A stretch of 64,000 bases of DNA from positions 95,823 to 159,822 of the forward strand of contig NZ_LSNE01000002.1 of the NCBI RefSeq assembly GCF_001565895.1. The letters run 5' to 3'. The position numbers were made by a program, and so were the translations under genes. Under the pieces are notes generated by a model. It saw only the letters and a program-made list of their open reading frames with translations. It was not told the DNA's origin and searched no databases. Origin of the DNA: Paraglaciecola hydrolytica. Its GTDB lineage: Bacteria > Pseudomonadota > Gammaproteobacteria > Enterobacterales > Alteromonadaceae. Positions 1 to 64,000 of this stretch are shown one piece after another (the first letter of the stretch is position 1; every line of letters begins with the position of its first letter).

Positions 1-258
1 TCCCTTTTGGCATTATTGGACGTGTGGTACCGCCGCGACGATCTTGAAAAAGAAATACAAAGACAAAATATAGCCGGTCACTTTGATACTATTTCGTGGC
101 ATTGTTTACTTGCCGGTTATGGCGCATTCCCACCTTTGGCCGCTAAACAACCAGGACAAGGTGACTTGTATGCAGAACAAAATATTCAGTCATTTTTGGC
201 TGGTTGTGCCCTCAATTTTTCATCCCACCAAGACAATTTAGATCAGCTTAAATTCTAA
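1..258 (+). CDS. Tryptophan-halogenase-like flavoprotein, C-terminal end (partial)
   Basis: The reading frame is open from the first base of the window and stops at 256-258, so only the last 85 codons are present. The visible end contains a WHCLLAGYGAFPPL-type stretch followed by a hydrophilic tail, which resembles the C-terminus of PrnA-like tryptophan halogenases. In marine gammaproteobacteria such genes commonly sit next to TonB-dependent receptors of carbohydrate loci, and the next gene here is such a receptor. The catalytic and FAD-binding parts lie outside the window, so the assignment rests on a short stretch plus context. A TTG at position 7 is not a convincing start, because the frame continues upstream of it. 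Confidence 0.55.
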   Translation, partial: SLLALLDVWYRRDDLEKEIQRQNIAGHFDTISWHCLLAGYGAFPPLAAKQPGQGDLYAEQNIQSFLAGCALNFSSHQDNLDQLKF

Positions 259-559
259 AAAAATAGCTTAGTTAAATGACAGTAAATTGCTCATTTGGTG
301 GCTATTTTCCCCTCGAGAATACCCTTCATAGTTAAACCTCACCAAGCACATTTAGCGTCATTTAGTCTTAATAGGGTACTTTATTTAACAAATAGACGGT
401 AATTCGTTAATTAGTTGTTACTGAGTATGACTGAATACGTATGCATCATGTTGTGGTGCTTGTTAACTAAGCGTTAACATTCTGTTCGATAATAGGGCGA
501 ATTGCAGTTATCTAAAATAATTGACAATTCACTGACACAAACGGGAACGGGACACGTAA
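259..559. other. Intergenic region before the first TonB receptor
   Basis: About 300 bases without a gene. It begins with a loose inverted repeat (AAATAGC at 261-267 and GCTATTT at 301-307, with T bases following) that could end the upstream transcript. Further on it holds the operator-like palindrome at 432-445. The receptor start at 560 is preceded by a purine-rich GGGA. No small coding sequence was recognised. Confidence 0.5.
432..445. promoter_or_regulatory. Palindromic operator-like site (TGAATACGTATGCA)
   Basis: This 14-base near-perfect palindrome is centred on CG and lies about 115 bases upstream of the TonB receptor start. The core TGAATACGTATG recurs exactly at 24316-24327, upstream of the GH13 amylase gene. 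A palindrome with a central CG is typical of LacI-family operators. The shared position before two alpha-glucan operons suggests a common maltodextrin regulator, which is not encoded in this window. The repeat is visible in the sequence; the regulator identity is inferred. Confidence 0.5.
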
Positions 560-3500
560 ATGAGAACATTCAGACCCAGTTTAATTACAGCAGCCTTGGT
601 TGCTAGTGGTATGGCAATGTGCAGCTTGCCACTCTATGCTCAGGACAGCGAGCTTGAAATACAAAATACGACAGCAGAAACAGCTGGTAACGATATTGAA
701 AAAATCGAAGTCAGAGGTTTTGCCGTCAGCCTAATTAAGTCCCTCAACCAAAAACGTTTTGGCGATACCGTATCAGAGCAAATTTCAGCTGATGATTTAG
801 GTGGTTTGCCAGATGTTTCTATGGCTGATGCATTGACACGTTTGCCTGGTATTTCGGCGGTGCGTACCGGTGGTCAGGCTGCTGAGATCAACATTCGTGG
901 TTTGTCGGGGGATTTTGTATTTTCAACCTTAAACGGTCGTGAACAGGTTTCTACCAGTGGTTCGCGTTCGATTGAATTTGATCAATATCCTTCTGAATTA
1001 ATTTCATCTGCCGCGGTGTATAAGTCTCCAAAAGCTTCTTTAATTGAAGGCGGTGTAGCCGGTACAGTGGAGTTGGAAACTGCGAGTCCCTTAAGCATAG
1101 ATGGTGATTATAAATTTAGTGTTAATGCCCGTGGCATGTTTAACGACCGCGCTAAAGAAGTATCCGACGCCGAACAATTTGGTCATCGTTTGAGTGTGTC
1201 TTATCAAACCAAGTTTTTAGATGACACAGTGGGTATTGCCTTAGGTTATGCTCGCCTATTTCAGCCTAGTGTTTCAACGCAGTTTATTGGGATGGCCTAT
1301 AACGCCGAAGCTGACGTTGACGGCGTGGTGGGTGACATAGATAACGTCAGTGCTACATGTTTAGCTACCGATCCTTGTGCTGGTTTTGAAAAAATCAGTG
1401 AAGGTCTTGAAATGCAGCATCAGGGTGGTAAAGAAACCCGTGATGGTTATATGGCGGCAATTGAATGGGCGCCTACTGATAACTTTACCCTTAAAACCGA
1501 TTTGTTTTTATCTAAGTTTGATTCTGAAGAATTTGCCCGTGGTTTCAGAGTTAAATTTGGAGGCAATCAGGTTTCTATAACCAATCCTACTATTGTTAAT
1601 AACCATGTTATTGGCGGCACTTTTAATCGAACTTCAGGCAGTACTACGCGGGTTGAGTTGGTCAACGACGATAATCAGGACTTTGACCAAGTATTTAGTG
1701 CTGGTATTAAAGCCGCGTGGCAAGCCACTGATGCACTGAGTATGACTTTTGACGTTAGTTTGTCGAAAGCGGAAAGTGATTTCCGTAATGGTTTATTGTG
1801 GAGTTTAGTTGGTGAAGATGCTAACGCCATTAATCCACAATTTGATAAAAATATTTCGATGTCTTATTTACTAAATGGCTTAGATTTACCGGATTTAGCC
1901 TTTAATCAAGCCGCTGCCTTTAGTGATATTGATCGGGTAATGGTCAGTAAATACGGTATATACCCTTTTGAAAACAAAGATGAACTTAAGGCTTACCGCT
2001 TTGATTTAAAGTATGAATTGGATAATCCCTTTCTTGCGTCTTTTGAGTTTGGACTACGTTATTCTGACCGCGAATACAGTAATGATCGTTCGGTATTCGA
2101 ATATGGTAATGATTCAGCCTTTTCAGTTAGTCAACCGCCTTTACGTTTGACACCTGATATGGTCAACACCGTTGGCTGGAATGGTGAATTTGGCTATTTC
2201 CCAGATTATTTATCCATTGACCTCGATTCAGCTTTAAACGCTTGGTTCCCTGCGGGTATTCCGCAACCCGTGCAAACTTGGGGCGTTGGTCATCCCGGTG
2301 TTATAAATAGCCCCACAGGCAATGAAGGGCCTAATACGGCATGGTCGGTACAAGAAAGTGGCGACGTTTTTGAAGAGGTTACTGCAGCCTACATAATGGC
2401 TAATATTGATACCGAAATAGCGGGTTTACCGATTTCAGGTAATGTGGGTGTTCGTCGTATTGAATCTAAACAGAGTTCAACGACCCTGCAGGATGTGAGT
2501 ACGACCTTCACAGTGTTTGATGAAAATGGGGAAGAGGTAGAAGTCACTGCTGGTGATCCTGCCAAAGGTGCACAATACATTACCGATGATGCTGGCTTAA
2601 TTAATACATATTTCCGTCCGGCAGTTTTGGCAGATAAATATACCGATTATTTACCTTCGTTAAACCTGAATTTTAAAATTACCGAAAATCAGCAAATTCG
2701 TTTTGCTGCGGCCAAAGTCATGGGCCGAGCACCCATTAACCGCTTTGCTGCCAATACCACCACTACAGTGGAAACGGTAAGTGCCAGTCAAAACCCAGAT
2801 ACCGGTGAGATTACACTGTCTTCGCCAACGGCCAAAATTAACGGTAATAGCCGTAATAGTCCGTATTTACGACCTTTTTACGCCAACCAATATGATTTGT
2901 CGTATGAATACTATTTTACGGAGACTGAGGGGGCCTTTGTGGCCGCGCTGTTTTATAAAGACATTAAATCCTTTGTAGACGACATCACTTTAGAACCTTA
3001 TGACTTTGCTGGTAATGGCTTTGTGGTACCTACCGAGGTTTCTGTACCGGTGTTTGTTGAGGCTGAAGCTCCTGGAGTTCCTGCCGTAAGAGCGACTGAT
3101 GTTAATGGTGATCCACTATCTATAGTCGTACCTACGGAAGATGGCCGTTACGAGACAGCAGTTAACAATGCCAGCGGTGGTTACATTCGTGGTGTAGAGC
3201 TGACTTATACCCAAATCTACGACTTTTTACCCAGCCCTTTTTCAGGTTTAGGTATGAGTGCCAGTTATTCTTTTACCGAGAGTGAAATTACCCGTACTTT
3301 AACTGATTCGGTGTTTTCCATTCAATTACCTGGGTTATCAGAAAATGTCGCGCAAGCGACCGTGTTTTGGGAATACCAAGATTTTGAAACACGCTTAAGT
3401 GCCCGTTACCGCGACGCCTTTGTATCTAAACAAGTGGCAGTAAACGAGCAAACCGTTAACTTTGATTCTGAAATTGTGGTGGATTATCAAGCCTCTTACA

Positions 3501-3646
3501 GCATCAACGAAAATCTCGGTGTGGTGTTTCAAATCAACAACTTAACCGATGAGCCTACCCGCAGTTATTTTGGACAAGAAGACCTGACAGGCACCATTCA
3601 ATTTTTTGGTACTCAGTACTTTCTTGGGGTGACGTATTCATTATGA
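560..3646 (+). CDS. TonB-dependent receptor, probably alpha-glucan/maltodextrin uptake
   Basis: A 1028-residue outer-membrane protein with a signal peptide ending near ALYAQ (about residues 1-28). The plug domain carries ISADDLGGLPDVSMADAL and an INIRGL motif (about residues 75-170), followed by a long beta-barrel ending in the aromatic-rich strand FLGVTYSL. It fits the large TonB-dependent transporter group of Alteromonadales and Xanthomonadales (TIGR01782-like). Such proteins import oligosaccharides using TonB energy. The stop codon overlaps an ATG of the downstream pullulanase frame (ATGA at 3643-3646), so the two are very likely cotranscribed. The substrate is inferred from this neighbour. 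The start at 560 has GGGA about 8 bases upstream. Confidence 0.9.
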   Translation: MRTFRPSLITAALVASGMAMCSLPLYAQDSELEIQNTTAETAGNDIEKIEVRGFAVSLIKSLNQKRFGDTVSEQISADDLGGLPDVSMADALTRLPGISAVRTGGQAAEINIRGLSGDFVFSTLNGREQVSTSGSRSIEFDQYPSELISSAAVYKSPKASLIEGGVAGTVELETASPLSIDGDYKFSVNARGMFNDRAKEVSDAEQFGHRLSVSYQTKFLDDTVGIALGYARLFQPSVSTQFIGMAYNAEADVDGVVGDIDNVSATCLATDPCAGFEKISEGLEMQHQGGKETRDGYMAAIEWAPTDNFTLKTDLFLSKFDSEEFARGFRVKFGGNQVSITNPTIVNNHVIGGTFNRTSGSTTRVELVNDDNQDFDQVFSAGIKAAWQATDALSMTFDVSLSKAESDFRNGLLWSLVGEDANAINPQFDKNISMSYLLNGLDLPDLAFNQAAAFSDIDRVMVSKYGIYPFENKDELKAYRFDLKYELDNPFLASFEFGLRYSDREYSNDRSVFEYGNDSAFSVSQPPLRLTPDMVNTVGWNGEFGYFPDYLSIDLDSALNAWFPAGIPQPVQTWGVGHPGVINSPTGNEGPNTAWSVQESGDVFEEVTAAYIMANIDTEIAGLPISGNVGVRRIESKQSSTTLQDVSTTFTVFDENGEEVEVTAGDPAKGAQYITDDAGLINTYFRPAVLADKYTDYLPSLNLNFKITENQQIRFAAAKVMGRAPINRFAANTTTTVETVSASQNPDTGEITLSSPTAKINGNSRNSPYLRPFYANQYDLSYEYYFTETEGAFVAALFYKDIKSFVDDITLEPYDFAGNGFVVPTEVSVPVFVEAEAPGVPAVRATDVNGDPLSIVVPTEDGRYETAVNNASGGYIRGVELTYTQIYDFLPSPFSGLGMSASYSFTESEITRTLTDSVFSIQLPGLSENVAQATVFWEYQDFETRLSARYRDAFVSKQVAVNEQTVNFDSEIVVDYQASYSINENLGVVFQINNLTDEPTRSYFGQEDLTGTIQFFGTQYFLGVTYSL

Positions 3647-3759
3647 AAACTCAACTAATCAAGTCAATCAGTACCGCCTGTGGCGGTTTAGTCAAATTAG
3701 GGCTGTCTCGCAGTAATCCCTTGCTAAACAAAAAATTAATGACATCGGAGCAACTACCT

Positions 3760-6700
3760 ATGTTTAAGAAAACCAAAACATTAAGCTTAATAATGCTGAT
3801 GTTTAGTGCCATTGTACTGGCGGGCTGCGGCGGTTCTGCCGTTGAATCTGGCTCTAATGAACTACTCACGTGTAATGTGCCTATGGTGCCCAATAGCACG
3901 GGTAGTATGTGTGTGGCTCCACCACCGTTTAATTGCGCGCCACCCACAGTGCCAAATGAAAGTAATGATGGCTGTATTGTGGGGGCTGACCCAACGGCGC
4001 CTACACCTAGTGTATCGCCGGGTGCTAATCAGGCGGTGTTGTATTACAACCGTGCGGCGGTAGGTGCAACAAACGCCTCTGGCGATCCTTCTTATGAAGG
4101 TTATCGTTTACACGCATGGAGCAACGATACCTGTAATGCCTACGCAGATCCTGATACCGATTGGGCCAATGGTAAAGTACACAATGGCGTAGATCCTAAC
4201 TACGGCGCTTATTGGGTACTGAATCTAAAACCGGGTTATGCGGGTACGGCCGGAGCTTGTGGTAATTTCATTATCCATGATGGTGATGACAAAGAAATGG
4301 GCGGTGGTGATTTTCAAATGCCACTATCACAAGATGATCCTGTCTTTGCTCGCATGAATTTTGTATTTTCTGGGGTGGCTTCCATTTTTGAATTCCCTAT
4401 CGTTTCTCTAGGTCCTCAACCAGTTAAAATTGATGGTCAAGCGGCTCATTGGTTAGATGCCAACACGTTATTGTGGGATGTAGATTTCAGCAAAGTAAGC
4501 TCGGTAAAACTGCATTATTCAGCGACTGCTGATTTGAAAGTAAATGTGGATACTGGCATGAACGGCACGGTACTTGAGCTAGAAGAAGTTAGCTTAAGTG
4601 AAGAGCAAATCGCGATAGCGCCACATTTAGCCAGTTTGCAGGCTTTTCAGGGCAATTGGTCGGCGGAAGATGCTAAAACCATGCTTAAATCTCAAGCGGT
4701 ATTAGCCTCTTATGACAGTGATGGTGAGCTCAATGGTGCAACTGGCATTCAAATCGCCAATGCCATTGATCAACTGTACACCTTGGGTGAAGCCGATGCA
4801 GATGAAGCTCAGTTGGGGCCAATTTATGGCGAAGATGGCAGTATTACCGCCGCGTTGTGGGCACCTACGGCTAAGTCGGTTAAGTTAGTCCGTTACAACG
4901 ACAATAAAACCTTGGCTTCTACCATTGATATGACACTGGATAACAATACGGGGATTTGGTCTTACAAAGGGACAAGTGAGTTAGACAGAACCTATTATCG
5001 TTTTGAAGTTACGGTATATCACCCTAAAGCCGAAGGTATGCAGGTGTTGTTGGTTACCGACCCTTATTCAGTGAGTTTGTCTACTAACAGTCGTTTTTCC
5101 CAGTTTGTTAACCTCAATGATGAAGATCTAAAACCGGAAGGTTGGGATAGTCAGACTATTCCGACTATCGCACATTTTGAAGATGCGGTGATCTATGAAG
5201 GCTCTATCCGTGACTTTAGCGTACGTGATGGTTCTACCTCAGCGGGTAACCGTGGCAAATATATGGCCTTTACTGAAATGGACAGTGCGCCGGTAATGCA
5301 TTTGAAAAAGTTAGCTGAAAAAGGTTTAACGCATTTTCACATGTTGCCAGCCAATGATATAGCGTCGATTGAAGAAGACGTGAGTAAAACCGTCGATTTT
5401 TCGAGTACCTTAACAGCCTTATGTAAACTCAACACGACAGCGGCAATCTGTAAAGACGCGGCGCTAAACAAAACCATGACCTTAGGCGATTTGTTTGCCA
5501 GCTTTGATCCCATTTCTGAAGCGGGCAAAGCCCAAGATTTAGCAGAAGCCATGCGCGGTGTAGATCAGTTTAACTGGGGTTATGATCCCTTCCATTTTAA
5601 TGTTCCAGAAGGCAGTTTTTCATCTAATCCAGAAGGTGTGACACGTATCAAAGAAATGCGTGCCATGAATATGGCTTTGCATGAGATGGGTCTACGTGTA
5701 GCACTTGATGTGGTGTACAACCATACCAATGCTTCAGAGCTAAACGGTAAGTCAGTACTGGACAAAGTAGTACCTGGTTATTATCACCGTTATGAAGTGG
5801 ATACTGGCGCCATAGTGCGTGAAACCTGCTGTGATGATACCGAGCCACGTAATGCCATGATGGAAAAGCTGATGAAAGATTCACTTATTCAATGGGCTAC
5901 TCAATATAAGTTTGATTCTTTCCGTTTTGACATTATGAGCCAGGCCACCAAAGCCACTATGGTAAGGCTGTTTGATGCGGTTAAAGCCGTAGATGAAGAC
6001 ATGTATTTTTACGGTGAAGGCTGGACTAAAGAAGACCGTGGTTATGAGCAAGCGAGCCAAGCCATCATGGCCGGTACTGAGATTGGTACCTATAACGATC
6101 GTATCCGTGAGGCTGTGCGTCAAGGCCATATGTTTAGCAAAGAGCCCAGTGATGCGGCGTTAGTGAATCAAGATAAAGTCAAAATGGGCTTGGCCGGTAC
6201 TTTAAAAGATTACATCTTAAATACTTCCGGTGGCTCAGATACACAAACGGTAAACTTAGGCGGTTATGCGACTGATCCGGCTGACATCATTAACTACGTA
6301 TCTAAACATGACAACGAAACCTTATGGGATCAATTTAATTATGTTTTGCCGCAGGATTTAACCCTTGCGCAACGAGTTAGGGCACAAAATATAGCTGCCA
6401 CTGTCCCATTGATGGCACAAGGTATTCCCTTCCTACAAATTGGCGGAGACTTTTTACGCTCTAAATCTATGGACAGAAATAGCTACGACTCTGGTGACTG
6501 GTTTAGTTATGTCGATTTTACCATGGCAACAAACAACTGGAATGTGGGTTTACCTTTAAAGCAAGACAATGAAGCTCGTTGGGCTGAGATTGGTGAGTTT
6601 ATGAATAGTCCAGAGCGTGCCGCGAGTATGTCTGAGATTGAGTTTGCCTCTGAAGTGTTTAATGAGTTACTTAGCATACGCAGTTCATCACCATTATTCC

Positions 6701-8085
6701 GTTTGACGACAGGTGCCGATGTTAAAGATCGCATTGGCTTCCATAATATTGGCAAACGTCAGACCCAGGGTTTGATTGTCATGAGCATAGATGATGGCAT
6801 GTCTGCCGATGAAACTATGCCTCGTGCAGATTTAGATCCTATGGTTGACGCTCTTGTCGTAGTGGTTAACTCCAGTTATGCCGAGCAAAGTCATACCGTT
6901 GCAACTGCTGCAGCATTTACTTTGCATGCAACCCTTATGTCTTCTATCGATCCAACAGTACGTGGAGCTTATTTTACTGCGGGCGAAGGTGAGGGCACAT
7001 TTACTGTACCAGCTCTAACGACAGCCGTGTTTGTAAAAGTTCAGAGCGGTGTGCAAGGCATTGGCTTATCCTCTTATGCCACCTCAGGTGCGCCTGATGT
7101 CGTACCTTTTGGTGATACTACCGTATTGGTGAGAGGCGGCATGAATGGTTGGGGTGAAGGTAACCCAATGACTTACGTTGGTAGTGGGGTTTATGAATCT
7201 GTGATTACCATTGCTGCCGGTGATTATGAATTTAAAGTTGCCTCGGCCGATTGGTCTAGCGTTGATTTTGGATCTAGCCAACAAGTTGTTACGTTAGGCG
7301 CAGAAAAAGTCTTAACTCGCAGTGGTTCAAATTTGCAGCTTACCTTAACAGCTGAGGCCACTCTTAAGTTCAGTCTGGATGCAAGTGATAACTCCGCACC
7401 TATATTGATAGTGGATTACGAAGAGCCGTTTTATCCCACGACAGTATTTATTCGTGGAGACATGAATGGTTGGGGGGAAGTTAATCCTATGAGTTACGCT
7501 GTTGGTGGCCAATACGCTGTCACTATGGATCTGGTTGCGGGCTCTTACGGCTTTAAAGTAGCCTCAGCTGATTGGTCAACAGTGGATTTCGGCTCGGCTG
7601 ATGGCAATGGCGCTGTCACGGTCGGCAATGTAAAAGACCTTGCACCTAAAGGCAGTAATTTGTCTATCACCATTCCTAGTGATGGTAGTTATACCTTCTT
7701 ATTTAATGTGGCTGACATTAATGCACCTACTATCTCGGTATTTAACGCCCTGATGTTTGGTGACACTACGGTATTTGTACGCGGCTCAATAAATGGTTGG
7801 GGCGAAGCGGATCCCTTGGTTTATATGGGTAACAGCACGTATTCCGCGGAGATTGACATCGATGCCGGTGATTATGAGTTTAAAATTGCCTCAGCAGATT
7901 GGTCTACAGTGGACTTTGGTAATTTGGCTGGTGAAGTTGACGTCGTACTCGGTGCTAGTAAAGCCTTGGGCAGGTCGGGAGCTAACTTTAAGTTGTCGAT
8001 TACTGAGTCTGGTACTTACAAGTTTACAGTGAGTGGTCCTGATCCCAGTGCACCGAAAGTGACGGTAACTAAGGTTACTTCATAA
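3760..8085 (+). CDS. Pullulanase-type GH13 lipoprotein with three C-terminal repeat modules
   Basis: The enzyme should cleave alpha-1,6 branches in pullulan, starch or glycogen at the cell surface. From the start chosen here the protein has 1441 residues. It has a lipoprotein signal with lipobox LAGC, a CBM41-like N-terminal part, a CBM48-like segment (ITAALWAPTAKSVKLVRY), and a GH13 barrel. Catalytic motifs are DVVYNHT, FRFDIMS (nucleophile Asp724), FYGEGW (acid/base Glu753) and SKHDNET (Asp851). Three tandem modules of about 105 residues close the protein. The frame is open back to an ATG at 3643 overlapping the receptor stop, but ATG 3760 has GGAG at 3747-3750 and places the hydrophobic signal directly at the N-terminus. 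A longer 1480-residue form cannot be excluded. Confidence 0.9.
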   Translation: MFKKTKTLSLIMLMFSAIVLAGCGGSAVESGSNELLTCNVPMVPNSTGSMCVAPPPFNCAPPTVPNESNDGCIVGADPTAPTPSVSPGANQAVLYYNRAAVGATNASGDPSYEGYRLHAWSNDTCNAYADPDTDWANGKVHNGVDPNYGAYWVLNLKPGYAGTAGACGNFIIHDGDDKEMGGGDFQMPLSQDDPVFARMNFVFSGVASIFEFPIVSLGPQPVKIDGQAAHWLDANTLLWDVDFSKVSSVKLHYSATADLKVNVDTGMNGTVLELEEVSLSEEQIAIAPHLASLQAFQGNWSAEDAKTMLKSQAVLASYDSDGELNGATGIQIANAIDQLYTLGEADADEAQLGPIYGEDGSITAALWAPTAKSVKLVRYNDNKTLASTIDMTLDNNTGIWSYKGTSELDRTYYRFEVTVYHPKAEGMQVLLVTDPYSVSLSTNSRFSQFVNLNDEDLKPEGWDSQTIPTIAHFEDAVIYEGSIRDFSVRDGSTSAGNRGKYMAFTEMDSAPVMHLKKLAEKGLTHFHMLPANDIASIEEDVSKTVDFSSTLTALCKLNTTAAICKDAALNKTMTLGDLFASFDPISEAGKAQDLAEAMRGVDQFNWGYDPFHFNVPEGSFSSNPEGVTRIKEMRAMNMALHEMGLRVALDVVYNHTNASELNGKSVLDKVVPGYYHRYEVDTGAIVRETCCDDTEPRNAMMEKLMKDSLIQWATQYKFDSFRFDIMSQATKATMVRLFDAVKAVDEDMYFYGEGWTKEDRGYEQASQAIMAGTEIGTYNDRIREAVRQGHMFSKEPSDAALVNQDKVKMGLAGTLKDYILNTSGGSDTQTVNLGGYATDPADIINYVSKHDNETLWDQFNYVLPQDLTLAQRVRAQNIAATVPLMAQGIPFLQIGGDFLRSKSMDRNSYDSGDWFSYVDFTMATNNWNVGLPLKQDNEARWAEIGEFMNSPERAASMSEIEFASEVFNELLSIRSSSPLFRLTTGADVKDRIGFHNIGKRQTQGLIVMSIDDGMSADETMPRADLDPMVDALVVVVNSSYAEQSHTVATAAAFTLHATLMSSIDPTVRGAYFTAGEGEGTFTVPALTTAVFVKVQSGVQGIGLSSYATSGAPDVVPFGDTTVLVRGGMNGWGEGNPMTYVGSGVYESVITIAAGDYEFKVASADWSSVDFGSSQQVVTLGAEKVLTRSGSNLQLTLTAEATLKFSLDASDNSAPILIVDYEEPFYPTTVFIRGDMNGWGEVNPMSYAVGGQYAVTMDLVAGSYGFKVASADWSTVDFGSADGNGAVTVGNVKDLAPKGSNLSITIPSDGSYTFLFNVADINAPTISVFNALMFGDTTVFVRGSINGWGEADPLVYMGNSTYSAEIDIDAGDYEFKIASADWSTVDFGNLAGEVDVVLGASKALGRSGANFKLSITESGTYKFTVSGPDPSAPKVTVTKVTS
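7111..8082 (+). repeat. Three tandem protein modules at the pullulanase C-terminus
   Basis: Three in-frame copies of about 300-325 bases start near 7111, 7432 and 7756. Each encodes TTVxVRGxxNGWGExxPxxY, then AGxYxFKxASADWSxVDFG, then a beta-rich tail. The pattern looks like a carbohydrate-binding beta-sandwich (CBM20/48-like or CBM69-like, by eye). The copies are clearly diverged in DNA but strongly conserved in protein, so they are old duplications under selection. A role in binding raw starch is inferred. Confidence 0.75.
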
Positions 8086-8103
8086 GGGGTATTTCACTTA
8101 GAT

Positions 8104-8132
8104 AAAAAGCCGCTCTTTCGAGCGGCTTTTTT
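8104..8132 (+). terminator. Intrinsic terminator after the pullulanase gene
   Basis: AAAAGCCGCTC at 8105-8115 pairs perfectly with GAGCGGCTTTT at 8120-8130 around a TTTC loop and runs into a T tract. It closes the receptor-pullulanase unit about 20 bases after the stop. Confidence 0.9.
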
Positions 8133-8252
8133 ATGCACAGTACGAGCAAAACATGTATTCTTAGGTAAATAAGGTTAAAAATTAAACAATAAAAGACAGA
8201 GCCGACTGAGCTGTCTATATGCTGTTTTTGTGGTATTAATTCTTGGAATAAA

Positions 8253-9560
8253 ATGAAGTCTGAAATAAAAACTATTTTAGTATTATTTTGTGTAAGTGCG
8301 CTTATGTTAATTCTGCATAAAGTGGCATTGGATCGCATTTTTATTATTGAGATGGATGGCGATATACCCATACTTGCTTTAGACGACAAAAGTGCTGGTG
8401 GTTCAAGTAGTGCCATCACTTTTATGGATGGTGGTCGTCGCATCTTACAGTGTGAGTTATCTGCTTCTTATCAATATCCCTTTTGTGAACTTAATTTTCA
8501 GTTGGCTGATTTAAGCCAAGGGCAACCTGTTAAGGGGGGCGATTTTTCAAAGTATGACAGAGTTGGTTTGTGGCTTAGATATACAGCCCCTGTTGATGCC
8601 GGTATTCGTCTGCATTTACGTAATTTTAATCCTGACTATTCTGATTTAGCTGATGAAAACTCACTTAAATTTAACTCAATTGAATGGTTTGCAGTACAAG
8701 GTTCAACTCAGCCGATTTGGATCCCTTTAGATAATATGCAAGTTTCAACTTGGTGGCTAAGTGAAAATAAAGTCAGTTTAAAAAATAGCGGCCCAGAACT
8801 CACCAATATTACCACGCTTGAACTCTCTACTGGGACCATGGTTGTTGAAGGTAAATACGAACTGGAAGTCGAAAAAATCGAGTTCCGAGGCAAGTTTATT
8901 AGCAAAGAACAGCTTTATTTAATTTTGGTTAGCATGTGGATGATGTTTGCCTTTGTAAGGCTGGTTTATTCAAGTATTAAATTTAATAAAACCCTAAGGT
9001 TTTTTAAGTTTCGAGAACAAGAACTGACAACGATTAATCATTTGTTGGACAATAAAAGTCGTGAATTACAAGATCGAGTTGGCCGTGACGTATTGACCGG
9101 TGTTTTAAACCGACAAGGCTTGCAAGCCATCATATTTAATCAGGACGGCAGTATTAATCGGACTAAAGGTTTATCTATTGCATTTATTGATATTGATTAT
9201 TTTAAACAAGTTAATGATAACTTTGGCCATAAAGTAGGTGATGACATCCTGATAGAATTTGCTCGTCTTATTGAAGACAATACTCGTCATTCCACAGAAA
9301 TATTGGCGCGTTGGGGAGGCGAAGAATTTATATTAGCCTGTCCAAATTCTAATTTGCATGAAGTTGAGCTATTAGCTGAAAAAATCAGGGCTATCATTGC
9401 ATCTCATCGATGGCCTCAAGGCATCAAGTTGACTTGTAGTATGGGCGTTGCTCAGATGAGCGAAGAGACGTTCGAAGATTTTATCCAGCGTGCCGATCTT
9501 GCTCTGTATCAAGCTAAAAAACGTGGTAGAAACAGAATAGTTAGTGCAGTCAAAAACTAA
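8253..9560 (+). CDS. Membrane diguanylate cyclase (GGDEF) with a periplasmic sensor domain
   Basis: This 435-residue protein should make cyclic di-GMP from two GTP at the inner membrane. It has an N-terminal membrane segment (about residues 8-26), a roughly 190-residue periplasmic beta-rich domain that looks like a carbohydrate-binding or CIA30-type fold, a second membrane segment (about 224-243), and a C-terminal GGDEF domain with active-site GGEEF at residues 355-359. The inhibitory I-site position, normally RxxD just before ARWGG, reads HSTE, so product inhibition is probably absent. The gene follows the pullulanase terminator and so has its own promoter. Sensing glucan-related ligands is a guess from position. 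Confidence 0.88.
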   Translation: MKSEIKTILVLFCVSALMLILHKVALDRIFIIEMDGDIPILALDDKSAGGSSSAITFMDGGRRILQCELSASYQYPFCELNFQLADLSQGQPVKGGDFSKYDRVGLWLRYTAPVDAGIRLHLRNFNPDYSDLADENSLKFNSIEWFAVQGSTQPIWIPLDNMQVSTWWLSENKVSLKNSGPELTNITTLELSTGTMVVEGKYELEVEKIEFRGKFISKEQLYLILVSMWMMFAFVRLVYSSIKFNKTLRFFKFREQELTTINHLLDNKSRELQDRVGRDVLTGVLNRQGLQAIIFNQDGSINRTKGLSIAFIDIDYFKQVNDNFGHKVGDDILIEFARLIEDNTRHSTEILARWGGEEFILACPNSNLHEVELLAEKIRAIIASHRWPQGIKLTCSMGVAQMSEETFEDFIQRADLALYQAKKRGRNRIVSAVKN

Positions 9561-9730
9561 TGAAAATACGACTTGTTAGGTAATCTTCAACAAATCGCCA
9601 ATAATCTCATAGTTGTTAATTAGTGTATGTGACTCATCGTAGTTAATAGAGCCGTTTCTAACTTCATTAATGAACGATAGCGATAAGGCTCGATACGTTC
9701 AGATAATGCGTTTTTTAAAGACACAAAAAA

Positions 9731-9752
9731 CGGTAGCTAGGCTACCGTTTTT
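9731..9752 (-). terminator. Intrinsic terminator of the Yip1-like gene
   Basis: CGGTAGC at 9731-9737 and GCTACCG at 9741-9747 form a perfect stem with a three-base loop. It is flanked by A bases on one side and T bases on the other, so it may work in both directions between the convergent cyclase and Yip1-like genes. Confidence 0.8.
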
Positions 9753-9773
9753 GATAAAAAATTTATTTAAGCT

Positions 9774-10373
9774 TTAGCCCGTATAAACCGGCCCCATGCC
9801 CGCACTCCATAATATTACCGAAGCTGCCATTAAGATGGCCAATAGCACTAAACCACATGTCACTACTGAGCTGGCATAAATAAAGCCTTTTTCTTCTGGG
9901 ATGTGCATCAAAATAGGCGTGCCAGAATAAAGCAAATAAATGGAATACGTTAAGCCGCCTAAGCCCACTAACATGACAAACCACAGTACGGGGTAAAAAG
10001 ACGCAAATCCCACCATAAATAATGGTGTTGCAGTATAGGCTGCAAGTTCTAATGACTGAGTGTAGGTTGGAGTTGCATCAAAAGCTTTGGCCAATTCATG
10101 GATCAAAATCGCCAAGGCAACCACGCCCGTCATCAAACCAAAATACATGCCTATGCTCATGAGCATGGCACTTTGCTGAGTGAGTTTAATAATATCGCCT
10201 ACGCCAATGCTCCAACCCAAATGGGCGGCGGAATAATAACTGGTGAGGGTAGGGATGAGAGAGATAATGGCTATGTGACTGAGGCTGTAAAAATAACTTT
10301 CGTGCTTTTTATCAATTAAGTGCCATTCTTCTTTAGGGTGGGCATACAGACCCCAGAGGTGATTTAATATCAT
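9774..10373 (-). CDS. Yip1-family multi-span membrane protein
   Basis: A 199-residue integral membrane protein starting MILNHLWGLYAHPKEEW, with about five hydrophobic segments. The N-terminal LWGLYxHPKxxW pattern and small size match the bacterial Yip1 (DUF1282, YohC-like) family, whose function is not established. It stands alone, with a terminator directly downstream and the LysR gene ending upstream on the same strand about 160 bases away. Confidence 0.75.
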   Translation of the reverse strand: MILNHLWGLYAHPKEEWHLIDKKHESYFYSLSHIAIISLIPTLTSYYSAAHLGWSIGVGDIIKLTQQSAMLMSIGMYFGLMTGVVALAILIHELAKAFDATPTYTQSLELAAYTATPLFMVGFASFYPVLWFVMLVGLGGLTYSIYLLYSGTPILMHIPEEKGFIYASSVVTCGLVLLAILMAASVILWSAGMGPVYTG

Positions 10374-10534
10374 TATTTTATTACTCCAACTACGACGACA
10401 ATTATAAATAAACCAACAGCTTACAATTTATTTACAGTAAATTAACAATAGTTTGTTTTAGCTTGGCTAAGCAGTCAACAGTTTTGTTTAAAATACCTGC
10501 AAATAGTCGCTTAATTGACCCACTTTTCTACCGC

Positions 10535-11443
10535 TTAAAACTTATTTTCAAAATATGTTTTGCAATGTTGATAAAAAGCTTCGGTGAGTCTGTTCATTGG
10601 CGCATGAGCGGAGGTGATAAAAGCATACTCATGCACGATTTGAGGGGTAAAGGGGATTAAAACTAAACCTTCACTGGCGTATTGTTGAGCGAGCATTTCA
10701 TTGACAATGGCAATACCAATATTGCGTTTAGCAAAGGTACAGGCAATGGCCACCGTATGGGTTTCTAAGCGCACTTGCATGGGGATTTTATCCCGTAAAA
10801 AAGCATTTTCAATCTGTAAACGAGAATTTCGGCCTTTGCCCAATAAAATGAGATCTTCATCACCTAAATCTTTACAGCTAAGGACTTTTTTAGTCGCGAG
10901 TTTGTGCGTACTTGATACGGCACAAACTGTATTGCTACTCACTAGATGGTGGCAAATTAAGCCCGGATGATTTTCTGGTAGTTGAATAAAACCACAATCT
11001 GCAGAGCGATGGACAACAATTTCACGTGCTCTGGTCGGTGAGTGAGTATCTAAACTAATTTTAACCCTTGGGTGTTTTTGCAAAAAATCAGTGACCACAT
11101 CGGCCAGTGGCCCAGCGATAAAACTATTGGGGGCAACGAGCCTTAACTGGCCCAGATTGGAGTGAAAAATATTGTTGGCTAACAAGGCAATACGATCGAC
11201 GCTCATTAGGGTCAACTCAACTTCTTTCACTAGTGTTAATGCTTCATCTGTAGGGATTAATCTGCCTTTTTCACGGTAAAATAGTTGAAAACCAATATAT
11301 TCTTCAAGCAAAGCTAATAAGCGACTAATACCCGGTTGAGTCAATCCAAGTTGTTTTGCAGCCGCGGTCGCAGAGCCGGTTTTTATGATGGCATTAAAGG
11401 CTTCTAAACTCTTTAAACTAATGGTTTGATGGGCTGTGTTAAT
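10535..11443 (-). CDS. LysR-family transcriptional regulator, probably starting at ATT
   Basis: This reads as a complete LysR regulator. The helix-turn-helix is SLKSLEAFNAIIKTGSATAA followed by KQLGLTQPGISRLLALLEE, and an effector-binding domain follows. The only standard start in this frame is a TTG at 11344, inside the recognition helix, which would destroy the DNA-binding domain. Upstream the frame stays open to a stop near 11466. It contains ATT codons at 11443-11441 (AGGA at 11453-11450, 6 bases before) and at 11422-11420. I chose the first, giving 302 residues, the usual family length. The gene is divergent from the TonB receptor at 11572 and shares a LysR-box-like palindrome with it, so it probably controls that operon and itself. 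Its effector is unknown. Confidence 0.75.
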   Translation of the reverse strand: MNTAHQTISLKSLEAFNAIIKTGSATAAAKQLGLTQPGISRLLALLEEYIGFQLFYREKGRLIPTDEALTLVKEVELTLMSVDRIALLANNIFHSNLGQLRLVAPNSFIAGPLADVVTDFLQKHPRVKISLDTHSPTRAREIVVHRSADCGFIQLPENHPGLICHHLVSSNTVCAVSSTHKLATKKVLSCKDLGDEDLILLGKGRNSRLQIENAFLRDKIPMQVRLETHTVAIACTFAKRNIGIAIVNEMLAQQYASEGLVLIPFTPQIVHEYAFITSAHAPMNRLTEAFYQHCKTYFENKF

Positions 11444-11453
11444 GGGTAATCCT

Positions 11454-11468
11454 ATAACAAATTGTTAT
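11454..11468. promoter_or_regulatory. LysR-box palindrome between the regulator and the TonB receptor operon
   Basis: ATAACAA-A-TTGTTAT is a perfect inverted repeat with the T-N11-A geometry typical of LysR regulators. It lies in the divergent control region and directly abuts the Shine-Dalgarno AGGA of the regulator. This fits autoregulation plus control of the receptor. A second partial palindrome, TGCATAATATTGCA, lies about 20 bases further on. Confidence 0.65.
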
Positions 11469-11571
11469 GTGGTAATGAGTTTTTTGCATAATATTGCATG
11501 GATAAATTTAACTTGTAAAGTAAGACTGAGATGTAAAAACACACAAAAAACAACCAACAGTGGACATAACC

Positions 11572-14286
11572 ATGAAGACACACTCACATACATTATCAGT
11601 TATTGCTCTGGCCGTTTTAAGTTCTTGTTATGGCACTGCGGCACTTGCTCAAGAGGCTGAAACTCAAGAAGTAAAAGACAATGCAGAAGTTATCTCAATA
11701 ACAGGTTCAAGAATTAAACGTCAAACTGAAACGCCGAGCCCAGTACAAGGTTTTGATTTTGATGACTTGAATCAAAACGGGTCTATTTCATTAGGTGATG
11801 TATTGCAGGAGCTACCGTCGGTGGGCTCGAGCTTAAATGGCAATGGGTCTGCCGGTACCAGCCACGGTTCAAGTAGTATTAACTTGCGTAACCTGGGTGA
11901 TAACCGTTCTTTAGTGCTAGTTAATGGTCATCGCTGGGTAAACGGCGCAGGTACTCGAGGATTTCGTGATTTTGTGGATATGAACACCATTCCACAAGCC
12001 ATCGTTAAACGTGTCGAAGTATTACAAGATGGCGCGACCGCCATTTATGGCGCAGACGCTATCGCTGGGGTGGTTAATATTTACACCTATTCTGATTTTG
12101 TGGGTACCAGTATTAAAGGCTATTACGGTCAGTCATCTGAAGGCGATAAAGAAACCGCTAATGTTGATGTATTGTGGGGCAGGGATGTGGGTGACAGTAA
12201 CTTTATGGTGGCGGCAAGTTACTCGGACCAAAAGCCGATTTTTACTCAAGATCGTGAATTGACGGCAGTGCCTCTAAATGGTTTGTCCACTGGTTCACCA
12301 GAAGGTTTATTTCGAGAAAGCAGCTTAGCTGGTGTGGTTGATTTTACTGTACCTTCTGGCGGTATAACTCGTGATCCAGGCAGTAACGGTAGTGACATTG
12401 ATAGTTGGCGCGCGGTGGACTCTGACGACAAATACAACCGTTATACCGATAACTATGTGGTTGGCCCAAGTGAGCGTTTTTCGTTGTACGCCCAAGGAGT
12501 GGTTCCGCTTGATTTTGCTACTTTAAAAATTGAAGCTTTATACAACAAACGTATCTCAGATCAGCAGTTTTCAGCCACCTTATCAGCCATCCAAGGTTCT
12601 AGAGGCTTTGTTATTCCTAACAATAGTGTGGTTAATCCCTTTGGTGTTGAATTTTCTGGTTCGGATTTTAGACATACTTCTTTTATCAATGAAAATGGTT
12701 TGCGGGTTAATGAACAAACCGTTGAAACAACGCGCCTTGGTATTGGTTTAGATGGCGATTTTGGCAACGATTGGAGTTGGGACGGCTTTTTATCTTGGGC
12801 ACAAAACGAAGGTGAGTTTGTATCCACAAATCAAATGGATTTAGACAAGCTAGCTCTAGGATTAAGAGCTTGTGATGCCACGGGGGTTGCCGCAGGGGTA
12901 AGTGATCTACTGGCTGGTTGTGTGCCGGTGAATATATTTAATCCCTTAACCTCAGACATGGTGGACTACATTAATTATACCGCCCGTGACAAAAATAAAG
13001 CCCAACAATTAGATTTTACTTTTAACGTCACCGGTACCTTATTTGAACTGCCTGCGGGTGATGTGGCTGTGGCAGCCGGTATCGAATACCGTAAAGAAAA
13101 AGGTCTCGATGTTTCGGACAATTATGTTAATGCTGATCCACGAGTAAATAACTATCAAACTACCTCTTCAGCCCCTCGTTTAGGTACTAAAGGTGAATAT
13201 GATTTAAGCGAAGCTTATGTTGAATTCAGCATTCCTTTATTAGCTGACCTTACGATGGTTAAAAACCTCGAATTAAGTTTAGCCAGTCGTTATTCCGACT
13301 ACAGTACTTTTGGTAGTACCACTAATAGTAAGGCCGGTTTGGTATATAGCCCTATTGATGGTTTGTCATTCAGAGCAACATGGGCAGAAGGTTTTAGAGC
13401 GCCTTCCATATTAGAGTTGTTTGAAGGGCAGCGTGCTACCTTTATTGCGGTAGCGGATCCCTGTGCCACTCACTCTCAATTAGCGGGTTGTGCTGGTGTC
13501 CCAGCAGGCTATGTACAAGAAAATAGTAATATACCGATTACCACAGGTGGCAATATATTGTTGCAACCTGAAACCTCAGAAAATGTATCTTATGGTTTCG
13601 TTTATTTACCAGAGTTTTTAAATAACTTTAGTATTACGGCTGATTGGTATGATATCGAAATAAACGACACTATTAGCGTATTTGGCGCGCAAAACATTCT
13701 AGATTTATGTGCCTATAAAAACAAAAATTGTGGGGTAATTACCCGTAGTGCCTCCGGCGAGATTTTAGATCTGGTTGATGGGCCAGTAAACTTAAACAGA
13801 AGTACGGTTGCCGGTATGGACGTGGTCATGCACTACAGTATTGCGAGTGACATAGGAAAGTGGGATTTGAGTGCCAACTTTTCCAAGTTAAGAGAGTTTA
13901 GCGAAGTGTCTACCTTGTCTGACGGTTCAACTCAAGCAGTGGACAAAGTAGGTACGGCTGCCTCTCGAGAGTCTTATCCTGAATGGCGTAGTACTTTCAG
14001 TGCCCGTTGGAAACGTGATCAATGGTCTGCGGCTTACAGCGCCCGTTTTATTGGCGAAACAACTGAAACCTACAACAATGAAGCCTTACCTATTGACTCA
14101 ATCACTTATCACAATGTATCGGTAGCCTATGATTTTAACAATGGCCTTAAAACCAAAGTAGGTGTAAACAACCTGACTGACAAACAACCACCCGTATCTT
14201 TAACAAATACCAATATCAATTTTGACCAAAATACCTACAACGCCATTGGTCGTTTTATGTATGTGCAGTTGAACTACGATTTTTAA
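11572..14286 (+). CDS. TonB-dependent receptor of the amidohydrolase/YfcC operon
   Basis: An outer-membrane receptor of 904 residues from the ATG at 11572. A GTG four codons earlier is possible but has no better ribosome site. It has a signal peptide ending at AALAQ, a TonB-box-like stretch ahead of ITGSRIKR, a plug with VLQDGATAIYGADAIAGVVNI-type sequence, and a barrel ending in LNYDF. The following genes encode an N-formylglutamate-amidohydrolase-like enzyme and an organic-acid/amino-acid type permease, so it may import N-acylated amino acids or small peptides. That substrate is inferred only from context. A hairpin with a T tract follows the stop and may attenuate the downstream genes. Confidence 0.88.
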   Translation: MKTHSHTLSVIALAVLSSCYGTAALAQEAETQEVKDNAEVISITGSRIKRQTETPSPVQGFDFDDLNQNGSISLGDVLQELPSVGSSLNGNGSAGTSHGSSSINLRNLGDNRSLVLVNGHRWVNGAGTRGFRDFVDMNTIPQAIVKRVEVLQDGATAIYGADAIAGVVNIYTYSDFVGTSIKGYYGQSSEGDKETANVDVLWGRDVGDSNFMVAASYSDQKPIFTQDRELTAVPLNGLSTGSPEGLFRESSLAGVVDFTVPSGGITRDPGSNGSDIDSWRAVDSDDKYNRYTDNYVVGPSERFSLYAQGVVPLDFATLKIEALYNKRISDQQFSATLSAIQGSRGFVIPNNSVVNPFGVEFSGSDFRHTSFINENGLRVNEQTVETTRLGIGLDGDFGNDWSWDGFLSWAQNEGEFVSTNQMDLDKLALGLRACDATGVAAGVSDLLAGCVPVNIFNPLTSDMVDYINYTARDKNKAQQLDFTFNVTGTLFELPAGDVAVAAGIEYRKEKGLDVSDNYVNADPRVNNYQTTSSAPRLGTKGEYDLSEAYVEFSIPLLADLTMVKNLELSLASRYSDYSTFGSTTNSKAGLVYSPIDGLSFRATWAEGFRAPSILELFEGQRATFIAVADPCATHSQLAGCAGVPAGYVQENSNIPITTGGNILLQPETSENVSYGFVYLPEFLNNFSITADWYDIEINDTISVFGAQNILDLCAYKNKNCGVITRSASGEILDLVDGPVNLNRSTVAGMDVVMHYSIASDIGKWDLSANFSKLREFSEVSTLSDGSTQAVDKVGTAASRESYPEWRSTFSARWKRDQWSAAYSARFIGETTETYNNEALPIDSITYHNVSVAYDFNNGLKTKVGVNNLTDKQPPVSLTNTNINFDQNTYNAIGRFMYVQLNYDF

Positions 14287-14304
14287 AGGTAGGTCTTGCG
14301 TGTT

Positions 14305-14338
14305 AGTAGCTTGCTTGAGGGCAAGCTACTTTGTTTTA
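14305..14338 (+). terminator. Intrinsic terminator or attenuator after the TonB receptor
   Basis: AGTAGCTTGC at 14305-14314 pairs perfectly with GCAAGCTACT at 14321-14330 around TTGAGG and runs into TTTGTTTT. Because the next gene starts only about 20 bases later on the same strand, partial read-through would set a lower level for the enzyme and permease than for the receptor. Confidence 0.85.
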
Positions 14339-14357
14339 TCTTTCGCGGAAGCTTAGA

Positions 14358-15200
14358 ATGATTTTACCTTATACCCTTATTTCTCCATGTGACGAACAAG
14401 CTTTACCTTTGGTATTTGACTCGCCGCACAGTGGCGATGTTTTTCCTGCTGACTTTGTAAGTAAAGTCAGTAAACAGCAATTAAAAACGGGCTGGGATGC
14501 CTTTGTGGGTGAGTTATGGCGAGGTGTTGTAGACAATAATGCCTATTTACTACTCGCGACTATTTCTCGCATGTATATTGATTTAAATCGTGCTCCATAT
14601 GACATCGATCCTGCTTTGCTTGATCAGACGTGGGATTTTTGCCAACCCACCAAATATAGTGACAGGGGCATGGGCTTGATCCGGCGCATGGCTTTACCAG
14701 GCGTGCCAATATATGACCAGACTTTAAGCCAGGTGCAAATACAAGCTCGCTTAGATCATTATTACCACCCTTACCATAATGTGTTGCAGCAAAAATTGGA
14801 TAGCCTGCATCAAACCCATGGCGGAGTCTGGCATATTGATTGTCATTCGATGAAATCTCGTGGCAACGGCATGAATATAGATAGTGGTTTACTTAGGCCT
14901 GATATTATCTTAGGTGACAACGATGGCTGCAGTGCCAGTGCCGAATTTGTGAAGGTTGTCGAAGATGCCTTTATTGAAAGAGGTTATTACGTGGTACGCA
15001 ATAAACCTTACAAAGGTGGTTATTTGGTGACGCATTACGCTGACGTAGCAAACAATCGCCATAGCTTGCAAATAGAGGTAAACCGCAGTTTATATATGAA
15101 TGAAGAAAGCTTTAGGCCTAATCCGAACTATGAAAAATTTCAAACGGATTTAAATAGGGTGTCAGCTAAAATAGCAGACTACGTTGCGAGTCAAATTTAA
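14358..15200 (+). CDS. N-formylglutamate amidohydrolase-like enzyme
   Basis: A 280-residue protein starting MILPYTLISP, with LVFDSPHSGDVFP and HIDCHSM motifs typical of the N-formylglutamate amidohydrolase (HutG/DUF-type) family. Members hydrolyse N-formylglutamate to glutamate and formate in histidine breakdown, but many homologues outside hut operons act on other N-acyl amino acids. No histidine-pathway gene is near, so the exact substrate is open. The start at ATG 14358 has GGAAG about 8 bases upstream; the earlier TTG at 14331 lies in the terminator T tract and is rejected. The gene is followed 37 bases later by the permease. Confidence 0.8.
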   Translation: MILPYTLISPCDEQALPLVFDSPHSGDVFPADFVSKVSKQQLKTGWDAFVGELWRGVVDNNAYLLLATISRMYIDLNRAPYDIDPALLDQTWDFCQPTKYSDRGMGLIRRMALPGVPIYDQTLSQVQIQARLDHYYHPYHNVLQQKLDSLHQTHGGVWHIDCHSMKSRGNGMNIDSGLLRPDIILGDNDGCSASAEFVKVVEDAFIERGYYVVRNKPYKGGYLVTHYADVANNRHSLQIEVNRSLYMNEESFRPNPNYEKFQTDLNRVSAKIADYVASQI

Positions 15201-15237
15201 TGTCGCTTAAAAAAGATCAGTTCAGGGTGAGATAAAC

Positions 15238-16662
15238 ATGTCACAACATAGCGATAATCTTAAAGTCAGTGGTGATAAGCCGACGCCAGAGCATAAGACC
15301 ATCAATCCCATCATTATTTTGTTGGGTATTTTGTTGTTTGCCATGTTACTAACCTATGTGGTTGACTCCGGAAGCTATCAACGGGACGGTAAACTAGTGG
15401 TGCCAAATAGTTACCAAACCCTCGAAAAAGACAGTTCTCCTTTAAATCTGTTTAATACTCAAATTATTGATGACAAAAATAGCGCACAACCTGTTAGCTT
15501 AATCGGCGTTTTGCTCACCATTCCAGAAGGCTTGGAACGTGGCGCAGGTTTGATTTTTATGGTGCTTATTATCGGCGGTTTGTTTGGTATTTTAACTAAG
15601 TCAGGGGCAATTGATGCGGGCTTAGAGCGTTTATTAAGTGTAGTCAACGGCAATATTTATTTGTTGGTTATTGTTTTAATGACGGTTTTCTCTGCAGGCA
15701 GTACTTTTTTGGGTTTAGCTTCTGAATATCTATTGGTGATCCCCATAATGGTGGCCATGGCTAATCGCCTCGGTATGTCGAATATGATTGGTTTTTCCAT
15801 CGTGGCCGTTGCGGTTAAAGCGGGTTATTTGTCATCAGTGACTAACCCTTTACCTCTTACGATTGCTCAACCTTTGCTTGGTTTACAAATATTTAGCGGC
15901 GCCGATATTCGCTTTTATTTCTATTTGGTGTTTTTAGCCGTGGGCATCATGTTTGTCTTATTGATGGTACGCAAAAGTGGCTATGTTAAAGATGTGGCCA
16001 TTCGTTTCAGTGCCCAAAAACTGTCTTTACGGCATAGCTTGATGTTGAGTATCTTAGGTTTAAGCATTGGCTTTTTAGTTTATGCCTCTAATCAGTGGCA
16101 TTGGAAACATCATGCTTTGTCCGCTTATTACATCGCAACTTGTATCTTGTTGGCCATTGTCAGTGGCATGGGCGCTAATAATGCGGCTAACGCCTTCGTG
16201 AACGGCATGAAAAAAGTGTTGTTGGCGAGTTTTTTAATTGGCATAGCCTCAGCTGTTGCGGTTTGTTTAGAGCAGGGCAAAATTCTTGATTCTGTGGTCC
16301 ACGGCTTGGTTTCAACTATTGGCGATAATAATCCAACTTTATCCGCAATAGGCATGTTTTTCTCGCAACTTACCTTAGACTTTTTAATCCCCTCAACGTC
16401 AGGACAGGCGGCGGTGAGTATGCCTATTATGGGGCCTATAGGGCAATTGTCTGGTGTGTCAGCACAAACAACTTTAAATGCATTTTTGTTTGGTAACGGC
16501 ATCACCAATATATTAACGCCTACGTCAGGTACCTTATTAGCCTATTTAGCCACGGCCAAAATAGCCTGGTCAGATTGGGCTAAGTTTATCTTTCCTTTGT
16601 GGTTGGTTTATATCGGGATTGCGATTGCATTGTTAGCACTTTCAGTGTCTTTGGGTTATTAA
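15238..16662 (+). CDS. YfcC-family (DcuC/ArcD-like superfamily) membrane transporter
   Basis: A 474-residue polytopic membrane protein with about 12-13 hydrophobic segments. Landmarks are the first segment INPIIILLGILLFAM, a conserved AGSTFLGLASEYLLVIP region, and a late LDFLIPSTSGQAAVSMPIMGP motif, both of which are characteristic of the YfcC / C4-dicarboxylate anaerobic carrier-like family. Related proteins move amino acids, peptides or organic acids across the inner membrane. In this operon it would carry the substrate or product of the amidohydrolase-like enzyme after the TonB receptor has brought it into the periplasm. The substrate is unknown. Confidence 0.82.
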   Translation: MSQHSDNLKVSGDKPTPEHKTINPIIILLGILLFAMLLTYVVDSGSYQRDGKLVVPNSYQTLEKDSSPLNLFNTQIIDDKNSAQPVSLIGVLLTIPEGLERGAGLIFMVLIIGGLFGILTKSGAIDAGLERLLSVVNGNIYLLVIVLMTVFSAGSTFLGLASEYLLVIPIMVAMANRLGMSNMIGFSIVAVAVKAGYLSSVTNPLPLTIAQPLLGLQIFSGADIRFYFYLVFLAVGIMFVLLMVRKSGYVKDVAIRFSAQKLSLRHSLMLSILGLSIGFLVYASNQWHWKHHALSAYYIATCILLAIVSGMGANNAANAFVNGMKKVLLASFLIGIASAVAVCLEQGKILDSVVHGLVSTIGDNNPTLSAIGMFFSQLTLDFLIPSTSGQAAVSMPIMGPIGQLSGVSAQTTLNAFLFGNGITNILTPTSGTLLAYLATAKIAWSDWAKFIFPLWLVYIGIAIALLALSVSLGY

Positions 16663-17107
16663 ACTTAAAAATGGCTAAACAATAGCGTTGCACTGAGCCC
16701 CACCTTATTGTTAAGTTTGGGAAGTGATGCATAGTGAGTAATTGGCATTATGGATTGCTATGAATTTTAATACGCGTATAAGTCACGTTAAAAAATGTTT
16801 TTTAACAGGTTAAGCTCGTTGTAGAGCTTATTTAATAGGTGATTGCTACATATTGGTAGTCACTCACATCAAGAACTTTAACCATTTTATGCAATTAAAA
16901 ATCCGTCCCTGTGCCTATCCAAATCATGCCCACTTATGCAAGCGCTGCTAACTAAGCCTACTGTCACATCTAACCTTTAAATCCTTTATAAAATAACTAA
17001 AAGTGTAAGGGCTAGAAAAACACATTCTAATGAGCTACAGCTAATTATAATGTGTAAAATAGGCTGTATGTTTAAGCAGAACTATTAAAATATAAAAGGT
17101 AATATTT
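16663..17107. other. Long intergenic region before miaE
   Basis: About 445 bases without a recognisable gene on either strand. It holds a perfect 7-base stem TAAGCTC/GAGCTTA (16811-16830, weak T tract), a palindrome AATACGCGTAT near 16769-16779 resembling an operator, and an inverted pair ACACATT/AATGTGT shortly before the miaE ribosome site. None could be tied to a known element. Confidence 0.4.
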
Positions 17108-17860
17108 TTGGAAAGATTGTTAGAACCCATTAAAAAATTTTTACACTGCGCTACGCCTGATGAGTGGATATTTGAAGCAGTCAAACAAGAGAATCTAACA
17201 GTACTTCTTACCGATCATTTGATCTGTGAATTAAAGGCTGCACAAAGCGCTATGTTTTTGATCCGGCGTTATGCAGTGGATGCAGATAGTGCCAGCGCTC
17301 TGTTAGAGTGGCTTAAACCTTATGAAGATTTCACTTACCGCAAAATTGGCGATTGGCGTGAATTAGAAAAATTCAAACTTAACAAATCCATGATGGCTAA
17401 ATCAGGTACACCTTATAGCCAAGAGCTTATTGATAAAATGGTGTTGTTGATCCGTGAGGAGTTACATCACTTTTATCAAGTACTTGAAATGATGCAGGAT
17501 TATGGTATTGGTTATGAAAATATTAGTTCAAGTCGCTACGCTAAGGGCTTGTTGCGCCATGTTAAAACTCACGAACCTGATGCACTTATCGACAAACTTA
17601 TTTGTGGCGCTTACATCGAAGCGCGCTCATGTGAACGTTTTGCCAAAATAGCGCCATTTTTAGATAAAAAATTAAGTGATTTTTATGTCTCTTTGCTACG
17701 CTCAGAAGCTCGTCATTATCAGGATTATCTAAGCTTAGCCACCGATATCGCCGGTAAAGATATTACTGCTCGTATCGCTTATTTTGGTGAAATAGAAGCC
17801 CAGTTAATATTAACGGTAGATGATGATTTTAAGTTTCATAGTGGCTTACCAATAGCCTAA
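17108..17860 (+). CDS. miaE: tRNA-(ms2io6A)-hydroxylase
   Basis: MiaE hydroxylates the 2-methylthio-N6-isopentenyl adenosine at position 37 of tRNAs reading UNN codons, using a di-iron centre and oxygen. The 250-residue length and sequence are typical: a helical bundle with ELKAAQSAMFLIRR, REELHHFYQVLEMM and ICGAYIEARSCERF, and the paired Glu/His ligands EExxH and SEARHYQDY. The start is TTG at 17108 with AAGG 8 bases upstream; no better start is present. It is a single gene, convergent with the LysM lipoprotein. Confidence 0.93.
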   Translation: MERLLEPIKKFLHCATPDEWIFEAVKQENLTVLLTDHLICELKAAQSAMFLIRRYAVDADSASALLEWLKPYEDFTYRKIGDWRELEKFKLNKSMMAKSGTPYSQELIDKMVLLIREELHHFYQVLEMMQDYGIGYENISSSRYAKGLLRHVKTHEPDALIDKLICGAYIEARSCERFAKIAPFLDKKLSDFYVSLLRSEARHYQDYLSLATDIAGKDITARIAYFGEIEAQLILTVDDDFKFHSGLPIA

Positions 17861-17872
17861 TCTGTTTTTTTA

Positions 17873-18865
17873 TTATTCAGATACTTGTATTGCTGTGCCG
17901 AGGGAAATGTCATCCACGACAAGTGTGGGATTCCATTTGAGTAAATCGGCAACGCTCACAACATAACGTTTTGATAGTTGATAGAGCGTTTCGCCTTTTT
18001 TGATGAGATGGATTGTGGGTTTGGTAGACTGGTTTGAGGATATTGGTAAAGACTTAGTAACAACAGCCTCTGAGTCTTTTTTCTGGAAAGCCATCTTAGT
18101 CTTAGTAATAAGAGTGTAGTCACTAGCAGGAAATAATTGCTTAAGTTGTTGAGCTGTCTGCTCAGCTAAGTGCTTATTTTGTAAAGCCTCATAGACTATA
18201 AAAGAAGTCCACAATGTTTGTGCATCGATTTGGGTTTTGTTAGTTTCATATTTGTCGATCAACTGTTGGGCGGTTTTATACTGTTGCTGTTCAACGTTAA
18301 GTTGCGCCAAAGCGAGATAAACTGCAGGTTCAACAGGTTGAGTAAAATCAAGCTGATTCAACCAGTTATTAGCCTCTTGCCATTGTTGTGCGTGAAAAAA
18401 GCACAGCCCCAGAGTCGCTAATTGTTGATTTTTTATTAAGGTAGGCAGCGCACTATTGACCAGTCCTGAGGCGTAACCCTGAAGTATTTCCCATTTTTTT
18501 TGCTTACATAGGTAACCGAGTAACTCAGGTGTTACTTGTTGTCTGTTTAGTGTTGAATCATTCATCGCCAACATAAAAGCTTGTTGGGCTTCCAAATCAT
18601 CACCTTGGGCTGCGCGCAATTCTGCCAAGGCCAACATGGCTTCAGGCATTAACTCAGGTTCACTAATAGTTTGAAAACGTTCTTCGGCTTTTGGATTATT
18701 GCCAATCATTAAATAGGCCTGAACATGTGACAGGGCGATTTTATTTAATTGAGTAGTATCAGAGCTTAATATTGGTTTTGGTTTGTCTGCTGATGCTGAT
18801 GATGATGAAGTGGTACAGGCGGCTAATAGAGATAATCCACTTAAAAATAATACATATCGCAACAT
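17873..18865 (-). CDS. Lipoprotein with TPR-like repeats and C-terminal LysM domain
   Basis: A 330-residue protein with a lipoprotein signal (lipobox LAAC, Cys17), a Ser-rich linker, helical tetratricopeptide-like repeats over roughly residues 40-265, and a C-terminal LysM domain (HLIKKGETLYQLSKRY through LLKWNPTL, about 280-328). LysM binds peptidoglycan, so the protein probably bridges the outer membrane and the cell wall. The layout resembles lipoprotein assembly or cell-wall scaffolding factors, but no specific function can be named. Confidence 0.75.
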   Translation of the reverse strand: MLRYVLFLSGLSLLAACTTSSSSASADKPKPILSSDTTQLNKIALSHVQAYLMIGNNPKAEERFQTISEPELMPEAMLALAELRAAQGDDLEAQQAFMLAMNDSTLNRQQVTPELLGYLCKQKKWEILQGYASGLVNSALPTLIKNQQLATLGLCFFHAQQWQEANNWLNQLDFTQPVEPAVYLALAQLNVEQQQYKTAQQLIDKYETNKTQIDAQTLWTSFIVYEALQNKHLAEQTAQQLKQLFPASDYTLITKTKMAFQKKDSEAVVTKSLPISSNQSTKPTIHLIKKGETLYQLSKRYVVSVADLLKWNPTLVVDDISLGTAIQVSE

Positions 18866-19034
18866 CGGTTTTCACCTGCTCAAAATAATGTCCTACCTTA
18901 ACGATTTTATTACTATCTGGTCAATCCGTGGCTGGCAATAATATTGAACTGTTTATAAGTTGGGATTAAATGAAATTTTTAGTGTTATCAAACACTCTAT
19001 ATAAATAAGTGCTAATGATGGAGTGGTAATCACA

Positions 19035-19646
19035 ATGCTTAGTTTGTATCAAAAGCTACATAGTTTGTTGGATAAAACCTTGTTTTTAGAAGGTATTGCG
19101 CCTTTGTTGTTGAGGTTATATTTAGCCCCGGTCTTACTTCAAGCGGGATACAATAAACTTTCTGCCTTTGAAAACACCGTAGATTGGTTTGCCAATGCCG
19201 AATATGGCTTGGGTTTACCTCTACCAGTATTGATGGCGTCGTTGGCCATAGCTGCTGAATTAGTGGGTGGTTTTTTGTTATTGATAGGTTTGGCTACTCG
19301 TTGGGTAACTATTCCACTAATGATTACCATGTTAGTGGCGATATTTACTGTGCATTGGCCCAATGGTTGGGCGGCAATTGCCGACGCTTCAAGTTGGTTA
19401 TCCAATGGCACTTTGTGGCTCAATGAAGCCGTCATGAGTTCACCTGAAAAACTCGCTGCAGCGAAAAACTTACTGCAAGATCATGGCAATTACGATTGGC
19501 TCACTTCCAGTGGTAAGTTTGTGGTACTTAATGGTGGTATTGAATTTGCGGCGACGTATTTTATCATGCTGCTTTCGCTGTTTTTTAGTGGTGGTGGAAA
19601 ATATACCAGTGCAGATTATATTCTAGCCCAGAAATTTCTCAGATAA
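19035..19646 (+). CDS. DoxX-family membrane protein
   Basis: About 203 residues from ATG 19035, which has GGAG 11 bases upstream; a GTG at 19023 overlaps that site and is less likely. The protein shows PLLLRLYLAPVLLQAGYNKL, then a PLPVLMASLAIAAELVGGFLLLIGLATR block and further membrane helices. This is the pattern of DoxX/DoxD-like membrane proteins, often linked to redox or thiol stress. The function here is not known. It is a single gene followed by an interspersed repeat. Confidence 0.8.
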   Translation: MLSLYQKLHSLLDKTLFLEGIAPLLLRLYLAPVLLQAGYNKLSAFENTVDWFANAEYGLGLPLPVLMASLAIAAELVGGFLLLIGLATRWVTIPLMITMLVAIFTVHWPNGWAAIADASSWLSNGTLWLNEAVMSSPEKLAAAKNLLQDHGNYDWLTSSGKFVVLNGGIEFAATYFIMLLSLFFSGGGKYTSADYILAQKFLR

Positions 19647-19668
19647 AACAAGTCACATATTTCCCTTA

Positions 19669-19780
19669 TCATTGGAATTACACGGCGGAGGCAAATGAAC
19701 GAGGCCCCACGAGCTTAGTTTACTACGTGGCTCAAGTGAATAAGGGAATGAGTGCAGCGAATAAATGTGCAGTTTCAAGG
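19669..19780 (+). repeat. Interspersed intergenic repeat, copy 1
   Basis: This stretch starts TCATTGGAATTACACGGCGG and ends near GTGCAGTTTCAAGG. It matches, on the opposite strand, the sequence at 35832-35933. The two copies share blocks such as CATTGGAATT-CACGGCGG, GAGTGCAGC and the final GGTTTCAA/AGTTTCAA and are diverged in between. No open reading frame is supported. It looks like a non-coding repeat family scattered between genes. Confidence 0.7.
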
Positions 19781-19865
19781 GGGGAAGGTTATAAACGCAA
19801 GGGTTCTACTTAGCCTTCGATAAAGGATTAGGCTAGGCTCTTAAATTTTGCTATTTTTCATTTTC

Positions 19866-20345
19866 TCACGTTTTGTCATTGTTTTTTTCTTGGCTTGATT
19901 CAACCTCAAGCTCTGCCTCATCTTGGTACTTTCTTGGCTCTGCTTTAAGGTAATTACGCAGGGAATCACTGATCCGTTTTGAATTAAAGGGTTTAACAAT
20001 AAAACCACTGGTGCCATTTTTAATGGCATCCATCACATTCGCGGATGAGTTTTCACCAGAGACCATGACGACTTTCACATGATTAAATTTTTCTTTTATC
20101 TTTTTCAGTACTTCAAGGCCACTGGTATCGGGCAGGTCTATGTCGAGATAAACCAAATCAATGTTGTTATGTTGGATATTGTTTAAAACATTTCGACCAG
20201 TGGATGTATGATAAAACTTGGGATCAAGGGGAAGCTCTAAGTCGTCAATGCAGGATCTGATCGCACTTCTGAGTAAATCACGAGTAAATTCAACATCTTC
20301 TACCATCAAAATATTAATTTTTTGAATCACAACTGCCCTCATCAT
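19866..20345 (-). CDS. CheY-like single-domain response regulator
   Basis: A 159-residue receiver protein. Its acidic pair is at Glu16/Asp17 (ILMVEDVEF), the phospho-acceptor is Asp68 (LVYLDIDLP), followed by VMVSGENSS and the conserved Lys in FIVKPF. The charged C-terminal tail is unlike a DNA-binding domain, so output is probably by protein contact. The start overlaps the end of the upstream pseudo-receiver/HPt gene by 32 bases, which points to translational coupling. Together the two look like the end of a phosphorelay whose histidine kinase is elsewhere. Confidence 0.85.
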   Translation of the reverse strand: MMRAVVIQKINILMVEDVEFTRDLLRSAIRSCIDDLELPLDPKFYHTSTGRNVLNNIQHNNIDLVYLDIDLPDTSGLEVLKKIKEKFNHVKVVMVSGENSSANVMDAIKNGTSGFIVKPFNSKRISDSLRNYLKAEPRKYQDEAELEVESSQEKNNDKT

Positions 20346-21018
20346 TTAGAATCTTATCGATACATACTATCACTTTTGCAATCAAGGCAGGAGCTTCATC
20401 GAAGTGCTCTAACCTTAATGAAATTAGAGCATTGTTAGCAATGTCTGTTAAGTGCTTATAGCCAAAATTTCCCGCACTACCTTTAACAACATGTAAGATT
20501 TTAATAATTTGAGCATAATCACGTTGCTCAATATGTTCATTCAATTGCCCATATTGCGTGCGTAGTGTGGCTAAAAAGATAGGTTTTAATTCAGCAATTT
20601 TAGCGTTTAGTTTGGCAGATAATTCATTCTTAGCCGCGGCCTGAGGCTCAAGTGAGCTAAGATGGCGCTTGAATACCTCATTGAGCTTAGGTTGATCAAA
20701 TTCAGCATCTAAAATACCTCTAAAACCTAAGTGCAAATATTCTTCTATGTTGTGTCGTGTGATAGTCGTCGTTAAGCCATAAACCGGCGTGTCAAAACCT
20801 AGTTGCAACAGCCCCTTGAGTAGCTCTTTAGCGTTCATAGTCGCCAAGTCAATATCTATCAACAGCAAGTCAAAATCCTTTGAAATAGCCAATTCAAAGG
20901 CTTGTGGAGCGTTTTCAGCTAAGGTCACACTGGCTCCCATTGTTGCTATGTACTCATTAAATGAGTGTTGATTATCGCTAGGGGCTTTAATTAATAGTAC
21001 TTCTCCATTAATGCTCAT
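20314..21018 (-). CDS. Degenerate receiver domain fused to a histidine phosphotransfer (HPt) domain
   Basis: A 234-residue protein. The first about 120 residues have the receiver fold and an aspartate at the usual place (LLLIDIDLAT, Asp55). The acidic pair after the first strand is replaced by KAPSDN, and the conserved Lys before the last helix is missing (GILDAEF). Phosphorylation of this domain is therefore doubtful. The C-terminal part carries a standard HPt motif HVVKGSAGNFG with His176. It probably passes phosphate to or from the receiver encoded immediately downstream. No sensor kinase is adjacent. Confidence 0.8.
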   Translation of the reverse strand: MSINGEVLLIKAPSDNQHSFNEYIATMGASVTLAENAPQAFELAISKDFDLLLIDIDLATMNAKELLKGLLQLGFDTPVYGLTTTITRHNIEEYLHLGFRGILDAEFDQPKLNEVFKRHLSSLEPQAAAKNELSAKLNAKIAELKPIFLATLRTQYGQLNEHIEQRDYAQIIKILHVVKGSAGNFGYKHLTDIANNALISLRLEHFDEAPALIAKVIVCIDKILNDEGSCDSKN

Positions 21019-21194
21019 CTTGTCTCCCTTTTATTAAAAACCTAATGTAGATTACAAAGTAATTAGCTCTAGTGTAGACAAAGTTTACAGAATAATTTTG
21101 TTGCTGATGCAGACAAAGGGGTTTTTTGTTTGCTCAATTTAAGCTAAGAACTCATACTTAATTATTCGTTAAGTAAGTTGGTTATTGAGTTGTT

Positions 21195-21746
21195 ATGTTA
21201 GCTCTAGAATTATTATTAAGTCGAAGTTCTCAACCCCGTTTGCAAAAGCCTGCTCCTGCCGAGCAAGAATTGCAAAACATTATTCATGCAGCTATGCGTG
21301 TACCTGATCATGGGCATTTAACCCCTTGGAAGTTTATTGTCTGTCAGGAAAACGGTTTATCACGCTTGGGAGATATTTTTGAACAAGCGGCAATCGACGA
21401 GCAATTAACTGAAAAAGAAGTACAGCGGGCTCCCCAATTACCTCATCGTGCACCTATGGTCATTGTAGTGATTGCCAAATATCAACAAAACGACAAGGTT
21501 CCTTGGGTAGAGCAGGTGGCTTCGGCATCCTGTGCGGCCTATGCCATGCAACTCGCCGCTAAATCACAAGGTTATGATAATGTGTGGCGCACAGGCATAT
21601 ATACCCAAAGTAAAGTTGTCAAAGAGGCTTTTGCTTTGCAAGAACAGGATGAAATAGTAGGTTTTTTGTACATAGGTACAAGTGCCGCTGATTTTATCAG
21701 CAAGCCATCAAAAAGCAGTAATGAGTTTATTGAAATCTGGGAATAA
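21195..21746 (+). CDS. YdjA-type nitroreductase family oxidoreductase
   Basis: This 183-residue FMN-dependent protein has the compact nitroreductase fold. The sequence shows an SRSSQPRLQKPAP start, MRVPDHGHLTPWKFIV (flavin-binding region) and SASCAAYAMQLAAKSQGYDNVWRTG. These match the small YdjA branch of NAD(P)H-dependent nitroreductases, for which the natural substrate is not firmly known. It stands alone, divergent from the receiver genes and convergent with the helicase. Confidence 0.85.
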   Translation: MLALELLLSRSSQPRLQKPAPAEQELQNIIHAAMRVPDHGHLTPWKFIVCQENGLSRLGDIFEQAAIDEQLTEKEVQRAPQLPHRAPMVIVVIAKYQQNDKVPWVEQVASASCAAYAMQLAAKSQGYDNVWRTGIYTQSKVVKEAFALQEQDEIVGFLYIGTSAADFISKPSKSSNEFIEIWE

Positions 21747-21825
21747 TGCTTTGCTCTGAAACAAGCAGCAAAAATCATTGATTAGCCTGGATACAGTTGG
21801 TTCAGGCTAATCAACTACCACTAAT

Positions 21826-23172
21826 CTACTCTTCTTCGTCTTGTTCTATTTCAACAACATTCGCTCTAGGTTTACGTTTAAGTGGGATATGACCCGCATC
21901 AGTGCCTTGCATAGTATTAACCCGTTTTTTGACAGGTTTTGCTACATTATCAGTGCCTACTGATTTGGTTTTGCCGCTGGTTTGTTGATTGCCGGTGGCT
22001 GATTTAACACGTGCGGGTTTAGGACCGTTGAACTTGGCCACTAAGCCTTCTAGCTGGCTAAATTCTATGTTTTGTTGCATAAACTCTTTGATCGCCACAT
22101 AACTTAACCAATCTTTGGGGCCAACAAAAGAGACTGCTTCACCTTTGTTACCGGCGCGCCCCGTACGACCAACACGGTGCACATATTCATCGGCAAGTTT
22201 AGGTAAATCAAAATTCACCACTAAAGAGACATTAAGTAAATCTAAACCCCGTGATGCCACATCTGTGGTCACCAATATATGCTGCTGGCCACGGCTAAAT
22301 TCGTTCATGATATTGGAGCGCTGTGACTGACTTAAATCACCACTCAAGGCAATGCTGTGCATGCCTTGTTGATTTAATAAAGTTGACAGGCGTTCAGTAT
22401 CGGCGCGGGTTGCAGTAAAGATAATAATTTGTCGATAGGTTTTTTGGGCTATCACTTTGGCCAGCATGGCTTCTTTATGAGTGACATGGTCAGCTAAATA
22501 AAAACGCTGCTCAATATCGGTATGTTCTTCACCAGAGGAGCCCACACTGACACGATGCGGTGCTTTGAGTAAGGTTTGTGTCAGGTAATGTAATTCGGCA
22601 CTGTCGAGTGTGGCCGAAAACATCATAGTTTGACGTTTACGGTGATCCGCCGCTTTATCTATAAGCTTTAATTGAGGCGCAAAACCCAAGTCCAACATAC
22701 GATCTGCTTCATCCATAATGAGCAATTCTAAGCCATTCAAATACAATGACTTACCCACTAAGTGGTCGGCGACACGGCCAGCCGTACCCACGATAAAATG
22801 TGGATAATGTTTCAAGGCTTTCACCTGATCATTAAAGTTTTCACCGCCTAACACTAATGCAGCACGTAATGATTGTTTACCTAATAAACCTTTAAGCTGC
22901 AAAAATACTTGTTTGGCCAATTCCCGAGTGGGAGCCAAAATCAATACGCGAGGATCACGACGACTTAATGCCGGTTTAGTTAATGCCCGATGGATAGCAG
23001 GCAATAAAAACGCCAGCGTTTTACCCGAGCCGGTTTTTGAAGAGGCAATTAAATCGCGCCCCATCAGTGCATGCGGGATAGCCAGTTTTTGGATCTCGGT
23101 AGGTTCGGTCAAGCCTTTAATGTCTAAAGCTTTAAGTAAAGTGTGATGCAGTGGTAAGTCAGTAAATTGCAA
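21826..23172 (-). CDS. DEAD-box ATP-dependent RNA helicase
   Basis: A 448-residue protein with all standard helicase motifs in order: Q-motif (PTEIQKLAIP), ASSKTGSGKT (Walker A), PTRELAKQ, GTAGR, DEAD, SAT, TDVASRGLD and HRVGRTGRAG. A basic low-complexity C-terminal tail follows, as in SrmB/RhlE-like enzymes of ribosome assembly or cold adaptation. The exact subgroup cannot be told by eye. The start appears to be TTG at 23172, because the frame begins there directly with the family N-terminus. Confidence 0.9.
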   Translation of the reverse strand: MQFTDLPLHHTLLKALDIKGLTEPTEIQKLAIPHALMGRDLIASSKTGSGKTLAFLLPAIHRALTKPALSRRDPRVLILAPTRELAKQVFLQLKGLLGKQSLRAALVLGGENFNDQVKALKHYPHFIVGTAGRVADHLVGKSLYLNGLELLIMDEADRMLDLGFAPQLKLIDKAADHRKRQTMMFSATLDSAELHYLTQTLLKAPHRVSVGSSGEEHTDIEQRFYLADHVTHKEAMLAKVIAQKTYRQIIIFTATRADTERLSTLLNQQGMHSIALSGDLSQSQRSNIMNEFSRGQQHILVTTDVASRGLDLLNVSLVVNFDLPKLADEYVHRVGRTGRAGNKGEAVSFVGPKDWLSYVAIKEFMQQNIEFSQLEGLVAKFNGPKPARVKSATGNQQTSGKTKSVGTDNVAKPVKKRVNTMQGTDAGHIPLKRKPRANVVEIEQDEEE

Positions 23173-23321
23173 AAGCTGTGTCTCAATATCGGTTATGGGC
23201 TAATTATACTCAGCAAAGACGTTTTAGGGGGATTTAATTTTAAATTGCTGTAAGGCTTACGTTTTGTATAAGGGAAATGGCTGCCACTAGAGTGCTATTA
23301 AAGTATGTGGCAGTGAGTAGT

Positions 23322-23888
23322 TTATTTTTTGGCTTTAACTCCACCAGTAAGGGCAACACGCATAGCTTCTTCAACACTTATTTTGAGAGGAGTTACCTGA
23401 CTACGATTAACATACAAAGTGTAGCCACCAATTTGATAGCTGAGTGGCACATAAACGCCAATTTTATCATCGCGCTCAAACAATTCTTTGCCGGTTTGCT
23501 CGCCGGTCACAAAACCGATCAAATGCATATCTGGCTGGATCTCAATGGATACCACGCCTTTGCTGTTGTTTTTATCTTTAATGCTAAACACAGTCATGAT
23601 GTCATTAATGGCAGCAAAAATGGATTTAACTAAGGGTATTTTTTCAATTTGACGATTAAAAAAACTAACCAATCCGTTGATAAAATACAGATTCATCAAT
23701 AAACCAGCAACCATGATAATACCACAGGCGAGTAAAATTCCTAAACCAGGGAAGTAGAGATGTTGTGGTACATAAGGTTGCAATAAGCTTTCGGTGCCTT
23801 CCATAAACCAATAAACAAAATAAAGGGTTAAGGTAAGCGGTAATACAGCCGCCAAACCCTTAAATGACAAGGTAATAATTTTATTCAT
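23322..23888 (-). CDS. DUF502 family inner-membrane protein
   Basis: A 188-residue protein with two membrane helices (about residues 10-30 and 50-72). After them come PLVKSIFAAINDIMTVF and GFVTGEQTG, then a soluble tail with YVPLSYQIGGYTLYV. These features define the DUF502 family, which has no experimentally settled function in bacteria but is widespread. It lies 29 bases downstream of the RRM gene on the same strand and may be cotranscribed with it. Confidence 0.85.
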   Translation of the reverse strand: MNKIITLSFKGLAAVLPLTLTLYFVYWFMEGTESLLQPYVPQHLYFPGLGILLACGIIMVAGLLMNLYFINGLVSFFNRQIEKIPLVKSIFAAINDIMTVFSIKDKNNSKGVVSIEIQPDMHLIGFVTGEQTGKELFERDDKIGVYVPLSYQIGGYTLYVNRSQVTPLKISVEEAMRVALTGGVKAKK

Positions 23889-23917
23889 GTAATACTCGTA
23901 ACTATTGGTTTTTAACG

Positions 23918-24202
23918 TTATGGCTTGGGTTTGCTTTTTTCATTAGTGGGTGGGTGAGATGCAAGGCTGCTTGCATATTTTACACGAATTTTATTAGCGC
24001 CTAACATGCTGTCATTAAGGGATTTTACAGCTGCTTTGGCATCACCCGGTTTGGGCATTTCAACAAATCCAAAGCCCTTAGATAAACCATTGGTTTTTTC
24101 CCGTACTATGGCACAAGATTGCACCTTGCCAAAGGCGGAAAAAGCGCGATTAAGCTCGTCTTCTGTGGTTTCCCGATCTAAATTTCTGACAAGTATTTTC
24201 AT
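23918..24202 (-). CDS. Small RNA-binding protein with one RRM domain
   Basis: A 94-residue protein made almost entirely of one RNA recognition motif. The RNP2 motif is ILVRNL near the start and RNP1 is KGFGFVEM in the middle, followed by a short basic tail. Stand-alone RRM proteins of this kind bind single-stranded RNA and are often cold-inducible. It is followed closely by the DUF502 gene. Confidence 0.88.
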   Translation of the reverse strand: MKILVRNLDRETTEDELNRAFSAFGKVQSCAIVREKTNGLSKGFGFVEMPKPGDAKAAVKSLNDSMLGANKIRVKYASSLASHPPTNEKSKPKP

Positions 24203-24315
24203 TTTTATCCTTAGTTTTTGGGCGCATCACGCACTATCGTATAGCAGTCTAACAGCTTAGCCCCCATAGGATGAATGGTATTTTAAATTTGCACAAGATT
24301 AGCTGTTACTTTGGG

Positions 24316-24329
24316 TGAATACGTATGTA
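24316..24329. promoter_or_regulatory. Second copy of the TGAATACGTATG operator-like site
   Basis: TGAATACGTATGTA lies about 110 bases upstream of the GH13 amylase start, the same distance and core as the site at 432-445 before the pullulanase operon. The 12-base identity of a CG-centred palindrome in front of two alpha-glucan operons supports a shared LacI-type regulator. Confidence 0.5.
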
Positions 24330-24436
24330 AGGCCCTATAACAGACAGGCGGCTGAGGTTATTATTTGTGACAAATATGTTAAAGCAACTTTCCCTCCGCT
24401 AATTGGTATTAGAGGGTTTATAAGAGTAAATACAAT

Positions 24437-26446
24437 ATGTGTTATAAAAATACAGAACAGTATAAAAAAGCAGAGCAGTTTAAAAAAACATGGTTTTACA
24501 AACAGATAAGCAGGCTTGGTTTTATCGGTCTTGTAACGGCTCTGACCTTAGCATGCCAGCCCAACAATCAGGACAAAGCGACTATGCCTGAAGCCACATC
24601 AGTTAATACTCAAACCATGTTACCCAACGAGCCTCAAGGTAAAGCTGTGGTATATCAGGTTTTTACTCGTTTGTTTGGTAATAAAAATCAGACCAATAAA
24701 CCTTGGGGCACCCTTGAAGAAAATGGCGTGGGTAAATTCAGTGATTTTACCGATACCGCCCTAGAGGGCATTAAACAATTAGGTACTACGCATATTTGGT
24801 ATACCGGTGTACCTCATCATGATGTGATAACCGACTATTCGGCTTTTGGCATTAGCAACGACGATCCCGATGTGGTCAAAGGCCGCGCTGGTTCGCCTTA
24901 TGCTGTGAAAGATTATTATTCAGTGAACCCTGATTTGGCGGATGATCCCGTCCAGCGTTTAGCCGAGTTTGAAGCTTTAATCGAGCGTACGCATAAGCAT
25001 GGAATGCAGGTGATTATTGATATCGTACCTAATCATGTGGCGCGTAATTATCACTCGCTTGCTAAGCCAGAGGGTATTGAAGATTTCGGTGAAAACGACA
25101 ATCCCAGTGTTGAATATCAACGAGACAATAACTTTTATTATGTGGTGGGTGAAGACTTTAAAGTGCCTGAGTCGCTGCATGGTTATCGGCCTCTGGGGGG
25201 CGAACAACATCCCTTATCCGATGGGCTGTTTATTGAGTCACCCGCCAAATGGACAGGTAATGGCAGTCGTTTAGCCCAACCCCATGCTAACGATTGGTAC
25301 GAAACCGTTAAGGTGAATTACGGGGTAAAACCCGATGGCTCTTATGACTTTCCGCGTTTGCCCGAGCAGTATTTAAAATTAGGTGTGGCCGATCATCAGG
25401 CTTTTTGGGCTGACAAAGAAGTGCCCAGCTCATGGATTAAATTTAGGGATATCACTTTCTATTGGCTGACCAAAGGAGTAGATGGTTTTCGTTATGACAT
25501 GGCCGAAATGGTGCCAGTGGAATTTTGGAGTTATTTAAATTCGTCGATTAAAACCAAAAATCCTCAGGCTTTTTTGCTTGCAGAAGTTTATAACCCGGAT
25601 TTGTACCGGGATTATATTCACATGGGCAAAATGGATTACTTGTACGATAAAGTGGATTTTTACGACAGTCTTAAAGCATTAATGCAAGGTAATGAGCAAG
25701 CCACAAAACTCCAGCATATTCAGCAGGGCATTGCCGATATCGATGAACATATGCTGCATTTTTTGGAAAACCACGATGAACAACGTATTGCCAGCGATGA
25801 ATTTGCCGGTAGGGTTGGTGGTGCACAGATGGGCAAACCGGCTTTAGTGGTTTCGGCTCTCATCAGTCGTTCTCCCACTTTGATTTATTTTGGCCAAGAA
25901 GTGGGGGAGGATGGCAGTGAGGATATGGGCTTTGGTGATCCCAGTCGAACCAGTATTTTTGATTATGCTGGAGTGCCAGCCCATCAACGTTGGATGAATG
26001 ACGGCAAGTTTGATGGTGGTCAACTCAGTAGGGAAGAAAAAGCGTTACGTGATTATTATGTCAAAGTACTCAATATTTCGGCTTACCATCCCGCCATGTT
26101 AGGTGAGTATCTGCCTATTTCTATTACACCAGACTATTTAAAAGTGACTGATGAAGTGAGTGGGGACAGTCAGGCTAGTTATGCAGATGCCAATAAAATT
26201 GTGGCCTTTATCCGCTATAGTGAGGCCGGACGTTTATTAGTACTTAGCCATTTTTCTACTGAGCAAACCGTGAAGCTGAGCTTACCATTGGGTAGACAGC
26301 AGTTAGAGGCCTTGACTCTTAATACCGGGCAGCACTCGGTCACAGATATGCTAAGTGGCAATACTTATGTATTGGAAGTGGCTGGGCAGCAAGCCATACT
26401 GCAGGTAAACTTAGCGCCCCTGCAGTCATTAGTTATTGCTCTATGA
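24437..26446 (+). CDS. GH13 alpha-amylase-family lipoprotein
   Basis: A 669-residue enzyme that should hydrolyse alpha-1,4 glucan linkages in the periplasm or at the outer membrane. A basic N-terminus precedes a hydrophobic segment ending in the lipobox LTLAC. The barrel motifs are DIVPNHV (region I), GFRYDMAEM (nucleophile Asp354), LLAEVY (acid/base Glu383) and FLENHDEQR (Asp447). An all-beta C-terminal domain follows. The stop overlaps the ATG of the esterase (ATGA at 26443-26446), so translation of the two is coupled. The operator-like site upstream links it to the first starch operon. Confidence 0.9.
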   Translation: MCYKNTEQYKKAEQFKKTWFYKQISRLGFIGLVTALTLACQPNNQDKATMPEATSVNTQTMLPNEPQGKAVVYQVFTRLFGNKNQTNKPWGTLEENGVGKFSDFTDTALEGIKQLGTTHIWYTGVPHHDVITDYSAFGISNDDPDVVKGRAGSPYAVKDYYSVNPDLADDPVQRLAEFEALIERTHKHGMQVIIDIVPNHVARNYHSLAKPEGIEDFGENDNPSVEYQRDNNFYYVVGEDFKVPESLHGYRPLGGEQHPLSDGLFIESPAKWTGNGSRLAQPHANDWYETVKVNYGVKPDGSYDFPRLPEQYLKLGVADHQAFWADKEVPSSWIKFRDITFYWLTKGVDGFRYDMAEMVPVEFWSYLNSSIKTKNPQAFLLAEVYNPDLYRDYIHMGKMDYLYDKVDFYDSLKALMQGNEQATKLQHIQQGIADIDEHMLHFLENHDEQRIASDEFAGRVGGAQMGKPALVVSALISRSPTLIYFGQEVGEDGSEDMGFGDPSRTSIFDYAGVPAHQRWMNDGKFDGGQLSREEKALRDYYVKVLNISAYHPAMLGEYLPISITPDYLKVTDEVSGDSQASYADANKIVAFIRYSEAGRLLVLSHFSTEQTVKLSLPLGRQQLEALTLNTGQHSVTDMLSGNTYVLEVAGQQAILQVNLAPLQSLVIAL

Positions 26447-27285
26447 AACAAAATCCCTTTTTGCTGACACTGTTACTCACCGTATTGATGGGCTGCAGTG
26501 ACGCCAATAAAGACGTCACCAAGGTGTCTACTGCCAGCGCCAATGTCAGCGTACTGCCTTTTGAGTTTTTAATGGAAGGATTAGACAGGCAGCGTACCGT
26601 GCGTTTGTACCTGCCACCGGATTATGAAAGTTCGGCACAATCCTATCCGGTTTTGTATATGCACGATGGGCAAAATGTATTTGACGATACTAGCTCTTAC
26701 GCAGGTGAGTGGGGCGTAGATGAAAGCCTCAATCAATTGGCGGCCACTACAGGGTTAGGTCTAATTGTCGTGGCCATTGATAATGGCGCTGAGTTCCGCA
26801 TGAATGAATTGTCGCCATGGGAAAATAAACGCTTTGGACCGGCGCAAGGCAAACAATATATGGATTTTATAGTGGATGTAGTAAAACCTTATATTGATAG
26901 CAATTATCGCACTAAACCTGAAGTGCAACATACCGCCATAATGGGCAGTTCAATGGGCGGTTTAATCTCTCACTATGCTATTCACGCCTATCCACAAGTG
27001 TTTGGTAAGGCAGGCATATTTTCGCCATCTTACTGGTATTCACCAGACGTTTTTGTTTTTACTCAGCAACATAAAGCCAATCTAAAGGCCAAACTTTATG
27101 TGATGTATGGCGATAAAGAGGGGGATGGTATGATAGCCGACACCGCTCGTATGCAACGCCAGCTTGAAGTACAGGGTCATCCGCGTATTAATACCTTGTT
27201 TAAACGAGTTGTGGGTGGAGAGCACAACGAAAAGTTATGGCGAGGTGAATTTACTGAGGCGATTCAATGGTTGTTTGCTGACTAA
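26443..27285 (+). CDS. Alpha/beta-hydrolase esterase lipoprotein
   Basis: A 280-residue lipoprotein (lipobox LMGC) of the putative esterase family PF00756 (esterase D/Fes-like). It shows RLYLPPDY, YPVLYMHDGQNVFD and the nucleophile elbow GSSMGG with Ser170, and a late GGEHNEKLW that should supply the catalytic His. The true substrate is unknown. Being translationally coupled to a starch-degrading lipoprotein, it could remove acyl groups from carbohydrates, which is an inference from context only. Confidence 0.82.
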   Translation: MKQNPFLLTLLLTVLMGCSDANKDVTKVSTASANVSVLPFEFLMEGLDRQRTVRLYLPPDYESSAQSYPVLYMHDGQNVFDDTSSYAGEWGVDESLNQLAATTGLGLIVVAIDNGAEFRMNELSPWENKRFGPAQGKQYMDFIVDVVKPYIDSNYRTKPEVQHTAIMGSSMGGLISHYAIHAYPQVFGKAGIFSPSYWYSPDVFVFTQQHKANLKAKLYVMYGDKEGDGMIADTARMQRQLEVQGHPRINTLFKRVVGGEHNEKLWRGEFTEAIQWLFAD

Positions 27286-27328
27286 GTCGTCGGCTTAGGT
27301 TATCTTATAAGTGTATTTTTTTGATTTT

Positions 27329-27342
27329 TTAAAGCGCTTTTA
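27329..27342. promoter_or_regulatory. CG-centred palindrome upstream of the GH31 gene
   Basis: TTAAAGCGCTTTTA contains the perfect 10-base palindrome AAAGCGCTTT about 50 bases before the GH31 start. The AANCGNTT-like core is typical of LacI/GalR operators, but it differs from the TGAATACGTATG sites of the other two glucan operons. A regulatory role is inferred from shape and position. Confidence 0.35.
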
Positions 27343-27390
27343 TGCAGTACATCGCCATCCGCTTGTCTCGGAGTCGTTGAGGACAATACT

Positions 27391-30315
27391 ATGACATCTA
27401 GCTGTGCCGCGTTTTTCTCGTGTAATCCTACCATTTTAAAAGCCCCTCAAACTGCTCGCCGGTTTTTACGAGGTTTTAAGCTGGTATTACAAACAATGTT
27501 GTGGGTCTTGGTATGGTTGCCGTTAAGTCATGGCGCCGAATATCAAAGTTATCGATTGGATAACAATACCCTGCAGATCACCACCAATGAAGGTATCGTG
27601 CAAATAAGTGCCTATGGTGATTCGGCGTTTGAAACGTGGTATCAACCCACTGGTTTGCAGCAGCTGCCGTCATTTGCCATCAGCGAAACGGCCACAAACT
27701 CTGCATTAGTATTGGAAACCCATGAAGATTTTTTATCGCTTAATGCCGGTAAAATTAGCGCAGTGATCACTAAATCACCTTTTCAGATTAGCTATTATCG
27801 TGGCACTAAATTACTACTGGCAGAAGAAAGTGGTTTGGTTAATCTAGACGGTATCCGAGGGTTTCGTTTTCAATTGCAAGAGCACGAAAAGCTTATAGGT
27901 GGTGGTCAACGTATACTCGGTATGGACAGGCGAGGGCAGGCTTTTCCGCTGTATAACAAAGCTCATTATGGTTATACCACCGAGTCGTCACAAATGTATT
28001 TTGGCCTACCGGCAGTCATGTCGAGTCAGCATTACAGCTTAATCTTTGATAATAGCGCCAGTGGTTTTATGGATTTAGGTAAATCACTACCTGATGTCAT
28101 GCAATTTGGTGCAGTGAGTGGGCGTACCGCTTACATCGTGGTGGCGGGTAATAATTATTCAGAACTGGTTAAAAACACCGCAGAGCTGACGGGCAAACAA
28201 CCGCTACCTCCACGCTGGGCTTTGGGTAATTTTGCCTCACGTTTTGGTTATCACAGTGAGCAAGAAGTCAGGGATACTGCGCAAAAATTTATTGATGAAG
28301 GTTTTCCTTTGGATGCCATCGTGCTTGATCTTTATTGGTTTGGTAAAGACATCAAAGGTCATATGGGTAATTTGGAATGGGATAAAGAGGCGTTTCCAAC
28401 ACCTAAAAGTATGATTTCTGACCTACGCGACCAAGGGATTAAAACCATCTTAATCACAGAACCGTTTATTTTGTCCAACTCTAAACGTTGGAAAGAAGCT
28501 GTGCAAAATAATGTCTTGGCAAAAGATGTTGATGGCGCCCCAAAACAATTTGATTTCTATTTTGGTAATACCGGTCTCATTGATGTGTTTAACCAACAAG
28601 CCAGTCAGTGGTTTAGCGGTATTTACACTAATTTATATAAACAAGGTGTGGCTGGTTGGTGGGGAGATTTAGGCGAGCCTGAAGTGCATCCCTCCGACAG
28701 TTTTCATCAGTTTAATGATTTGGCTGTTTCAGCTGATGACATCCACAATGTTTATGGTCATATGTGGGCAAAACGAGTCTACGATAACCAGCGTATTATC
28801 GCCCCCAAACAACGCCCCTTTATCATGATGCGCAGTGGTTTTATGGGCTCCCAGCGTTATGGCATGATCCCATGGACTGGCGATGTGAGTCGTTCATGGG
28901 ATGGCTTAAAACCACAGGTAGAGCTCTCGTTGCAAATGGGCTTATTAGGTTTGGGCTATACCCATTCTGACTTGGGTGGTTTTGCTGGTGGTGAGGTTTT
29001 TGATCAAGAATTGTTTTTACGATGGTTGCAATACGGGGTGTTTCAGCCGGTATTCAGACCTCATGGCCAAGAAGAAATCGCCCCAGAACCGATATTTCAT
29101 GACGAACAAACCAAAGACATATTGCGTGAACACATCAAACTACGTTATGCCATGTTGCCCTATAATTATTCATTGGCTTATGAAAACAGTTTGACTGGTA
29201 TGCCCTTAATGCGCCCGGTGTTTTTTGAAGACGAAGGCAAACCCCAGTTAATCGATATCAAAGACAGTTATTTTTGGGGCAAAGCCCTATTGGTTAAACC
29301 CATTACCGAGCCTGGCCTTGCGACGGTCACTGTGGATTTACCTGCGGGGCGTTGGTTTAACTTCTGGAGTGATGAAGATTTTGATGGTTTGCAAACCATC
29401 GAGCTTAAAAATGAGATAGATCGTATACCTGTGATGGTCAGAGCGGGTTCGTTTTTACCCATGGTGCAACCGGTGCAAAGCACAGATGATTATTCGACAA
29501 GACTATTGGATCTACATTATTATTCTGATGCTTCAGTAAAAAGTGCCAAAGCAGTAATGTACGAAGATGATGGGATCAACCCTGATGCAATTAAATTAGG
29601 TGAATATGAAACATTGTCGTTTAGTGCTAAACAGCAAAATAGTCAGTTGCAAATATCGCTTAATAGGCAGGGAAAATACAAAGGCATGCCGACCAAACGT
29701 GAGATGCGTTTGATAGTGCACAATTGGTTGAGAGCACCACTGCAAGCACAAAAAGAAATTAAAAAACTTAATCCTGATGCGCCCGATAACATTGCTGCCA
29801 GTGCTGCAGATCAAGCAATAAGCGAAAATGGTCAAGTGTCTGAGCAAACTGAAAGAGCGTTGGGATCTGGGCCTTTGATTGAAACGGCCACACCAGAAGA
29901 GGTTGCAGCAGCAGTTGAGTTAGCTAATACCACACAGAGCATTGAGCCAAGCGAAAATGGTGTCGCGGTTGATACACAAGAACCCACTACTAAGCGCACT
30001 TCACCAGCGCCGGTATCAGTGTCTTTGCCTGTCAATAAACCCGCGCCTATGGTGGTAGTAGGAACAGTGGAACAGTCTGAAAAACCTGCCCCTATCACTA
30101 ATTCATTACCACTGTTAGCAGATTTACGTACCTTAGATCACAATAAAAATGGTATGTACTGGGAAGAAACCACTAATACTTTGTATCTTAAGTTTATTTG
30201 GCAGCACAATATCCAGTTAGTCGTCAAGCAGTCAGAGATACCACCGCCTGAACCTGAGCCAGAATCTGATACTGAGACAGAAACAGAAATTGAAGAAAAA
30301 ACAGAAACTGACTAA
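27391..30315 (+). CDS. GH31 alpha-glucosidase or alpha-transglucosylase, exported
   Basis: A 974-residue protein with a long N-terminal export signal (hydrophobic core LQTMLWVLVWLPLS). An N-terminal beta domain is followed by a GH31 barrel. The catalytic nucleophile is Asp426 in WWGDLGEPEVHP and the likely acid/base is Asp498 in PWTGDVSRSWDGL. The WWGDLGEPE form resembles GH31 oligosaccharide 4-alpha-glucosyltransferases such as Cellvibrio Agd31B, so transglucosylation is as likely as plain hydrolysis. The last about 160 residues contain an acidic, Pro/Glu/Thr-rich tail (EPEPESDTETETE), which is unusual and possibly a surface linker. Its terminator lies inside the convergent mgtC-like gene. 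Confidence 0.88.
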   Translation: MTSSCAAFFSCNPTILKAPQTARRFLRGFKLVLQTMLWVLVWLPLSHGAEYQSYRLDNNTLQITTNEGIVQISAYGDSAFETWYQPTGLQQLPSFAISETATNSALVLETHEDFLSLNAGKISAVITKSPFQISYYRGTKLLLAEESGLVNLDGIRGFRFQLQEHEKLIGGGQRILGMDRRGQAFPLYNKAHYGYTTESSQMYFGLPAVMSSQHYSLIFDNSASGFMDLGKSLPDVMQFGAVSGRTAYIVVAGNNYSELVKNTAELTGKQPLPPRWALGNFASRFGYHSEQEVRDTAQKFIDEGFPLDAIVLDLYWFGKDIKGHMGNLEWDKEAFPTPKSMISDLRDQGIKTILITEPFILSNSKRWKEAVQNNVLAKDVDGAPKQFDFYFGNTGLIDVFNQQASQWFSGIYTNLYKQGVAGWWGDLGEPEVHPSDSFHQFNDLAVSADDIHNVYGHMWAKRVYDNQRIIAPKQRPFIMMRSGFMGSQRYGMIPWTGDVSRSWDGLKPQVELSLQMGLLGLGYTHSDLGGFAGGEVFDQELFLRWLQYGVFQPVFRPHGQEEIAPEPIFHDEQTKDILREHIKLRYAMLPYNYSLAYENSLTGMPLMRPVFFEDEGKPQLIDIKDSYFWGKALLVKPITEPGLATVTVDLPAGRWFNFWSDEDFDGLQTIELKNEIDRIPVMVRAGSFLPMVQPVQSTDDYSTRLLDLHYYSDASVKSAKAVMYEDDGINPDAIKLGEYETLSFSAKQQNSQLQISLNRQGKYKGMPTKREMRLIVHNWLRAPLQAQKEIKKLNPDAPDNIAASAADQAISENGQVSEQTERALGSGPLIETATPEEVAAAVELANTTQSIEPSENGVAVDTQEPTTKRTSPAPVSVSLPVNKPAPMVVVGTVEQSEKPAPITNSLPLLADLRTLDHNKNGMYWEETTNTLYLKFIWQHNIQLVVKQSEIPPPEPEPESDTETETEIEEKTETD

Positions 30316-30329
30316 CTTAAGGCGCTAGA

Positions 30330-30860
30330 TTAGGATGACGGTGGTTCGTCATTATTTACCCCAGAAGCGTCCTTAAGAGGGCGCTTTTTTTGTGAATAAT
30401 TAACCACTCTGGCATGCACACCGCGGCTAAAGGTGCGAGTATGCTGCTCTAGTAAATCGACTCCCCACAGTATGGCTACCACTAATAAAGAAAGTTTGAT
30501 GGCCGGTAATAGGTAGTCTGAAGCGATCATCACGCCAATGGCGGCGAGCACCCAAATGGTGGCGGCAGAGGTAACCCCGACCACTGCACCATTTTTTGCC
30601 AACATAACACCTGCACCTAAAAAACCTATGCCAGTAATAACCTGACCAATCACTCGGGTATGGTCAATTAAGTCACCTTGTACTAAAAATGAGGTGGCCA
30701 AAAATAAATAGGTACCTATGGTGATAATAGATGAAGTGCGGATACCAACAGGTTTACCTCGCAGTTGCCGCTCTAAACCGATTATTGCGCCACAAAACAT
30801 CGCGGTACCAATGGATGCCCAAGAATAAGGTTCAACTGACAATAAGCTCGTAAAGTTCAT
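30330..30860 (-). CDS. MgtC/SapB family membrane protein
   Basis: A 176-residue protein with about four membrane helices. Family marks are FCGAIIGLERQLRGKPVGIRT and ITGIGFLGAGVMLAKNG, then GVTSAATIWVLAAIGVM. Only the conserved N-terminal MgtC membrane domain is present, without the long C-terminal domain of Salmonella MgtC. Such proteins are linked to magnesium limitation and membrane physiology. The 3' end of this coding sequence carries the GH31 terminator on the other strand. Confidence 0.88.
   Translation of the reverse strand: MNFTSLLSVEPYSWASIGTAMFCGAIIGLERQLRGKPVGIRTSSIITIGTYLFLATSFLVQGDLIDHTRVIGQVITGIGFLGAGVMLAKNGAVVGVTSAATIWVLAAIGVMIASDYLLPAIKLSLLVVAILWGVDLLEQHTRTFSRGVHARVVNYSQKKRPLKDASGVNNDEPPSS
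30366..30391 (+). terminator. Terminator of the GH31 gene, embedded in the mgtC-like gene
   Basis: AGCGTCCT at 30366-30373 pairs with AGGGCGCT at 30378-30385 (one G-T pair) around TAAG and is followed by seven T bases. It sits about 50 bases after the GH31 stop, inside the last codons of the convergent gene. Confidence 0.75.
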
Positions 30861-30951
30861 ATTTTTCTCAGATTAAGCATTAATGCTAAACAAAACAATG
30901 TGCTATCACTGCTGTGGGTAGGCCGCCATTGTTTAGGTAGGCGTACTCAGG

Positions 30952-31512
30952 TTAAGACATTAAATTACCTAAACCTTGCATCAACGTGTCCTTAACTTGT
31001 TTGCCTTCTTCGGTATCAAGATAAGCTTTTGCTACGTTGACATACTGCATGATCATTTCTGCATCTAGACCTAGGGCAGCAAATTGTTTTTTAACTTCAT
31101 TGGCTGCTTTCAATGAGTCGTTGAAGCTAGCGGCTTTGTCCATTAACCCACCAAGACCACCTTCACTTGCCACATTGCCAGCATCTGGCACTTTGCTCAA
31201 CAGCTCACTTAAGCCTGGCAATGACTCCGTTAAACCGCCAAATTGCTCACTGGACAGGTTACCTTTTGCGTAGTTAAAAATAGATGCAAGGCCACCAGCG
31301 GCCTGGGAATTGTTTACGCCTAGTTGGTCAGAAACGGCTGAAACCATGTCAGACATATTTAGCATTGCAGTGTTTGTTACTTCTGTTTCTTGTGCTTGGG
31401 CTTCAACTTCCATTCCCAAAGCACTTTTAATTGAATCAAGCCAACCAGCAGCATTGGAATTTGAGCTAAAAGCAATGGCAGCAAATATAAGGCTAAGGTG
31501 TTGTAGTTTCAT
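30952..31512 (-). CDS. VcgC/VcgE-like (DUF2780) exported protein
   Basis: A 186-residue protein from ATG 31512, which has AGGAG 7 bases upstream; longer in-frame extensions lack this. A signal peptide (IFAAIAFSSNSNAAG) is followed by an Ala/Leu/Gly-rich helical protein with LGVNNSQAAGGLASIFNYAKGNLS and PGLSELLSKVPDA. This is the pattern of the DUF2780 (VcgC/VcgE) family of Vibrio and relatives. Function is unknown. The gene is last in the run moeA-MATE-MOSC. Confidence 0.78.
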   Translation of the reverse strand: MKLQHLSLIFAAIAFSSNSNAAGWLDSIKSALGMEVEAQAQETEVTNTAMLNMSDMVSAVSDQLGVNNSQAAGGLASIFNYAKGNLSSEQFGGLTESLPGLSELLSKVPDAGNVASEGGLGGLMDKAASFNDSLKAANEVKKQFAALGLDAEMIMQYVNVAKAYLDTEEGKQVKDTLMQGLGNLMS

Positions 31513-31565
31513 CGGTATCTCCTGAATGATGAGTTGGTAGAAAATTGAGTTAAATGGTTGATGTA

Positions 31566-32015
31566 TTACTGAACAAGTTGCACTAGATCGCCAATTTTTA
31601 CTCGCCCATCGGCCAGTACGGTACAACAAACACCACCGCGCCAATTGGGCCTAAGGGCTTGTTGCAAACCTTGAAATTGACTGTCCATTTTGTGGCAAGG
31701 ATCGGTTTCTCCGGTAATCAGCAAAATAAGCTGACCTATTCTAAGTTGTTTACCCACCATGTTGGCATCAAACTCAAGGCCCTCAACCAATAAGTTAGCG
31801 CGCCTGATTGTCCAGGACAGTGAGGCACTAAGCTCTTCGCAAACTAATTGCCATTGTTGCTGACTTAAGACCGTAACCTGACGTTTACCGGGTTTACCTT
31901 TTGCATCGCCATCTAGGCCAGCCACTTTGGTAACCATTACCTCTGTTATGGATTGCATCGGCGCTTTGGATTTTGGCCGCAAAGCAATGCCACATAGCGT
32001 TATCGGTGTATTCAT
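31566..32015 (-). CDS. MOSC-domain protein
   Basis: A 149-residue protein consisting of one MOSC domain, the fold found at the C-terminus of molybdenum cofactor sulfurases and in YiiM/YuaD proteins. The conserved part reads GLDGDAKGKPGKRQVTVLSQQQW and later GETDPCHKMD, with the conserved Cys, and WRGGVCCTVL. It begins 8 bases after the MATE gene and belongs to the same transcript as moeA, which fits a molybdenum-cofactor or sulfur-transfer role. The reaction is not known. Confidence 0.85.
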   Translation of the reverse strand: MNTPITLCGIALRPKSKAPMQSITEVMVTKVAGLDGDAKGKPGKRQVTVLSQQQWQLVCEELSASLSWTIRRANLLVEGLEFDANMVGKQLRIGQLILLITGETDPCHKMDSQFQGLQQALRPNWRGGVCCTVLADGRVKIGDLVQLVQ

Positions 32016-32023
32016 GTTGTGCC

Positions 32024-33397
32024 TCAGTGTGCTGTTTCAGTATGTCGTAGTGGCTGAGACTGAATATATTTAAGGCGAAAACCCAATAATACCGCTGCAC
32101 AACTCAAGCCACCAATAAAACCAATCCAAAAACCCGCTGCTGCCATTTTAGGTACTATCCAATCGGTTAGCGCGAGGATGCAACCAATCGACATACCTAC
32201 TAACCAGTAGGAGATAAAACTTAAATAAAACATCCAGGCGGTATCTTTGTAACCACGCAGTGCTGTAGCGGCAATAACTTGGATCGCGTCAGAAAACTGA
32301 AACATCGCCGCGAGTAACAATAAACTTGAGGCCAGTTCGATCACTTCACTATCTATGCTGTATAAACGGGCAATGCTGGAACGTGCTAATACGGTAAATG
32401 TTGCGGTAAACAGTGCAATGCTAATACCAATAACAAAGGCGCAACGTGTGGCAAGTTTAGCTTGCTCGGGGCGGTTTTCACCTAACAAATACCCAACTCG
32501 GATGCTGGTGGCCATGCCTAAACTTAAGGGGATCATAAACATTAGCGCCGAAAAATTCAGTGCTACCTGATGTGACGCGACGATATTAGCCCCAAAAGGT
32601 GCAAGTAAAATGGCCACAGCGGCAAATAAGCTCACTTCAAATAAGATGGTCATGGCGATAGGTAAACCCAGCACTAAACACTCTTTAAGGGCCGCCACAT
32701 CTGGCCAATAAACCTGTTTATACAATTGATAGGTTTGCAGTTTTTTAGCAAAGTAGCTGTAACACAAGGTAGCGATAAACATGGCAACAAATACCAGCGC
32801 TGTTGCCAAACCACAACCTGCACCACCCATTTGAGGTAAGCCAAATTTGCCGTAAATAAGAATGTAGTTAGCCGGAATATTAACTAACAAACCTATGCCC
32901 ATAATCACCATGCTGGGTTTGGTGATAGATAGGCCTTCACAATAGTTACGTAATACCTGATACAAACCAAAAGCTGGCATGCTGAGCAAAATATAATGAA
33001 CGTAATCTATGGTGATCAGGCGCAGAGCGTGTTCCATTTCAATAAAATAGAGTAGGGGGGTAAATACAAAACTAAAGGCCAGCGCCAAGAGTGATAAAGC
33101 CAGTGTGAGCCAGGCCATTTGCTGAGAATAATTAGCGATATTGGCGGTTTTTTTACTGCCATTTAAACGTGAAATTATCGGCGGTAAGGCTAGAGTCACA
33201 CCCTGAATAAATACAATAACCGGTAAGGTAAAGCCAAAACCGATTGCAACGGCCGCCATATCGGTGGCTGAAAAACGCCCCGCCATTACGGTATCCGATA
33301 CGCCCATCAAAATTTGTGTGATCTGCGCGATCAACAAGGGCCAAGCTAAATGTAAGATGGTTTTTAGCTCTTTTTTAAAGTCTGTTTTAAACGCCAC
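32024..33397 (-). CDS. MATE-family multidrug/Na+ antiporter
   Basis: A 457-residue protein with 12 predicted membrane helices in two similar halves. Marks are LAWPLLIAQITQILMGVSDTVMAGRFS at the start, followed by the MATE-typical PAFGLYQVLRNYCEGLSITKPSM and ASHQVALNFSALMFMIPLSLGMATSIRVG. This closely follows NorM-type exporters that expel cationic drugs in exchange for Na+ or H+. The start is GTG at 33397. It lies 10 bases after moeA and 8 before the MOSC gene, so the three form one unit. Confidence 0.92.
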   Translation of the reverse strand: MAFKTDFKKELKTILHLAWPLLIAQITQILMGVSDTVMAGRFSATDMAAVAIGFGFTLPVIVFIQGVTLALPPIISRLNGSKKTANIANYSQQMAWLTLALSLLALAFSFVFTPLLYFIEMEHALRLITIDYVHYILLSMPAFGLYQVLRNYCEGLSITKPSMVIMGIGLLVNIPANYILIYGKFGLPQMGGAGCGLATALVFVAMFIATLCYSYFAKKLQTYQLYKQVYWPDVAALKECLVLGLPIAMTILFEVSLFAAVAILLAPFGANIVASHQVALNFSALMFMIPLSLGMATSIRVGYLLGENRPEQAKLATRCAFVIGISIALFTATFTVLARSSIARLYSIDSEVIELASSLLLLAAMFQFSDAIQVIAATALRGYKDTAWMFYLSFISYWLVGMSIGCILALTDWIVPKMAAAGFWIGFIGGLSCAAVLLGFRLKYIQSQPLRHTETAH

Positions 33398-33407
33398 GCA
33401 ATTCTTC

Positions 33408-34658
33408 TTAGTCAGTGAAAAGGTTAGAAAAGGGTAATATTTTAATGTCTTGTGTTTGGTTTATATCGCCTTGCTCTTGGGCAAGCAACAAATAACAGTT
33501 AGCGTTAGTCAGCGAACTCATGACACCTGAGCTCTGATTACCTTGGGCTTTGACCCAAAGCTCATCATTGTCATCACGATAAAAATATCCACGCTGAAAA
33601 TCCGCTCGCCCTGGGCGTTTGCGAATTAAGCTTGCGGCCTTGGCAACAAAATAAGGCTGTTGTTTGTCAGCATCATTTTGCCCACTGAGTTTACGTATCA
33701 GGGGTTTTACTAGGAGCTCAAAGGTCACAAAAGATGACACTGGATTACCGGGTAAACCACAAAACCAAGTTTTAGCTAAACGACCAAAAGCAAAGGGTTT
33801 TCCGGGTTTTATTGCCACCTTCCAAAAATTAATGTGTCCAGCTTCGGCCAGTATATCTTTGACAAAATCAGCCTCACCGACCGATACACCACCACAAGAA
33901 ATGACTAGGTCACACTCGTTATCAGCCCTTGTAAACACGTTTCGTAGAGTATTGAGTTCATCTGCTACGATGCCGTAATTGATGACCTTAAGTTTTAGGT
34001 TTTCAAGCATGGCAGCAAGTGCATAACTGTTGCTTTCATAAATAGCACCGGTCTTTAGTGACTGCCCGGGAGTAGTCAGTTCATCTCCGGTAGCAATTAA
34101 ACCGACGGTAAGTTGGCATGTTACTGTAACTGAGGCCTGCCCAATAGAAGCCAATAAAGCCAAATGAGCTGGACCAAGTAGAGTGCCTTTTTTAATAATA
34201 AGTTGGCCAGCAGCGATATCTTCACCCGCTTTGCGTACATTGTTACCGGCCTCATATTGCTGCATAAAACGCACTAACTTGTCGTTTGCTTGGGTGTTTT
34301 CTTGCATGACCACACAATCGGCCCCTTGGGGTATTACGCCACCAGTCATAATTCGCACACACTGGCCTGCAGCAACATTGCCGGTAAAAGGTGTTCCTGC
34401 CAGTGCGGTACCGATTAATTCAAGGCTATCGGTGGTCGCTAAATCTTGGCTGCGCAGGGCATAACCATCCATCGCTGAGTTATCGGCCGGTGGCACATTA
34501 ATAGTTGAAATAATATCTATCGCCAGCACCCGTTTGTGGGCCTCATGCAAACTAATAGATTCAGTTGCATTAAGCGCCTCAATGGCATCTAAAATGGCAT
34601 CAATGGCCGCTGACAGGGGCATTAAGCCCCCAAAGTCACAATGATCGACTGTGCTCAA
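33408..34658 (-). CDS. moeA: Molybdopterin molybdenumtransferase MoeA
   Basis: MoeA inserts molybdate into adenylylated molybdopterin, the last step of molybdenum cofactor synthesis. The 416-residue protein shows PPADNSAMDGYALRSQDL, GGVIPQGADCVVMQE, GLIATGDEL, SCGGVSVGEADFVKDIL and AIKPGKPFAFG with LPGNPVSSFVTFE, all hallmark motifs. The start is TTG 34658 with AGGG upstream. This gene can supply cofactor to the nitrate reductase encoded 6 kb away. It leads the unit moeA-MATE-MOSC. Confidence 0.94.
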   Translation of the reverse strand: MSTVDHCDFGGLMPLSAAIDAILDAIEALNATESISLHEAHKRVLAIDIISTINVPPADNSAMDGYALRSQDLATTDSLELIGTALAGTPFTGNVAAGQCVRIMTGGVIPQGADCVVMQENTQANDKLVRFMQQYEAGNNVRKAGEDIAAGQLIIKKGTLLGPAHLALLASIGQASVTVTCQLTVGLIATGDELTTPGQSLKTGAIYESNSYALAAMLENLKLKVINYGIVADELNTLRNVFTRADNECDLVISCGGVSVGEADFVKDILAEAGHINFWKVAIKPGKPFAFGRLAKTWFCGLPGNPVSSFVTFELLVKPLIRKLSGQNDADKQQPYFVAKAASLIRKRPGRADFQRGYFYRDDNDELWVKAQGNQSSGVMSSLTNANCYLLLAQEQGDINQTQDIKILPFSNLFTD

Positions 34659-34862
34659 AATTCAACCCTAATTGTTTGTTTTAGCGCAACAAAAAAATGA
34701 CCTGTACTATGGCAAAAAAAGGGCTTTAACGATAGGTGGGAGTGGCATAAAACTTGGTTTTATTTGGTCGTAAAAGCAGTCGCGAGTAAATAGATGCTAG
34801 TTAAAGAATATCGCTGTACGACGGTGCATGGTTTGAGATCTTATTAACAACTGTAATTAATT

Positions 34863-35399
34863 CTAACTTTCACATCCACAATGATTTTTACATTCAGTAT
34901 CGATACTACTTGCGGAAAACTGAATGGTGCAACACCTTAGTAACTTTTCCTTCAATAGCGACCTGCCTCGTTTTAAGCGGGATTTAACGGCTGGTAAGCT
35001 TAGGTTTTGATTTTCAGCTATGTCTTTTTGCGTAATATTTTCGATTTCACTTTCTAAAAGGATTGAGTTGAAATTAGCTGGGAGCTCTGAAATTAAAATA
35101 CGGATGCAGTTTTCTATGCCTGATTTTTCTTGCTCTGGTAAATCAAGGTCAAACATGTCGAATTCGTCGATACTAACGGTAGTTATTTTTTTAGTCCGGT
35201 AATGGTCGATGATTTTATTTCTACAAATCTGGTAAAGCCATGATGACAGCTTGGTTTTATCGTCTAAACCGTCAATCTTATTGATGACCTGAATAAATAC
35301 GTCTTGCAGTATGTCTTCAGCAATAGCGGTATTTCCTACTTTATTCATAATAAATGTTAGGAGTCGATGGTGGAATTCAGTCCAAATTTGTTCAATCAT
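34863..35399 (-). CDS. SigZ-type ECF RNA polymerase sigma factor
   Basis: A sigma factor of about 178 residues starting MIEQIWTEFHHRLLTFI (ATG 35399; an ATG four codons earlier is possible). Sigma region 2 spans GNTAIAEDILQDVFIQVINKI and LSSWLYQICRNKIIDHYR. Region 4 spans ITQKDIAENQNLSLPAVKSRLKRGR. The C-terminal tail has extra cysteines (RCCTIQF and TECKNHCGCE), as in SigZ-like proteins, and could bind metal or respond to thiol state. It lies 52 bases downstream of the cysteine-rich peptide on the same strand, so the two are probably cotranscribed. No anti-sigma factor is seen nearby. Confidence 0.85.
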   Translation of the reverse strand: MIEQIWTEFHHRLLTFIMNKVGNTAIAEDILQDVFIQVINKIDGLDDKTKLSSWLYQICRNKIIDHYRTKKITTVSIDEFDMFDLDLPEQEKSGIENCIRILISELPANFNSILLESEIENITQKDIAENQNLSLPAVKSRLKRGRSLLKEKLLRCCTIQFSASSIDTECKNHCGCES

Positions 35400-35451
35400 A
35401 ATAATGCTCAAGTTGAGCTAGGGAGCAAGTTTGACCCCTAGCTCAAGTCCG

Positions 35452-35628
35452 TTAACAACAGAGGCGTTTATTGGTGTCACAATCGCAACATGTGCAACAC
35501 TTTTGATCAGCGCAGCAGGTCGTTTCTACCGTGGCACATGTACAGCACTTTGTATCTGTGGTGCAACAAGTACAACTGCCAGTCTCACAATCACAGCATC
35601 CAGTATTGTCATTCTCGTTGGTTTTCAT
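35452..35628 (-). CDS. Cysteine-rich metallothionein-like peptide (58 residues, 18 Cys)
   Basis: A short gene encoding 58 residues of which 18 are cysteine, in clusters CCDC, CTCC, CCTC, CC, CCTCCDC and a final CC. There are almost no hydrophobic residues and no signal peptide. The start ATG at 35628 has a perfect AGGAG (35641-35637) 8 bases upstream and the stop is TAA at 35454-35452. The density and C-x-C/CC clusters resemble metallothioneins, so binding of Zn, Cu or Cd in the cytoplasm is likely, but I cannot match it to a named bacterial family. It precedes the SigZ-type gene and may be controlled by it. The ribosome site and composition make chance unlikely. Confidence 0.85.
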   Translation of the reverse strand: MKTNENDNTGCCDCETGSCTCCTTDTKCCTCATVETTCCADQKCCTCCDCDTNKRLCC

Positions 35629-35667
35629 AACATAGTCTCCTAATTACATTGTGGGTTCATCTAGAGA

Positions 35668-35693
35668 GACGTAGAAACCATAAAAAGGATGCA
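35668..35693 (-). promoter_or_regulatory. Candidate ECF-type promoter of the Cys-rich peptide/SigZ unit
   Basis: On the minus strand TGCATCC (35693-35687) and CGTC (35671-35668) are 15 bases apart and lie about 40 bases before the peptide start. A -10 element with CGTC is typical of ECF sigma promoters, so the sigma factor may drive its own unit. The -35 match is not to a promoter I can name, so this is tentative. Confidence 0.35.
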
Positions 35694-35831
35694 TATATTT
35701 TTGATTTGTTTAACTAAGCGACTAAAAATACATAATCTCTTTGTCACTCACTAGGTTTATACAAATATGTGTGCAAACGTTTTTGGGCAGTATTGTGTTT
35801 AAATTTACCATTGCATCGATACCCTTAATCT

Positions 35832-35933
35832 TTGAAACCGCTCCTTTGTTGGCTGCACTCACTCGCTTCAATCACTTAGTGAATTAAACTCATGGGGACT
35901 CAGTCATAGGTCGCCGCCGTGCAATTCCAATGA
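35832..35933 (-). repeat. Interspersed intergenic repeat, copy 2
   Basis: Read on the minus strand this begins TCATTGGAATTGCACGGCGG and matches the repeat at 19669-19780 with several conserved blocks, including GAGTGAGTGCAGC and GGTTTCAA near the end. It fills most of the gap between the Cys-rich peptide and the globin gene. No coding potential is supported. Confidence 0.7.
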
Positions 35934-35989
35934 TTTTAGGTATATAGTAAAAATTACGAGCAAATTGCATGGATATTGAAGGACGTTTT

Positions 35990-36403
35990 ATGATTTTAAC
36001 AGTAGAAGAAAAAAGTGCTATCAAGGAGTCTTTTGCTGTTTTACTGCGAGAAAATGCCAATGTGGCAGAATGTTTTTATAATAATTTGTTTGAGTTAGCT
36101 CCATTAATTAAACCTTTGTTTAAAAGTGGTCGTGAAAATATAGAAAATCATTTTCATGAACTGATTGGCACGGCGGTAAATAAAATTGATCACTTTAACG
36201 ACTTGCGAGCTGATTTAATTGCACTTGGCAAAAGGCATAAAATCTATGGTGCACAACAGGCGCACTTTGCAGTTGTTAAAGCTGCGTTTATCTTATCTAT
36301 TCAATATAAACTCAAAGGCCAATGTAGCCCATTCCTAGAAAATTCATGGGCTAAGTATATCGATAATATCTCTAGTGTAATGATAGAAGGGTTGGAAAGT
36401 TGA
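35990..36403 (+). CDS. Single-domain globin
   Basis: A 137-residue haem protein of the bacterial haemoglobin type, from ATG 35990, which has AAGGA 6 bases upstream; an ATG seven codons earlier lacks a good site. The fold is recognised from FYNNLFELAPLIKPLFK (B-C-D region, with the CD1 Phe) and LGKRHKIYGAQQAHF, where His83 is the likely proximal haem ligand. No reductase domain is attached, so it is not a flavohaemoglobin. Oxygen or nitric oxide handling is likely; the nearby nitrite reductase genes make NO a candidate, which is inference. Confidence 0.85.
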   Translation: MILTVEEKSAIKESFAVLLRENANVAECFYNNLFELAPLIKPLFKSGRENIENHFHELIGTAVNKIDHFNDLRADLIALGKRHKIYGAQQAHFAVVKAAFILSIQYKLKGQCSPFLENSWAKYIDNISSVMIEGLES

Positions 36404-36649
36404 TTGCTACGCAGACTTGCACTTCGTGCACAGTGCGTGAGCTGCGCAGTAATAATCTTGGTGGTCGCAGGCCAAGCCTGATAAGCACCGGGCATGCCCC
36501 GTCGCGCAGCGATAATCTTTCAGGCTTTTAAAATGTTCGTGGCTAAAGCCATTCCTACGAAAGCCGCTTGTATTGCGCACGCTTCTAACTTGCGCAGCAA
36601 TTAACCTGCTGCGCGCAGTGTTTATCTTTTAAGCTTCTAAAAAATAATA
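36404..36649. repeat. GC-rich intergenic repeat patchwork
   Basis: The gap is filled with palindromic GC-rich fragments such as CTGCGCAG and CGCGCAGCGATAA that recur in other gaps of this window (45.7, 49.4 and 51.4 kb). It includes a REP-like element at 36534-36559. No coding sequence is supported. Confidence 0.5.
36534..36559 (-). repeat. REP-like palindromic element, copy 1
   Basis: On the minus strand it reads CGTAGGAATGGCTTTAGCCA followed by CGAACA: a conserved GTAGGA head and a hairpin GGCTTTAGCC. It matches in pattern the elements at 49897-49920 and 55255-55283, and resembles the GTAGGAGC REP sequences known in Pseudomonas. Confidence 0.6.
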
Positions 36650-37510
36650 TTAAAGCTTTTCAACCTTGTACCCTTGCTCAGCAAGTTTTACGAGTACGCT
36701 ATCAGGCCCTGCTAGGTGCATGGCGCCTACTAGAATATATTCCACTGGTTTGTCGTTTAACATTTTGATGATCTTTGGCATCCATAAGTTATTACGGCTG
36801 ACCAACAAGTCTTGATAAATCTGCGGATAGTTGGCTTTGAATTCATCAATAGTGGCGGCTGCCAACGTTGCCATATCACCGGCTAACCAACTGCTGCGCA
36901 TCACATTGATCATGTCTGGCATCTGGGCAACGTCTTTGATGGTGTAGTCAATCATTGCGCTTTCATCTTCTTTACCTAGACCGACGATAAACGCTAGTTG
37001 ATCATCTGGCGTTTCAAACCACGTCTGGGGTTTACCTGCAGTAAGGGCTTTAGTGGAGTAAAACTGATCTACACCTTCGCTGGTAAATCCTAAGGCTTGC
37101 AGTTCCATTACACTTAAGGTCAAGGCGATTAAACTGGGTTTAAGTTGCAACATGGCTTCGATTGGCACATTGCGTGCGGCTAGATGCTGTTTAAGGTTGG
37201 CAAAGGTTTGTGGTTTTAATACTTTATCCAAAGTAGTGCCGTCAGCATAAACCAACTGCGACATCATTTTTTGTTGAAATTCGATGGAATTAACCGCTGC
37301 GATGTCGGTTTCAAAGACTAAGGTGTCGGCGGCTTCAAAGGCGCTGTCATATTCTTGGGGCAAGGGATAGTCATCTGGACTAAGCAAATGAATGGTGCCA
37401 CCTATATACACTGTGTGTTGATCTGAACTGACTTTCCATACCGATGCGGCTTGTGTGTTTAAAGCCGTGACTACCAAGATGAGTAGACTACAGCGTTTTA
37501 ATAATCTCAT
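36650..37510 (-). CDS. TraB/GumN family protein, exported
   Basis: A 286-residue protein from ATG 37510 with a signal peptide (CSLLILVVTALNTQAA). The TraB/GumN family marks are YIGGTIHLL near the N-terminus, LKPSLIALTLSVMELQALG in the middle, and YILVGAMHLAGPDSVLVKLAEQGYKVEKL at the C-terminus. The family is putatively metal-dependent and some members have been suggested to be proteases, but the bacterial function is unclear. It is transcribed away from the nitrate region. An upstream in-frame ATG would add 15 residues that weaken the signal peptide. Confidence 0.85.
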   Translation of the reverse strand: MRLLKRCSLLILVVTALNTQAASVWKVSSDQHTVYIGGTIHLLSPDDYPLPQEYDSAFEAADTLVFETDIAAVNSIEFQQKMMSQLVYADGTTLDKVLKPQTFANLKQHLAARNVPIEAMLQLKPSLIALTLSVMELQALGFTSEGVDQFYSTKALTAGKPQTWFETPDDQLAFIVGLGKEDESAMIDYTIKDVAQMPDMINVMRSSWLAGDMATLAAATIDEFKANYPQIYQDLLVSRNNLWMPKIIKMLNDKPVEYILVGAMHLAGPDSVLVKLAEQGYKVEKL

Positions 37511-37714
37511 AGAGTAAGTATTTCCAATTCTGGGGCATAAAAGAGCGCGCAGCATAGCGTGTATTTCATCGAATTGGTATATGACTTATGGGTGCAAGCC
37601 TAAAGCAGGAGTGCTCTGCGCCAAATTGGAACGTTTGCACCATAAGATAACATCATTTGTAATTAACTTGTGGTTTTAATAACTTAACTTATTGAAAAAT
37701 AACAAATAAAAAAC

Positions 37715-37730
37715 TGGCACTGATCCTGAA
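37715..37730 (+). promoter_or_regulatory. Sigma54-like promoter of nirB (imperfect)
   Basis: TGGCACTGATCCTGAA has a full -24 TGGCAC, but the -12 element reads CTGAA where CTGCA is expected. It lies about 25-30 bases before the expected leader start. The better matches before the transporter, nrtA and nasT genes support the reading. Confidence 0.45.
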
Positions 37731-37801
37731 TAGTTGTTTGTAAGAAGCTGGAGCACAGGTTGTTATAGCTTACATTTTTAACTTATTTTGATCAGATACA
37801 G

Positions 37802-37874
37802 CAACAAGGTTGTGTTTGGTCCGGCAAAGACGCCCGTATCCTCTGAACTTATCAGATGCTGCGGGTTTTTTTTT
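37802..37874 (+). promoter_or_regulatory. NasT-responsive leader with terminator before nirB
   Basis: A small hairpin GGC-AAAGAC-GCC (37823-37834) has a six-base loop with A at position 1 and G at position 4, the rule for ANTAR target loops. It overlaps the 5' arm of a terminator stem CCCGTATCC...(37833-37865) followed by nine T bases. Formation of the small hairpin would favour read-through into nirB. An upstream stem CAAC/GTTG (37802-37812) may be the first ANTAR loop. Confidence 0.7.
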
Positions 37875-37900
37875 GCTTTCAATTACCATAGAGGTGAAAT

Positions 37901-40498
37901 ATGTCCACGTCAGCACAAGCAACTAACTCACAACTCCGCATCGTCGTTGTCGGCAATGGTATGGTTGGTCATCATTTTGTTGATCAGCTCATTGAGCATA
38001 ATACTTCTGTAGGCGCAGATAATAGTGCGCTGCATATATCGGTACTATCTGCCGAGCCGCGCCTTGCCTATGACAGAGTGCATTTGTCTGAGTTTTTTAG
38101 TGGCAAAAGTGCTGACGAGCTGGCTTTAACTACGCCTGAATATTACCAACAGCATAAAATTGATTACAAACTCAATGCGGCAGTGACTCATATTGATAAA
38201 GTCGCTAAAACCGTTACCACAGTGCAGGGTGAAGTACTGAGTTATAACAAGCTGATATTAGCCACAGGCTCCTATCCTTTTGTACCGCCTATTCCCGGTA
38301 ACGATCAACCCCACTGTTTAGTGTATCGCACCATTGAAGACTTAGAAGCCATAAGTGCCTCGTCGAAAGTCAGTAAAATTGGTGTGGTCGTTGGTGGTGG
38401 TTTATTAGGATTAGAAGCCGCCAACGCATTAAAAGAAGCCGGCTTAGAAACCCACGTAGTCGAGTTTGCCCCGCAGTTAATGGCAGTGCAGGTAGATGGT
38501 GGTGGTGGTCGTTTATTACGCAGTAAAATTGAAGCGCTCGGCGTAAAAGTCCATACCCAAAAAGCCACTCAAACCATTGAAGCTGGTGATGTTTGTCGCT
38601 ACAAAATGTGTTTTGCTGATGGTTCGTTTTTAGAAACCGACATGATCTTGTTCTCGGCCGGTATTCGTCCTCAAGATAAATTAGCTCGTGAGTTTGATAT
38701 CGCCATAGGTGAACGTGGTGGCATAGTGGTGGATAACCACTGCCAAACCAATATCGACGATATTTATGCCATTGGTGAGTGTGCTTTATGGAATAACTTT
38801 ATCTTTGGTTTAGTGGCACCGGGTTACACCATGGCGCGTGTTGCAGCAGCTCATATACTTGGCGGTGATCAGACTTTCTTAGGTGCCGACATGAGTACCA
38901 AGTTAAAACTGATGGGTGTTGAAGTAGGCTCAATCGGTGATGCCCATGCCAAAACCGCAGGTGCTTTGTGTTATACATACGAAAACCAAGCCTCTGCTGT
39001 TTACAAAAAAATGGTAGTGGATAGCAGTAAAAAGAAATTAATTGGTGCGGTATTAGTCGGTGATACCAGTGACTACGATACCTTATTGCAATACGCCCTT
39101 AACGGCATTGATTTACCCGAGCATCCTGAAGCTTTGATTTTACCTGCAAGTGGCGGAGCTAAACCGGGCTTGGGCGCTGATGCCTTACCTGCCACTGCGA
39201 CCATTTGTAGCTGTCACAACGTATCTAAAGGCGACATTATTGCCGCCTTTGATGGTGGTGCTTGTAGTTTGTCTGACATTAAAAGTTGTACCAAAGCCAG
39301 CAGCGGCTGTGGTGGTTGTTCGGCTTTACTTAAGTCGGTATGTGATGCTGAGTTAAGTAAACGTGGCGTCGAAGTTAAAAAAGATATTTGTGAGCACTTT
39401 GCTTATTCCAGACAAGAGCTTTTCCACTTGGTTAAAGTGGGCAAGCTGCAAACTTTTGATGAGTTGCTGACGAAACACGGTAAAGGCTTGGGCTGTGAAG
39501 TCTGTAAACCTGCCGCCGCTAACATACTGGCCTCAGTGTGGAATGAGTTTATCTTGAAACCCGATCATGTGAGTTTGCAAGATACCAACGACACCTACTT
39601 GGGTAACATGCAAAAAGACGGTACCTATTCGATTATCCCGCGTATTGCTGGTGGCGAAATCACCCCTGACAAACTGATTGTATTGGGCCAGGTTGGCAAA
39701 AAGTACAACTTATATACCAAGATCACCGGTGGCCAACGTATCGACTTGTTTGGTGCCCGAGTTGATCAACTGCCTGAAATTTGGAAAATTCTGATTGATG
39801 CAGGTTTTGAAACTGGCCATGCCTATGCCAAATCTCTGCGTACGGTTAAGTCTTGTGTGGGTAGCACTTGGTGTCGTTACGGTGTGCAAGATTCAGTGGG
39901 GCAGGCTATCGAACTAGAAAACCGCTACAAAGGTTTACGTTCACCCCATAAATTAAAATTTGCAGTATCGGGTTGTACTCGTGAGTGTGCCGAAGCACAA
40001 AGCAAAGATATTGGCATTATCGCCACTGAAAACGGTTGGAACCTCTATGTCTGTGGTAACGGTGGTATGAAACCCCGCCACGCCGATTTGTTTGCCACAG
40101 ACTTAGATACCGAGACCTTGGTTAAATATATCGACCGTGTATTGATGTTTTATGTGCGTACTGCTGACCGTTTACAACGAACCTCGGTATGGATGGAGAA
40201 CCTCGAAGGCGGCCTAGAGTATCTCAAACAAGTAGTGATTGAAGACTCCCTTGGTTTAGGTGCTGAACTTGAAAGCCAGATGCAAGTGGTGGTTGATGCT
40301 TACCAATGTGAGTGGAAGACAGCTATCGAAAATGAAGAATCACGTAAACGTTTCCGTCAGTTTGTGAACAGCGACAAAGCCGATACCAATATTGTATTTG
40401 TTGAAGAAAGACAGCAAATTCGCCCGGCTACACCTGAAGAAAAAGCCAGTTTCACGCAGCAACAACAAGCCAAAAGAATAGCCGTAGAGCTGGTATAA
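37901..40498 (+). CDS. nirB: Assimilatory nitrite reductase NAD(P)H large subunit
   Basis: Reduces nitrite to ammonium in the cytoplasm with NAD(P)H. The 865-residue protein has in order an FAD-binding pyridine nucleotide reductase part (VVGNGMVGHHF, IGVVVGGGLLGLEAANALK), a BFD-type [2Fe-2S] domain (CSCHNVSKGDI with CGGC), and the sirohaem/[4Fe-4S] part (VKSCVGSTWCRYG and VSGCTRECAEAQ) that binds and reduces nitrite. It is followed 10 bases later by nirD and then nasA, so the three form an operon. Regulation is by the leader terminator just upstream. Confidence 0.95.
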   Translation: MSTSAQATNSQLRIVVVGNGMVGHHFVDQLIEHNTSVGADNSALHISVLSAEPRLAYDRVHLSEFFSGKSADELALTTPEYYQQHKIDYKLNAAVTHIDKVAKTVTTVQGEVLSYNKLILATGSYPFVPPIPGNDQPHCLVYRTIEDLEAISASSKVSKIGVVVGGGLLGLEAANALKEAGLETHVVEFAPQLMAVQVDGGGGRLLRSKIEALGVKVHTQKATQTIEAGDVCRYKMCFADGSFLETDMILFSAGIRPQDKLAREFDIAIGERGGIVVDNHCQTNIDDIYAIGECALWNNFIFGLVAPGYTMARVAAAHILGGDQTFLGADMSTKLKLMGVEVGSIGDAHAKTAGALCYTYENQASAVYKKMVVDSSKKKLIGAVLVGDTSDYDTLLQYALNGIDLPEHPEALILPASGGAKPGLGADALPATATICSCHNVSKGDIIAAFDGGACSLSDIKSCTKASSGCGGCSALLKSVCDAELSKRGVEVKKDICEHFAYSRQELFHLVKVGKLQTFDELLTKHGKGLGCEVCKPAAANILASVWNEFILKPDHVSLQDTNDTYLGNMQKDGTYSIIPRIAGGEITPDKLIVLGQVGKKYNLYTKITGGQRIDLFGARVDQLPEIWKILIDAGFETGHAYAKSLRTVKSCVGSTWCRYGVQDSVGQAIELENRYKGLRSPHKLKFAVSGCTRECAEAQSKDIGIIATENGWNLYVCGNGGMKPRHADLFATDLDTETLVKYIDRVLMFYVRTADRLQRTSVWMENLEGGLEYLKQVVIEDSLGLGAELESQMQVVVDAYQCEWKTAIENEESRKRFRQFVNSDKADTNIVFVEERQQIRPATPEEKASFTQQQQAKRIAVELV

Positions 40499-40508
40499 GG
40501 AGACAAAT

Positions 40509-40856
40509 ATGACAAATTCTACAAACTGGATCACCGTATGTCAGGAAAGCGACTTAGTCGCTAACTCCGGAGTATGCGCCTTGATCAACGAACAGCAAAT
40601 CGCCCTGTTTAAAGTTAAAAATGCGGGTCAAGAACAACTGTTTGCCATCAGCAACTGGGACCCAATTGGTGAGGCAAATGTACTGTATCGTGGTTTGTTA
40701 TGTTCAGTGGGTGATACTGTTGCAGTGGCATCGCCTTTATACAAACAACGTTTTTGCTTAAGCAGCGGCACTTGTTTGGATTCTGATGACGTGACAATCA
40801 AGGTTTACCCCATACGCCTTGAAAACCAAGCCGTACAATTACAAGTTAGCCAGTAG
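40509..40856 (+). CDS. nirD: Nitrite reductase small subunit
   Basis: A 115-residue Rieske-fold partner of NirB. The sequence shows the start WITVCQESDLVANSGVCALI and NWDPIGEANVLYRGLLC, as expected for NirD, which lacks the usual Rieske cysteine/histidine ligands and stabilises the large subunit. It lies between nirB and nasA, 10 bases after nirB and 7 bases before nasA, so all three should be translated from one transcript. Confidence 0.93.
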   Translation: MTNSTNWITVCQESDLVANSGVCALINEQQIALFKVKNAGQEQLFAISNWDPIGEANVLYRGLLCSVGDTVAVASPLYKQRFCLSSGTCLDSDDVTIKVYPIRLENQAVQLQVSQ

Positions 40857-40863
40857 AGAAACT

Positions 40864-43662
40864 ATGCCAATAAGTGAACCCACAGTAACGAGTATTAATG
40901 GTCTCGCCAAACCACAGGCATCATTAGTTTCGACCACTTGCCCTTATTGTGGTGTGGGTTGCGGCATTGATGTGGTGGTTAAGCAAGGCGAGCAGGCCGA
41001 AAAACCAGGCAGCCTGCAACTTAGTCAATTAAGTGGCAGCAGTGATCATCCGGCTAATTTTGGACGTTTATGTGTTAAAGGCAGTAAGTTGCTTGAAACC
41101 AACAGTAATGTTGGGCGACTCGCCAACCCTAAAATCATGGGTAAAAACGCAGACTGGCCAAGCGCTATCAACAAAGTCGCCACGACTTTTAGCGATATCA
41201 TTGCCAAACATGGCCCAGACGCCGTGGCGTTTTATGTCTCAGGTCAGTTGCTGACCGAAGACTATTATGTTGCCAATAAATTAATGAAGGGCTACATCGG
41301 CAGCGCCAATATTGATACCAATTCACGGCTGTGTATGTCGTCGGCGGTAGCCGCCTATAAACGCGCCTTTGGTGCTGATGCGGTACCTTGTTGTTATGAA
41401 GATCTCGAACTGTGTGATGTATTAGTGTTAGTCGGCTCAAATGCGGCTTGGACTCATCCTGTGCTCTTTCAGCGCATCGAACGAGCCAAGCAACGTAATC
41501 CAGAATTAAAAGTAATATCCATTGATCCCCGTATTACTGCCACGAGTGAATTAGCCGATTTACATCTAGCGATTAAACCCGGCACTGACGTCGCTTTGTT
41601 TAACGGTTTGTTGGCGTATTTAGCGGCTAATAATGGCTTAGACCAAAACTATATTACTCAGTTTACTCAAGGGTTTGAGCAAGCTCTCAGCCAAAGTCAG
41701 CAATGGACAATTAGTAATGTTGCAGAGCTATGTGATATTGAAACACAAGAGCTAAAGACTTTTTATCAAACCTTTTGCCAAGCAGACAAAGCAGTTACCG
41801 CGTATACCATGGGTGTTAACCAATCGACTCGTGGCGTCGACAAAGCAAATGCCATCATTAATTGCCATTTAGCCAGCGGTAAACTGGGCCGTGAAGGTTG
41901 TGGGCCCTTTTCCTTAACCGGACAGCCCAATGCGATGGGGGGCCGTGAAGTAGGCGGTTTGGCAAATATGCTGGCCAGCCACATGGATCTGGATAACCCG
42001 ATTCATCGTGACATCGTACAAAACTACTGGCAGTCACCGACTATTGCCAATAAAGCCGGATTCAAAGCGGTGGATTTGTTTGATGAAATCAACAAGGGTA
42101 AGGTAAAAGCCGTGTGGATCATGGCCACCAACCCTGTAGTGAGCATGCCTAATCGTGACAAAATTATCAACGCACTCAAAAAATGTGAGTTGGTGGTGGT
42201 ATCTGACTGTGTAGCCTCAAATGACACGATTGAGTTGGCCCATGTGGTTTTACCTGCCACAGGCTGGTCAGAAAAAGATGGCACAGTAACCAACTCTGAA
42301 CGACGAATATCACGCCAACGTGGCATTCTTGAACCTTATGGCGAGTCAAAACACGATTGGCAAATACTCTGTGAAGTGGCTAACGCTATGGGCTTTGCCC
42401 AAGGTTTTAATTATTCGCAAGTCGATGAAATATTCCGCGAATATGCGGGGCTGAGCGGTGCCCAAAACAATGGTCAGCGCGACTTGGATTTGTCTGCTCT
42501 TGCAACATTAACAGTGCAGCAGTATCAACGTTTAAGTCCGCTACAATGGCCGGTTAATCAGCAAAATCCACAGGGCACTAAACGTTTGTTCACTGACGGA
42601 CGGTTTTATACCCAAAGTGGTAAAGCCCAGTTTATCCCACTGACTTATCATGCACCTGAGCAGTTAACCACAGTGGATTATCCTTTTGTACTCAACTCTG
42701 GCCGTATTCGCGACCAGTGGCATACCATGACTCGTACCGGTAAAACTGCTGAATTAACCTCCCATATTAGTAAACCCTATGTCGCCATGCATCCACAGGA
42801 TGCCACGCGTTTAAGTTTGCAAGAAGGCGCTTTGATTAAATTAAGCGCGAGTCATTCAAACGAGCAATCTGCGGTAGTGCTGATGGTGACTATCGATGAT
42901 AAACAGCGTAAAGGTGAGTTGTTTGCCCCCATGCACTGGAGTGCTATGAATAGCTCCCATGGTGCGATCACTTCCTTGTTTACTGATGCTAACGATAAGA
43001 TTTCAGGTCAACCAGAGCTTAAACATGCCGCGGTAGCCCTTGAACCGGTGAATTTTAATTTACAGGGTGAACTGTTTATTAAGCATCTACCGTCTATGAC
43101 TGTGTTACGCCAGTGTTTTGAGTTTTTTGTTATTAGTCCCTTTGCTCAAGGGCATAAAGTGAGCTTTGCCACCAATAACAGCATTGCCGCGATTAAATAT
43201 GATCTACAGCTTAATTTACCTCGTTATGATGAGTGGGTCAGTGCTTTAAACCCTCACCAAGAAAGTTTTAATGCCCGTAGTGATGGCAACTTTAGCCTCG
43301 CGCTGTTTGCAGCAAAACAGTCACCCGGAATAGACGACAGTTGGATCAGCCATTTGATGGAGCAAGTCGAACTAAAACCCGAAGAGCTTAATGCCTTGCT
43401 GGCGGGAGTACCTGATGCAGCCTTTAGTGCCGGGCCTTTAGTTTGTAGTTGTTTCAAAGTGGGTAAAAATACCATCAATGAAGCGATTGCTGGCGGTTGT
43501 AGTAGTGTGGAAGAACTCGGACTGAGCCTTAAATGTGGTACCAATTGTGGCTCGTGTAAGTCAGAGCTCAGTCAAATGATCAAACAGCATCAACTGATGC
43601 AGCCGAAAAAAAGCAAGACGTTGGTGGCAGAACAAGGCATTCCACTGGTGCAATTGGCTTAA
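40864..43662 (+). CDS. nasA: Assimilatory nitrate reductase catalytic subunit
   Basis: Molybdopterin enzyme reducing nitrate to nitrite. From ATG 40864 it has 932 residues. The N-terminal [4Fe-4S] site is Cys26, Cys29, Cys33 and Cys70 (CPYCGVGC and GRLCVKG), and the molybdenum ligand is probably Cys157 in NSRLCMSSAV. Cofactor-binding domains include PNAMGGREVGGLANMLASH. A C-terminal BFD-like [2Fe-2S] domain (LVCSCFKVGKN with CGTNCGSCK) should take electrons in. An earlier in-frame start inside nirD is rejected. No separate FAD reductase subunit gene follows, so the electron donor is not encoded next to it. Confidence 0.95.
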   Translation: MPISEPTVTSINGLAKPQASLVSTTCPYCGVGCGIDVVVKQGEQAEKPGSLQLSQLSGSSDHPANFGRLCVKGSKLLETNSNVGRLANPKIMGKNADWPSAINKVATTFSDIIAKHGPDAVAFYVSGQLLTEDYYVANKLMKGYIGSANIDTNSRLCMSSAVAAYKRAFGADAVPCCYEDLELCDVLVLVGSNAAWTHPVLFQRIERAKQRNPELKVISIDPRITATSELADLHLAIKPGTDVALFNGLLAYLAANNGLDQNYITQFTQGFEQALSQSQQWTISNVAELCDIETQELKTFYQTFCQADKAVTAYTMGVNQSTRGVDKANAIINCHLASGKLGREGCGPFSLTGQPNAMGGREVGGLANMLASHMDLDNPIHRDIVQNYWQSPTIANKAGFKAVDLFDEINKGKVKAVWIMATNPVVSMPNRDKIINALKKCELVVVSDCVASNDTIELAHVVLPATGWSEKDGTVTNSERRISRQRGILEPYGESKHDWQILCEVANAMGFAQGFNYSQVDEIFREYAGLSGAQNNGQRDLDLSALATLTVQQYQRLSPLQWPVNQQNPQGTKRLFTDGRFYTQSGKAQFIPLTYHAPEQLTTVDYPFVLNSGRIRDQWHTMTRTGKTAELTSHISKPYVAMHPQDATRLSLQEGALIKLSASHSNEQSAVVLMVTIDDKQRKGELFAPMHWSAMNSSHGAITSLFTDANDKISGQPELKHAAVALEPVNFNLQGELFIKHLPSMTVLRQCFEFFVISPFAQGHKVSFATNNSIAAIKYDLQLNLPRYDEWVSALNPHQESFNARSDGNFSLALFAAKQSPGIDDSWISHLMEQVELKPEELNALLAGVPDAAFSAGPLVCSCFKVGKNTINEAIAGGCSSVEELGLSLKCGTNCGSCKSELSQMIKQHQLMQPKKSKTLVAEQGIPLVQLA

Positions 43663-43928
43663 AACCAGTGGTTAATCTTCAGAGCGTACAGTAAAAAAAA
43701 CCAGCTGCTTGGGTAAAAATTAATCACTATATTGTTTGTGCTAAATAACAGGCCGTTTACCTTAAAGTAACGAGCTGCCTGTTATTGGTGCAAATGCACT
43801 ATGCTGGCTCGTGAATTCCTTTTAAAACCAAAAAAAATGGATTGAGACCCTGAATTTCCTCATGGTTTGTGTTGGCTTGGGCTTTGCAACGTTGTAAGCA
43901 TAAAAGCTTCGAACAGTTAGAATGAGTA
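43663..43928. other. Gap between nasA and nasT with a large hairpin
   Basis: AATAACAGGC at 43744-43753 and GCCTGTTATT at 43777-43786 form a perfect 10-base stem with further partial pairing in the loop, but no T tract follows. It may end the nirB-nirD-nasA message or stabilise its 3' end. A sigma54-like site for nasT follows at 43873-43888. Confidence 0.5.
43873..43888 (+). promoter_or_regulatory. Sigma54-like promoter of nasT-nasS
   Basis: TGGCTTGGGCTTTGCA fits the GG-N10-GC rule with a TTGCA -12 element, and lies about 40 bases before the nasT start. This would put the regulator pair under nitrogen (NtrC) control like its targets. Confidence 0.55.
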
Positions 43929-44561
43929 ATGTCAGGAAAATCTTTACCTTCGTCAACCACCACTTCCATGATTAATCGTGTCAGTGATGAATTGCGTATT
44001 CTGCTGATCGATGAAAATGTGCAACGGGCAGAATCTCTTAGCTCAGCGCTGAATAATTCACGCTACCGAATCAGTCATCTGGCAAGTCCAGGGGTGTCTT
44101 TACTTAGGCAGGTGGATGAGATCCAACCTGATATTATTGTGATGGATATTGAATCTCCCAGTCGCGACATTCTGGAAAGTTTGCAGGCTATTTCACACTT
44201 TAATCCAAAACCTGTGGTGATGTTTTCTGCCCAACAAGATACCAACACCATTAATCAATCGATCGAGTCAGGTGTGAGTGCCTATGTGGTGGGCGATATT
44301 GACCCACTGCGGGTCAAACCGATCCTCGATGCGGCGGTGGCACGTTTTCGTGAATTTCAAAAGCTCAAAAATGAATTAAGTGATACCAAACAACAGCTAG
44401 CTGCGCGCAAAACGATTGATCAAGCCAAACGTTTGTTGATGAAAAAGAAAAATATAACAGAAGATCAAGCGTTTCAAGCAATGCGCAAAACGGCCATGGA
44501 TACCGGGCAAAAGCTCGATGATGTGGCAAAAACTTTAATTTCACTTTTAACCAGCTTCTGA
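43929..44561 (+). CDS. nasT: NasT-type ANTAR antitermination regulator
   Basis: A 210-residue RNA-binding regulator that lets RNA polymerase pass leader terminators of nitrate genes when nitrate is present. An N-terminal receiver-like domain (ILLIDENVQRAE, VMDIESPSRDI) is followed by a C-terminal ANTAR domain of about 55 residues (TIDQAKRLLMKKKNITEDQA and MRKTAMDTGQKLDDVAKTLI). Three leaders with ANTAR-type hairpins in this window are its obvious targets. It is followed 34 bases later by nasS, whose product normally holds NasT inactive until nitrate binds. Confidence 0.93.
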   Translation: MSGKSLPSSTTTSMINRVSDELRILLIDENVQRAESLSSALNNSRYRISHLASPGVSLLRQVDEIQPDIIVMDIESPSRDILESLQAISHFNPKPVVMFSAQQDTNTINQSIESGVSAYVVGDIDPLRVKPILDAAVARFREFQKLKNELSDTKQQLAARKTIDQAKRLLMKKKNITEDQAFQAMRKTAMDTGQKLDDVAKTLISLLTSF

Positions 44562-44595
44562 GCTCTGGCTTACAAGCGGTACTATAGGCAACATT

Positions 44596-45705
44596 ATGAT
44601 TGAACCTGAGAAGAGCAAATTAACTCTGGGTTTTATTCCACTGACTGATTCGGCACCTTTAATTGTCGCCAAAGAATTGGGATTTTTTAGTCAGTGGGGC
44701 TTAGATGTCACCCTGCAAAAACAAAATTCTTGGGCAACGCTCAGAGACAAACTGCACGCTGGTTTGTTAGATGCTGCACAAATGTTAGCGCCCATGCCCT
44801 TAGCCAGTACGCTGGGTCTGGGTTGTGTGCCTACACCTGTGATTACCCCGCTAGTACTGAGTTTAAACGGTAATGCGATTACCTTGTCAGAAAAGTTGCA
44901 TCAGGAAGTGGTACGCGAAAATAAAATTAATCACTTAACCTTGCCTATGGCCGCGTATTTATTGCAACAAGTGATCGAACGGCGCAAAGAACAGCTACGA
45001 CCCAAATTACAATTTGCCACGGTGTTTCCCTATAGTTGTCATTTTTATCAGCTACGAGATTGGCTGGCTTCAGCCGGGGTCACCGATAAAGATGTAGATA
45101 TTATTACGGTACCGCCGGTCAATATGGTGACATATTTACAAAGTGGCGAGATTGATGGCTGCTGTGTAGGTGGCCCCTGGAATGCCAAAGCGGTAAGGGC
45201 AGGTATAGGGTTAACTGCTTTAACCTCCTTTGATATCTGGCAGGATTCACCTGAAAAGGTCTTAGGTTTGTTAGAGAGCTGGTACAAGGTTAATCCTAAT
45301 ACGGTACTGGCATTAACCGCCGCCTTAAAACAAGCCTGTAACTGGCTCGAATCTATCCCTAATCGTTTTGAAGCGGCTCGATTGTTGTCTTCTGAACACT
45401 ATCTGGATGCACCGGTAGATGTTATTGCCCCCTCGTTAATTGGCAGTTGCCTGACGCATATTCGCATGCCACCCCGTGCTATTCCTTCTTACAATCAGTT
45501 TTCGAAGTCACAAAATGGTTCAATTAACGTGCCTGAGCATGTCAGAGGCGAGTGGTTAATCAGCCAAATGACTAACGCGGGTCAATTGGTGGGAGTTGAA
45601 ATACCGGCTAATTTGGTTAAACGCGTGTTTAGGCCGGATATCTATCAGCAGATGCGCTTAGCGCTGGAAGATCAGCAGGTGCAGTTTTTTAGGCGTTCGG
45701 GTTGA
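44596..45705 (+). CDS. nasS: NasS-type nitrate sensor (cytoplasmic NrtA-like protein)
   Basis: A 369-residue protein homologous to the nitrate-binding proteins NrtA/CmpA but without a signal peptide, so it stays in the cytoplasm. It begins LTLGFIPLTDSAPLIVAKELGFF and carries DAAQMLAPMPLASTLGLG, GEIDGCCVGGPWNAKAV and VFRPDIYQQMRLA, matching the NrtA protein at 51887 along its length. Known NasS proteins bind nitrate or nitrite and release NasT. Gene order here is nasT then nasS. Confidence 0.92.
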   Translation: MIEPEKSKLTLGFIPLTDSAPLIVAKELGFFSQWGLDVTLQKQNSWATLRDKLHAGLLDAAQMLAPMPLASTLGLGCVPTPVITPLVLSLNGNAITLSEKLHQEVVRENKINHLTLPMAAYLLQQVIERRKEQLRPKLQFATVFPYSCHFYQLRDWLASAGVTDKDVDIITVPPVNMVTYLQSGEIDGCCVGGPWNAKAVRAGIGLTALTSFDIWQDSPEKVLGLLESWYKVNPNTVLALTAALKQACNWLESIPNRFEAARLLSSEHYLDAPVDVIAPSLIGSCLTHIRMPPRAIPSYNQFSKSQNGSINVPEHVRGEWLISQMTNAGQLVGVEIPANLVKRVFRPDIYQQMRLALEDQQVQFFRRSG

Positions 45706-45952
45706 CGCTAACACTGGGCGACAATAATTATGCTCTGCCGCGCACTAAGCATGGCCTGCGACCATTAAGCGTTACGCACTGCGCAAGCTCTTTCACAAAA
45801 CAATAAGTGTAAGCACTGCGGCAGTGCAGGTGCACCACAAAAGTAAAATGCGGTGATGTCGAACTTACGATTAGATAATTAAGTCTTTTAAATTATCGTT
45901 TTAAGTTGTTGAATTAAATAGTAAAAATGTTTTTAAACTGAATTCGTAGATT

Positions 45953-45968
45953 TGGCACTCTACCTGCA
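45953..45968 (+). promoter_or_regulatory. Sigma54-like promoter of the nitrate MFS transporter
   Basis: TGGCACTCTACCTGCA matches the -24/-12 consensus well (TGGCAC-N5-CTGCA, GG-N10-GC). Transcription would begin near 45980 and run through the leader terminator. Confidence 0.7.
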
Positions 45969-46038
45969 AAACATACTTCGAATGTATGTCATTCAATAAT
46001 AAAAAAAGAAGTATACCGTCAAATATAAGCTTACAGCG

Positions 46039-46118
46039 GACAACAAAGTCTGATGTAGGATTGGCAATGTTGCCCATACAAACTTTCCGTGTCCTGGGGT
46101 TTGTATGGGTTTTTTTTT
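46039..46118 (+). promoter_or_regulatory. NasT-responsive leader with terminator before the MFS transporter
   Basis: Two small hairpins, GAC-AACAAA-GTC (46039-46050) and GGC-AATGTT-GCC (46063-46074), have six-base loops beginning with A; the second has G at loop position 4. The second shares its last bases with the terminator stem CCCATACAAAC/GTTTGTATGGG (46073-46109), followed by nine T bases. The two structures exclude each other. This is the layout of ANTAR antitermination targets. The block GGCAATGTTGCCCA and the loop TTTCCGTGTCCTGG recur in the nrtA leader. Confidence 0.85.
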
Positions 46119-46202
46119 GCCTGAATGGTTGGGGCTATGGGTTTTTATCTCTCCACTTGAGGCATAAAAAATTCAGGTCCCCTAATAAAGGAAATAGTGG
46201 TA

Positions 46203-47669
46203 ATGAGCGCTGAAAAATTTAATTTGCTGTCCTTCACTGGAAAAATGAAAACCCTGCATCTGTCGTGGATGGCTTTTTTCATCACGTTTGTGGTGTGGTT
46301 CAATATGGCGCCGCTCAAAGGTGCGATAGTGGATGGCGTTGGTTTAACTCTAAGTGAATGGAAAACCCTGCTCATTATTAATGTGGCGCTGACGATCCCG
46401 GCCCGAGTTTTAATTGGTGCCTTAACGGATAAGTTTGGCCCACGTTTGGTTTATTCAAGTTTATTAGCCTTTTGTTCTATTCCTTGTTTTGCTTTTGCCT
46501 TAGCCGACAGCTTTGAACAATTGCTCATTGCCCGTTTTGCAATGGGCTGTATTGGTGCTGGTTTTGTGGTGGGTATTCGCATGGTTAGCGAGTGGTTTCC
46601 GCCCAAAGAGTTGGGCACTGCTGAAGGTATATATGGCGGTTGGGGTAACTTTGGGTCGGCCGCTGCGGCCTTTACCTTACCTACTTTAGCTTTACTTTTT
46701 GGTGGTGAAGATGGGTGGCGTTATGCGGTTGGACTAACCGGTTTAATGAGCTTGTTGTTTAGTGTGGTGTATTTCAAAAATACGACTGATACACCCAAAG
46801 GTGCAACCTACTTTCGACCTAAAAATTTGGGCGCACTAGAAGTCACCAGTAAAGGCGACTTCTATCTACTTTTAGTCATGAAAACCCCAATGTATTTAGC
46901 GCTGGCGCTGCTTAACTGGAAGTTGTCACCTGAAGGTGTGAGTTTGCTCAGTGAGCAAGTTGTTGTCATGATTTATATCGCCTTGGTGGCACTGTATATC
47001 TACGATGTGTTGGTCACTTATCGGGTTAATAAAGACATTTTTGTGAAGCCTGTACCACAAATCCATCGTTATGCGTTTAAACAGGTAGCGGTACTCAACA
47101 TACTGTATTTTGCGACCTTTGGCTCTGAACTGGCGGTGATCTCCATGTTGCCCGCGTTTTTTGCAGAGACATTTACTCTATCCATGGCCACTGCCGGTTT
47201 GCTGGCCGGTTTATATGCCTTTATGAATCTGATGTCGCGTCCAGGAGGTGGATTTATTTCTGATCGTCTAGGCCGTAAAAAAACCTTGTTGTTTTTAACC
47301 GCTGGTTTAGCACTAGGTTATTTTTGCATGAGTTTAATTGATGCTAGTTGGCCAATTTGGTTAGCGGTATTAACGGTAATGGCCTGTTCGTTTTTTGTGC
47401 AGTCAGGTGAAGGTGCGGTGTTTGCTGTGGTGCCTTTGATCAAACGTCGATTAACCGGGCAAATTGCCGGTATGACGGGGGCTTATGGTAATGTTGGTGC
47501 TGTAGTGTATTTAACGGTTTACTCACTGGTAGATACCTCGACCTTCTTTTTAGTGATTGCTGGTACCGCAGTACTGGGTTTTGTGACGCTGTTATTTATG
47601 CAAGAGCCTAGTGGTACCATCACTGAAGTACGTGAAGACGGTAGCGTTGAATTGATTAGCGTTTCATAA
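46203..47669 (+). CDS. Nitrate/nitrite transporter of the MFS (NarK/NasA type)
   Basis: A 488-residue inner-membrane transporter with about 12 helices. It shows the nitrate-signature-like stretch GGWGNFGSAAAAFTLP, a GALTDKFGPR loop typical of MFS proteins, and GNVGAVVYL near the end. It imports nitrate, possibly in exchange for nitrite. The start is taken as ATG 46203, with AAGGA 10 bases upstream; a GTG two codons earlier is also possible. The phosphatase/kinase gene follows 41 bases later. Confidence 0.92.
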   Translation: MSAEKFNLLSFTGKMKTLHLSWMAFFITFVVWFNMAPLKGAIVDGVGLTLSEWKTLLIINVALTIPARVLIGALTDKFGPRLVYSSLLAFCSIPCFAFALADSFEQLLIARFAMGCIGAGFVVGIRMVSEWFPPKELGTAEGIYGGWGNFGSAAAAFTLPTLALLFGGEDGWRYAVGLTGLMSLLFSVVYFKNTTDTPKGATYFRPKNLGALEVTSKGDFYLLLVMKTPMYLALALLNWKLSPEGVSLLSEQVVVMIYIALVALYIYDVLVTYRVNKDIFVKPVPQIHRYAFKQVAVLNILYFATFGSELAVISMLPAFFAETFTLSMATAGLLAGLYAFMNLMSRPGGGFISDRLGRKKTLLFLTAGLALGYFCMSLIDASWPIWLAVLTVMACSFFVQSGEGAVFAVVPLIKRRLTGQIAGMTGAYGNVGAVVYLTVYSLVDTSTFFLVIAGTAVLGFVTLLFMQEPSGTITEVREDGSVELISVS

Positions 47670-47710
47670 GCGTTATATTAATCGTATAAACATGCATAAG
47701 GATCACTGAG

Positions 47711-49432
47711 TTGGAAAAGTTGCAGGTAGAATTTGGTGGCTTTTCCAGTCAAGGGATCAAAGACGAAAATCAGGATGCTTTTGCTGGATGGATGCCTGAA
47801 GGCGACATCATTAATAGCAAAGGTGCGGTGGCAGTGATTGCCGATGGTGTGAGTGCCTGTGCCAGAGGTCGAGAAGCTGCGGTAACTTGTGTTACTAGTT
47901 TTATTCGCGATTACAGCCAAACTGCAGATACATTAACGGTTAAACGTGCCGCTAGCAAAGTATTACAAAGCCTTAATCGCTGGTGTCACGGGCAGCACGA
48001 ATACGATCAGGGTGGTCATAGTCAAATGATCACTACCTTAAGTTCGATTATCTTTAAATCCACCAGTGCGTTTATTTTTCATAGCGGCGATAGCCGGATC
48101 TACCGTTTGCAAAATGACTTGTTTGAGCAACTCACTACAGACCATCAGGCTAGATTAGGTAGCAACCGGGTTTTAACTCGCGCCATTGGCATTGAAGCCC
48201 ATCTGGATGTGGATTTTTCCACTATAGAGTTGTGCCGTGGCGATCTGTTTATGTTAACTACCGATGGTTTACATGAATTTTTAAGCGCTAAAACTATTCA
48301 ACAGAGCTTGATTGAGTGGCAGCAACTGAAAAACATCAGTTTGGAAACACTGGCTAAATCGCTGGTAGATGAGGCACTTGCGGCTGGTAGTGATGATAAT
48401 GTCAGTTGTTTGTTGGTTGAGATACTTAGCTTGCCCGAAGCCGAGTTGAATGAATATCACCGGCAATTAACTCGCCTAGCCATGCCACCTGCCTTGGACG
48501 TTGGAATGAAACTCGAAGGTTTTCGAGTGATCGATGTGGTATTTAATGGTACTCGCAGCAGTTTGTATAAGGTGCTTGAAGAGGCTAGTGGCAAGATTTT
48601 TGGCATGAAAACCCCTTCGCAAAATTTTGCTGATGATCCTGTTTATTTAAGCGGTTTTTTGCGTGAAGAGTGGGTGGGTAAACGTATTAAACATCCTAGC
48701 GTCATGCAAATTTTTGCACGGCCCGACAACGCTAAATTTATGTACCACATCTGTGAATATATTGAGGGCCAGACCCTACGCCAATGGATGTTAGATAATC
48801 CCAAACCCTCAATATTACAAGTGCGTAGCATTGTAGGTCAGTTGATTAAAGCGCTTAGAGCTATGCAACGCCAAGACATGGTGCATCGTGATATCAAGCC
48901 TGAAAATATTATGATCACCCCCAAAGGCGAAGTGAAATTAATTGATTTTGGCGCAGTGTTGGCAGCGGCTTTAGCCGAAATTGACCCATTGGCAGAGGAC
49001 ACAACTCCTCTAGGCGCAGTGAACTACATTGCACCCGAATACCTATTAGCCCAGCAAAGCGATCACCGTAGCGATTTGTTTTCATTGGCTGTGGTTTGTT
49101 ATGAAATGCTCAGTGGCCAATTACCTTTTGGCTCTGCAGTACAGCAAAATAACAGGGCTAAAAATATCTCAGATTGGGACTATATAAGCTTACGTAAACA
49201 CCGCTCCGACTTACCTCAATGGTTAGATTTAGCCTTGGGTAAAGCCTTAAAAGCCAATCCTGAACATCGTTATCAAGCTTTTTCAGAATTTTTACTGGAT
49301 ATTTCCCAACCCAACTACAGCATGCTCAAAGCGGTGCAAAACCAACCTTTGATCGAACGGAATCCTTTATTGCTCTATCAAATTATCTGCCTGATCCAGT
49401 TTGTATTGATTACGGTTCTATTGAGCCTCTAG
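47711..49432 (+). CDS. Fused PP2C phosphatase / Ser-Thr protein kinase, membrane anchored
   Basis: A 573-residue fusion. Residues 1-240 form a PP2C phosphatase (SSQGIKDENQDAF, VIADGVSACARGREAA, FHSGDSRIYRL, GSDDNVSCLLVEI). Residues about 260-535 form a Hanks-type kinase with catalytic Asp394 in HRDIKPENIMI and a DFG motif in LIDFGA. A C-terminal membrane helix closes the protein (about 552-572), so both domains face the cytoplasm. The start is TTG 47711. Such fusions are known near nitrate transporter genes in gammaproteobacteria, and the tight spacing suggests it sets transporter or pathway activity by reversible phosphorylation; the target is not known. Confidence 0.9.
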   Translation: MEKLQVEFGGFSSQGIKDENQDAFAGWMPEGDIINSKGAVAVIADGVSACARGREAAVTCVTSFIRDYSQTADTLTVKRAASKVLQSLNRWCHGQHEYDQGGHSQMITTLSSIIFKSTSAFIFHSGDSRIYRLQNDLFEQLTTDHQARLGSNRVLTRAIGIEAHLDVDFSTIELCRGDLFMLTTDGLHEFLSAKTIQQSLIEWQQLKNISLETLAKSLVDEALAAGSDDNVSCLLVEILSLPEAELNEYHRQLTRLAMPPALDVGMKLEGFRVIDVVFNGTRSSLYKVLEEASGKIFGMKTPSQNFADDPVYLSGFLREEWVGKRIKHPSVMQIFARPDNAKFMYHICEYIEGQTLRQWMLDNPKPSILQVRSIVGQLIKALRAMQRQDMVHRDIKPENIMITPKGEVKLIDFGAVLAAALAEIDPLAEDTTPLGAVNYIAPEYLLAQQSDHRSDLFSLAVVCYEMLSGQLPFGSAVQQNNRAKNISDWDYISLRKHRSDLPQWLDLALGKALKANPEHRYQAFSEFLLDISQPNYSMLKAVQNQPLIERNPLLLYQIICLIQFVLITVLLSL

Positions 49433-49460
49433 CAACGAGGGATTATCGCAGCGCGATAGG

Positions 49461-49750
49461 GCATGGCCTGCGGCCACAAAGATCATGTGCTGCGCACACT
49501 TATCGCTGCGCGACCGCAATCCATTGCGGGTATGACAGACCATCCTTGGTCAGCCAGTCACTTTTTTCCAACAGCCGCAAAAAGTAACCAAAAAAGCCCG
49601 CTCTCCAACCAACTTTCTTATCCGCTACAAGTCTCGGCTTTGATGTCAAAACGGCGAGATGCAACCTCCCTGTAAGCCTCGCCTTGTCCAAACGTCCTGT
49701 TTGGACATTTGACAAGCCGAAACTTCTATCGGGAAAGTTGGAGTCGAGAG
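49461..49750 (+). repeat. Long inverted repeat, left copy
   Basis: About 290 bases that match, as reverse complement, the segment 51172-51502. Shared blocks include CATGGCCTGCGGCCA, CACTTATCGCTGCGCGAC, GACCATCCTTGGTCAGCCAG, CCGCTCTCCAACCAACTT and GGGAAAGTTGGAGTCGAGAG. The copies are diverged between blocks. Short frames in both encode peptides containing MTDHPWSASHFF, but these lack ribosome sites and I take them as by-products of the repeat. Confidence 0.75.
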
Positions 49751-50159
49751 AACATGGCCTGCGGCCACAAAAAATTAAGATAAAAGCACAGCTTCGCTGC
49801 TCAAGATGACGGCATTAATGCCGACAAGAAAACCTGCTCAGTTTTTCTTTTGATTGAGCTCGCAACTCGTCGCAAGAAACTCGCAGTTATTTTTTTGTAG
49901 GAGCTGCTTTAGCTGCGAAGCTTTTATAAAAATTCAAAGTGTTAAGGTTTATTCCCTCTTTTTGCGCAAAACCTAACTCTATTTAAACGGCAACAAAGTT
50001 AAACAAAATAACCGCTTCTCTTTAACCTAAAAGCTTGTATATTAAATAAAATTTAAACTTTAATCGTAAAAAATACTGTTCATGTTAATTCCGGATTTAA
50101 CATGAATCTGACTAATAAACTTTTCTGTTCCTCACCGAGTAATCAGCTTCGGAGTTGTC
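49751..50159. other. AT-rich gap before the DUF2971 gene
   Basis: About 400 bases without a gene. It contains another CATGGCCTGCGGCCACAAA fragment (49754-49772) and a REP-like element at 49897-49920. The last part carries a GGAG ribosome site at 50151-50154 for the TTG start at 50160. No other feature was recognised. Confidence 0.45.
49897..49920 (+). repeat. REP-like palindromic element, copy 2
   Basis: GTAGGAGCTGCTTTAGCTGC followed by GAAG: the GTAGGA head and an imperfect hairpin around TTTA match the elements at 36534-36559 (minus strand) and 55255-55283 (minus strand). Confidence 0.6.
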
Positions 50160-51089
50160 TTGAAACTTTTATACAAATATATGTCAAACCCCGAGTACTT
50201 TTTGAAAGAAGGCTATATTAGAGCGACCCAGCTATCGGCACTGAATGATCCTTTTGAGGCTACCTATTGTAAAGAAGCGTTGTCTGAACTTTGTCCGCAT
50301 TTTGAAATATTTGAATCGCCAAGCGACTTGATATCTTATATTGAGATAAATAAAAACAAAATCGGTGTAATCAGCTTAACTGAAGCTAAAGACAATTTAT
50401 TAATGTGGTCTCATTATGCTAATGAGCATAAAGGTGCTGTCATTGGATTCTGGGCACAGTCAGCTTTTGATGGAAACATGTTTCTCCATTTACATAAACC
50501 ACAACTTAACTCTACGAGCATGTTTAGTAATTTTGAAATGTTCCTTGGCGAATGTCTTCCCATAATGTATCGAAAGCAGCCTAGATATCGTGTTGATCAA
50601 TTTGATTTTGACTACTCTAATATTTCTGCTGAAGGTGAAGATCGTATTCTATTTGAAATTTTTCAACAGAAAAGCGATGAATGGATATACGAAAAAGAGC
50701 ACCGTGTGACACTTCGATTGGATCAAGCTGATAAAGTGGTGGTGTATGATATTAAACGCCTAGAAAACAAGCATGTTCTAAAAAGATTGTTGGAGATTGG
50801 AAGCGAAGATTGGGAAGGTCGATTTACTGTTTATCTAGATCAAATCACCGATAAAATAGAACGAGAAACGTATGCTAATAACCTTGTAGAGTTTAGTCTT
50901 GACCCTAGAAGTTTATACCTTTTTAAGGTAGGCGCTGTTAATTCAATTATCTACGGACTTAATGTTAGTGAAAGCATGATCGAAAGCTATCAGCACTATT
51001 TTGATAAATATAGAAATATCGAGCAATGGAAAGCGTCTATAAACCGAGATTATTACATCTTAAAATTTGATGAAATAAAACCTACATAA
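50160..51089 (+). CDS. DUF2971 protein inside the inverted-repeat island
   Basis: A 309-residue soluble protein with the DUF2971 pattern: an N-terminal LYKYMSNPEYFLKEGYIRATQLSALNDPFEATY and then SLTEAKDNLLMWSHYANEHKGAVIGF. The family is widespread, patchily distributed and without a known activity. It starts with TTG (GGAG 5-6 bases upstream). It lies alone between two inverted repeats and separates the transporter/kinase unit from the nrt operon. Its base composition looks more AT-rich than the nitrate genes on either side. These features suggest recent acquisition. Confidence 0.8.
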   Translation: MKLLYKYMSNPEYFLKEGYIRATQLSALNDPFEATYCKEALSELCPHFEIFESPSDLISYIEINKNKIGVISLTEAKDNLLMWSHYANEHKGAVIGFWAQSAFDGNMFLHLHKPQLNSTSMFSNFEMFLGECLPIMYRKQPRYRVDQFDFDYSNISAEGEDRILFEIFQQKSDEWIYEKEHRVTLRLDQADKVVVYDIKRLENKHVLKRLLEIGSEDWEGRFTVYLDQITDKIERETYANNLVEFSLDPRSLYLFKVGAVNSIIYGLNVSESMIESYQHYFDKYRNIEQWKASINRDYYILKFDEIKPT

Positions 51090-51171
51090 CTAGCGCATCT
51101 TAGTGGACTGATTTTACGCAGCGCTCCAAACCAGCCGAAAATGAGAGCGTTCGAAGAACGTTTGCTTTTTC

Positions 51172-51502
51172 CTCTCGACTCCAACTTTCCCAATTTTGTC
51201 AGTGCCTTGTCAAATGTCCTCACAGGACGTGAGGGCAAGGCGTGGTGAGGGCAGGGATGCGCTCTCCACGCCGGTTTGAAAACATGGTGCTGATAAAATT
51301 GGATCAGTAAGTTGGTTGGAGAGCGGCCCTTCTTGGTTACTTCTTCTGGCTGTTGAGAAGAAGTGACTGGCTGACCATGGATGGTCAGTCATATCCCGCA
51401 TGGATGCGGGTAAGCGTAGCGCATAGTCTGTGTCGCGCAGCGATAAGTGCGCGCAGCGCATATACTGTCGCGCAACGACATCTTAATGGCCGCAGGCCAT
51501 GC
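51172..51502 (-). repeat. Long inverted repeat, right copy
   Basis: The reverse complement of this segment aligns in order with 49461-49750 (left copy). It is somewhat longer because of small insertions. The pair faces inward around the DUF2971 gene. Confidence 0.75.
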
Positions 51503-51679
51503 TAGTTCAGCGCCGTGCACGCTTTTGCACTACAAATGCCCTCGTTCCCGTTTTTGCACACAGATGCACAAAACCTGCGCAGCACGGACTTAGTGCACAT
51601 TGCACCGCGTTGATTGTTTACCCTACCTCAATAAAAATGCGAAATATCTAAGTTATTGAAATTTAAGCATAATAAATGT

Positions 51680-51695
51680 TGGCATCCATTCTGCA
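51680..51695 (+). promoter_or_regulatory. Sigma54-like promoter of the nrt operon
   Basis: TTGGCATCCATTCTGCA fits GG-N10-GC with -24 TGGCA and -12 CTGCA. It lies about 125 bases before the leader terminator. Confidence 0.65.
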
Positions 51696-51806
51696 AAAGT
51701 TGAAGTAGATAAAAAATGTGCTGTAAACGCATTCTTTACTAAAAAAGCGTATTAAAACAATTTGAATTAATTATTGAACGCAGCGTGTTTACGCATGCAT
51801 CAATAA

Positions 51807-51865
51807 GGCAATGTTGCCCACCCAAAACTTTCCGTGTCCTGGAGTTTTTGGGTGGGTTTTTTTTT
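51807..51865 (+). promoter_or_regulatory. NasT-responsive leader with terminator before nrtA
   Basis: The hairpin GGC-AATGTT-GCC (51807-51818) is identical to that in the transporter leader and overlaps the 5' arm of the terminator CCCACCCAAAAC/GTTTTTGGGTGGG (51817-51856, one bulged T), followed by nine T bases. The terminator loop again contains TTTCCGTGTCCTGG. Only the outer stem has changed sequence between the two leaders, with pairing kept, which is strong evidence for selected RNA structure. Confidence 0.88.
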
Positions 51866-51886
51866 GGCTAAAAATCGGAGTAAGAG

Positions 51887-53293
51887 ATGAAAACTAATGC
51901 ATTGGTAATAAAAGCAAAGCAAGACATCCAACACTTGCGAATTAGCGCGGTGGTATTTGGTTTGGCAGCATGTTTGACTTTAAGTAGTTTGGTTAACGCT
52001 GCTCCACTGGCCTTGCCAGAAAAAGAAGAATTGAAATTTGGCTTTATTAAACTTACCGATATGGCACCACTGGCGGTGGCCTATGAAAAGCGTTTTTTCG
52101 AGGATGAAGGTTTATATGTCACCCTTGAAGCTCAAGCTAATTGGAAGGTTTTACTCGATAGGGTTATCGATGGCCAGTTAGATGGTGCCCATATGTTAGC
52201 GGGGCAACCTCTCGGCGCCACCATAGGTTTTGGTACACAGGCGCACATTATTACTGCTTTTAGTATGGATTTAAACGGTAATGCAATTACGGTATCGAAC
52301 GACATTTGGCAACAAATGAAACCCCATGTGCCTCATGAAAATGGCAAACCTGTTCATCCTATCAAAGCCGATTCGTTAAAGCCGGTAGTGGATGATTTTA
52401 AAGCTAAAGGCAAACCTTTCAAAATGGGCATGGTATTTCCGGTATCGACTCACAACTATGAACTTCGGTATTGGTTAGCGGCCGGTGGTATTCACCCTGG
52501 CTATTACGCTCCACAAAATGGTGATACCAGCGGGCAAATCAATGCCGATGCTTTGTTATCCGTCACGCCTCCACCACAAATGCCCGCCACTATGGAAGCA
52601 GGCACTATCTTTGGTTATTGCGTGGGAGAACCCTGGAACCAACAAGCGGTATTTAAAGGCATAGGTGTGCCTGTGATCACCGACTACGAAATCTGGAAAA
52701 ACAACCCCGAAAAAGTCTTTGGAGTAAGTAAAGAGTGGGCTGATCAATATCCCATTACCCATATACGTGTGGTCAAAGCCATGATCCGCGCTGCCATGTG
52801 GTTAGATGCCAACAACAATGCTAATCGTGCTGAAGCGGTAAAAATACTGGCGAAAAGCCAATATGTTGGCGCCGATGCTGAGGTGATTGCTAACAGCATG
52901 ACGGGCACGTTTGAATATGAAAAAGGCGATGTCCGTGAGGTGCCTGACTTCAACGTGTTTTTCCGTCATAACGCGACCTTTCCCTTTTACAGTGATGCCA
53001 TTTGGTACTTAACACAGATGCGTCGTTGGGGGCAGATTGCCGAACATAAACCCGACTCTTGGTACAAAGATATCGCCAAAAAAGTCTATCGTCCGGATAT
53101 CTATGCCCTAGCAGCTAAGGCCTTGATTACTGAAGGTAAAGCCACTGCCGCGGACTTTCCTGAGTTTGCTACTGAATCAGGTTTCAAAGCACCACAAACT
53201 GAGTTTATTGACAATATTGTGTATGACGGCTCACAACCTAATGCGTATTTAGAGCAGTTTAAAATTGGTTTAAAGCACGATTCGAAGTTGTAA
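51887..53293 (+). CDS. nrtA: Nitrate ABC transporter, periplasmic substrate-binding protein
   Basis: A 468-residue NrtA-type protein that captures nitrate in the periplasm. An N-terminal hydrophobic export signal ([19 protein letters not shown]) is followed by [58 protein letters not shown] and [14 protein letters not shown]. These match the cytoplasmic NasS at 44596 block for block, so the two are related by duplication with loss or gain of the export signal. It heads the operon nrtA-nrtB-ATPase-porin. Confidence 0.93.
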
Positions 53294-53352
53294 AAACTTA
53301 ATAAAAACAAGGTGCTTACGTCTAGGTAAGCCCTTGTATAGGAGGAATTAAC

Positions 53353-54342
53353 ATGTTTCGCACAGTAACATTACCGATGAATCTGTTGGCGGTTAAAAGT
53401 CTGAATCTACGAACCTTTGAGACTTGGTTAAGCCAGGCGGCACTGCCAATAATTGGCTTGGTATTGTTTCTTGGTTTGTGGAGTGTGGTAGCAAAAAATA
53501 TCGATACTTCTCTTGGTAAGTTTCCCGGTCCTGCTGCGGTATGGGAACAGTCGTTGAATTTAGTTGATGAACATATCGCGCAGCAACAAAAAGTCGCTGA
53601 TTTTTATCAACGTCAGGAGGAACGCAATGCAGAGCGTTTAGCCCAGGATCCAACTTATGTTGCTAAAATTCGTGATTTTACGGGGCCTCCGACGTTTTTA
53701 GCACAAATATGGACCAGCTTGTATACGGTGACTGTAGGCTTTTTGTTTGCTTCTTTTATCGCGGTGCCATTAGGGATTTTATGTGGATTGAGCAAAGTTG
53801 CATATAGCGCGATCAATCCATTGATCCAACTGTTTAAACCCGTATCACCTCTAGCCTGGTTACCGCTGGTTACTATGGTGGTGAGCGCGGTGTATGTCAG
53901 TACTGATCCGATGTTTTCCAAGTCGTTTATTACCTCGGCTGTAACGGTGTCTTTGTGTTGTTTATGGCCCACCTTAATCAATACGGCGGTAGGTGTGTCG
54001 AGCATTGACTCGGATCTGTTAAACGTCAGTAAGGTCTTGCGCTTAAGCCCTATGGCACATGTATTTAAGATTGTGATGCCATCGTCTATCCCGATGATCT
54101 TTACCGGTTTGCGTTTGTCCTTAGGCATAGGTTGGATGGTTTTGATCGCCGCAGAAATGTTGGCGCAAAACCCTGGCCTAGGTAAGTTTGTGTGGGATGA
54201 ATTTCAAAATGGCAGTTCAGAATCACTGGCCAGGATCATGGTGGCGGTGCTGACTATTGGAGTGATCGGATTTGTATTGGACAGGTTGATGTTGTCTCTA
54301 CAAAAAAGAGTCAGTTGGGATAAAACCGCGGTATTACGCTAA
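53353..54342 (+). CDS. nrtB: Nitrate ABC transporter permease
   Basis: A 329-residue inner-membrane permease with about six helices. The binding-protein-dependent transport loop reads SSIPMIFTGLRLSLGIGWMVLIAAEML, typical of the NrtB/SsuC family. The N-terminal part is extended with a periplasmic segment rich in charged residues (QQQKVADFYQRQEERNAERL), as seen in NrtB proteins. A strong AGGAGG ribosome site precedes the start. Confidence 0.92.
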   Translation: MFRTVTLPMNLLAVKSLNLRTFETWLSQAALPIIGLVLFLGLWSVVAKNIDTSLGKFPGPAAVWEQSLNLVDEHIAQQQKVADFYQRQEERNAERLAQDPTYVAKIRDFTGPPTFLAQIWTSLYTVTVGFLFASFIAVPLGILCGLSKVAYSAINPLIQLFKPVSPLAWLPLVTMVVSAVYVSTDPMFSKSFITSAVTVSLCCLWPTLINTAVGVSSIDSDLLNVSKVLRLSPMAHVFKIVMPSSIPMIFTGLRLSLGIGWMVLIAAEMLAQNPGLGKFVWDEFQNGSSESLARIMVAVLTIGVIGFVLDRLMLSLQKRVSWDKTAVLR

Positions 54343-54368
54343 ACGTATTTTGGAAATAGGTAAATATT

Positions 54369-55229
54369 ATGACAACGAAACATCAACTAGAGTTAACTCA
54401 GGTAGGCATTGATTTTCCTACACCTAAGGGGCCTTTTACCGCTTTAAGAGATGTTAATCTGCGTATTAATAAAGGTGAGTTTATATCCTTAATTGGCCAT
54501 TCAGGCTGCGGTAAATCAACGGTATTGAACATAGTGGCGGGTTTACATCAAGCCACCACGGGTGGGGTGATCTTGGATAATCAAGAAGTTAACGAACCTG
54601 GCCCCGAGCGCGCAGTAGTATTTCAAAATCATTCGTTATTGCCCTGGTTAACCGCTTATAAAAACGTGGAATTGGCGGTTAAACAAACCCGCAATGGACG
54701 CACTAAAAAAGAAATTAAAGAGTGGGTTGAACACAATCTTGAGCTGGTACACATGAGCCATGCAGCGGATAAATTACCCTCGGAAATTTCCGGCGGCATG
54801 AAACAACGAGTAGGCATTGCCCGTGCATTGGCGATGGAGCCAAAAGTCTTGTTGATGGATGAGCCTTTTGGTGCGTTGGATGCCTTAACCCGTGCTCACT
54901 TACAAGACTCGGTAATGGAAATTCATGCCGAATTAGGTAATACGGTGATCATGATCACCCATGATGTGGATGAAGCAGTGTTGTTGTCTGATCGTATAGT
55001 GATGATGACCAATGGCCCTGCTGCGACCATAGGCGAAATTTTGTCTATCGAGCTTGAGCGTCCACGTAATCGTATCGAGCTGGCAGATAACGCCCAGTAC
55101 AACCATTACCGTCACGAAGTGTTGAAATTTTTGTATGAAAAACAACGCAAAGTGGAATCGGTCGCAGCACACCGACAAAAACAAAGTGCAGTCCCTAAGT
55201 TGGCAGAACTTAAATCTGACATAGCTTAA
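54369..55229 (+). CDS. Nitrate ABC transporter ATP-binding protein
   Basis: A 286-residue ATPase with Walker A (GHSGCGKST), Q-loop (VFQNHSLLPW), signature motif (SGGMKQR), Walker B (VLLMDEPFG) and the switch His (MITHD). It powers nitrate import through NrtB. It corresponds to NrtD-like proteins; there is no fused binding-protein domain as in NrtC. A REP-like hairpin separates it from the porin gene. Confidence 0.93.
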   Translation: MTTKHQLELTQVGIDFPTPKGPFTALRDVNLRINKGEFISLIGHSGCGKSTVLNIVAGLHQATTGGVILDNQEVNEPGPERAVVFQNHSLLPWLTAYKNVELAVKQTRNGRTKKEIKEWVEHNLELVHMSHAADKLPSEISGGMKQRVGIARALAMEPKVLLMDEPFGALDALTRAHLQDSVMEIHAELGNTVIMITHDVDEAVLLSDRIVMMTNGPAATIGEILSIELERPRNRIELADNAQYNHYRHEVLKFLYEKQRKVESVAAHRQKQSAVPKLAELKSDIA

Positions 55230-55254
55230 AACGACCTAATTTTAGAACGATGAA

Positions 55255-55283
55255 GCAAGGCTTTAGCCATAAGCTTGCCTACA
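55255..55283 (-). repeat. REP-like palindromic element, copy 3
   Basis: On the minus strand it reads TGTAGGCAAGCTTATGGCTA followed by AAGCCTTGC, with a GCAAG/CTTGC stem and the GGCTAAAGCC core of copy 1. It lies between the ATPase and porin genes, where such hairpins can protect the upstream message. Confidence 0.55.
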
Positions 55284-55321
55284 AAACAGTCTAATTTACT
55301 TAAAATACTAGAGAGAACATA

Positions 55322-56548
55322 ATGAAAAACACACATAAAACATTAAAAAACAAAACCTTATACCTTTCTGTTGCTCTAGCCTTAGGTACAGTGGGAAGCA
55401 GTCAAATCGCCATGGCTGATGATCTAACAAGCGCCTTGACCACGGGTAAAGCCAGTGCCGATTTTAACCTGCGTTATGAAAACGTCAGTCAGGATAATGC
55501 CTTAAAAGACGCCAGTGCTTTAACTTTACGCACGCTTTTGTCTTATACCACTGGCAAGGTCAATGGTTGGTCGGCGATGCTGGAAGTTGAGGATACTCGC
55601 ATAGTGATGGGGCAGGGTGACTACAGCGTGCCACAAACCGGTTACAACAGCGGTATCTATTCGGTTATTGCTGATCCTGAGCATACCGAATTGGATCAGG
55701 CTTATATGCAATATTCCAGCGACACATTCACCGCTAAACTAGGCCGTCAGGTTATTGCTTGGGACGGCCAGCGTTTTATTGGCCACGTGGGCTGGCGTCA
55801 AGACCGTCAAACCTATGATGGCATTAGTGCCAAGTACAATCCCACCAAAGAACTCACTTTAAACTATGCCTATCTGACTCAGCGCAACCGTATTTTCGCT
55901 GAGGCCTTGGATCAAGACAGTAAAGATCATCTATTTAATGCAGCTTATAAAACCAGTGTGGGTACAGTTACGGCTTATGGTTATCTACTGGAGTTGGACA
56001 ATAGCACTGACAACGCCCTAGATACTTATGGTGTGAGTTTTAGCGGCAGCAGCACGGCTGGTGAGGTTAAAGTACTGTATACGGCTGAATATGCTACTCA
56101 GTCTAGCGAGAGTGCCGCCAGTGATAAGGATGCCGACTACATGCTACTTGAAGGTGGTGTAGTGTTCAGCGGCATTACCGCTAAGTTAGGTTATGAGGTA
56201 TTAGGCTCAGATGATGGGGCTTATGGTTTTGCTACGCCTTTAGCGACCTTACATAAATTTAATGGTTGGGCAGATACCTTTTTAAATACCCCTGCCCAAG
56301 GTTTAGTGGATACCTATGTCTCACTGGGTGGAAAAGCAGCCGGTGGTGCGTGGACGGTGATGTATCATGATTTTGCGGCCGATGAGGCCAGCGCTACTGT
56401 GGATGATTTGGGTAGCGAACTGGATCTGTCGTATGGGCGCAGTTACGGTGCCAATTATTCTGCTGGTATTAAATATTCCGCCTACTCGGGTGGCAGTGGT
56501 ATCGCCGATACCGACAAATTATGGTTATGGGTCGGTGCTAAGTTTTAA
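55322..56548 (+). CDS. Outer-membrane porin-like channel of the nitrate operon
   Basis: A 408-residue beta-barrel protein with a signal peptide ending at IAMADD. The barrel contains LTLRTLLSYTTGKVNGWSAM, QAYMQYSSDTFTAKLGRQVI and a C-terminal strand KLWLWVGAKF. It resembles the alginate-export/OprB-like porin families by eye, which are mostly anion or sugar channels. Placed last in the nrt operon before a strong terminator, it probably lets nitrate through the outer membrane; this is inferred from position. Confidence 0.75.
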   Translation: MKNTHKTLKNKTLYLSVALALGTVGSSQIAMADDLTSALTTGKASADFNLRYENVSQDNALKDASALTLRTLLSYTTGKVNGWSAMLEVEDTRIVMGQGDYSVPQTGYNSGIYSVIADPEHTELDQAYMQYSSDTFTAKLGRQVIAWDGQRFIGHVGWRQDRQTYDGISAKYNPTKELTLNYAYLTQRNRIFAEALDQDSKDHLFNAAYKTSVGTVTAYGYLLELDNSTDNALDTYGVSFSGSSTAGEVKVLYTAEYATQSSESAASDKDADYMLLEGGVVFSGITAKLGYEVLGSDDGAYGFATPLATLHKFNGWADTFLNTPAQGLVDTYVSLGGKAAGGAWTVMYHDFAADEASATVDDLGSELDLSYGRSYGANYSAGIKYSAYSGGSGIADTDKLWLWVGAKF

Positions 56549-56562
56549 GTTTTTTAATTAAA

Positions 56563-56590
56563 ATCGAAGGGTAATTACCCTTCGATATTT
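56563..56590 (+). terminator. Terminator of the nrt-porin operon
   Basis: ATCGAAGGGTAATTACCCTT then CGAT (56563-56586) is a perfect 24-base palindrome followed by ATTTTG. It lies between the convergent porin and TIR-TPR genes and may act in both directions. Confidence 0.8.
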
Positions 56591-56636
56591 TGAATGAGTA
56601 AAGTTAGAAGTTGTGGAGCAGTGGATGATTTTAGGT

Positions 56637-58562
56637 TTACTGCTTCTTAAGTCCATCACACACTACTTGCAATTGCTGGGTAAATGCGGCTTTTTCGCCA
56701 AGTGTGGCAACCAGAATACCCATGCCTTCGTCACAGTCTTGGTTAGCACGCTCTATTTCGCCTGCTGCTGCGAGTACGGTGGCACGGTTTACCAGTAAAT
56801 CACCGTGATTAGCATGAACTTCGCCATAGCCGGCATCATAATGCAGTTTGGCTTCGTCAAAATGGGCTAGGGCGGCTGTAACGTCATGTTGATCGCCTGC
56901 AATTAAACCAAGATAGACCTCAGCAATACCACTCAAGTAATGCCGGCCACCATAGGCTTTGGTATAAATATCTACGGCTTGAGTCAACGCGCTTTTTGCC
57001 TCATCCAATCTACCCATGGCATGTAAAATTTGCCCTTGCATAGACAAGGCATCGGCTAGGGAGGGGTTATCATTTTCCAATATACCTTGCATGTTGGAAA
57101 TGGCGGCTGCTATCTGCTCCAGTGCTGGTGTTAAGTTGCCACTTAAAAAGTTAACTTGGGCTTGCGCCAGTGAAATTTGACCTACACGAATACTCTTTTT
57201 ACCAACACTATTCAATACAAGGCTCATTGCTCTTTCAAGATCCGCTGTGGCCTGCTCCAAATCACCTGCGTCAGATAGTAATAATGCACGATTTTGTAAG
57301 ATGTTTGCTATTTCTACATAATCAGGTTTGGGCATGTTTTCTAACTCGTGTAATGCACGACCAAATGCTTGTAGTCCTTGCTCATGTCGGCCAAGTTGAT
57401 AATTGATGATAGCTTGAATACGAGCGATCTCAGCACGTATTTTGGCAGAGTCGCGATCATACTTAATGAGTTTCTTTTGTTTAGAGAGTTCTTGTGCGTA
57501 ATTGGCAACTGCCATTGATTTATCGAGCTCTCCCTTTCTCTGCAGCGCCTCAGCTTTTATCAAAAATGCCGCAGGGTTTTTTACCCCTGAATTTGTTGCA
57601 ATATTATCCACAACCTCGATCGCCTGATCGAATAATCCCAAATTATTGTAGGCCAGGGCAATAGTGGCTGACAGGCGACTTTGCACTAAGGGTTGTTCTT
57701 GCAATTCAGTACTGATCTTAAGTGCTCCGCGATCCAGAATTGTCCTTGCGGTAATGGTATTTGGGTTGTCTTGGGCCGAATTAGCACTGGCAAAACTATT
57801 CACCAAAAAATCCGATACTGCACGGGCTGTGGCCGATTCTTGTTCGGCAATGGTCCGCTGTGCATCAGCTTCCAGTCGGCGGTCGTTGGCATAAAAGGCG
57901 AGCCCTACGGCAAAGACAGCCGCCAACAAAGAGACAATGCTTATTTGCACTAAAGTACGCATGCGTCTTGCGGCGTCGCGCTGTACTAAATCATCAAGGC
58001 GTAATCCAGTTAAACCACTAATAAGCTTAAGTTTTGCGAGGCGTTTACCATCAGCATTGCTACGTAAATCGGCCGCGATAGGTTCACTGGGTGTGGTAGT
58101 TAACTCACCACCTGCTGCGACCTTAAACTTCAAGGCGGGAGCAAAACATTCTTGTTCACTTTTATCCGGTGTTGCATTTGGTGTACCGTCGATAATAAGT
58201 GCCAGTACCTTGTCGGCACCATGTAGTAGTTTAAATTGACGTATTTCCTCGTTCACCCATTTAGAGCGAGCAGAGGAAGGAGAACAGATAACAATTAAAA
58301 ACAGTGAACGAGCCAAGGCATTTTGCAGTTCTGCCCCTAAATTGCCACTGGCGGGCAGCTCGTCTTGGTCACGGAATATAGGCCTTAATTCCTTGGGTAC
58401 AGGCCCTAAAGATGTTGAATTACCGATAAATTTTGCAGGTAAGCGATAGCGCTCCAGCTCTGTATGCAGCCAACGGGCAACCGTTTTATCGCTGTGACTA
58501 TAACTAATAAATGCACGATAGTTTGTTTGGCCACCTGCCTGCTGTTTTTCTAACTCTGTCAT
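56637..58562 (-). CDS. TIR domain protein with membrane helix and tetratricopeptide repeats
   Basis: A 641-residue protein. Residues 15-120 form a TIR domain (YRAFISYSHSDKTVARWL, FRDQDELPASGNLG, SSARSKWVNEEIRQF). The putative NADase glutamate is Glu106, four after Trp102. A single membrane helix spans about 204-226. Periplasmic tetratricopeptide-like repeats fill residues 250-640 (AYNNLGLFDQAIEVV, LQNRALLLSDAGDLEQATADLERAM). The TIR part would be cytoplasmic. TIR enzymes are known in antiphage defence and signalling, but membrane-bound TIR-TPR proteins of this type have no settled role. It starts 10 bases after the PEP-CTERM gene, so the two are one unit. Confidence 0.85.
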   Translation of the reverse strand: MTELEKQQAGGQTNYRAFISYSHSDKTVARWLHTELERYRLPAKFIGNSTSLGPVPKELRPIFRDQDELPASGNLGAELQNALARSLFLIVICSPSSARSKWVNEEIRQFKLLHGADKVLALIIDGTPNATPDKSEQECFAPALKFKVAAGGELTTTPSEPIAADLRSNADGKRLAKLKLISGLTGLRLDDLVQRDAARRMRTLVQISIVSLLAAVFAVGLAFYANDRRLEADAQRTIAEQESATARAVSDFLVNSFASANSAQDNPNTITARTILDRGALKISTELQEQPLVQSRLSATIALAYNNLGLFDQAIEVVDNIATNSGVKNPAAFLIKAEALQRKGELDKSMAVANYAQELSKQKKLIKYDRDSAKIRAEIARIQAIINYQLGRHEQGLQAFGRALHELENMPKPDYVEIANILQNRALLLSDAGDLEQATADLERAMSLVLNSVGKKSIRVGQISLAQAQVNFLSGNLTPALEQIAAAISNMQGILENDNPSLADALSMQGQILHAMGRLDEAKSALTQAVDIYTKAYGGRHYLSGIAEVYLGLIAGDQHDVTAALAHFDEAKLHYDAGYGEVHANHGDLLVNRATVLAAAGEIERANQDCDEGMGILVATLGEKAAFTQQLQVVCDGLKKQ

Positions 58563-58572
58563 TGTTGCTGTA

Positions 58573-59703
58573 TTAACACTGGCATTTTCTGCGAATAGTA
58601 AAAAATAACAAACTCAGCATCAACAGAGCAAACGATGCTGGCTCAGGCACTGAATTACTTGGGGTAACGCCCGGACCACTAATAGCTTTAAAGCCGAGTT
58701 CGCCGTTTTCAAAGGTGGGTAAATTAAACTGATACAGCCCACTTTCAATGCCATTAATGGGGGAACTGGTTAAAGACTGGGCAGCTAAAAAACGACTGGT
58801 TAAATTTGTGTTCACAGGACCACCCGCACCACCCCGGCCAATAGGGTCACCAAAGGCGCCATAGGCAAGTGGGCAGGCAGTCCGCCCTGTGTCATAGCAA
58901 AAGGCGTTAGAGAAGGTGGTGACTTCGGTAATGTAGGTTAAATTGCCTATTTCACCAGGTGCAAGCATTAGCGATTCGGGAAACTCCACTAGAAAATCTG
59001 TCGCTTCCCAGTCGAAACTGATCTGCTGTTCACTTCCCACTGGGGAGGTTTGACGGAAGTTTTTTAGGAAAAATTCTATGTCAGAAAAGTCTTGTACTAT
59101 GGTATTAGGGGCGCCGTTTTCGCCAAGAACGAGTGACAATCCGCCGCTCAGTTGAAACAAAATATCTTCACCTGAGACAACTTTGAAATCAAAACGAGTG
59201 CCCACGGCAGCCGTTCCAGCTAGGACCTCATTACCCACATCTTGCCAAGTATAGTCGCCATCATCACGCAAGCTGCACGACCGCATATTGAACCCGCTAC
59301 AATTAGACACAAACATACCTAACCCTGCAGGGGTAATTTGTGAATTCAATGTTGGGCGTACTGTGGTATTGCCGGTGTTTTCAAAAGAAATATCGACCAC
59401 AGTGCGAGAGGTTGATGTTACCTGTTCTCCGTATGATGCATTGCCGTTCTGGAATTCGACTACACCAACACCAACTCGAGAAGTGGTATCAAAAAAAGCC
59501 GAAGAACCAAAACCTGAGCCGCCATATTCTTCGCTGATTTGTGCACCTGAAAAATTAACGACTATCGGGTTGCCATCGACATCGTCTCTAAATGTGCCTG
59601 TCGCGGTAGATTCAGTTAATACACCAATGATATTGGCATGCACTGCGTTTTGCACCGATGTTAGCAAAAGTAATAGGGGGATGGATTTGAGAAATTTGCT
59701 CAT
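58573..59703 (-). CDS. PEP-CTERM sorting-signal exported protein
   Basis: A 376-residue exported protein from ATG 59703 (longer frame start rejected). The signal peptide IPLLLLLTSVQNAVHA is followed by a beta-rich extracellular body with choice-of-anchor-like repeats. The C-terminus has the PEP-CTERM tripartite signal: VPEPAS, a hydrophobic helix, then basic RRKCQC. Such proteins are processed by an exosortase and linked to exopolysaccharide-rich surfaces; no exosortase gene is in this window. It is directly upstream of the TIR-TPR gene. Confidence 0.82.
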   Translation of the reverse strand: MSKFLKSIPLLLLLTSVQNAVHANIIGVLTESTATGTFRDDVDGNPIVVNFSGAQISEEYGGSGFGSSAFFDTTSRVGVGVVEFQNGNASYGEQVTSTSRTVVDISFENTGNTTVRPTLNSQITPAGLGMFVSNCSGFNMRSCSLRDDGDYTWQDVGNEVLAGTAAVGTRFDFKVVSGEDILFQLSGGLSLVLGENGAPNTIVQDFSDIEFFLKNFRQTSPVGSEQQISFDWEATDFLVEFPESLMLAPGEIGNLTYITEVTTFSNAFCYDTGRTACPLAYGAFGDPIGRGGAGGPVNTNLTSRFLAAQSLTSSPINGIESGLYQFNLPTFENGELGFKAISGPGVTPSNSVPEPASFALLMLSLLFFTIRRKCQC

Positions 59704-59975
59704 AACTATAGAAGTCCATTTAATAAAGTTGTCTTTACAATAGCCGTATGAGTGGTGTTCTACAAGCCTAATATGTTTAAAAATCAATCAAATTGGTTGG
59801 TGTAGTCAGCTCTGTACTTTGGTAAAAATTCTGTAAGGGGGAGTTAATTTTTCCTATTGCATTAACAATATATTGAAACAGTACACCTAGGTTTTTGGTT
59901 AAATCAAAAAGAAGTAGGATATGTCTTTGCCACTTGTTAAGCTAAATTCGAAAAAATTTCAGAGAGATCTTTGTC

Positions 59976-60329
59976 ATGACACAACATCATAAAATTAATT
60001 ACATTGAAATTCCGGTTAAAGCCTTAGCGTCCAGTAAGGCGTTTTTTAAACAAGTCTTTGGTTGGAGTTTTGTGGATTACGGCGATGATTATGCAGCCAT
60101 TACAGGGGCTGGCATTGACGGAGGTTTATATTCATCGGATAAACAGGTATCAACCAAAAAAGGCAGTGTACTTGTGGTGCTTTATAGTGATGATCTAGTA
60201 CAAACCCAAAAAGCCATTGTCGCGGCAGGTGGTAGTATATTGGTACCTACCTTTGAGTTTCCTGGAGGTAAGCGTTTTCATTTTTGTGATGTAAACGACA
60301 ATGAATATGCGGTGTGGAGTGATAAATAG
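59976..60329 (+). CDS. VOC-superfamily (glyoxalase-like) protein
   Basis: A 117-residue single VOC domain protein. It shows KINYIEIPVKALASSKAFFKQVFGWSFVDYGDDY and the late FEFPGGKRFHFCDVNDNEYAVWSD, which is the typical pattern of small glyoxalase/bleomycin-resistance-like proteins. The metal ligands are only partly visible, so enzyme activity is uncertain. It stands alone; rnhA is convergent with it. Confidence 0.85.
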   Translation: MTQHHKINYIEIPVKALASSKAFFKQVFGWSFVDYGDDYAAITGAGIDGGLYSSDKQVSTKKGSVLVVLYSDDLVQTQKAIVAAGGSILVPTFEFPGGKRFHFCDVNDNEYAVWSDK

Positions 60330-60419
60330 ATCTTTTAGCAGCGAGTAGCGAGCTCAGAACTCAGAGCGAAACAACGTGTGGCTGTTTATTAGCTTTTGCT
60401 CGAAGCTCGCCGCTCTAAG
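60330..60419. repeat. Inverted GC-rich repeat between the VOC and rnhA genes
   Basis: AGCAGCGAGTAGCGAGCTC near the left and GCTCGAAGCTCGCCGCTCT near the right are imperfect inverted copies. The arrangement could end both convergent genes. It resembles the AGCGAG-type repeats common between genes in Alteromonadales. Confidence 0.5.
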
Positions 60420-60881
60420 TTAGGGCATAAACCCTTTATCTTCTAATTGATTTTTACTTTCAGCACCCGCTCTGGCCAGTTGGTCACAGGCTTCGTTTTC
60501 GGGGTGGCCTGAATGACCTTTTACCCAATGCCAAGTAACTTTATGGCGATTGACTTGCTCATCTAAACGTTTCCATAAATCGACGTTTTTGACCGGTTTT
60601 TTGTCTGAGGTGCGCCAGCCATTTTTTTTCCAGTTGATGATCCACTGATTAATGCCGTTTTTAACATACTGACTGTCGGTGGTGAGGTTGACGCTGCAGG
60701 TCTCGGTTAAACAAGCTAACGCCTCAATAGGCGCAAGTAACTCCATGCGGTTATTGGTAGTGTGTTTAAAACCTTGGCTGAGTTCTTTACGATGATCGGC
60801 AAAAATCATCACAGCGCCGTATCCGCCCGGTCCAGGATTACCTAAACAAGACCCATCGGTAAAAATTTCAATTTGTTTCAT
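60420..60881 (-). CDS. rnhA: Ribonuclease HI
   Basis: Degrades the RNA strand of RNA-DNA hybrids. The 153-residue protein from ATG 60881 begins [20 protein letters not shown] with the first catalytic Asp at residue 9. The family motifs [45 protein letters not shown] carry the other catalytic acids. An ATG four codons earlier exists, but the chosen start matches the usual N-terminus. It is divergent from dnaQ, the classical arrangement. Confidence 0.96.
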
Positions 60882-60961
60882 GTATTTATGCAAAAAATAT
60901 AATTTGTCGCAGTATAATGACCATGACTTGTAATGCTACAAAATTTTAAAAAGAGTATGAA

Positions 60962-61669
60962 ATGCGTCAGATAGTACTAGATACCGAAACCACTGGTCTT
61001 GATCCTAAACAAGGCCATCGCATAGTCGAAATTGGCTGTGTAGAAATGATCAACCGCCGCCTGACAGGCAATACCTTTCATGTATATATCAATCCTCAGC
61101 GAATTGTTGAACAAGAGGCGATTGCGGTACACGGTATTACCAACGAGTTTTTAGCGGATAAACCCGTATTTAGTAGCATTGCCAAAGACTTTATCGAATT
61201 TATAAAAGGTGGCCAGTTAGTTATTCATAATGCGCCTTTTGATATCGGTTTTATGGACAGTGAGTTTGCCAAGATGATCAGTCTGGCAGGTCAGAAAACC
61301 GCGGATATTTGTACGGTATTAGATACCTTGGAAATGGCGCGCCAGTTGCACCCAGGTCAAAAAAATAATTTGGACGCCTTGTGTCGACGTTACGGCATCG
61401 ATAACTCTCACCGCGAAAAGCACGGCGCGTTATTAGACTCGGAAATTTTAGCCGATGTTTATTTGATGATGACAGGTGGTCAAACTGACTTAAATTTGTC
61501 AGGTAAAGCCAATACAGAGGGGGGAGCGCAGGTAGAAACGATTCGACGTTTGCCTGCCGATAGAAAACCGTTAAAGATTGTCACTGCTACGGCCGATGAA
61601 TTAGGACAACACGAACTGCGCCTTGATTTGGTGATGAAAAAAGGTGGTAGTTGTCTTTGGCGGCAATAA
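60962..61669 (+). CDS. dnaQ: DNA polymerase III epsilon subunit (proofreading exonuclease)
   Basis: The 3'-5' exonuclease of the replicative polymerase. The 235-residue protein shows ExoI DTETTGLDPKQGHRIVEIGCVE, ExoII HNAPFDIGFMDSEF and ExoIII HREKHGALLDSEILADVYL, followed by the C-terminal alpha-binding tail. It begins about 80 bases from the divergent rnhA start, so they share a promoter region. The TIGR03503-like gene follows 13 bases later. Confidence 0.96.
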   Translation: MRQIVLDTETTGLDPKQGHRIVEIGCVEMINRRLTGNTFHVYINPQRIVEQEAIAVHGITNEFLADKPVFSSIAKDFIEFIKGGQLVIHNAPFDIGFMDSEFAKMISLAGQKTADICTVLDTLEMARQLHPGQKNNLDALCRRYGIDNSHREKHGALLDSEILADVYLMMTGGQTDLNLSGKANTEGGAQVETIRRLPADRKPLKIVTATADELGQHELRLDLVMKKGGSCLWRQ

Positions 61670-61682
61670 TTAATGGACAGGC

Positions 61683-63176
61683 ATGTTAAATAAGAACCGA
61701 ATAAAAGCCTCAATATTCCCTTATGGCATGATGGCCGCTTATCTAAGCTGCCTCCTGATTGCTTTTAGCTGGGCGCAAAATACTCATGCTCAGCAACCGA
61801 TAGTCGCAGCCAATAGCGTAAAAAAAATTCCGCAGTTTAATGAAAAAATTGCCTTGCCACTAAGTGCAAGTGTCGCTGCTGCTAGTGATAAATCAACCGA
61901 TAACGATGTTACGGATAAAGAAAAATCTCCACTAAGTTTGCTGGGGTCTGCCTACCAAAATGGTATTCCTTTATTACAAAATCGCTTTCGTATTGATTTT
62001 ACAGTAGACGAACTGACGATGATCTTTTTTCGTGAGTTTGGTAGTGCGCCAATTGTATTAGTGCAGCCTGATGGCACCAAAATTTTCCAGTCGCAGGCAG
62101 ATGGGGACAATCTTTTTTGGTTTGATGCTGCCACTTACGACATGATCAGTATAAAAAAACCGACACCAGGCCCCTGGCAAGCTGTGGGACAAATCAGTCC
62201 AGGCAGTAGAGTGATGGTAATAAGTGATTTAGCGTTACACGCCGACCCGCTGCCCAGAATTATTTTTTCTGGTGAAATTCTCAAACAAACTTCTTACCTC
62301 ACTAACCATGGTAAACCCATTGATTATTCGGCGTTTCGGGATGTAGTGGAACTAAGAATCGACTTTGTTAGTACCAATAATCCCAATTATAATAACTTTG
62401 GTTCTGAATCTCAGACCATAGCGACCTTTGAAGACAATGGTAAAGGCATGGATGAGAGGCCACTTGATGGTACTTTCACCGGTCAGTTTAATTTAGCCGT
62501 CGCTGATGGTGAATGGATGCCGGTGTTTTCAGTTTCAACTCCGATGTTTTCTCGCGAGCAGGTAGATCCTAATTTAATGTTGTACCCTAATCCTATCAAA
62601 ATCTCCGTAGATATTGACGAGGGAGGCAAGGGCTTTCATAAGATTTTAATTGATGCAGAGCGTCAACATGTTGATATGTCTACCTTATTATTGGATGGAA
62701 AGGTACGTTTCCCTAGTGGTGATATTCAGAATTTTTCCATCACTGACATGTCATCTGCTGTGCGAGAGCATTTAATCGTTAACTACGAAACGGGTGTTTA
62801 TCGGGTCAAACTTACCGCCTACGGCAATACCGTGGATGGTCGAGAGTTTATTTTGGATGTGCCCGAATATAGCTTTTTAACTGAAGAGCCTAAACCTATC
62901 ACGACGAGCCCTGTTATTGATGGGGCTAATCCATCTGTGACCGGGTCTGAGTTAGATACAGCCAATATAGTGACAACTGATCCTGAAACGGTAACTCCTC
63001 CAGTATCTGCCGATCTAATTGCTGAGCCAAATCTTGATCAAAGCATAATGACTGAGCCCGAATCTAGTATGAGCAAAACCACTATGGTGCTCATAGTGGT
63101 GCTGCTTAATCTGTTTATTATTGGTTTTGGTGGTGCCGCCATTTGGTATTTTCTGCGTAAAAAAGCGTTGAAATAA
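61683..63176 (+). CDS. TIGR03503-like exported membrane protein
   Basis: A 497-residue protein with an N-terminal signal peptide (SCLLIAFSWAQNTHAQ), a long beta-rich periplasmic region with SPGSRVMVISDLALHADPLPRIIFSGE and EDNGKGMDERPLDGTFTGQF, and a C-terminal membrane helix (MVLIVVLLNLFIIGFGGAAIWYFL) with basic residues after it. This resembles the TIGR03503 family found in Alteromonadales and Vibrionales, for which no function is known. It follows dnaQ closely and may be cotranscribed. Confidence 0.72.
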   Translation: MLNKNRIKASIFPYGMMAAYLSCLLIAFSWAQNTHAQQPIVAANSVKKIPQFNEKIALPLSASVAAASDKSTDNDVTDKEKSPLSLLGSAYQNGIPLLQNRFRIDFTVDELTMIFFREFGSAPIVLVQPDGTKIFQSQADGDNLFWFDAATYDMISIKKPTPGPWQAVGQISPGSRVMVISDLALHADPLPRIIFSGEILKQTSYLTNHGKPIDYSAFRDVVELRIDFVSTNNPNYNNFGSESQTIATFEDNGKGMDERPLDGTFTGQFNLAVADGEWMPVFSVSTPMFSREQVDPNLMLYPNPIKISVDIDEGGKGFHKILIDAERQHVDMSTLLLDGKVRFPSGDIQNFSITDMSSAVREHLIVNYETGVYRVKLTAYGNTVDGREFILDVPEYSFLTEEPKPITTSPVIDGANPSVTGSELDTANIVTTDPETVTPPVSADLIAEPNLDQSIMTEPESSMSKTTMVLIVVLLNLFIIGFGGAAIWYFLRKKALK

Positions 63177-63353
63177 ATCAATTCGAATAGATCGCAGAGT
63201 ATTCTTCAATAAAACCACGTTGCAATGCTTTTATATTGTTTGTTTTTTTAAGGCAACTTACTCTGAATTAGCTCTTTTTTTGCCCTTGTTCAGCAAAATC
63301 GGTTAATCCTCCAGCAATCAAACCGCATATCTGTAATTTGCTCTAAAAAGCAG

Positions 63354-63382
63354 TTGACTCACTAGTGCCTAACCCGTATTAT
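63354..63382 (+). promoter_or_regulatory. Strong promoter of the tRNA-Asp cluster
   Basis: TTGACT (63354-63359) and TATTAT (63377-63382) are separated by exactly 17 bases and are followed by CTGCGCCGCGG. The GC-rich discriminator is typical of stable-RNA promoters under stringent control. Confidence 0.8.
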
Positions 63383-63449
63383 CTGCGCCGCGGTTGACGA
63401 GGTGGATACTATATTTGTCACGTAACTGCTTGATAATGTTAAAGAATGT

Positions 63450-63526
63450 GGAGTGGTAGTTCAGTTGGTTAGAATACCGGCCTGTCACGCCGGGGGTCGC
63501 GGGTTCAAGTCCCGTCCACTCCGCCA
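63450..63526 (+). tRNA. tRNA-Asp (anticodon GUC), copy 1
   Basis: The 77-base sequence begins GGAGTGGTAGTTCAGTTGG, has the anticodon arm CCTGTCACG with GUC, a TPsiC arm GGGTTCAAGTCCC, and an encoded CCA end. It is the standard bacterial tRNA-Asp. Confidence 0.98.
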
Positions 63527-63561
63527 ACTTTAATTTTGTCAGTTTTTGTTTTGATTACGCT

Positions 63562-63638
63562 GGAGTGGTAGTTCAGTTGGTTAGAATACCGGCCTGTCAC
63601 GCCGGGGGTCGCGGGTTCAAGTCCCGTCCACTCCGCCA
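63562..63638 (+). tRNA. tRNA-Asp (anticodon GUC), copy 2
   Basis: Identical to copy 1 over all 77 bases, including CCA. The spacer to copy 1 is 35 bases. Confidence 0.98.
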
Positions 63639-63665
63639 ACATCAAAACAAATAGTATTTAACAGC

Positions 63666-63742
63666 GGAGTGGTAGTTCAGTTGGTTAGAATACCGGCCTG
63701 TCACGCCGGGGGTCGCGGGTTCAAGTCCCGTCCACTCCGCCA
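63666..63742 (+). tRNA. tRNA-Asp (anticodon GUC), copy 3
   Basis: Identical to copies 1 and 2. The spacer to copy 2 is 27 bases with a different sequence. All three follow one promoter and are probably processed from one transcript. Confidence 0.98.
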
Positions 63743-63841
63743 TTAAATACAAAGTTTCATCTTAATTCCAAACAATCCTCTGATACTTTTTTATTTCCTT
63801 GTAAATTCCCGTTTTTTATCACTATTTTTGAGCCTTTAGCT

Positions 63842-63868
63842 TTGTTCATCCACATTAATTGGTATGAT
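63842..63868 (+). promoter_or_regulatory. Possible promoter of the last, partial gene
   Basis: TTGTTC (63842-63847) and TATGAT (63863-63868) with an extended TGG before the -10. The 15-base spacer is short, so this is tentative. Confidence 0.3.
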
Positions 63869-63967
63869 AGGCGCATCTATTCGACTTAATACTAAATTCT
63901 TGTGCTTTTATACGGTAATTCATGCACTTAGACTTAGCATCATTGATATTGGGACTTGTTCTAGACC

Positions 63968-64000
63968 ATGAGTGAATTACTCACCTGTACTAACTTAAAT
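63968..64000 (+). CDS. Start of an unidentified gene (partial)
   Basis: An ATG at 63968 opens a frame reading MSELLTCTNLN to the window edge. The start resembles the first strand of an ABC-type ATPase, but eleven residues are too few to decide. A 17-codon frame (63921-63974) overlaps its start and could be a leader peptide. No strong ribosome site is visible. Confidence 0.3.
   Translation, partial: MSELLTCTNLN

Follow-up and report, generated by a model that had tools for sequence, protein, structure and literature searches.

We wanted to know whether a small cysteine-rich peptide gene of Paraglaciecola hydrolytica and the sigma factor gene that follows it belong to one regulatory unit, and what such a unit would do for the cell. 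Positions refer to the window, that is, to the whole stretch of 64,000 nucleotides that was analysed.

A cysteine-rich peptide gene precedes a SigZ-like sigma factor gene

The features of the locus are the following:

35667-35692, minus strand: predicted SigZ-type promoter, GCATCC (-35, 35687-35692), N15 and CGTCT (-10, 35667-35671), from the motif
35637-35641, minus strand: AGGAG ribosome-binding site, exactly 8 bases 5' of the peptide ATG, from the sequence
35452-35628, minus strand: metallothionein-like peptide of 58 aa with 18 Cys and no His, from the ORF and its conservation
35413-35446, minus strand: predicted stem-loop with a 12-bp outer stem and without a long U run (-20.5 kcal/mol, z -4.3 against mononucleotide shuffles)
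34863-35399, minus strand: SigZ-like ECF sigma factor of 178 aa with 7 Cys (NF007215, TIGR02959, Sigma70_r2, Sigma70_r4_2)
34872-34934, minus strand: cysteine tail of the sigma factor, C156, C157, C170, C174 and C176, from an alignment of 79 SigZ-like sigmas

A preliminary description of this DNA had reported a peptide of 58 residues with 18 cysteines in CC, CxC and CCxCC clusters, a perfect AGGAG 8 bases ahead of its ATG, and a sigma gene beginning 52 bases further on with RCC and CxxxCxC in its tail. All of this was found as described: cysteine makes up 31% of the peptide, with clusters that include CC, CxC and CCTCC, and 52 bases separate the peptide from the sigma ATG at 35399. The accompanying remark that the peptide falls below the usual length cutoff for gene calling is doubtful, since 58 aa is not under the minimum length of common gene callers.

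The cysteine fraction of the peptide (0.31) stands well apart from that of the runner-up among the 250 window ORFs of 40-100 aa (0.12) and from the maximum in 20 first-order resamples (0.18). A chance ORF is ruled out by this excess over the controls, together with the presence of a peptide in all nine units of the clade described below. In five peptide pairs out of five the synonymous difference exceeded the nonsynonymous one. Both rates could be estimated in two of these pairs, with dN below dS in each (dN 0.30 and dS 1.33 for the closest pair, dN 0.68 and dS 1.60 for another), dS being saturated in the other three. By these substitution patterns, the peptide evolves as a coding gene. None of the nine clade peptides matched a Pfam or NCBIfam profile at E up to 1, which agrees with the earlier statement that the peptide could not be placed in a known bacterial metallothionein family, and no PDB chain matched the window peptide. 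The traits of a metallothionein in the broad sense are present in all nine (46-60 aa, 11-18 Cys, CC/CxC clusters). Clustered CC and CxC spacing is the usual arrangement of metal thiolates, and this tiny peptide probably grips toxic soft metals.

The two genes are conserved as a unit in nine genomes

A search with the sigma factor in 395 genomes of the window's family returned seven more close relatives (E up to 1e-38) in four other genera, and a scan of genome contigs added one close sigma (54% identity over the best segment) in an Oceanospirillaceae MAG, plus one distant sigma. The MAG unit (L005) comprises a peptide of 51 aa and 14 Cys located 64 bases upstream of the sigma gene. A same-strand peptide of 46-60 aa and 11-16 Cys lies directly upstream in all eight close relatives, making 9/9 with the window, while the same test found none at the 70 other SigZ-like loci; ten duplicate or distant loci are omitted from this count, and the 79 sigmas still include near-copies. 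Eight of the 38 genomes with a sigma match gave no locus and stand outside the counts, and L003, which has a stop in the sigma frame, is outside the 79, no ORF of 120 aa having been called there. In the tree, the nine peptide-linked sigmas form one long-stem clade (support 100/100; none of 500 label shuffles as low), in which the window sigma is sister to the Oceanospirillaceae sigma (support 100/99). The preliminary description had suggested looking for the peptide beside sigZ in relatives, and would have counted the lack of a conserved homologue with kept cysteines against itself. The peptide-sigma unit occurs in nine genomes, each with a cysteine-rich peptide, and the observation is confirmed as real, conserved and functionally coherent.

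The distribution of the unit is patchy. The genus is represented by 21 further genomes, none of which gave a close sigma relative, although two have distant ones (29-30% identity). No further close relative was found among 116 genomes of the family of the Oceanospirillaceae MAG, the next match having E 1e-30. In a 349-genome sample of the phylum, only the window carries the unit among 13 sigma matches; six of the 13 are new sigmas without a separate upstream cysteine-rich peptide gene, and the rest are the window or known loci. IMG/VR contained no relative of the peptide and two distant sigmas only, and every one of the 1272 records returned by a plasmid search with the sigma was below 60% identity. 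When the 58-aa peptide was the query, it found only itself in 60 genomes (none in the 59 others). Of 295 family genomes, a nine-row peptide profile picked out five, each a known carrier, and failed to detect the window copy at E 0.001, so the peptide is best located through its sigma; the nine peptides share no strict cysteine pattern, their sequences having diverged too far. Because the window sigma pairs with that of an Oceanospirillaceae and is absent from its own genus, we infer that the unit may have been acquired by horizontal transfer.

The flanking genes differ among genera (RND pump, suf, hut, ilv-like genes and others, mostly identified by eye); a profile scan of ten flank genes matched hut repressor, SoxR and multidrug-type RND models. 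Flanks are shared by two units only, both of one genus, and, since the neighbours change between genera, the pair itself is what is conserved. In the window, positions 35969-43662 hold a nitrogen-oxide neighbourhood, with a globin gene divergent from the unit followed by TraB/GumN, nitrite reductase-type and molybdopterin oxidoreductase genes. The region ahead of the Oceanospirillaceae unit (L005:607-4556) encodes a Cu-oxidase-domain protein (resembling a copper nitrite reductase by eye), a multicopper oxidase and a c-type cytochrome. Across the nine units no metal-resistance gene is found repeatedly (mostly by eye; ten flank genes profile-scanned): a multicopper oxidase is near one of them, that of L005, and RND pumps whose best matches are multidrug models are near another. 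With genus-specific flanks and no recurring metal gene, the idea that the peptide is part of a wider metal-resistance island is unsupported.

The sigma factor carries family-wide and clade-specific cysteines

The assignment of the sigma factor to the SigZ type held as far as its best profiles are concerned, namely NF007215 (E 7.5e-50; 169.4 bits) and TIGR02959 (158.4 bits), and failed at their curated cut-offs, which are 212 and 168.65 bits, respectively. In a midpoint-rooted tree of 79 sigmas, all collected by similarity to SigZ or to the window sigma, the latter is nested among the SigZ-like rows, with which it shares C98 and C157. We therefore call it SigZ-like.

C98 and C157 are present in 79/79 SigZ-like sigmas and C156 in 67/79. 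By comparison, C59, C170 and C174 occur in all nine peptide-clade sigmas and in none of the 70 others, and C176 in all nine and in 40 of the 70; for the tail, these per-residue counts depend on the alignment. The spacing of the tail (RCC ... CKNHCGC, that is, CC-x12-C-x3-C-x-C) can be read free of alignment: it is kept in 9/9 clade sigmas and, even with x10-14 in place of x12, found in 0/70 others. A cysteine-bearing tail had been taken as a mark of the pair. As such it is not unique to it, C98 and C157 being family-wide, and what is peculiar to the clade are C59, C170 and C174. C98 could make a three-thiol site with the tail CC, plausible as a sensor of the As(III) type or for a soft metal. 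An AlphaFold model built on nine rows (mean pLDDT 69, pTM 0.43) was too poor for cysteine geometry, and the best 29 Foldseek matches to it were ECF-type sigmas with TM-scores (query) of 0.33-0.37.

A cysteine-tailed sigma factor brings to mind CorE and CorE2 of Myxococcus xanthus (former ECF44, now ECF238). The cysteine-rich C-terminal domain of CorE is required for its response to copper and has four invariant cysteines, C181, C184, C192 and C194, spaced CxxC-x7-CxC (PMC3107203). CorE is described without a linked anti-sigma (PMC3107203; PMC8999054). The window sigma resembles CorE as an ECF sigma with C-terminal cysteines, presumed on-board metal sensing and no linked anti-sigma: by eye, no third gene, anti-sigma candidates included, recurs across genera at the nine units. 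It differs in its cysteine spacing, which is CC-x12-C-x3-C-x-C in the window and throughout the clade, and in its linker, which runs from the sigma2 part to the tail and has C98 as its sole cysteine in 8/9 rows, the linker CXC of CorE being found in none. Membership of the CorE group is excluded on both counts. The targets also differ, those named for CorE being cuoB and copB (PMC3107203, in part), not a peptide of its own operon.

That the locus is nevertheless a copper-specific system of the CorE kind, with the sigma as copper sensor and the peptide as a Cu(I) metallothionein like MymT, is a possibility on the unlikely side. The cysteine tail of the sigma and the small CC/CxC peptide would fit it, as would the multicopper oxidase upstream of the L005 unit, cuoB likewise adjoining corE (PMC3107203, in part). 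The tail spacing and the missing linker CXC argue against it, and so do the other eight units, beside which no copper gene was seen (by eye, with ten flank genes scanned).

A single promoter-like element precedes the pair

The sequence GCATC[CT]TTTT-N11-CGTCT precedes the peptide gene in all nine units, with 36-55 bases between its end and the peptide start. The CGTC -10-like element noticed earlier is, in the window, its CGTCT at 35667-35671, with GCATCC 15 bases away. Over the 64 kb of the window this element is the sole match at up to 2 mismatches, and the strict pattern has a single exact match per carrier genome, in all nine ahead of the peptide. The nine genomes contain seven extra one-mismatch matches, the same number as for the reversed-pattern control. 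Allowing up to two mismatches gave 18 matches against 12 reversed in the window's genome and 24 against 20 in the L005 genome; a first version of the pattern had given 10 against 15 and 15 against 12, respectively. In the L005 genome, one of the one-mismatch matches lies between porin-like and MlaA-like genes, both on the opposite strand (by eye), and another has no fitting gene on the same strand. No second regulon member was seen in the nine genomes, near matches being at the control level. Among the 21 genus-mates, only G004 has an exact match, which adjoins another SigZ-like sigma and precedes an ArsP-type permease gene. One-mismatch matches number 12 across these 21 genomes, one of them ahead of the SigZ-like sigma of G019, against 16 for the reversed pattern.

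Loci of the SigZ-like kind that are free of the peptide bear the motif as well, and there it stands before sigZ, GST, ArsM, ArsI/CadI and ArsP-type genes. SigZ-like loci totalling 249 kb contain 42 copies of a relaxed form of it, which was drawn up after viewing the best matches in loci later counted; mononucleotide shuffles gave 0.25 and the reversed pattern 0. In 14 loci fetched once the expression had been fixed, it was found in 11, seven of which are new peptide units (expected 0.025 from first-order resamples; reversed 0). Across 84 loci, with the near-duplicates L041 and L097 omitted, there are 52 matches in 50 loci, and 34 loci are without a match. All 52 are followed by an open frame of 40 aa or more, with a purine-rich stretch before the start in 51, a feature that the script favours in choosing starts. 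Besides these counts, we observed that at L100:1483-2625 a SigZ-like sigma and the next gene (cupin-like by eye) come with one copy of the relaxed motif apiece, and that a cysteine-tailed SigZ-like sigma on an IMG/VR contig (L140:2992-3555), accompanied by a recombinase-type gene and a ferredoxin-like cysteine-rich ORF (by eye), has none.

Since SigZ-like loci share this promoter type and each carrier genome has a single exact match, the sigma factor most likely drives its own operon, and these two genes are probably its whole regulon, a search of this kind passing over targets with weaker promoters. The earlier reading, of a metal- or thiol-responsive sigma that controls its own metal-binding peptide, is supported in part: control of the peptide by the sigma is well supported by the unit in nine genomes and by a SigZ-locus type of promoter before the pair, and the tail as such is not special.

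A predicted hairpin lies between the two genes

A stem-loop is predicted in 9/9 gaps between peptide and sigma, although the gap sequences are unrelated. Its z value against mononucleotide shuffles is below -3 in six gaps and weaker in three (-1.6 to -2.5). No Rfam family was found in 34700-36000. As most of the nine hairpins are without a U run, they are better read as protectors of a transcript end or as partial attenuators than as full terminators, and some of the transcript may end, or be cut back, past the peptide.

This layout bears on whether the peptide could be regulatory, that is, whether instead of chelating in bulk it acts as a small metal-dependent anti-sigma or supplies the sigma with metal. 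The strict pairing of the two genes (9/9) speaks for such a role, as does the fact that, by eye, no other candidate anti-sigma gene recurs at these loci. A gap hairpin would on the other hand suit a higher output of peptide than of sigma, and there would be nothing to regulate if the operon is the only target. The peptide also diverges faster than the sigma, with dN of 0.30 against 0.11 in the closest pair and a higher value in 5/5 pairs. Taken together, we regard a regulatory peptide as quite improbable.

Arsenic and thiol genes lie near other SigZ-like sigmas

Among 74 neighbours of other SigZ-like loci, hand-picked from longer lists, there are 17 GST, 7 glutathione synthase, 6 ArsR-type HTH, 3 ArsP and 3 NADPH-dependent FMN reductase family genes, and a further scan confirmed one each of ArsH, ArsM, ACR3 and an ArsR/SmtB-type protein. 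Thirty genes that follow the motif and encode neither sigma nor peptide, picked in the same way, include 7 GST, 6 ArsP_1 permeases, 5 arsenite methyltransferases and 5 ArsI/CadI. One of the last five is at L146, where a 40-aa broken ArsI/CadI-like frame stands under the motif and the following frame of the same gene was counted. By association only, the SigZ-like sigma family would belong to soft-metal(loid) and thiol defence, a link that derives from other SigZ-like branches and not from the peptide clade.

The ArsI/CadI-type genes under the motif are those at L018:919-1374, L143:2113-2652, L144:867-1385, L146:1027-1356 (broken frame) and L023:2072-2509; in L143, L144 and L146 their products have a cysteine-rich tail in which CC pairs recur and which may be an attached thiol ligand. 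The glutathione synthase matches, which are of the eukaryotic type (PF03917/PF03199), lie downstream of sigZ in L040-L059 and related loci.

These surroundings could also mean that the sigma responds through its cysteines to electrophiles, oxidants or reactive nitrogen and that the peptide is a sacrificial thiol pool, in other words a thiol or redox buffer. GST and glutathione synthase are the commonest of the neighbours given above. The window pair has the globin gene on one side and MoeA on the other, with nitrite/nitrate reductase-type genes nearby. Upstream of the Oceanospirillaceae unit are multicopper-oxidase-type genes, of which one resembles a copper nitrite reductase by eye, and a SoxR-type gene is found about 4 kb from the L160 unit. 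Such a buffer is nonetheless unlikely in our judgement: the CC/CxC clusters of the nine peptides suit a metal-thiolate arrangement, the presence of ArsM, ArsI/CadI and ArsP-type genes behind the same motif favours metal(loid)s, and no nitrogen-oxide genes were seen by eye beside the other seven units.

Proposed mechanism

We propose, with a probability of about 0.7, that the locus is a stand-alone, autoregulated cassette for detoxification under soft-metal(loid) or thiol stress, with a metallothionein-like output. The cysteines of the sigma (C98 with C156/C157, plus C59, C170, C174 and C176) would form the sensor of the soft metal(loid) or thiol stress, and binding of the signal at this site would activate the sigma. 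The holoenzyme would then read a single promoter, GCATCCTTTT-N11-CGTCT, giving a transcript for both peptide and sigma, on which the intergenic stem-loop would favour the former, so that much chelator and little activator are made. By sequestering the soft metal(loid), the peptide would remove the signal and reset the sigma. The metal would be of the class of As(III)/organoarsenical, Cd, Cu or Zn.

Comparison with known systems

In size and cysteine content, the window peptide is similar to MymT of Mycobacterium tuberculosis. We set the two side by side by description, and MymT differs as a member of the RicR regulon (PMC10141476, in part). SmtA and BmtA also pair a small cysteine-rich peptide with its own regulator, in the smtA-smtB operon. 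The window peptide has no profile match and lacks His, whereas the cluster of the Pseudomonas/SmtA type is Cys9His, and SmtB, which accompanies SmtA, is a divergent repressor and not a sigma (PMC7387436, in part); the Pseudomonas metallothioneins are described there as being without a linked metal regulator.

OrbS of Burkholderia cenocepacia is likewise an ECF sigma whose C-terminal cysteines sense metal, with the differences that Fe(II) switches it off and that it serves iron uptake genes (PMC9023288, in part); such tails can therefore also turn a sigma off. With SigZ-type ECF sigmas (TIGR02959/NF007215), the window sigma shares its best profiles, C98, C157 and the promoter type GC[AG]TC[CT]TTTT-N11-CGTCT. 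It departs from them by its scores under both cut-offs, its own long-stem clade, the extra C59, C170 and C174, and a dedicated peptide gene. By analogy, the unit would work like CorE plus a metallothionein while being a member of neither family.

Among the open-licence PMC papers listed, none was seen to place a metallothionein in the same operon as a sigma that is SigZ-like or senses metal. A role for SigZ is not apparent from the listed titles of open-licence PMC papers that contain the name, and SigZ-like sigmas seem to be without an assigned role in that literature, as far as the parts of it covered here go. The novelty lies in a combination of known kinds, namely a cysteine-tailed ECF sigma and a metallothionein-like output in a one-operon regulon.

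A broader proposal, for and against which we see about equal odds, is that SigZ-like ECF sigmas are one-protein sensors of soft metal(loid)s (C98 and the tail CC) acting on one promoter of arsenic, thiol and metal defence genes, and that one clade has reduced its regulon to a single operon of itself plus a new class of bacterial metallothionein, as a minimal portable cassette of sensor and chelator moved between orders. A metal biosensor is one possible use of this small two-gene unit. If our reading is true, the SigZ-like sigmas would gain a promoter, a likely class of signal and a sensor site open to testing, a family of metallothionein-like peptides not described before would be added, and the circuit would be an unusually small one, with one sigma, one promoter and one effector.
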